Virus record (IMG/VR): IMGVR_UViG_3300042448_000406
Coordinates: 1-22,445 of that record
DNA: 22,445 nucleotides
Source: a virus
Reading direction: 5' to 3' (one strand)
Positions 1 to 22,445 of the stretch are shown piece by piece (position 1 is the first letter of the stretch; the number at the start of each line of letters is the position of its first letter). The notes below the pieces were generated by a model that worked only from the letters and a program-made list of their open reading frames with translations, ran no database searches and was not told the origin of the DNA. A program made the position numbers and the translations under genes.

Positions 1-1
1 C

Positions 2-355
2 AAGAACCATGCAGCACTGGACTCACTGACCAAGGGTAGGGCAACACGCGCTGACATAGACACACTGATTGCCATGGGCAACATCACAGAAGCCTTTTTG
101 CGTATGGGCTTTGGCAAAGACTACAGCGATGTGGTCAAGCAAGGGCTGATGGCTTTGCGTGCTGTGGGAAAGCGAGGCGCTGAGTCTGGTCGGTTCATTT
201 TGAAGGCCGCTGAGATGACTGCGCTCAACGAGTTCATGGAGCTGCACGATGCACAGATGGAGGTGGTGACTCTGAGAGATATGGACGAAGCCATTGCGCT
301 TGTCCGCGAAGAGTTCCGCCTGAAGAAGATGACACCTATATTGGAGAAGACATGA
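2..355 (+). CDS. Conserved phage protein, C-terminal part (5' end outside window)
   Basis: The frame is open from the left edge, so this is the 3' part of a longer gene; 117 residues are visible. An internal ATG at 74 exists, but conserved-looking sequence continues upstream of it (a KNHAALDSLTKG stretch followed by ADIDTLIAMGNITEAF), so 74 is not the true start. The visible part is helical and ends in a region with the pattern GRFILKAAEMTALNEFMELHDAQM. From memory this resembles a protein of unknown function found in phages and prophages of beta- and gammaproteobacteria. No catalytic motif is visible. Its stop overlaps the next start as ATGA, and the last residues (LEKT) plus the overlap are repeated at the next gene junction. 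Function is unknown; that it is a real gene is fairly certain. Confidence 0.8.
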   Translation, partial: KNHAALDSLTKGRATRADIDTLIAMGNITEAFLRMGFGKDYSDVVKQGLMALRAVGKRGAESGRFILKAAEMTALNEFMELHDAQMEVVTLRDMDEAIALVREEFRLKKMTPILEKT

Positions 356-356
356 C
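341..356 (+). repeat. Junction repeat, copy 1
   Basis: TTGGAGAAGACATGAC, identical to 637-652. It holds the last codons of one gene (LEKT), the ribosome binding site and the ATGA start of the next. A related 14-base version (GAAGACATGACTTA, 346-359) recurs at 1368-1381. Confidence 0.85.
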
Positions 357-651
357 TTACAAAGACATTGTAGAAAACTGGAACCGTCATTGTGTAGGTT
401 CGAGCCGGTACAACACACTTATTGAAGAAGGCTTTGTACTAAATGAACCCATAGACATAGAGCAGTTACCGGACAACTTCTATATGGGTCCGGGCTGCTA
501 CATTGTTCGGGGCAGCTTTGTTCTACCCAATGGAAAGACCAAGTACTGGGGTATTCCCAACAACCCCAAAGCCAGCTTACCGTTTGACGCGGACACATGG
601 GACAACTGCCTAAGACAAATGGCTGTAGCTTGGAAGTTGGAGAAGACATGA
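352..651 (+). CDS. Hypothetical phage protein, 99 aa
   Basis: This 99-residue protein starts at an ATG that overlaps the previous stop (ATGA) and has GGAG five bases upstream. It begins MTYKDIVENWNRHC and has a Gly/Pro/aromatic-rich middle (YMGPGCYIVRG, then KTKYWGIPNNPKA), which looks like a small compact fold rather than a membrane protein. No known domain was recognised. The beginning (a short helix with the pattern I-x2-x-WN) is loosely like that of the gene at 1138. It ends in LEKT, like the upstream gene, and hands over to the next gene by another ATGA overlap, so translation is probably coupled. Function is unknown. Confidence 0.75.
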   Translation: MTYKDIVENWNRHCVGSSRYNTLIEEGFVLNEPIDIEQLPDNFYMGPGCYIVRGSFVLPNGKTKYWGIPNNPKASLPFDADTWDNCLRQMAVAWKLEKT

Positions 652-652
652 C
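637..652 (+). repeat. Junction repeat, copy 2
   Basis: Exact 16-base copy of 341-356 at the next gene junction, again coding LEKT and the ATGA overlap that starts the zinc-ribbon peptide. Confidence 0.85.
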
Positions 653-743
653 CGACTGCAAACAGCATATGTGGGAGCCTGTTGAGGGCCAGCCTATTTA
701 CAAGTGCGCCCGATGCGGTGCTTTTCTGAGGATCATCAAATGA
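648..743 (+). CDS. 31-aa zinc-ribbon microprotein
   Basis: A 31-codon frame runs from the ATG at 648 to the TGA at 741-743. The start overlaps the previous stop (ATGA) behind a GGAG site, and the stop overlaps the next ATG in the same way, so it fills the gap between its neighbours exactly. Residues C4, H7, C20 and C23 form C-x2-H-x12-C-x2-C, with WEPVEGQP before and YKCARCGAF around the second pair; this is the layout of a single zinc knuckle or ribbon. Many phages carry peptides of this kind with unknown targets. I infer zinc binding and possibly nucleic-acid or RNA polymerase contact, but nothing in the sequence names a partner. The perfect packing and paired cysteines make chance unlikely. 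Confidence 0.7.
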   Translation: MTDCKQHMWEPVEGQPIYKCARCGAFLRIIK

Positions 744-1141
744 AAGACGAAGCATTGAAGCTCGCATTGGAGGCGTTGTTGATTAACTGTGGTGGGAACA
801 CTGAGGGCGTTGGAAAAGAAGCCATCACCGCCATCAAGCAAGCCCTTGCAGCACCTGTGCCAGATTGGGATGCGTGGAACTTGATAAGTCGGCTGAATCG
901 TGCCCTTGAATCAATTGGCGACTACGCCCACGACAAATCGACAGGGCCAGCCGTGCCTGATGCTTTGTGGGAAATCCGATCAATGGCGTATGACGCGATT
1001 GAGGACACCACCCAACCCGCAGCACAGCGGCAATGGGTTGGGCTGACGGTGCTAGAACAGGCGGATTGTTTTGCAAACACTGAAGATGCCACCGAGTTTT
1101 ATCACGCCATCGAAGCCAAACTCAAGGAGAAAAACACATGA
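740..1141 (+). CDS. Hypothetical phage protein of the LALEAL...AITAIKxAL type, 133 aa
   Basis: The chosen start is the ATG at 740, which overlaps the stop of the zinc peptide (ATGA) and has GAGG eight bases upstream; a longer frame from 704 would run over that gene and lacks such a site. The protein begins MKDEALKLALEALL and continues with KEAITAIKQALAAP. This pattern recurs in many small phage and prophage proteins of Proteobacteria, usually as an N-terminal helical module with variable tails. The rest is helical and acidic, without membrane segments or catalytic motifs. It ends at an ATGA overlap with the next gene. Function is unknown. Confidence 0.75.
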   Translation: MKDEALKLALEALLINCGGNTEGVGKEAITAIKQALAAPVPDWDAWNLISRLNRALESIGDYAHDKSTGPAVPDALWEIRSMAYDAIEDTTQPAAQRQWVGLTVLEQADCFANTEDATEFYHAIEAKLKEKNT

Positions 1142-1377
1142 CAACTGAACAAATTATTGCTGCTTGGAACGCTCAAGCAGATTACATGAACACTTGGCAG
1201 CATCTTGGAGAAGATGAAAAGCTGGAGTGGGTAATGAAACTAGAGCGTGAGGCGTGTGCAAAGAAAGCAGAAACGCTTGGCGTACACCCTGCCCTAAATG
1301 TTTTTGCTGGCGGCCCTGATTGGTACAAACATGGCAAAGAAATTGCCGCCGCCATCCGAGCAAGGGGGAAGACATGA
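1138..1377 (+). CDS. Hypothetical phage protein with EREACAKK...AAAIRARG tail, 79 aa
   Basis: The start is an ATG overlapping the previous stop, with AAGGAG eight bases upstream. It begins MTTEQIIAAWNAQADYMNTW and carries the C-terminal pattern EREACAKK (about residues 36-43) followed by EIAAAIRARGKT. This EACA...AAIRxRG module is widespread in small phage proteins of unknown function. The next gene carries the same module at its own C-terminus, and the last 36 bases of the two genes differ at only three positions. The two are therefore partial paralogues, or one has received the other's tail by recombination. No function can be assigned. Confidence 0.75.
   Translation: MTTEQIIAAWNAQADYMNTWQHLGEDEKLEWVMKLEREACAKKAETLGVHPALNVFAGGPDWYKHGKEIAAAIRARGKT
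1342..1377 (+). repeat. Direct repeat, copy 1 (gene 3' end)
   Basis: The last 36 bases of the gene at 1138 match 1671-1706 at 33 positions (differences at repeat positions 7, 20 and 30). It spans the shared AIRxRG tail, the purine-rich ribosome binding site and the ATGA overlap. Confidence 0.9.
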
Positions 1378-1706
1378 CTTATCCGTTTGAAGGAACCATC
1401 AAAATGGAAACCGTGAAAGACGAAGAAGGTAATGACAAGGTTGTGTGGGATTACGCTGAACCCGGCTCAGAATGGGCGCGTGTAGACAAAGACCTTAACC
1501 TCGTTCACCTCGACATGGACTTGTGCGCTCAAGGCCCTGCAAATGCTTACACCGCACTAGCAATTGGTGTTTGGAACGCTGCTGTTAAGGCCGAAAGAGA
1601 GGCTTGTGCAAAGGTGTGTGATGACTACGATGTTAAATATGACGTATGTAGCAGCGATACCGCTGAAAGTATTGCCACCGCCATCCGAGTAAGGGGGAAC
1701 ACATGA
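1374..1706 (+). CDS. Hypothetical phage protein sharing the EREACAK...AIRxRG tail, 110 aa
   Basis: The chosen start is the ATG at 1374, in an ATGA overlap and directly behind a GGGGGA site. An upstream in-frame ATG at 1320 would run deep into the preceding gene. The N-terminal half is acidic (METVKDEEGNDKVVWDY), and a middle part WNAAVKAEREACAKVCDDYD leads into ESIATAIRVRGNT. The C-terminal third matches the gene upstream in both protein and DNA. C-terminal cysteines (in AKVCDD and YDVCSSD) are not in a recognised metal-binding spacing. It is coupled to the next gene by ATGA. Function is unknown. Confidence 0.75.
   Translation: MTYPFEGTIKMETVKDEEGNDKVVWDYAEPGSEWARVDKDLNLVHLDMDLCAQGPANAYTALAIGVWNAAVKAEREACAKVCDDYDVKYDVCSSDTAESIATAIRVRGNT
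1671..1706 (+). repeat. Direct repeat, copy 2 (gene 3' end)
   Basis: Partner of 1342-1377 at the end of the gene at 1374. Recombination between the two would delete or duplicate exactly one gene while keeping the translational junction intact. Confidence 0.9.
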
Positions 1707-1819
1707 GAGAAATTGACCCCGAAACATGGCTGATGATCGGCGTAGCTTGGTTTCACGGCTTGCTGTGCGGCTATGCAATCTGGCGCGAGCGCAAAAGCAC
1801 ACCGAGGGACGAAGAATGA
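1703..1819 (+). CDS. 38-aa single-span membrane microprotein
   Basis: A 38-codon frame starts at the ATG overlapping the previous stop, behind a GGGGGA site, and ends at a TGA that itself overlaps another ATG (1816). Residues 9-27 (WLMIGVAWFHGLLCGYAIW) are hydrophobic and could span a membrane once. The flanks are acidic before (MREIDPET) and basic after (RERKSTPR), which predicts an N-out/C-in orientation by the positive-inside rule. Small membrane peptides of this kind occur in phage early regions and in lysis cassettes. Nothing here links it to lysis, and its position among early genes argues against a holin. Its reality rests on tight packing and on the clear hydrophobic pattern. Confidence 0.6.
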   Translation: MREIDPETWLMIGVAWFHGLLCGYAIWRERKSTPRDEE

Positions 1820-1848
1820 CCAAGAGCAAATGGAAGTCGCTGTCATGA
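1816..1848 (+). other. Possible 10-codon linking ORF
   Basis: An ATG overlapping the stop of the membrane peptide opens a 10-codon frame (MTKSKWKSLS) whose TGA overlaps the ATG at 1845, so both ends are ATGA junctions. It may be a tiny translated linker that carries ribosomes from 1703 to 1845, or simply the filler left after a gene was reduced. The gene at 1845 has its own GGAAG site inside this frame, so the linker is not needed to explain its translation. There is no evidence for a functional peptide. Confidence 0.25.
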
Positions 1849-2030
1849 AGAAAGACATTAAGGCATGGGCCATCAAGCTCAGAGGCCGCAACTTCCGCAG
1901 CTTTGACGGAGTTCCGCTTCTGTACACGAAGAAAGTAGACGCTTCCGCAGTTGCCATGAGAGTCGAGAAGATCAGTGGCGTAACAGCGCAACCAATCCGC
2001 GTCAGAGTACGCATAGAGGAGACCAAGTGA
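1845..2030 (+). CDS. Hypothetical small basic phage protein, 61 aa
   Basis: The chosen start is the ATG at 1845, with GGAAG about ten bases upstream; the same frame is open from 1773, but that would run over the preceding microgenes. The protein begins MKKDIKAWAIKLRGRNFRSF and is rich in Lys and Arg, with alternating beta-like stretches (VPLLYTKKVDASAVAMRVEK and QPIRVRVRIEE). This suggests a small soluble, perhaps nucleic-acid-contacting fold, but no family was recognised. Its stop overlaps the GTG of the next gene (GTGA). Function is unknown. Confidence 0.65.
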   Translation: MKKDIKAWAIKLRGRNFRSFDGVPLLYTKKVDASAVAMRVEKISGVTAQPIRVRVRIEETK

Positions 2031-2236
2031 CAGAGCACAAACTCACCCACGACCGCTTTGCTGTGGTCGATGTGAACAACCACTGGCTTGATGCCAAAGA
2101 ACATTCACCGCCGCTGAGTGCGAAGATGCTGCTGATCGACAAACGCTTAGGCGTTGCAGTCCTTGGTAGCTGGCGCGATGCTGACGGCTGGACTCACTGG
2201 GCACCACTGCCGACGTTCGACAGGAGCGTAGAATGA
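2027..2236 (+). CDS. DUF551-like small phage protein, 69 aa (GTG start)
   Basis: The start is GTG at 2027, in a GTGA overlap with the previous stop and behind GAGGAG. No in-frame ATG gives a comparable full-length product. The sequence has a central block HSPPLSAKMLLIDKRLGVAV and a C-terminal WRDADGWTHWAPLPTF. The ending W-x-PLP preceded by a strand reporting 'LL(I/V)' is the hallmark of DUF551 and related small phage proteins of unknown function. No catalytic residues are evident. It overlaps the next gene by ATGA. Family assignment is moderately confident; biochemical role is unknown. Confidence 0.7.
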   Translation: MTEHKLTHDRFAVVDVNNHWLDAKEHSPPLSAKMLLIDKRLGVAVLGSWRDADGWTHWAPLPTFDRSVE

Positions 2237-2418
2237 TGAACGACGAACTGACTTACGAACTCGAACAGGCAAAAGCTGAGAACCGCTACCTGCGGCATCA
2301 GCTTAACAACGCGTTCTATGAAGCCCTGCGATTGCGGCAGGCCATGGAGCAGATGTATGCGACAGCGCATATGACACTTCACGTCATCAACACAGGAGAA
2401 AACGATGCAGCAAATTGA
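2233..2418 (+). CDS. Hypothetical helical phage protein, 61 aa
   Basis: Two consecutive ATG codons (2233 and 2236) open the frame; the first overlaps the previous stop. Residues 4-45 form a charged heptad-like pattern (ELTYELEQAKAENRYLRHQL, then EALRLRQAMEQ), consistent with a short coiled coil that probably dimerises. There is no membrane segment or catalytic motif. Its last 14 bases overlap the start of the DUF3310 gene, and the ribosome binding site of that gene (AGGAG at 2394-2398) lies within this reading frame, so translation of the two is likely coupled. Function is unknown. Confidence 0.65.
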   Translation: MMNDELTYELEQAKAENRYLRHQLNNAFYEALRLRQAMEQMYATAHMTLHVINTGENDAAN

Positions 2419-2710
2419 AATGTTCCCTGACTTGGCCAAGACCGACTGGACTGCTGAAGAGGAAGAAGTAATGCAGGGCATGTTGAGCAAAGGCGCGAAC
2501 GGCATGAGTGCCCTCGACGTGCAAGTGGCGGGCAACCACTACAAAGACTTGGCCATTCAACCCGTTGAGTACATCCACGCCAATGGCATCGGGTACTTTG
2601 AGGGCAACGTCATCAAGTACGTATCACGCTGGAGGGCGAAGAATGGCATCAAAGATTTGGAAAAAGCTAAGCACTACATTGAGCTGCTTATCGAGCTTGA
2701 GGGCAAGTAA
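2405..2710 (+). CDS. DUF3310 (SaV-like) protein, possible nucleotide kinase, 101 aa
   Basis: The ATG at 2405 sits six bases after AGGAG. Residues about 41-99 carry the DUF3310 signature: VAGNHYKDLAIQPVEYI, then YFEGNVIKYVSRWRAKNG and DLEKAKHYIELLIELEG. The invariant HY, IQP, EGNVIKYV-R and DL-KA-HYI-L elements are all present. DUF3310 proteins are common in phage early regions. The domain has been linked to T7 gp1.7, which phosphorylates dTMP and dGMP, so a role in dNTP supply is a reasonable inference, but no P-loop is visible. Its location directly before the DNA polymerase fits nucleotide supply for replication. Its stop shares one base with the polymerase ATG (TAATG). Confidence 0.85.
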   Translation: MQQIEMFPDLAKTDWTAEEEEVMQGMLSKGANGMSALDVQVAGNHYKDLAIQPVEYIHANGIGYFEGNVIKYVSRWRAKNGIKDLEKAKHYIELLIELEGK

Positions 2711-4548
2711 TGGACATCCTCACCGTTGACCTAGAGACCTACTACGACCAGCAGTTCAGTCTCAGCAAGATGCAGACGGATGCGTACATCAACGACGATC
2801 GGTTTGAGATCATCGGGGTGTCTGTCATCAAGAACGACGAGGATGCTGTGTGGTTCTCTGGCACTGAGCTGGAAACTATTGGCTGGCTACACGGCAACTT
2901 CGACTGGGCCAACAGCGCTGTGCGCTGCCACAACACCATGTTCGATGGGTTCATCCTGACACAACGCTGCGGCATCAAGCCCAAGCTGTGGATGGACACC
3001 CTCGGGCAAGGGCGCATGCTGCTGCCGTTCCTGACATCGCACTCACTGGCCAACCTCGTCAAGCAGTACAACTTGCCGGACAAGGGCACGGCTGTGACCA
3101 AGGCGTTGGGCAAGCGCCGCGCCGACTTTAATCCCATGGAATTAGAGGAGTACGCTGAGTACTGCAAGCACGACACGTGGCTGTGCAAAGAGCTGGGCAA
3201 GAAGTTCGACCCGTTCACACCACCATTGGCTGCACGACTGATCGACATGACTGTGCGGATGTTCACAGAGCCATTGCTGATCGGCGACAAAGCCAAGATG
3301 AAACAGCTGTATGACGACGAGGTGATTCGCAAAGAGACGCTGCTCAAGACAGCCGAGACCAACCGTGAAGTCATCATGTCCAACGACAAATTTGCAGAAG
3401 CTCTGCTGGCACTGGGTGTGACCCCGCCGATGAAGCAAAGCAAAGCCAACCCTGATAAAGAAACCTATGCCTTCGCAAAATCTGACAAAGCCTTTACCGA
3501 TCTCATGGAGTCCGACGATGCGGACGTACAGGCGTTGGTTGCGGCTCGCCTTGGAGTCAAAACGACTATCGCTGAAACACGTGCGCTGAAGTTCTTGGAG
3601 ACTGCCGAGCGTGGGCCACTGCCTGTGTACCTCAACTTCTGGGGCGCTAAGACCACTGGACGCTACTCAGGCGGCAACAGTATCAACTGGCAGAACATCC
3701 CTGCGCGTGGCCCGTCTGCTGGCCTGCGTGACGCGTTGCTGGCTCCGCCCGGGTACACGGTGCTGGTGGGTGACTCCTCGAACATCGAGCTGCGCACGGT
3801 GATGGCGTTGGCTGGACAGGATGACGTGACCGAGAAGCTCAAGAACGGCGTGGACTTGTACTGCGACTTTGCCTCGAAACTGTTCGGGCGCACGATCACT
3901 AAGGCTGACAAGGCTGAGCGCTTCCTCGGCAAGACCGCCATGCTGGGCCTGCAGTACGGTGCTGGTGCTGCGCGGTTCCAAGAGATGGTGCGGCTGGCCA
4001 AGCGCACTGACCCCGGCGTGGAGCTGATCGACCTCGACCGAGCCTACAAGATCGTGGACCTGTACAGGTCTGTGCACTACAAGGTGGTGGAGTTGTGGAA
4101 GCGTTGTGACAAGGTCATCTTGCCCGATATCGCCAACGGCTGCAGCATGGTCAACGTGGACGTCAATGGCTGGTTCATTACACAGTGGGATGGCTTTGGT
4201 CGCCCGGGTGAGCCCGGGGTGATGTACAACGGGCTGAGTTATGACGGCAAGGACTGGACATACACCATGGGTCGCCAGCGCATCAACCTGCACGGCGCGA
4301 AAGTTGTAGAAAATTTATCACAACATGCTGCAATGCAGATCGTTATGTGGCAAACTGCACGTATCAATCAGCGCTACCCAGTGAAGCTGTCCGTCCATGA
4401 CGAGGCTGTCTGTGTGGTAAAGAATGAAGAACTTGATGAAGCCCGTGCGTACATGGAAGAGTGCCTGTCGTTAACACCCAAGTGGTGCCGCAGCATTCCC
4501 GTGTCGTGTGAAACCGGAACCGGCCCCTCATACGGGTCGGCTAAATAA
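2710..4548 (+). CDS. DNA polymerase, family A, with 3'-5' exonuclease
   Basis: This 612-residue enzyme replicates the phage genome. The N-terminal DEDD exonuclease is intact: D7 and E9 in VDLETYY (Exo I), D79 in NTMFDGF (Exo II), and Y151 with D155 in YCKHDTWL (Exo III). The polymerase half has TTGRYSGG followed by INWQNIP (about 313-333), motif A VGDSSNIELR (D355, E360), motif B R404-x3-K408-x7-Y416G, and motif C VHDE (H563, D564, E565). There is no 5'-nuclease domain, as usual in phages. At the position of E. coli Pol I Phe762 it has Leu412, and motif A has Ser where most have Tyr (DSS rather than DYS). GAGGG precedes the ATG, which overlaps the previous TAA; the stop overlaps the next ATG the same way. 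Confidence 0.97.
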   Translation: MDILTVDLETYYDQQFSLSKMQTDAYINDDRFEIIGVSVIKNDEDAVWFSGTELETIGWLHGNFDWANSAVRCHNTMFDGFILTQRCGIKPKLWMDTLGQGRMLLPFLTSHSLANLVKQYNLPDKGTAVTKALGKRRADFNPMELEEYAEYCKHDTWLCKELGKKFDPFTPPLAARLIDMTVRMFTEPLLIGDKAKMKQLYDDEVIRKETLLKTAETNREVIMSNDKFAEALLALGVTPPMKQSKANPDKETYAFAKSDKAFTDLMESDDADVQALVAARLGVKTTIAETRALKFLETAERGPLPVYLNFWGAKTTGRYSGGNSINWQNIPARGPSAGLRDALLAPPGYTVLVGDSSNIELRTVMALAGQDDVTEKLKNGVDLYCDFASKLFGRTITKADKAERFLGKTAMLGLQYGAGAARFQEMVRLAKRTDPGVELIDLDRAYKIVDLYRSVHYKVVELWKRCDKVILPDIANGCSMVNVDVNGWFITQWDGFGRPGEPGVMYNGLSYDGKDWTYTMGRQRINLHGAKVVENLSQHAAMQIVMWQTARINQRYPVKLSVHDEAVCVVKNEELDEARAYMEECLSLTPKWCRSIPVSCETGTGPSYGSAK

Positions 4549-4793
4549 TGGCAATAACTTACCAAGCTGCTGACCGCTTGCCCCACTGGGCAAAGGTGCA
4601 GTGGGATCACGATGCGCACAAGTACGAGTCGAAAGTCTGGTTTGGCGTTCAGTGTACTGACGGCATGATCGCAGTCAACGTAACTATGCCCGAGGAGTTT
4701 GCACAGCCATCGCCGAGCCGACGCAGGATTCTTCTGGACATGATTGAGCAGCTCACCGTGCAACTTGCGAAAGCAACTCTGGAAGAAACATGA
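4548..4793 (+). CDS. Hypothetical protein between polymerase and Cas4-like nuclease, 81 aa
   Basis: The ATG at 4548 shares a base with the polymerase stop (TAATG). No strong ribosome binding site is visible, so it is probably translated by ribosomes coming from the polymerase. It begins MAITYQAADRLPHWAKVQWD, has a short beta-rich centre (VWFGVQCTDGMIAVNVTMP) and ends in an amphipathic helix (LLDMIEQLTVQLAKATLEE). No known domain was recognised. Its stop overlaps the start of the nuclease gene by ATGA. Position suggests an accessory role in replication or recombination, but that is inference only. Confidence 0.65.
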   Translation: MAITYQAADRLPHWAKVQWDHDAHKYESKVWFGVQCTDGMIAVNVTMPEEFAQPSPSRRRILLDMIEQLTVQLAKATLEET

Positions 4794-5482
4794 CCACACC
4801 GATGCCTTTGTCGTTCAGCCGACTGTCCACCTTCGAGCAATGCCCCGCGCAGTTCGACTACCTGTACGTGTCCAAGCGTGTACAGAGCTCAATGAACGAA
4901 GCGTCAGAGTACGGAGACAGGGTGCACAAGGTGTTGGAGGCCAAAGGCAATGGGTCACTTGACGAGAGCACGCTGTCACTGGAAGGCAAGCAGTCACTGG
5001 AGCGTTGGGGTGCATTGGTTGAGAAGATCACATCACGTTCTGGCGAGAAGTTGTTTGAGCATCAGATGGCAGTCAATCGTCAGCTGCAGCCTGTTGACTG
5101 GTTTGCCAAAGACGTGTGGATTCGCTCCATCGCTGACGTGCTGGTTGTTGACGGTGACACTGCGTACTGCCTCGACTACAAGACGGGCAAGGTCAAGGAG
5201 AACCCCACACAGCTGCAGCTGTTTGCGGCCATGGTGTTCTGGCACTACCCCAAGGTGACGAAGGTGAAGACCTCGTTCATCTGGCTCAAGTTCGACGAGG
5301 TGACAAACGCCACGTATGAGCGCAGGTTCCTTGACTCGCTGTGGCGGGCACTGGAGCCTCGCTTCGATATGGTGCAGGAAGTCATTGACCTCGGCGTGTT
5401 TAAAACAAAACCATCGGGCCTGTGCCCATGGTGCCCAGCGAAGGGGTTTTGCCCTGACGCGAGATTGAAAGGTAAACGATGA
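4790..5482 (+). CDS. Cas4/RecB-like PD-(D/E)XK nuclease with four-Cys cluster
   Basis: This 230-residue protein begins with LSFSRLSTFEQCPAQFDYLY, the entry motif of the RecB/AddB/Cas4 nuclease group. GDRVHKVLE (H46) follows, then the catalytic D116 in IADVLVV and D129-Y-K131 in LDYKTGK, and the QLQLFAAMV helix. Four cysteines (C18, C212, C215, C221), one near the N-terminus and three in CPWCPAKGFC, match the Fe-S cluster layout of Cas4 and AddB. The expected activity is metal-dependent exonuclease or DNA end processing. No CRISPR array or other cas gene is present, so recombination or DNA end trimming is more likely than spacer acquisition. The start has GGAAG just upstream; the stop overlaps the VRR-NUC start. 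The three consecutive nuclease/helicase genes probably act together. Confidence 0.9.
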   Translation: MTTPMPLSFSRLSTFEQCPAQFDYLYVSKRVQSSMNEASEYGDRVHKVLEAKGNGSLDESTLSLEGKQSLERWGALVEKITSRSGEKLFEHQMAVNRQLQPVDWFAKDVWIRSIADVLVVDGDTAYCLDYKTGKVKENPTQLQLFAAMVFWHYPKVTKVKTSFIWLKFDEVTNATYERRFLDSLWRALEPRFDMVQEVIDLGVFKTKPSGLCPWCPAKGFCPDARLKGKR

Positions 5483-5790
5483 AGAAAGAAGAAGATGTCA
5501 AGAAGGTGGTTAAGGCCGTACTCAAGAGCACACCAGATTGCTGGTGGTTTATGCCTCCTGCCAATGGCTTTGGTCGCTCTGGTATCCCTGACTTTGTGGG
5601 CATCGTCAATGGTCTTGGCTTTGCTGTGGAGACAAAGTTCGGCAAGGGCACTACTACTGCGAACCAAGAGCGCGAGATCGAGGCTGTATCGCGAGCAGGC
5701 GGAGAAGTCTGGATCGTGAGAGAAACCAACGTAGACCAATGGGCGGCTACTTTTAAAGGATGGGCGGCGCTCAATGCTCGTAATACCTGA
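5479..5790 (+). CDS. VRR-NUC domain nuclease, 103 aa
   Basis: The whole protein is one VRR-NUC domain. It has an N-terminal helix ending in KAVLKSTPDCWWFMPPANGF, then GRSGIPDFVGI (the GxPD motif), FAVETKFGKGT (the ExK motif), and a Q in TTANQEREIEAV. These are the catalytic residues of this branch of the PD-(D/E)XK superfamily. Stand-alone VRR-NUC proteins of about 100 residues are common in phages next to DEAD/SNF2 helicases and can act as dimeric structure-specific nucleases, such as on branched DNA. The ATG overlaps the previous stop and follows AAGG. The last 17 bases overlap the helicase gene, supporting joint expression and possibly a helicase-nuclease pair. Confidence 0.92.
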   Translation: MKKEEDVKKVVKAVLKSTPDCWWFMPPANGFGRSGIPDFVGIVNGLGFAVETKFGKGTTTANQEREIEAVSRAGGEVWIVRETNVDQWAATFKGWAALNARNT

Positions 5791-7324
5791 CAAGCGCAAG
5801 ATCATCATCAACAGCAACGAGAATGCAGCTGTAGCGCGAGCCATCCCCCATGCCAAGCTGTTGCGACACAACGGCGAAGACATGCTGGCCATGCCCTACG
5901 GTGTTGACGAGTCGATGGTGCTCAAGAACCTCGGCTTCAGTGTGCCCGCACCGATCTTGCAGTACTACAACTGGCCCGGTCGCTTCGCAGCGATGGAGCA
6001 CCAGAAAGAAACTGCAGCGTTCTTGACCATGCACAAGCGCGCCCTGTGCCTTAACGCGCCGGGTACTGGCAAGTCCATCAGTGCGCTGTGGGCTGCTGAC
6101 TTCTTGCTAGAAGAAGGCGTTGCACGCAAGGTTCTCATCATCGCTCCGCTGTCTACGGTCAAGGTCGTGTGGGGTCGTGAGCTCAAGCACCATTTGCCGC
6201 ACCGTTCGTTCGTTGTGTGCACGGGGACAAAGCAAAAGCGCATCGACCTGCTGGCTACGCCCGGGGTGCAGTACGTCATCATCAACCATGACGGGTTCAC
6301 TAACATGCAAGCTGAGCTGACTGGCTTCGACGTGGTGATCTATGACGAGGCGACAGCACTGAAGTCACCGAGCTCGCAACGGTACAAGATGTTCTCCAAG
6401 TGGATGACCAAGAACCAGCCGTGGCTGTGGATGCTGACGGGTACGCCCATCTCACAAACTCCCGCTGACGCATGGACGCTGGCACGGCTTGTTGATTCAC
6501 CGCAATGCCCGAAGAGCTTTACCTCGTTCAAAGACTTGGTGATGCAAAAAATCACGACGTTCAAGTGGACGCCACGACCTGACGCGTTGGAGACATGCCG
6601 TAAGGTTCTGCAGCCATCAATTAGGTTCTCACTGGATGAGTGCAAGGACTTGCCACAGACTAACTTTGTTGGCCGCAAAACTGAGTTGACCAAGCAGCAA
6701 GAGAAAGCCTTCAAGGATATGAAGGACAAGGCCGTGACAATTTTTTCAGCGGGCGAAGTGACTGCACCCAACGCAGCCGTGGTGCTGGCCAAGCTGTTGC
6801 AAATATGCTGCGGTTCAGTCATCAGCGAGACTGGTGTGATTGACATGGATGACTCAGAGAGGTACAATACACTCACTGAATTACTCACGGAGATCGGCGA
6901 CAAAGCAATCATCTTCATGCCGTTCAAAGCGTCACAGCAACGCATGTTGAGCAGGCTCACCGCAGATGGTTTCGATGTTGCAATGGTCAACGGAGACACA
7001 AGCAAAAAGGATCGTGATCAGATATTCAACGACTTCCAGCACACGGACAAGCCGCAGATTTTGTTGGCTCACCCCAAGGTTGCTGCGCACGGTTTGACGC
7101 TGACACGATCCAAGGACATCATTTGGTTTGCACCTATTTATTCACTTGAGCAGTACGAGCAAGCCAATGCGAGGATTCGTCGGTTGACAACAACTGGCAA
7201 AACGACTGTGTGGCACATCTGGGCCACCGGCTTTGAGGCAGAGCTGTACCGCAGGCTCCGCACAAAGAAAAACACACTTGCGGAATTTTTGACACTGGTG
7301 CAAGGCATCAACAGTGACGAGTAA
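5774..7324 (+). CDS. SNF2-like superfamily 2 DNA helicase
   Basis: A 516-residue SF2 ATPase. RecA-like domain 1 has NAPGTGKS (K100, Walker A), IIAPLSTVKVVW (motif Ia), VIYDEATALKSP (D191-E192, the DEAD-box variant) and LTGTP (motif III). Domain 2 has AIIFMPFKASQQRML, LLAHPKVAAHGLTLT (motif V) and YEQANARIRR (motif VI with arginine finger). The HGLTLT...QANARIRR ending is typical of SNF2-type phage helicases, which translocate on double-stranded DNA. An N-terminal extension of about 80 residues precedes the ATPase. It starts inside the VRR-NUC gene, so the two are translationally linked. A role in replication fork remodelling or recombination with the adjacent nucleases is inferred. Confidence 0.93.
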   Translation: MLVIPDKRKIIINSNENAAVARAIPHAKLLRHNGEDMLAMPYGVDESMVLKNLGFSVPAPILQYYNWPGRFAAMEHQKETAAFLTMHKRALCLNAPGTGKSISALWAADFLLEEGVARKVLIIAPLSTVKVVWGRELKHHLPHRSFVVCTGTKQKRIDLLATPGVQYVIINHDGFTNMQAELTGFDVVIYDEATALKSPSSQRYKMFSKWMTKNQPWLWMLTGTPISQTPADAWTLARLVDSPQCPKSFTSFKDLVMQKITTFKWTPRPDALETCRKVLQPSIRFSLDECKDLPQTNFVGRKTELTKQQEKAFKDMKDKAVTIFSAGEVTAPNAAVVLAKLLQICCGSVISETGVIDMDDSERYNTLTELLTEIGDKAIIFMPFKASQQRMLSRLTADGFDVAMVNGDTSKKDRDQIFNDFQHTDKPQILLAHPKVAAHGLTLTRSKDIIWFAPIYSLEQYEQANARIRRLTTTGKTTVWHIWATGFEAELYRRLRTKKNTLAEFLTLVQGINSDE

Positions 7325-7340
7325 GAAACGAGGTAACTGA

Positions 7341-7733
7341 ATGAACTACGACATTGCCGCAGAGCGGTATCTGCAGGTTCGCAAAGAGGTCGAAGACCTT
7401 GAGCGCGAACACAAAACAGCCAAGGCTGTACTTACTGAAAAACTGATAGCGCTGGAAAACTGGATGACAGCCAAAGCGCAAGAGGACGGACTGGAGACAG
7501 TCAAGACTCCTCACGGTACGGCCTACTGGTCTACCCACCACACAGCAACAGTTGGTTCTCGTGAAGAGTTCTTCAGCTTTTGTAAAGAGCACGATGCTTG
7601 GGACATGGTCGAGTCCCGTGCGTCAAAGACGGGAGTCAAGAGTTACATCGAGGCTAACGGTGCACCCCCACCCGGGGTAAATTTCTCATCGACAAAAGTG
7701 TTCAATATGCGCAAAGCGCAATCCAAGGAGTAA
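7341..7733 (+). CDS. Conserved phage protein with N-terminal coiled coil, 130 aa
   Basis: The ATG is preceded by GAGG, 16 bases after the helicase stop. Residues 1-40 form a charged coiled coil (AAERYLQVRKEVEDLEREHK onward). A small mixed domain follows with ETVKTPHGTAYWSTHHTATV, EFFSFCKEHDAWDMVESRAS and KTGVKSYIEANGAPPPGVNF. This pattern (HGTAY, then D-W, R-ASK-V-Y, PPGV) is a widespread phage family, usually sitting beside SSB-like or replication genes; I do not know a demonstrated function. Gam-like end-binding proteins share the coiled-coil start, but the C-terminal part differs, so I do not call it Gam. It is four bases from the next gene and likely co-expressed. Confidence 0.8.
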   Translation: MNYDIAAERYLQVRKEVEDLEREHKTAKAVLTEKLIALENWMTAKAQEDGLETVKTPHGTAYWSTHHTATVGSREEFFSFCKEHDAWDMVESRASKTGVKSYIEANGAPPPGVNFSSTKVFNMRKAQSKE

Positions 7734-7737
7734 ACAA

Positions 7738-8634
7738 ATGAGTAACATGATCGCAAACGTCCCAGCGCACATCGCAGCGCGTATCGCAGCCCGCCAACAA
7801 GCAGGCACCAAGTCCAGCGTAGCTTCGGCCATCGTCAGTGACGGCATCAGCATCCCGCGCATCAGCATCCGTGCTGGCCGCTATCGCCTGAACGAAGAGG
7901 GCGTTGAGACCACCGTGGGTGTCACGCTCGACACCATCATCGTGGGTGCCAACCCCCGCGTGTCCAAAGTGTTCTACGGCAAAGCCTTCGATGCCTCAGC
8001 AGAGAATGTCCGCCCTGATTGCTGGTCCAACGATGGCCTCAAGCCCGATGCAAGCATTGACGCTCCTGTACATACAGGTTGCGCTGACTGCCCAAACAAC
8101 GTGCTGGGCTCCAAGATTCTGCCATCGGGTGCCAAGTCCAAGATGTGCGCTGACCAGCGTCACCTCGCTGTTGTGGCTGCTGCTGACCCCACAAAGGTCT
8201 ACAGCTTGACCGTGCCCGTAAGCGGCATGAAAGCTCTGCGCGAGTACTTCAAGGAACTCGGCAACTACGGCATTGGGCCAGAAGAAGTCGTGACCGAGTT
8301 GGGCTTCGACGACGCTGCCAGTTTTCCCAAGATCACCTTCAAGCAGAAGGGCTATGTGCCAGAGAAAGCTATTGGCCGTGTGGATAACTTGTTGGCAAGT
8401 GACCCTGTCAAAGTGGCGACTCGTCAAATGGCCCCAACCGCTGCTGGCCCTGCGCTGGCTGCACCAAAAACACAGACTGCGATCGCCGCACCTGCAGTGG
8501 ACGATGCCTACGAGGAAGAGTCTTCAGCACCAGCGCCTGTTGTTTCCGCGCAACCCAAGGCTAAGCCCACAGTTGCCCCAGTAAAAGCGTCGGATGAATT
8601 GGCTGCGAAGCTCGACAGTCTGTTCGACGAGTAA
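7738..8634 (+). CDS. Putative single-stranded DNA-binding protein with zinc-type cysteines
   Basis: A 298-residue protein preceded by AAGGAG. The core (about residues 30-225) contains IPRISIRAGRYRL, TLDTIIVGANPRVSKVFYGK and four cysteines (C95, C115, C118, C137) with the layout C-x19-C-x2-C-x18-C, suggesting one structural zinc. From about residue 230 the chain is a low-complexity Ala/Pro linker, and it ends in the acidic peptide LDSLFDE. A folded core, flexible linker and acidic tip is the plan of SSB proteins, and a zinc-stabilised core is known in T4 gp32. The family is common in phages and is usually annotated as hypothetical or SSB. The location between the helicase and the primase fits ssDNA binding. 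The functional call is inference. The candidate promoter at 8612-8640 overlaps its last codons. Confidence 0.65.
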   Translation: MSNMIANVPAHIAARIAARQQAGTKSSVASAIVSDGISIPRISIRAGRYRLNEEGVETTVGVTLDTIIVGANPRVSKVFYGKAFDASAENVRPDCWSNDGLKPDASIDAPVHTGCADCPNNVLGSKILPSGAKSKMCADQRHLAVVAAADPTKVYSLTVPVSGMKALREYFKELGNYGIGPEEVVTELGFDDAASFPKITFKQKGYVPEKAIGRVDNLLASDPVKVATRQMAPTAAGPALAAPKTQTAIAAPAVDDAYEEESSAPAPVVSAQPKAKPTVAPVKASDELAAKLDSLFDE

Positions 8635-8640
8635 TAGAAT
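8612..8640 (+). promoter_or_regulatory. Candidate sigma70 promoter ahead of the primase block
   Basis: TCGACA (8612-8617, five of six matches to TTGACA), a 17-base spacer and TAGAAT (8635-8640, five of six to TATAAT). It overlaps the 3' end of the SSB-like gene, so transcription would begin near 8647, before the terminator at 8659-8681. It is the best plus-strand promoter-like site I found near the terminator. No start-site data are available, so this remains a prediction. Confidence 0.45.
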
Positions 8641-8658
8641 CACAGCTCATTTAGGGCT

Positions 8659-8681
8659 CCCCGGCTTAGGCCGGGGTTTTT
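8659..8681 (+). terminator. Intrinsic terminator between SSB-like and primase genes
   Basis: CCCCGGC (8659-8665), loop TTAG, GCCGGGG (8670-8676), then TTTTT (8677-8681). The seven-base, all-GC stem with a four-base loop and T-run is a textbook rho-independent terminator for plus-strand transcription. It divides the plus-strand block in two, yet only 16 bases separate it from the next start codon, so it may act as an attenuator as well as a 3' end for the upstream genes. Confidence 0.9.
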
Positions 8682-8686
8682 CATCT

Positions 8687-8691
8687 AGGGG
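8687..8691 (+). promoter_or_regulatory. Ribosome binding site that fixes the TTG start
   Basis: AGGGG lies six bases before TTG at 8698. An in-frame TAG at 8686-8688 excludes any start further upstream, and no ATG is near with its own site. This supports the rare TTG start for the primase-helicase. The site begins only five bases after the terminator T-run. Confidence 0.7.
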
Positions 8692-8697
8692 CATATT

Positions 8698-11664
8698 TTG
8701 GACACCAAACACTTTCTTACTCGCGTTTTTGCCCAGACAGACGAACTCGTTATCTGCACCCACAAGCCTGATCCATCTGGCAAGAATCCACGTGGGTTCT
8801 TCTGGAATAGAGGCTCGTTCGCAGACATCGACAGCGCCGTCGCAGCTATCAATCAGTGGGACACAGAGCCCAACACTACGGTCTACTACACAGTCGGTGC
8901 GTTTGCTGGGCACGCATACACCGATGACAACAACAAGCAAAAGTGGTATCGCACACAGGCGCATGCAACATGGTTCAGGGCACTTGCCCTTGACCTCGAC
9001 ATCGGTGCTGACAAGCCGTACCAGACACAAAAAGAGGGCTGGGCCGCTATGGTCACAGCGCTCAAAGCAATTGGCATGCCAATGCCAATGGTCATCTCAT
9101 CAGGCAACGGCATCCACTGCTATTGGCCACTTACCGACAACGTGAAAAAAGACCACTGGGTCAAGGCATCCACAGCACTGCGCATCGCGCTTGAGGAGAA
9201 CGGCGTTGAGATCGACACCACAAAAATTCACGACCCATCCATGGTGCTCCGCCCCGTTGGCACGCACCACAAGAAACAGCAACCATGGAAGGACGTCCGG
9301 TGTGTTGCGGACTGCCCAGACTACGATGCTGCTGCGCTCTTCACAACGCTCAAGCCGTGGTTCGGCAAGGTTGCCAAACTATCACCCAACCCACTTACGC
9401 CACGTGCAGGCAAGCCCAAGTCCTCAATACTCGCTGCCGTGCTCAGTAGCAACGATGTCGTCCTCGACGCAGTGGCTGAGCGATGCAACCAAGTCAAAGC
9501 TCTTGTTAATTCTGGCGGCGTTCTCGATGCCGCTGGCCGCGATGTACCTGAGCCACTATGGCGTGCTTCGTTAGGTCTGGCCAAGCACTGCACCGATGTA
9601 AGCGAAGCTGTCATCAAGCTCGCGGGTAAGCACAAAGACTTTGACCTCAACAGCAGCCTCGACAAGATCAATGGCTGGAACGGTACAGGCCCAACGACCT
9701 GCGCCAAGTTTGAGCAGCTGTGCTCTAAGGGCTGCGAAGGATGCCCGAGCCGTGGCAAGATCACAAGCCCTGCACAGTTGTCCGTGGTGACTGAGGTTGC
9801 CATTGAGACAGAGGCTGGTGAAGAAGTTGTGATGACGCTGCCGCCCACTTACGTGGTGCAGAACAATCAGATTTACCGCGAGGTGAAGATCGAAGTCGTC
9901 ACGAAGGATGCCAATGGTAACGACGTGGCGCAAGAGGTTATCGAGCTGGAGCACGTGAGCCAGTACGAGATGCACATCACTGGTGTGTACAACGACAACG
10001 AGAGCGGCAAGGCTGCATTCAAGCTGCTGGTCAAGTACCCCATGACAGGCTGGAAAGAGACAGAGCACGACATTGCAGTGCTCGCTTCCATCGGCAAAGA
10101 CTTCAGCACGTTCTTGCTGAATCGTCAGGTCTTTGTGAAGAGCATTCCCCAACAAGAAAAACTGAGAGGCTACTTAATGGATTACTTATCAATGGTGCAA
10201 AAGCAAGCACCAACAGGTCAAGACTTCGTCAGCTTTGGCTGGCAAAAAGACGGCTCGTTTATGTGCGGTGCCGCACTCCTTGGTGCTCCTCACGGCGCGA
10301 CAGACACACGCCTGCGTGGACCAGCAGCACACTTTGCAGACCTCATCGGACCACACGGCACCAGAGAGGACTGGATCAAAGGCATGGAGATGCTGAACCG
10401 TCCGGGTACCGACACGATGCGCTCAGCTGTCTTGTTGGCGTTGACTGGCATCATTGGGCCTGTGGCTGGGAACGCTTCCATCTTGGTGTCAATTTACTCA
10501 CCAGAGACGACCACAGGAAAGACCTTGTCGCTCATTGCGGCCAACAGCTTGATCGGTAGCCCTAAGCCGCTGTTTCTAAACCAGAAGGACACCATGAACG
10601 CGCTGTACAAGCAGCGCGGTGTGTTCAACAACTTGCCGTGCTGTATTGACGAGTTGACTGCAGCTGACGACAAAGACATGGCTGACATGGCGTACCAGTT
10701 GAGCATGGGGCGTGAGAAGATGTCCATGACCAAAGACCGCGAGCTGCGTGACCCTGCAACGTGGGACGGCCCGACGATAGGTTCATCCAACATATCGCTG
10801 CATCAGAAGTTTGAGGCCGCGCAGGCGGGCAACGAGCCGCTTAAAGCACGATGCCTAGAGCTACCCCAGCATGACCGCACGTTCGTCGCTACAAGGCCCG
10901 ATGGCAAGAGCGATGGCTATGAGTTCTTCGACCTCATGGCTGAGAACAACGGCTGGGCATTCCCTGAGCTGGTGCAGTTTGTGCTGGACAACGGTGGGCA
11001 GAAGAAGGCGTGGGAGTGGGCAGAGCGATCGTTCGACAAGACTTTTGGGTTTACCTTCGAGCCGCAGGAACGCTTTTACCGCACAGCCATCATCTCTTCG
11101 TGGGGCATGGGCACCATCGGTGCCAAGCTGGGCTTGTTCCCGTTTGATGTGAAGGCTACTGTTGAGTACTTGATCGAGCATGTCAAGAAGACACGCCAGT
11201 CTGCCATCGACAACAAAATTGATGTGTTCGACACCGTGGGCCAGTTCCTCGCTGAGCATAACGACCAGTTGGTGGAGTGCAAAGAGAAGTACGGCTCAGG
11301 CGTGGAGCAAGTCACTATGCCAGCACCTGAGCGTGCGGTGGCCCGGGTCAAGATTGTGTACGACGACAAGACACCCGTGATGCCGGGGAGCTTGGTCTAC
11401 ATCAACGCAGACCGCTTTCGCCAGTGGCTCAAGACCAAGCGTGACGGGCTTGACCGCGTTGAGCGGGAACTGGAAGATGAGAGCGCCCTGATTCGCCGCC
11501 GTGAGCGCGTGACCATGTTCAAGGGTTGCCCCAAGCATGCGCCGGGTCAGATGCAGTGTCTGGTTGTGAACCTGAATCACCCACGTTTCATCGACAGCCT
11601 GACGGGCACAATGGCGCGTGCACAGAGTAAGATCGCCCTTGCAGTACTAGGAGCAGTTGCATGA
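8698..11664 (+). CDS. Primase-helicase fusion: AEP-type primase plus DUF927-like helicase
   Basis: A 988-residue protein starting at TTG. The N-terminal part has archaeo-eukaryotic primase motifs: ALDLDIG (D99, D101), SSGNGIHCYWPL (H140) and VLRPVGTHHKK (R185). A cysteine cluster follows (C335, C342, C346, C349 in CSKGCEGCPSRGKITSP), the zinc element often seen between primase and helicase domains in this group. The C-terminal half holds a P-loop ATPase of DUF927 type: SPETTTGKTLS (K608, Walker A) and LPCCIDELT (D651-E652, Walker B), with TIGSSNISLHQKF after it. The protein most likely primes and unwinds DNA for the phage polymerase, replacing a separate DnaG and DnaB. The stop overlaps the next ATG. 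DNA synthesis by the AEP domain (primpol activity) is possible but cannot be judged from sequence. Confidence 0.92.
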   Translation: MDTKHFLTRVFAQTDELVICTHKPDPSGKNPRGFFWNRGSFADIDSAVAAINQWDTEPNTTVYYTVGAFAGHAYTDDNNKQKWYRTQAHATWFRALALDLDIGADKPYQTQKEGWAAMVTALKAIGMPMPMVISSGNGIHCYWPLTDNVKKDHWVKASTALRIALEENGVEIDTTKIHDPSMVLRPVGTHHKKQQPWKDVRCVADCPDYDAAALFTTLKPWFGKVAKLSPNPLTPRAGKPKSSILAAVLSSNDVVLDAVAERCNQVKALVNSGGVLDAAGRDVPEPLWRASLGLAKHCTDVSEAVIKLAGKHKDFDLNSSLDKINGWNGTGPTTCAKFEQLCSKGCEGCPSRGKITSPAQLSVVTEVAIETEAGEEVVMTLPPTYVVQNNQIYREVKIEVVTKDANGNDVAQEVIELEHVSQYEMHITGVYNDNESGKAAFKLLVKYPMTGWKETEHDIAVLASIGKDFSTFLLNRQVFVKSIPQQEKLRGYLMDYLSMVQKQAPTGQDFVSFGWQKDGSFMCGAALLGAPHGATDTRLRGPAAHFADLIGPHGTREDWIKGMEMLNRPGTDTMRSAVLLALTGIIGPVAGNASILVSIYSPETTTGKTLSLIAANSLIGSPKPLFLNQKDTMNALYKQRGVFNNLPCCIDELTAADDKDMADMAYQLSMGREKMSMTKDRELRDPATWDGPTIGSSNISLHQKFEAAQAGNEPLKARCLELPQHDRTFVATRPDGKSDGYEFFDLMAENNGWAFPELVQFVLDNGGQKKAWEWAERSFDKTFGFTFEPQERFYRTAIISSWGMGTIGAKLGLFPFDVKATVEYLIEHVKKTRQSAIDNKIDVFDTVGQFLAEHNDQLVECKEKYGSGVEQVTMPAPERAVARVKIVYDDKTPVMPGSLVYINADRFRQWLKTKRDGLDRVERELEDESALIRRRERVTMFKGCPKHAPGQMQCLVVNLNHPRFIDSLTGTMARAQSKIALAVLGAVA

Positions 11665-11849
11665 ACGTGTATGGCACTCCTTGGGAGCTAGACGAGCCCT
11701 ACGAAGTTAGCATTGCCAGAATCAAAGCCCTCGCTGCGAACGCGGGGACTCCGGGTCATAACGAATATGGACAGGCGTTGCACGCCTGTCACGGGTACAG
11801 GCACGACGCTCACTACTGGGCATGGATTTCAAACAGGGGAAACGCATGA
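11661..11849 (+). CDS. Hypothetical phage protein, 62 aa
   Basis: The ATG overlaps the primase stop and has AGGAG seven bases upstream; the stop overlaps the start of the MazG-like gene. The protein starts MNVYGTPWELDEPYEVSIAR and ends in a His/Trp/Tyr-rich part (HACHGYRHDAHYWAWISN). Three histidines, one cysteine and two tryptophans in 25 residues could bind metal or nucleic acid, but no known spacing is evident. It is a plausible small gene based on its coupling on both sides. Function is unknown. Confidence 0.65.
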   Translation: MNVYGTPWELDEPYEVSIARIKALAANAGTPGHNEYGQALHACHGYRHDAHYWAWISNRGNA

Positions 11850-12271
11850 GCATTGATTCGATCGAGTTGTGGCACCGTAGGGGTCGGCCTGACCCCACCG
11901 CCCGCGAACTGGATATTCAGATGGGATGCCACGTGGAAGAGTTTGTGGAGATGCTGGACTGCGTGCAGTTTGACGGCACATGGAACAACCTGCGCTACGA
12001 GATCAAGCTGCTGGCTGACCGCCTCAAAAGCGGGCAAGAGCACGCTGTCATCTGCGATCGCAAAGAGATGCTGGACTCGCTGGCCGATCAGATCGTTACT
12101 TCTGTGGGTGTTGGTCACTGTGCCAGCATGAAGATGACCGATGCAGTCGACGCCGTGAACCGCAGCAACTGGTCAAAGTACAACGAGAACGGCGAGCCTG
12201 TGTTCAACGAACATGGGAAAATAGCGAAAGGGCCCAACTACAAGCCCCCTGTGCTGAACAACCTTTACTGA
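11846..12271 (+). CDS. MazG-like nucleotide pyrophosphohydrolase, 141 aa
   Basis: The chosen start is the ATG at 11846, five bases after GGGGA and overlapping the previous stop; an ATG at 11822 lies deeper in the previous gene. The all-helical fold shows the HisE/MazG pattern: DIQMGCHVEEFVEMLD (paired acidic residues), KEMLDSLADQIVTSVGVG (the metal-binding ExxxD-type helix), then the conserved tail VNRSNWSKYNENGEPVFNEH and GKIAKGPNYKPPVL. This tail is typical of phage MazG-like proteins. The likely reaction is hydrolysis of a nucleoside triphosphate to the monophosphate plus pyrophosphate, which could tune dNTP pools, remove modified nucleotides or lower host (p)ppGpp. The exact substrate cannot be read from the sequence. 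Confidence 0.85.
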   Translation: MSIDSIELWHRRGRPDPTARELDIQMGCHVEEFVEMLDCVQFDGTWNNLRYEIKLLADRLKSGQEHAVICDRKEMLDSLADQIVTSVGVGHCASMKMTDAVDAVNRSNWSKYNENGEPVFNEHGKIAKGPNYKPPVLNNLY

Positions 12272-12280
12272 GGAACAACC

Positions 12281-12532
12281 ATGCCACGCGACTACAAGAA
12301 AGAGTACGCCAACTACCAAGGCAAACCCGACCAAATTGCCAACCGTGCAAAGCGCAACGCTGCCCGCTCTGAGATGGAAAAGAAGGGTGTGGTGTCCAAG
12401 GGTGACGGCAAGGACGTCGACCACAAGACGCCTATTGCCAAAGGCGGCGGCAACGGATCAGGCAATCTGCGTGCAGTGCCCAAGTCCGAAAACCGCTCCT
12501 TTGCCCGGACCAAGTCGGCCCGGATGAAGTAA
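12281..12532 (+). CDS. Small HNH-type protein, 83 aa
   Basis: The ATG follows GAGGA with a six-base gap. The protein is very basic and carries one compact HNH-like core: DVDHKTPIAKGGGNGSGNLR (D47-H48, N62) followed by VPKSENRSF (N71). The D-H...GG...NL-R...NR order is that of HNH nucleases, and phages often encode such minimal forms near packaging or replication genes. It lacks the CxxC pairs that stabilise many HNH domains, and at 83 residues it is near the lower limit, so it may need a partner. It is the last plus-strand gene; its TAA directly abuts the stop of the opposite gene. Confidence 0.75.
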   Translation: MPRDYKKEYANYQGKPDQIANRAKRNAARSEMEKKGVVSKGDGKDVDHKTPIAKGGGNGSGNLRAVPKSENRSFARTKSARMK

Positions 12533-12664
12533 TTACTTCGCCTTTGCTTTCATGGCGCAGACGCCAGCCTTCGCGCACTTGGCGGGGCTAGGGCAACCTT
12601 TGCAGGGTTTGAAGGGAGCAGCTTTTTTGCCTGCGGGGGCCATCATCTTTTTACCGTACATCAT
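12533..12664 (-). CDS. 43-aa lysine-rich four-cysteine microprotein
   Basis: On the minus strand an ATG at 12664 (a second ATG follows at once) with GGAG six bases upstream opens 43 codons ending at TAA 12535-12533. The peptide has 11 lysines, no acidic residue, and four cysteines (C21, C24, C30, C36) in the pattern C-x2-C-x5-C-x5-C within PCKGCPSPAKCAKAG. That spacing suggests one bound metal or disulfides in a tiny fold, with basic tails on both sides that could bind DNA. I recall similar peptides in other phages but know no function. It is the last gene of the minus block, so it is probably made late with the virion proteins. Confidence 0.7.
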   Translation of the reverse strand: MMYGKKMMAPAGKKAAPFKPCKGCPSPAKCAKAGVCAMKAKAK

Positions 12665-12682
12665 GGGATTCTCCAGTTGGGG

Positions 12683-12916
12683 TTAACGGTGCTTCGCGGT
12701 TTTTGCAGCTATCTTTTTGGGTTGAGCTACAAACTGTTTCCCCGCAGCTTTGCCAGCGCGTTTCGCACGCGTTGTTGCAGCATACTCAGCAGGGCTAAGA
12801 CTTTTAATTGCAGACTCAGGTAGATACCTTTCGCCCGTGTCAGATGATCGTTTTCCACTTTTGGTTCTCCAGTTCTGGTCAGTCCAGTTTTTGAGGGATT
12901 TTTGAGGGGCTTTCAA
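12683..12916 (-). CDS. Conserved small basic phage protein, 77 aa (TTG start)
   Basis: The start is TTG at 12916, overlapping the previous stop (TTGA) with AGAGA just upstream. The sequence begins MKAPQKSLKNWTDQNWRTKS and continues with TGERYLPESAIKSLSPAEYA, TTRAKRAGKAAGKQFVAQPK and a KIAAKTAKHR end. The pattern (WT-Q-WRTKSGK, GERYLP-AI, EYA-TTRAKR-G, QFV-QPK-IA-KT) matches a small family widespread in tailed phages. Net charge is about +14. No enzymatic motif is visible. DNA binding or a minor virion role is possible but unproven. It shares the late operon with the ejection-type proteins. Confidence 0.8.
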   Translation of the reverse strand: MKAPQKSLKNWTDQNWRTKSGKRSSDTGERYLPESAIKSLSPAEYAATTRAKRAGKAAGKQFVAQPKKIAAKTAKHR

Positions 12917-13101
12917 TCTCTGTACCCCCCGCCAGCGGCCTTGTATTTCTTAGCTACAAGCTGTGCCTTGCGAGCTGACCATTGGCCAGCACCAGTGCCT
13001 TGGGTTGCAGCAGCTTTCACTTGCGACACGATCCGCTTGCGCATCTCGGGCTTGGTGTAGTTGCCAGCGGCGTTGACTGTGGATTTGGGCTTGGTAGCCA
13101 T
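12913..13101 (-). CDS. Conserved small basic phage protein, 62 aa
   Basis: The start chosen is the ATG at 13101, behind GGAAG with a seven-base gap and two bases after the previous stop; the in-frame ATG at 13119 would overlap the previous gene and lacks a good site. The sequence begins MATKPKSTVNAAGNYTKPEM, then RKRIVSQVKAAATQGTGAGQ and WSARKAQLVAKKYKAAGGGY. The NAAGNYTKP-MRK and QWSARKAQ-LAK-YK-GGGY elements define a family I recall from many phages, always small and basic and of unknown function. Net charge is about +11. It is coupled to the TTG gene downstream. Confidence 0.8.
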   Translation of the reverse strand: MATKPKSTVNAAGNYTKPEMRKRIVSQVKAAATQGTGAGQWSARKAQLVAKKYKAAGGGYRD

Positions 13102-13102
13102 G

Positions 13103-13357
13103 TCAGCACTTCCATGCACGAAGCGATTTGTTGATGCGGCTGTTGGGGTCTTTGGCGGTCTTGGCGCTGGTCAGCTTCTCTTTCATACCCTCCATGCGGG
13201 CACAGAACGAGTCGCGTCGTGGGCCACCCTCGGGTTGAGGAGCCTTGAGCCCCGGCTTGCCGGGGTTCGCCTTGTTGTAAGACGCACGCCCCTTGGCGTT
13301 GAGCCCGCCCTTTTCGGACTTGCCTTCTTTGCGTGTCCACGCTGGTGTCTTTGCCAT
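13103..13357 (-). CDS. Conserved small basic phage protein with SFCARM motif, 84 aa
   Basis: The ATG at 13357 is preferred because AGGAG is seven bases upstream; GTG at 13360 is only four bases from it. The ATG shares one base with the stop of the giant gene. The sequence starts MAKTPAWTRKEGKSEKGGLN, continues AKGRASYNKANPGKPGLKAP and has a conserved RRDSFCARMEGMKEKL block, ending INKSLRAWKC. AW-RKEGK-KGGLN-KGRASYN and SFCARM-GM, with a final W-C, are marks of a phage family of unknown function. Two cysteines are far apart. The gene contains a GC-rich inverted repeat (13250-13265) that also encodes NPGKPG. Confidence 0.8.
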   Translation of the reverse strand: MAKTPAWTRKEGKSEKGGLNAKGRASYNKANPGKPGLKAPQPEGGPRRDSFCARMEGMKEKLTSAKTAKDPNSRINKSLRAWKC

Positions 13358-16300
13358 CACTCTTCTCCTCTGGCTTTCGCCAACGCTTGTTGCATACGAT
13401 CTCGCAGGTCGTCGAGCTCTCTGTCCAGTGCCTCGTAGTCGGGGTAGCCTTTGCGGTACTCCTCACGCTTGGCCTTGGTCATTGCAGCCTTGTAGTCCTT
13501 CTTGATGTCCTTGAGCTCTTTGCTCTTGTAGAACGCAGCCTCGTCGACGTTGAACTGGTACAGGCCAAGTCCACCCAGTGTGCGTGCCAAGAACATAGAG
13601 CTCTTTTCGACACCTGTGGGGCCCATGGCACCGTCCTTCAGCTGACCGATCTGATCCCAGAACTTGGTCGTAACAACTGGCGGTGCCATTGTGTTGTATG
13701 CAGCCTTGCCTGTATTCACCAGCTTATCCCACTCTGTGTCTGTGGGGGCGTGCATGGGCTTGCCTGTGAAGGGGTCGTATCCGTTCATGGCGGAGATAAG
13801 CGTGACCAGTGGACCACCGGGACTGGCGAAACCGGGCAACCACGACTGACCTGCAAATGGAGACTCACCCGGCGCAGGCTGGAACAGCGACAGGAACGGG
13901 AGATACTTGCCGACGTTGAGGTAGGTTGGGTTCTGGTCATCACCAACAAATGGGATGCGCATGTGCATGTATGGGCCGAGGCCAAACAGCGAACGCTCAC
14001 GCAAATAGTCTGGCCCTTTCTTGCGCAGCTCATCATCTTCTTCCCCACCCAGCGCAGCTTGCATCAGCATCACCGATGCCATCATGTTAACAATGGCCCA
14101 AGGCTTGGTAACGGCGATACGACCGAGCACTGGCATGATCGCGTACGACCACGACACAAACGGTAGGAATGTCTGCCGAGCAGCGCGGATAGCACGAGCG
14201 TCGATGTCGTAGTCCAAGAACATTTTGCGAGAGGCCAGACCGATTTCTTCAAGTTGCTTGGCGTCGAGTTGTTTGGTGCCGTCGCGCAACTGTACGTTGC
14301 CAGCGGTTTCTAAGAACGCGGCAAAGCGGAACACGTTGTCTTCTGCTGCGTATATCTCTACAGCGTTGTCTTTCCAACCTGTCAACTTGGCTTTGGTCTG
14401 CTCAAACGCTGCCATAGAGGTCATGCGCTTAATGTATGACTGGTCGCTGGTGGGGGTGATGGACTCAGACAGGCGGTCGTAAACGCTGCCCTTGAGCTCA
14501 GAGTTTGTGAACTGGCCAAGCACAGCACCAGAGTTAAAGAACGCTTGCATCAGTGCGCGATCAGCGTCGGTCATTGAATCAGGGTTGCGCTCGAAGTTGG
14601 CGTACATACCTGCAGCGCGTTTGAGCGTGCCGAGGCGGATGCCGTGAAGAATCAACAGCGCGACGTTTGACAATACGTTGGTGACGTGCGTGCCGGGGTT
14701 CAGGACAGTCTTGGACTGCTTGAAAAACGCCATCAGTTCGTTGAACGACTTGAAGTTAACCGCTGGCGAGCGATCGTGCATGTCGATCATGGCATTCCAC
14801 ACAGGGCCCGGGATGATCTTCCCAGCAAGAGCTCCGTAGGTTGTGCCTTGTGGCAGCTGCACCCATGTGCCAGTGCGCTGTGTTTGCCAGCGCAGAGACT
14901 GCGACTTGGAAGCCTCGTCAGATACCTGCAGCACGTTGTTGAGTTCGAGCTTGCGATCGCCAAACACTTCGTTAATCTCGTCGACACTGTCAAAGGCAAC
15001 GGCTTCTGCTGTAGGCTTATCACCCTCACGACCAATAGAAGCAAGGTTGCCGAAGTACGTTGTGGCAGCATGCGCGTGAGCCAGCGCAGCCGTGGTGTTG
15101 ACCAGCGCCAGTGCAAGGTCTTCGCTCTTCAGGTTTTTCAAAGCATCCCGCGTGGTAATGCTGGATGAGAATTCAAAGTTGCCTTTGTCGGTGTCGTACT
15201 TTGAGAACTTCCAGATGCGTTTGGACTTGGAGTCAACTGCTGTACCTGAAGGTGTAACGCCGGTTTTGTCATACTGCGCTTTAGAAATAAAGCCAGCGGG
15301 CAGTCCCTTTTTGCCGAGCTTGTCTTCAAACAACTGATAGAGCAGTTGGTCTTGGTCGACAATACCCTCTGTGGTATCGAGGAACTGCTCGAACGCTTCG
15401 AGCGACTGATGCTGCTGTGTCTTCACGCCGACCATACTGGCGATCTTGCCAGCGCTGAGCGTAGAGCCTGCGACCTGACTGATGCTGGTGGGGTTGATGA
15501 TGTACTGCGTGAACGGCATGCTCTCAAAGGCACGGCGCTCTTTGGAGTTCGCAGGCAGTGTGCTGATGTACTGCTGCATCAAGCCTTTGAGGTTGTCAGC
15601 AATGGCCTTGAACCCAGAGGCGTTCTCGATGCCAGCAAACGCTTTAGTGTTGCCGTCCATGTAGTCCAAGAATGGCTCACGCAGCTCAGGACGAGCAGCG
15701 ATGGTGGTTGCAATCTTCTCCATCTGCAAATGGCCAGTCTGGGCCAAGAACTTGTAGTTGTCAATCGCTGCCACAGTGACAGGAGAGTTGCTAAAGTTCG
15801 AGTTAAACTGCATGATGACGCGCTCAAGCGTCGGCACTTCCTTGCGGATGTAGTTCGCCAGCTTCGCGCCGTTCTTTGCAATGCTTGCTGTAAGCGGCAG
15901 GTCTTTGCCATTGACGCGACCAAGGCCAACGAGCTCAAACACAAGCTGTGTGGGTGTCTTGAACTTACCGGGACCGTTGGCGAATGCAGTGGCGTCAGCA
16001 AAGCCGACCTGCTGCGCAGCAGCGTCGATCGTCGGCGCGGTCGTGGGGTCGATAGACTGCACTGTAGCTTTTAGGATTTTGCCGGTGGCTTTTCCAGTCT
16101 GCTGGGTTTCAGCGGCCTGCTGAAGCAAGCGGAAGCTGCCCATGAGCACGTCGCTGGCTACTGAGTCCTTGACACCCAACATGCGGCGCACGGTAGCCAG
16201 TATCATGTTCCAGACGTCCTTGGCAGCTTGCACGAATGACGTGGGAGTACCTTTGGATGGCATAGCTTCCAACGCCTTGCGGAACTCGACCAGCGTGTTG

Positions 16301-19300
16301 CCATAGGAAATCAGTTCCAGCACAGCGTCCAGTTCGCGTTTACCTGCGACCAGATCGGCCAGCACCTTCTGCACTTCAGCGGCTTTCTCGCTGAGTTTGG
16401 CAGTGTCGTACTTTACAACTTGATTCACCGCTTTAAGCAACTGACGAACAACCGGGTCTTTTGGGTTGCTGTGCACAAACCATTGCAAGGCGGCATGCAA
16501 CGCCTCATGCAACGCAACTTCTGGAGAAGCTGTAGGTGACATGGTCACCGTGTTGTTCTTTGGATTGAACTGTGACTTACCCTCGGCGAAGACAACCTTC
16601 GGTGGGTTCTTAGTGTTCTTGAAAACTTCGGACACGGCCTTGGCAATCATGCGCTCGAACGGTGTGCCACTGCTGCGGATGTAGTTCAGCACGCCTTGGA
16701 AGCCAGTGTCGGCCTTGGTGTACTTGTTGACCGCGTAGCCGTACTTGGCAGCACGCTCCAGCGGCTGCTCGAAGCCTTGTTGCTGTTCTTCTTTTGACGT
16801 GCGGACTTCGCCGCCACGAACATCCAGAACGTCTTTGCCAGTGCGGAACGTACCACGTTTAGCAGCGGCCCAGCCTTGCGACAGGCCGAGGTCGAGCTTT
16901 TCAAGGGCTTTGATTTCTGCCGCGATTTCAGCAGCACGGGCACCCATCTCTTCGTCTATGGTGACATTGCTCTCGCGCTCGGTATCATCCTGCATCTCGC
17001 CAAGGGTTCCAAGTTCACGGTCGAGTTCCGCTTTGCGGGCAGCGATCTTGTCTTTGTTCAGGCGGATCAGAGCTTCGACGTTCTTGGCCGAGTTGCCAGC
17101 GGCTTGACCTAGCGCAGTCAATGCGGTTTGCACATCGCGCCAAGACTTCTCGACGTTGGCAACGCTCTCACCTGCGCGGGCCTCAGCTTGTGCCTGTTCT
17201 CCTTTTTGTGGGAATTTCTTGGTGGACTTGAGCGTGGTGCGGCTCTCGGACGGCACCATGTTGCCAGCGGCGTTCAGGTACTTGCCGTAGGCTTCGCCAA
17301 AGGCGCGAGCGGCTTGCGCCAGTTTGCCACCCTGCTCGTCACGGCTCTTTTTGCCAGTCAGGAACGCATCGCGGGCTGCACCAAGAACTTTGGCTGCAAA
17401 CGTGGGACGACCGCCGACGTTAATGCGTCCGCCTTGGACAGAAGCGTTAAGATTCTCAGCGGCACCACCTAGAATTGGGCGGAGACCCAGCTCGTCAATA
17501 GTTTTCTGCGCACTCGCATCATCTTCTTCTACGACTTGGGCTGCAGGGGCTGCTGGTGCTTTCGCTCGCTGCGTTTCTGCTTTGACGGCTTGAGGGGCTT
17601 GAGTGCCACTGGGTTCTCCGGTAGTTGCGGTAGAAGAAACACCCGCTGCAGGTTGTGCAGCGGGCAAAGCGGCGGCAACTGCAGTTGGAGCGCCGACAGG
17701 AGTAACGGGGGTGCCGCTGCGTTGAGCTGCGCGGTCGATTGTGCGCTGGACTACGGCGGAAATACTTGCGCGTTCTGCGTCAGTCTCAGCAATACCGAAG
17801 ATGGCGTTGGCCTGCTTAACGATACGGTTCTCGTCGGCAGTCAGGGTGACACCAGCAGGGACTGTGGGCAATGCCGACCGAGAGATGTCAGGACCAGCAA
17901 GAGCAGCTTGTTGCGCAGGCGTCAGTTCACCCGACACTGGGCGTGGTACATCTGGACCAGCAAGAGCGGCCTGTTGAGCAGGCGTCAGTTCACCCGACAC
18001 TGGGCGTGGAATATCAGGGCCAGCGAGAGCGGCCTGTTGGCCGGGGGTCAACTCACCCGACACTGGACTCGGCGCAGTCTGTGGGCCACGAAGTGCCTGT
18101 TGTTGCAGCGGTGTAAGCGCGGCTGCGCCACCTGTGATTGGCTGCGGAACATTGGTGGGCCCTTCAAGCGCAGCTTGCCGCATTGGGGTCATGCCCGGTA
18201 TCTGTGGGCCGAGCAGAGCTTCACGCTGCATGGGTGTTAGGCCAGCTGCGCCACCTGTGACCGGGCGCGGTGCGTTAGGGCCAGCCAATGCCAAACGCTG
18301 CATGTCTGTGAGTTCACCAGTGACTGGGCGTCCAGCAGACTGTGCCAAATCAATCTCGGATACTGGTGTAAATGCTTCGTCGCCCAGTGGTGCTGGGCGA
18401 CGACTCTGAATGTCTTGCAAGCGCTGGGCAGCTTGCTGGGGAGTCATCAAGACGTTGCTGCCACCAGTCAGGTCGGTTTCGCCTTCTGCGCCTGTGGAGG
18501 GCTGGTCTGAGGTGATGGTGCCGTCTGGCTGGATGGTGACTGTGGGCTCTGCTGGGCGCGTACCGGCGAGCGTAGACAAGCCAGCACGCACAGTGCCGCC
18601 GCCCAAGAAGCCCTTAGCACCTGCAACACCGTACTCGTTCAAGGCCTCTGGGCTTGTCAGATCAGCAGTCTGTCCGGTAACACCGTAGCGCTCCAGACCA
18701 GTCTGCGGCAACTCAGTAATGGCTTCTTCCAAACCACCACGGACAAACTGTTTAGCAGCGTTCTTTGTAAAGCCTGTGCCAGCTGCACGGGCGAGGAACT
18801 CGGTGCCTTCGCCAGCCACACGCAGGGCTACACGTTCAGCACCACCGAAACGTTCCAGCAGCGCCGCAGGGATGGTAACTGCCAGTGCGCGACCACGCTC
18901 GTCAATGCCTTGTTCACGCTGTCCCGTGCGAACGCCACCGTATGTCTGCACTGCAGTAGGGAGGAGGCCACCGACAAAGCCACCAACAGCAGCGCCAATA
19001 GGGCCAGCGACGAGGCCACCGCCAATAGCACCCAGTGCACGACCACCCAAGGCCAAGCCCACTTGCGGGGCTACTTCGCCGACAGCTTCTCGTGCAGTTG
19101 TAAAGGGGCGGGACAGAACATCGTCAAACGTCTGAATCTCGCTGGGGTTACGTCGTACAACGTCAGCACCATACTGCTCGACTGCACCGCCTACGCCTTC
19201 AGCACCAAGGTCACGCAGCGTAGAACCAGCACCAGACACGAATTGCCCAGACGCACGCCGTATATCAGACATGAGTCCGGGGGCGTTGGGGCGCTCTGTG

Positions 19301-19437
19301 GGCTCTGGCGTAGCTGGCGCATAGTACGACAAAGGCTTGAGGCGGCTGTATCTTGTAGGGTCAAACTTGTTCTCGGTGGGTTCACCACTGCTAGTACCTG
19401 CACTACCCTTGCCGTAGTAACCGTCGAGAATGCCCAT
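13357..19437 (-). CDS. Giant polyvalent/ejection-type virion protein with HExxH protease motif
   Basis: A 2026-residue protein, preceded by AAGGA. Residues 126-168 are Gly/Ala-rich and hydrophobic, able to insert in a membrane. Residues 370-519 are seven repeats built on P-V-S/T-G-x-LTPxQQxAL-x-GP, followed by an Ala/Pro-rich linker. A coiled-coil region (about 740-860) precedes PEVALHEALHAAL with H977-E978-x2-H981, a zincin zinc-protease motif. The C-terminal half has VLNPGTHVTNVLSNVALL (near 1580) and later hydrophobic stretches, resembling large polyvalent-protein regions (LPD38-like, from memory), and ends in a charged coiled coil. Its rank after 316- and 613-residue proteins parallels T7 gp14-15-16, so I infer a protein packaged in the capsid and ejected with DNA. 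No lytic transglycosylase motif of the T7 gp16 kind was found. Antisense frames over it are shadows. Confidence 0.88.
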   Translation of the reverse strand: MGILDGYYGKGSAGTSSGEPTENKFDPTRYSRLKPLSYYAPATPEPTERPNAPGLMSDIRRASGQFVSGAGSTLRDLGAEGVGGAVEQYGADVVRRNPSEIQTFDDVLSRPFTTAREAVGEVAPQVGLALGGRALGAIGGGLVAGPIGAAVGGFVGGLLPTAVQTYGGVRTGQREQGIDERGRALAVTIPAALLERFGGAERVALRVAGEGTEFLARAAGTGFTKNAAKQFVRGGLEEAITELPQTGLERYGVTGQTADLTSPEALNEYGVAGAKGFLGGGTVRAGLSTLAGTRPAEPTVTIQPDGTITSDQPSTGAEGETDLTGGSNVLMTPQQAAQRLQDIQSRRPAPLGDEAFTPVSEIDLAQSAGRPVTGELTDMQRLALAGPNAPRPVTGGAAGLTPMQREALLGPQIPGMTPMRQAALEGPTNVPQPITGGAAALTPLQQQALRGPQTAPSPVSGELTPGQQAALAGPDIPRPVSGELTPAQQAALAGPDVPRPVSGELTPAQQAALAGPDISRSALPTVPAGVTLTADENRIVKQANAIFGIAETDAERASISAVVQRTIDRAAQRSGTPVTPVGAPTAVAAALPAAQPAAGVSSTATTGEPSGTQAPQAVKAETQRAKAPAAPAAQVVEEDDASAQKTIDELGLRPILGGAAENLNASVQGGRINVGGRPTFAAKVLGAARDAFLTGKKSRDEQGGKLAQAARAFGEAYGKYLNAAGNMVPSESRTTLKSTKKFPQKGEQAQAEARAGESVANVEKSWRDVQTALTALGQAAGNSAKNVEALIRLNKDKIAARKAELDRELGTLGEMQDDTERESNVTIDEEMGARAAEIAAEIKALEKLDLGLSQGWAAAKRGTFRTGKDVLDVRGGEVRTSKEEQQQGFEQPLERAAKYGYAVNKYTKADTGFQGVLNYIRSSGTPFERMIAKAVSEVFKNTKNPPKVVFAEGKSQFNPKNNTVTMSPTASPEVALHEALHAALQWFVHSNPKDPVVRQLLKAVNQVVKYDTAKLSEKAAEVQKVLADLVAGKRELDAVLELISYGNTLVEFRKALEAMPSKGTPTSFVQAAKDVWNMILATVRRMLGVKDSVASDVLMGSFRLLQQAAETQQTGKATGKILKATVQSIDPTTAPTIDAAAQQVGFADATAFANGPGKFKTPTQLVFELVGLGRVNGKDLPLTASIAKNGAKLANYIRKEVPTLERVIMQFNSNFSNSPVTVAAIDNYKFLAQTGHLQMEKIATTIAARPELREPFLDYMDGNTKAFAGIENASGFKAIADNLKGLMQQYISTLPANSKERRAFESMPFTQYIINPTSISQVAGSTLSAGKIASMVGVKTQQHQSLEAFEQFLDTTEGIVDQDQLLYQLFEDKLGKKGLPAGFISKAQYDKTGVTPSGTAVDSKSKRIWKFSKYDTDKGNFEFSSSITTRDALKNLKSEDLALALVNTTAALAHAHAATTYFGNLASIGREGDKPTAEAVAFDSVDEINEVFGDRKLELNNVLQVSDEASKSQSLRWQTQRTGTWVQLPQGTTYGALAGKIIPGPVWNAMIDMHDRSPAVNFKSFNELMAFFKQSKTVLNPGTHVTNVLSNVALLILHGIRLGTLKRAAGMYANFERNPDSMTDADRALMQAFFNSGAVLGQFTNSELKGSVYDRLSESITPTSDQSYIKRMTSMAAFEQTKAKLTGWKDNAVEIYAAEDNVFRFAAFLETAGNVQLRDGTKQLDAKQLEEIGLASRKMFLDYDIDARAIRAARQTFLPFVSWSYAIMPVLGRIAVTKPWAIVNMMASVMLMQAALGGEEDDELRKKGPDYLRERSLFGLGPYMHMRIPFVGDDQNPTYLNVGKYLPFLSLFQPAPGESPFAGQSWLPGFASPGGPLVTLISAMNGYDPFTGKPMHAPTDTEWDKLVNTGKAAYNTMAPPVVTTKFWDQIGQLKDGAMGPTGVEKSSMFLARTLGGLGLYQFNVDEAAFYKSKELKDIKKDYKAAMTKAKREEYRKGYPDYEALDRELDDLRDRMQQALAKARGEE
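17881..18330 (-). repeat. Seven degenerate tandem repeats inside the giant protein gene
   Basis: Units of mostly 63 bases (21 residues, ranging 17-25) encode residues 370-519. The three C-terminal units (17891-17953, 17954-18016, 18017-18079) are closest; the first two differ at about six of 63 bases. The older units have drifted and carry GGAA insertions. The encoded core is LTPxQQxAL-x-GP. Recent duplication at one end and drift at the other suggests active expansion by slippage or unequal recombination. Confidence 0.9.
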
Positions 19438-19472
19438 GATGTGTCCTTATATAGCGCCGCGTTGGCCCTAGT

Positions 19473-21314
19473 TTACCGGATGTTGCGCTCTATGGCTTGG
19501 AGTTCAATTGCTTGGTCTCTAGGTAATTGCGTGCGTACGCTATTGTATTTGCGACTTAACTCTACAGGGGTAAGCGCCTTTGCGTCAGATGCGAACTCCG
19601 TAGCCAGTATGCGTTGTGCTTGTGATGCAAGACGCGCACTCTCGGCCTGTGTAGCTACAACCTGCTCTCGTGCTTCTAGCGCTTTGGCTGCACGACTACC
19701 TGCTGGTGGAACATACGGCACTGGCTGTGCACCATTTGTAAGGCCTCTGGTCGGCTGTGACTGCGTGGCCGAAGGCGCAGCAGCAGCACTTGCGGGCATC
19801 TTCACTCCGGCCTCAACAAACAAGGGAGCCAATGCTGCGTCTGTGTAGCCAAGTTCAGTCTTGAGGTACGTGACAAGCTGTGGCAGGTTACCTTTTTTGG
19901 CTTCGTCCTTGATGCCGCTTACGATTTCAGTCTGGTCACGGGAGGCCTGTTTGGTCTTGCCAAAATCTGCAAACACTTTATCGACTCGCGCAAGGCCTTC
20001 TTCTGCTTTTAGCGTACCTTCCTTGACAGCGGACGTAATTACATCCAGTTGTGCCTTGAGCCGTGGGGAGTCAGCTTTGTCTAACCCGCCCAGCGACTCA
20101 ATCATGGCGGGGGTTACGTTGACCCCCAGACGTTTGAGGCCCGCCACATTTTTTTCGAGCGGGCTAGTTTTGTCCTGCTCAGCTTGACGCTTTTCAGTAC
20201 GTTCTTGCAGGTTAAACCGTTTCAAGTCCAGATTGTTCTTAAATTCGTTCTGGCTATAGTTGTACAACGCCATAGGGTCTTTGAACGAGTTCAGCGCAGC
20301 GAGCAACTCGTTTGCGCCACCCTTAATTACCTTGTCAGGCATGGGTTCACCATCGTCTCGCACACGAGAAACTGTAATGGCACCTGTCTTGGGGTCAGTC
20401 TTCATGCCCGTTACTTTTGCGCCGTCTAACACGTATCGGTCATAAAACGCTACAGCAGGAGTAAGGTCGCCCGCAGCGATGGCAGCTGCCACAGCGCCCA
20501 GTTGAGAGTTACGTTGCGTCTCATCGAGCTTGATCTGGTTGACCGCAAAGCCTTGGTAATCCTTCAGAGACTCTGTAGCTTCTTTGGCAAGACCGGCTTT
20601 TTGCAAAGCTGTTGCGCGGTACTGCAGCGCCGCGATGTTGTCATCCATCGTAGGTTGGCGAGGCTCATTAGTAGCTGGGTCAATAAGCCTGTTAGCCTGC
20701 CACTTACCAACTTCAGTGTCGACATCCTCAAGTTTCTTTGTCCGCACTTGGTTGCGGTTCATCTCAGTAATTTGGCCTTCTGTCAAAAGACCTTGCCGCT
20801 GCATTTGTGCTTCTTGCTCAGGGCGAATGCGGGCTTGATACGCCTGCTCGTCCATCTCACGGCGCATACGCATTGCAGCCACAGGGTCACGCTCGGCGAT
20901 CACATTGGCAGCGGCAGCATAACGAGCGGTATCAATTTCCTGCTGCGTTGGCATGCGGCTAAAAGTCTGACCGCCAAGGCCATACTGGGTGCCTCCAACG
21001 CTCTGGCCTACATAGGGCATCTGAGGAGCGACTGAAGCATCTAAGGGTCTTTCCGCAGGGTTGCTCGAAAAAAGACCTGTACGGTTTTGTACCGAGTCCA
21101 CTGTGGCAAAATCTCTTGCGTCTTGGTCGGCAATTGATTGTGTGTAAGCCTGTGCGCGACCTAGCTCATCTTGGGTAGCTGGACGAGGCGCAATCTCTTG
21201 GGGTGTGAGCCCCATGGCTTCGCGCAGACGTTTGCGTTCCTGATCTTCCTCGCGCATCTTGAGACCGCGCTCGACGGCGGAAGCACCTACTTGAAAGCCT
21301 GCTGCGAATCCCAT
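19473..21314 (-). CDS. Helical structural-type protein, probable ejection protein, 613 aa
   Basis: The ATG at 21314 follows GGAGG; the stop lies 35 bases before the giant gene. The N-terminus MGFAAGFQVGASAVERGLKM is a small-residue amphipathic segment, a start often seen in phage virion proteins. The rest is almost entirely predicted helix rich in Ala, Gln, Glu, Arg (for instance AMRMRREMDEQAYQARIRPE), with a Pro/Ala linker near 500-545 and a helical C-terminus. No enzyme motif is visible. A tape-measure role is unlikely at this length without long hydrophobic repeats. Size and place, between an S74 protein and a giant protein, resemble T7 gp15, so an internal virion/ejection role is inferred with moderate confidence. 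Confidence 0.8.
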   Translation of the reverse strand: MGFAAGFQVGASAVERGLKMREEDQERKRLREAMGLTPQEIAPRPATQDELGRAQAYTQSIADQDARDFATVDSVQNRTGLFSSNPAERPLDASVAPQMPYVGQSVGGTQYGLGGQTFSRMPTQQEIDTARYAAAANVIAERDPVAAMRMRREMDEQAYQARIRPEQEAQMQRQGLLTEGQITEMNRNQVRTKKLEDVDTEVGKWQANRLIDPATNEPRQPTMDDNIAALQYRATALQKAGLAKEATESLKDYQGFAVNQIKLDETQRNSQLGAVAAAIAAGDLTPAVAFYDRYVLDGAKVTGMKTDPKTGAITVSRVRDDGEPMPDKVIKGGANELLAALNSFKDPMALYNYSQNEFKNNLDLKRFNLQERTEKRQAEQDKTSPLEKNVAGLKRLGVNVTPAMIESLGGLDKADSPRLKAQLDVITSAVKEGTLKAEEGLARVDKVFADFGKTKQASRDQTEIVSGIKDEAKKGNLPQLVTYLKTELGYTDAALAPLFVEAGVKMPASAAAAPSATQSQPTRGLTNGAQPVPYVPPAGSRAAKALEAREQVVATQAESARLASQAQRILATEFASDAKALTPVELSRKYNSVRTQLPRDQAIELQAIERNIR

Positions 21315-21316
21315 GA

Positions 21317-22267
21317 TTAAACCTCCACCATTTCGATGCCGAGACCGGCGTAGTTGACTGCCTTGTAGCCGTCTGGCATGTCAAAGACCATGTCAGGGAA
21401 TTTCTGCTCGACGTCGTCTGCCATGACACCCAAGAAACGGCGACCTGAACCGTTGATGTACTCGAACTCATACAGTGGCAGCATTGTGCGCTCATCACGA
21501 CCAACCAGCTCAATGTTTTCCTTGAGGCGGCGGTCAGAGAACTTGAGTGCGGCTGTTGTACCAGCGCCCACCAAAGCACCGGTGACTTCAGCTTCGGCTG
21601 CTTGGCCAGCGTTAAATTGGCTTACTTGGTTGCTAAGAATACCGCCGTACGTCTGGCCAGCCTGACCCATACCCTGCATGTACTGACCGCCCGGAGCCAT
21701 TGAGGTGTTGAGGCCCGCAGACCCTGCGCTAGTAGCGCCTCCATAAGCAGCATTTGCGGCACCAGCAAGACCACGGCCAAGGCCTGTAACTTCGAGGCGA
21801 CGTGCATAGCCCATCTGCTCAGCTTGGCTTCGCGCACTGGTTTGGGCACCAGCACTAGCAGAAGCCAGTCGCAGTGCGTTGGCGTTCATGTTTGAAATGG
21901 CAGCGCCCGAGTTGGGGTTGATACCACGGCGAGCCATCTCACGATTGCTTTGGCCCTGAGCACCTTGGAACGCTTGCTGCACATCAGCGGCTGCTCTTTG
22001 TGCCATCTGCGACCGGTAAGCCTCAGTATTAAAATTCTCCGCGTCCCTGACCAGCCCCTGCTCAAGCGGTCGGAACGTATTTACGTTGTAGTCGTAGTAT
22101 TCCTTTGCCTGCTGCATTTGCTGTTGTTGCGCTGCTATCTGTTGATTAGCAATACCTTGCGCCAAAGGCTTCATTTCAGCGTACTGCATCTTGGCAAAGT
22201 CGAGCTGTTCCCGGCCAAGCTGCTGCATTGGCCCGTAGTCGGGTGCTGGTTGCGATTTACCGCCCAT
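21317..22267 (-). CDS. Virion-type protein with C-terminal S74 self-cleaving chaperone domain
   Basis: A 316-residue protein with AAGGAG six bases before its ATG. Residues 1-110 are Gln-rich helix (QQLGREQLDFAKMQYAEMKP, QQIAAQQQQMQQAKEYYDYN). About 150-230 is Gly/Ala/Ser-rich and flexible. Residues 244-316 form a Peptidase_S74 intramolecular chaperone: SDRRLKENI (catalytic S244-D245 dyad), LYEFEYINGSGRRFLGVMAD, then YKAVNYAGLGIEM. In the known family, this domain trimerises, helps folding of the preceding part and cuts itself off at the serine. Cleavage would remove about 73 residues. S74 usually ends tail fibres and spikes, but here the N-terminal part is not beta-helical, and the next genes are ejection-type. 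It may be a small internal or tail-tip protein. Confidence 0.85.
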   Translation of the reverse strand: MGGKSQPAPDYGPMQQLGREQLDFAKMQYAEMKPLAQGIANQQIAAQQQQMQQAKEYYDYNVNTFRPLEQGLVRDAENFNTEAYRSQMAQRAAADVQQAFQGAQGQSNREMARRGINPNSGAAISNMNANALRLASASAGAQTSARSQAEQMGYARRLEVTGLGRGLAGAANAAYGGATSAGSAGLNTSMAPGGQYMQGMGQAGQTYGGILSNQVSQFNAGQAAEAEVTGALVGAGTTAALKFSDRRLKENIELVGRDERTMLPLYEFEYINGSGRRFLGVMADDVEQKFPDMVFDMPDGYKAVNYAGLGIEMVEV

Positions 22268-22270
22268 GAT

Positions 22271-22445
22271 TTACTCCTTGCGCAGCCACCGACAGGTGTC
22301 AGGCCGCATTACCAAAATGTGCATGTCGGCACCGGGGGCACCGTCTTTCATGACGAACTCTTCCTCGAACCCGAGGTGCTTGTCGAATGCCAGTATTTTA
22401 GGCTCATTTGACGGAACCATGCCAGTCAATCTTTTCAGGCCACAG
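22271..22445 (-). CDS. Probable GNAT-family acetyltransferase, C-terminal part (5' end outside window)
   Basis: A minus-strand frame is open from the right edge to TAA at 22273-22271; 57 residues are visible and the rest lies beyond the window. It reads KRLTGMVPSNEPKILAFDKH, then LGFEEEFVMKDGAPGADMHI, then LVMRPDTCRWLRKE. The order G-V-x-N-x-A-x-(K/R)-HLGFE, an acidic loop, then (L/I)LVMRP is the last strand-helix-strand of GNAT N-acetyltransferases. Similar proteins occur next to structural genes in some podoviruses. The acetyl-CoA binding motif would be upstream and cannot be checked. The stop is three bases from the S74 gene start. Substrate is unknown. Confidence 0.6.
   Translation of the reverse strand, partial: CGLKRLTGMVPSNEPKILAFDKHLGFEEEFVMKDGAPGADMHILVMRPDTCRWLRKE

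What the first reader, a model, noticed from the sequence alone, without database searches (positions are those of the whole stretch)
13357..19437. 2026-residue late protein with membrane segment, repeats, HExxH protease motif and polyvalent-like C-terminus
The HEALH motif sits in a zincin-like context (strand, then VALHEALHAAL). If ejected with the DNA, it would deliver a protease and other domains into the host at the first moment of infection, as proposed for polyvalent proteins. This is the strongest candidate in the window for a poorly described system: a multi-domain injected effector in place of T7 gp16.
Basis: partly seen in the sequence, partly recalled or inferred. Interest (0 to 1): 0.7.

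Follow-up and report, generated by a model that had tools for sequence, protein, structure and literature searches.

The report
Giant ejected phage protein with protease
This gene most likely encodes a giant protein that a short-tailed phage packs in its particle and shoots into the bacterium with its DNA; it carries a strictly conserved zinc-protease-like domain and, in some relatives, a swappable toxin-like enzyme domain, and it belongs to a kind of protein already described in other phages.

Summary
The 2026-aa ORF (13357-19437, minus strand) is real and its HEALH (977-981) is not chance. Relatives were found on 80 IMG/VR contigs (45 representatives with the window's own). All 40 representatives that cover the domain keep H977, E978, H981 and E1041; 5 are cut by contig ends. 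The model of 880-1118 (pLDDT 84) is zincin-like; its best structural match is the C1 domain of the N4 virion RNA polymerase (Z 9.8; profile E 5.7e-12). The C-terminal half matches the C-terminal region of the DarB-like virion giant of Bcep22-like podophages (E 9.6e-8) and, weakly, N4 C2. The 316-aa neighbour matches BcepIL02 gp66 (E 2.2e-15) and the gene order is similar; in phage JC1 of that group the giant was found in virions. An ART-PolyVal cassette precedes the C-terminal module in 13 of 44 relatives and changed state at least 11 times; the zincin was not lost in any sampled relative. No RNA polymerase domain was detected. Verdict: a polyvalent-type, probably ejected giant without RNAP, with a core protease-like domain and exchangeable cargo. 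The kind is known since 2017; the variant is new. 'Membrane segment' is weak; 'in place of T7 gp16' only partly apt.

The parts
13357..19437 (-). giant ORF, 2026 aa, last gene of the minus-strand late block in the window, convergent with replication-type genes
   Evidence: relatives on 80 IMG/VR contigs
18949..19062 (-). Gly/Ala-rich hydrophobic stretch, residues 126-163; membrane role unproven
   Evidence: hydropathy 1.70, not above shuffles
17890..18312 (-). LTPxQQxALxGP repeats, about residues 376-516, linker-like
16084..16800 (-). zincin-like metallopeptidase domain, residues 880-1118 as modelled
16495..16509 (-). HEALH motif, H977 E978 H981
   Evidence: 40 of 40 representatives; 83 of 83 uncut ORFs, duplicates included, hold HExxH there
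16315..16317 (-). E1041, candidate third zinc ligand in ELDAVLELxSYG
   Evidence: 40 of 40
16057..16101 (-). junction (residues 1113-1127) where some relatives carry the ART-PolyVal cassette; empty here
13360..16083 (-). C-terminal module, residues 1119-2026
13918..14751 (-). part of the C-terminal module (residues 1563-1840) that matches the C-terminal region of BcepIL02 gp70 and four relatives
   Evidence: 94.3%, E 9.6e-8, 0 of 60 column shuffles as high
19473..21314 (-). 613-aa protein, likely second virion/ejection protein, by position only
   Evidence: only the first 23 profile positions match BcepIL02 gp69, P 0.001; no match to single N4 or T7 sequences
21317..22267 (-). 316-aa virion protein (PHROG 8003), relative of BcepIL02 gp66
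   Evidence: 98.5%, E 2.2e-15

Best explanation
The protein is a giant virion protein of a short-tailed phage, ejected with the DNA, of the polyvalent kind. Its C-terminal module (residues 1119-2026) is the shared part that gets the giant packaged and delivered. The zincin just before it (880-1118) is an active zinc protease whose main task is to work on the giant itself or on its delivery partners, most likely cutting the delivered chain so that the N-terminal part and any cassette (ART in some relatives) are set free in the host. The ART domain of those relatives is exchangeable cargo that modifies host proteins; the window's copy lacks it. Shown: gene, conservation, fold resemblance, homology of parts, similar gene order. 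Inferred: presence in the virion, ejection, zinc binding, proteolysis, cis cutting.
For: H977, E978, H981, E1041 invariant in 40 of 40 representatives. Zincin-like model; top structural match N4 gp50 residues 2124-2364, Z 9.8, every other entry under 5; profile match to N4 C1 97.5%, E 5.7e-12, reversed control 0.1%. C-terminal module against the C-terminal region of BcepIL02 gp70 and four relatives: E 9.6e-8, score 73.9 against at most 25.8 in 60 shuffles. Neighbours: a protein upstream in the relative L002 matches BcepIL02 gp63 (31.8%), the 316-aa family matches gp66, L004 has an acyltransferase with the same label as gp65. In JC1 virions mass spectrometry found the giant gp69 (51 unique peptides), gp64 and gp68 (9 each) (PMC9144972, passages). 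ART-PolyVal in 11 of 40 N-terminal parts and 13 of 44 tree rows, at least 11 changes, zincin present in all 40 that cover it.
Against: No virion or activity data for this phage. N4 vRNAP is packaged uncut (PMC5512222 passage) and recombinant gp50 showed no evidence of degradation (PMC12633501 passage, seen), so cutting would need a trigger. Two Vibrio relatives of the gp70 C-terminal region show no HExxH in the stretch fetched (L120, L121), so the zincin is not needed wherever that module occurs. With the single gp70 sequence instead of five rows the C-terminal match was not significant (P 0.21). The 613-aa neighbour has no convincing homologue. The C-terminal model was poor (pLDDT 54). BcepIL02 has genes (gp67, gp68) between the counterparts that I did not see here.
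Confidence: 0.55

Rival explanations
1. The zincin is itself the effector: after delivery it cuts one or more host proteins (restriction, envelope or transcription factors).
For: Weak profile resemblance to Tox-MPTase4 in 16 of 40 relatives, best E 8.8e-4; low-Z structural resemblance to other zincins such as IrrE (3.6) and ArdC (2.7); the 2017 survey lists this option.
Against: An effector under arms-race pressure would be expected to come and go as ART does (at least 11 changes); the zincin is kept in 40 of 40 at its place before the C-terminal module. This is an argument from pattern, not a test.
Confidence: 0.25
2. The domain is a structural or packaging domain that keeps a zinc site but does little proteolysis; it is needed to encapsidate the giant.
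For: The N4 region that holds the zincin is reported as required for encapsidation while the chain stays uncut (PMC5512222 passage).
Against: The catalytic-type E978 is as invariant as the two histidines, which a purely structural zinc site would not demand.
Confidence: 0.15
3. The protein is not delivered: it works in the late infected cell, for example in assembly.
For: No direct virion data here.
Against: Similar gene order with, and C-terminal homology to, a giant detected in JC1 virions; zincin homology to the ejected N4 vRNAP.
Confidence: 0.05

Closest known systems
Phage N4 virion RNA polymerase gp50 (Schitoviridae)
   Same: zincin C1 followed by a large C-terminal domain that ends the protein; last gene of its late block, convergent with the genes beyond it; one HExxH, at 2228; C1 fold and profile match
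   Different: no RNAP domain detected: PF21769 in 3 of 3 N4-like controls and 0 of 17 family records; PF00940 in 2 of 2 controls, in another gene than the vRNAP, and 0 of 17 family records; C2 similarity weak (P 0.012 whole, 0.0025 for a core chosen after inspection)
DarB-like giant gp70 of Burkholderia phage BcepIL02 / gp69 of JC1 (Bcep22-like, Lessievirus)
   Same: similar gene order, relative of the 316-aa neighbour, homologous C-terminal region; HExxH ends 1,045 residues before the C-terminus in both (my arithmetic)
   Different: 2026 against 4667 aa; the DC1 record names transglycosylase, helicase and methylase parts, none matched here; LPD38 found in gp70 but in 0 of 17 family records; zincin match modest (P 0.002, 0 of 60 shuffles)
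Polyvalent proteins (Iyer et al. 2017, PMC5512222; passages read)
   Same: zincin MPTase, ART-PolyVal in relatives, phage late-gene setting, LPD-like C-terminal part
   Different: no match of three family queries in the named phage collection (near records may be left out there); gain and loss of ART at one place measured here
T7 gp16 internal virion protein
   Same: giant at the end of a run of likely virion genes
   Different: no profile match (low sensitivity) and no transglycosylase domain

Membership tests
zincin-like metallopeptidase | HExxH in a helix after a short beta sheet | tested here: met
   model strands 68-71, 77-79, 84-87, helix 93-111 holding residues 98-102 = HEALH; invariant 40 of 40
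zincin-like metallopeptidase | conserved Glu in a second helix after HExxH | tested here: met
   E1041 invariant 40 of 40, in model helix 156-165; geometry not measured. In N4-like rows a simple NEx pattern was found in 8 of 15
zincin-like metallopeptidase | zinc binding and proteolysis | not testable with these tools
   needs purified protein
N4 virion RNA polymerase | single-subunit RNAP domain in the chain | tested here: not met
   no RNAP family among the Pfam families shown for the window protein and relatives (one search shows 25 of 28 families and covers the parts before the C-terminal module); PF21769 0 of 17 records, 3 of 3 controls
N4 virion RNA polymerase | C1 zincin domain | tested here: met
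N4 virion RNA polymerase | C2 domain | tested here: inconclusive
   colinear motifs, core P 0.0025, 0 of 100 shuffles, but the core was chosen after inspection; whole P 0.012
polyvalent proteins | several unrelated enzymatic domains in one chain | tested here: inconclusive
   met in relatives: zincin plus ART-PolyVal; in the window copy the zincin is the only enzymatic domain recognised
polyvalent proteins | phage late-gene (packaging/structural) setting | tested here: met
polyvalent proteins | delivered to the host with the DNA | not testable with these tools
   indirect only: JC1 virion proteomics of the giant in the matching place
LPD38 | match to PF18857 over its cut-off | tested here: not met
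   0 of 17 family records at E up to 5; BcepIL02 2.9e-39. Profile homology to the gp70 C-terminal region, which overlaps the start of LPD38, is a separate result
T7 gp16 with transglycosylase | lytic transglycosylase domain | tested here: not met
   no such Pfam match at E up to 1
ART-PolyVal | PF18760 match | tested here: not met
   absent from the window protein; present in 11 of 40 relatives' N-terminal parts, in L004 and L005 (2 of 5) and in L025 and L065

The most novel reading that the evidence does not exclude
The block 'zincin plus roughly 1,000-residue C-terminal module' is a general delivery-and-release unit for giant ejected proteins, onto which phages hang different N-terminal cargo: an RNA polymerase in N4, DarB-like enzymes in Bcep22-like phages, ART or nothing recognisable here. 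If so, the C-terminal domain of N4 vRNAP, which a 2025 preprint shows to repress transcription in vitro and otherwise leaves unexplained, is first of all a delivery device, and its zincin cuts cargo free after entry. In favour: our C-terminal module matches gp70's (E 9.6e-8) and N4 C2 shows a weak match to the same gp70 region (P 0.0015). Against: N4 C1 against the gp70 profile is not significant (P 0.07), two Vibrio relatives lack HExxH, and the reported transcription effect gives the N4 domain another role.
Probability: 0.35. Interest if true: 0.75.

Novelty: new variant of a known kind. Interest (0 to 1): 0.5.

Why it matters
The 2025 N4 preprint calls the vRNAP C-terminal domain a domain of unknown function, reports that it represses transcription in vitro, and says its specific role in early transcription remains unknown (PMC12633501, passages and discussion). 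A family that keeps the zincin and a related C-terminal module without any detectable RNAP separates that part from transcription and points to packaging, ejection or cargo release. The contrast between a protease-like domain kept in every sampled relative and an ART cassette that flips at one place makes a clear test possible: mutate the catalytic Glu and look for uncut giant in the infected cell.

Tried and rejected
Pfam and PHROGs on the single protein gave nothing usable. tblastn of the whole protein, of a relative's C-terminal part and of a divergent relative's N-terminal part found nothing in the named phage collection; an ART-bearing relative matched there in 16 records, the places listed lying in or near its ART part. 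The one genome-contig scan found no relative among 37 pattern matches; a second was allowed and not used. PDB sequence search: nothing significant. Plain Foldseek against PDB: no match with E under 0.001; the N4 match came from the VIA second look. Foldseek against viral models: two matches under 0.001, both large phage proteins. The C-terminal model was too poor, and its second-look search found no Z of 8 or more; I spent the job on 24 sequences before the wider set was at hand. Profile comparison of the two neighbours with single N4 gp51/gp52 and T7 gp14/15/16 sequences: nothing. PF00940 rang in none of the 14 named control genomes, so N4 and Pollock served as controls. A paper on Poorviridae (PMC11654794, passages) concerns a virus said to have the virion RNAP, so it is not this family. 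The first ART labels were wrong for three rows: L035 has no ART, L025 and L065 do (confirmed by Pfam); corrected with L036 left out as unknown. Rows dropped: in A2, L001 and L003 as duplicates, L005, L006, L019, L024 and L025 as cut fragments, and L008 as the window itself; in A6, 2 of 45 representatives with under 800 aa of the C-terminal module. The simple NEx pattern for the third ligand matched 8 of 15 N4-like rows. Rfam found nothing in the window.

Full report
What is there. The window is a 22,445-base virus record. The finding is one open frame, minus strand 13357-19437, 2026 aa. Upstream on the same strand lie a 613-aa and a 316-aa protein. The 316-aa one matches PHROG 8003 'virion structural protein' (7.9e-41) and PHROG 4287 'DNA ejection protein' (1.2e-12); the second match covers residues 202-313, so it may rest on the S74 chaperone domain found at 244-294. 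The plus strand, convergent, carries a primase/helicase relative (988 aa) and a DNA polymerase I relative (612 aa).

Family. IMG/VR scans gave 7, then 27, then 79 loci, overlapping; in the last, 112 stretches encode a relative and the best 80 were kept. One hundred ORFs match the C-terminal profile; they come from 80 contigs plus the window's own record, 19 contigs having been fetched twice (my count). At under 90% identity there are 45 representatives, the window's own among them; 40 cover the zincin and 5 are cut before it by contig ends. In 40 of 40, P959, T963, S971, L976, H977, E978, H981, Q985, P992, V997, A1019, A1038, L1040, E1041, Y1045, T1048 and a few more are invariant. The 40 were taken as those holding HExxH inside the profile match, but no uncut ORF was lost by that: 83 of 83, duplicates included, hold it.

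Zincin. The model of residues 880-1118 (22 sequences, pLDDT 83.9, pTM 0.79) has three short strands, the HEALH helix and a later helix with E1041. VIA-align 2 put N4 gp50 residues 2124-2364 first, in two entries (Z 9.8, rmsd 3.6-3.9, 183 residues); every other row is under Z 5. Plain Foldseek had no significant PDB match, and the tool warns that middling Z is common, so I tested by sequence: N4 gp50 has exactly one HExxH, at 2228, in register, and the profiles match at 97.5%, E 5.7e-12 for this one comparison, against 0.1% for the reversed control. The 15 N4-like rows examined (of 451 records that matched the N4 C-terminal part) all hold an HExxH. Pfam's Tox-MPTase4 matches weakly in 16 of 40 relatives, best 8.8e-4.

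C-terminal module. Against N4 C2 the whole profile gives P 0.012 and a core chosen after inspection P 0.0025, with 0 of 100 column shuffles as high: suggestive only. Against BcepIL02 gp70 alone it gives P 0.21. Against a five-row profile of the gp70 C-terminal region (gp70, DC1, two Vibrio phages, one Bacteroides phage) it gives 94.3%, E 9.6e-8, score 73.9 against at most 25.8 in 60 shuffles. N4 C2 against the same profile: P 0.0015; N4 C1: P 0.07. BcepIL02 gp70 carries LPD38 (6.1e-37), but LPD38 itself matches 0 of 17 records of our family.

Setting. A protein encoded upstream in the relative L002 matches the internal virion protein of Bcep22-like podophages (BcepIL02 gp63, 31.8%). In BcepIL02 the order is gp63, gp64, acyltransferase gp65, virion gp66, gp67, gp68, virion gp69, giant gp70, then two genes on the other strand. 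Ours is similar but shorter: L004 has tail fibre, an unassigned gene, acyltransferase, the 250-aa counterpart of the 316-aa protein, a 601-aa protein and the giant; nothing was seen in place of gp67 and gp68. The 316-aa family matches gp66 (98.5%, E 2.2e-15); the 613-aa family matches gp69 only over 23 positions at its start (P 0.001). In JC1, of the same group, mass spectrometry of purified virions found the giant gp69 with 51 unique peptides, and gp64 and gp68 with 9 each (PMC9144972, passages and table). That JC1 gp64 and gp68 correspond to BcepIL02 gp66 and gp69 I infer from order and size.

Cargo. ART-PolyVal (PF18760) is found in 11 of 40 N-terminal parts (best 1.3e-24). In the 11 rows whose spacer I aligned it sits between zincin and C-terminal module; in L025 and L065, which are cut, it directly precedes that module (Pfam 9.5e-10 and 1.2e-8). 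On a tree of 45 C-terminal modules with corrected labels (44 rows, 13 with ART, L036 left out) at least 11 changes are needed; shuffled labels need 11.4 on average, so ART is as good as scattered. L004, with ART, is 93% identical to the window in the C-terminal module. By my reading of the alignment the Tyr of the described ART site is kept in 3 of 11 cassettes and is Phe in 8 (site from PMC5512222 passage), so not all may be active.

No polymerase found. The N4 vRNAP family PF21769 matches in 3 of 3 N4-like controls and in 0 of 17 records of this family. PF00940 matches in N4 and Pollock, in a gene other than the vRNAP, and in 0 of 17. Eight of the 17 records are 58-61 kb, but their completeness is not known, and the others are shorter.

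Mechanism. The protease-like domain is kept without exception in the sample, next to the delivery module, while the ART comes and goes. I read this as a core function, most likely release of cargo from the delivered chain, with effector and structural roles as rivals. Against it: N4 vRNAP is reported as packaged uncut (PMC5512222, passage), recombinant full-length gp50 was seen without evidence of degradation (PMC12633501, passage), and the N4 C-terminal domain is reported to repress transcription in vitro (same preprint, discussion). Cutting would then need a trigger such as entry or refolding.

Novelty. The 2017 survey already named N4's zincin, its ART fusions and the autoprocessing idea (passages); the 2025 preprint names HExxH in C1 (passage). 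I saw no description of this RNAP-less family in the listings of searches (open-licence papers only; of the papers listed I looked into four, by passages or single sections). The viral model library already lists a relative (53% identity over the matched columns) as 'large polyvalent protein associated domain-containing protein'. Hence: new variant of a known kind.

Noticed in passing
window 21386-21538 (-): The 316-aa virion protein ends in an S74 intramolecular chaperone domain; the 250-aa counterpart in L004 (5339-6088) has no Pfam match, so this tail seems to be gained or lost.
   Followed up: partly
L002 7929-14426, L004 7917-14891: Close relatives of the window protein carry another insert of roughly 150 residues near residue 640, to which I could assign no Pfam family: perhaps a second cassette site.
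   Followed up: no
L035 7536-8033: The spacer between zincin and C-terminal module is about 140 residues longer than usual but has no Pfam match, ART included: possibly a different cassette.
   Followed up: partly
L120, L121: Two Vibrio phage giants related to the BcepIL02 gp70 C-terminal region show no HExxH in the stretch fetched.
   Followed up: no
window 12281-12532 (+): An 83-aa ORF with an HNH-endonuclease-like look (by reading only).
   Followed up: no
L004 4859-5335: An acyl-CoA N-acyltransferase gene (PHROG 4470) sits in the virion block, as gp65, with the same label, does in BcepIL02.
   Followed up: partly
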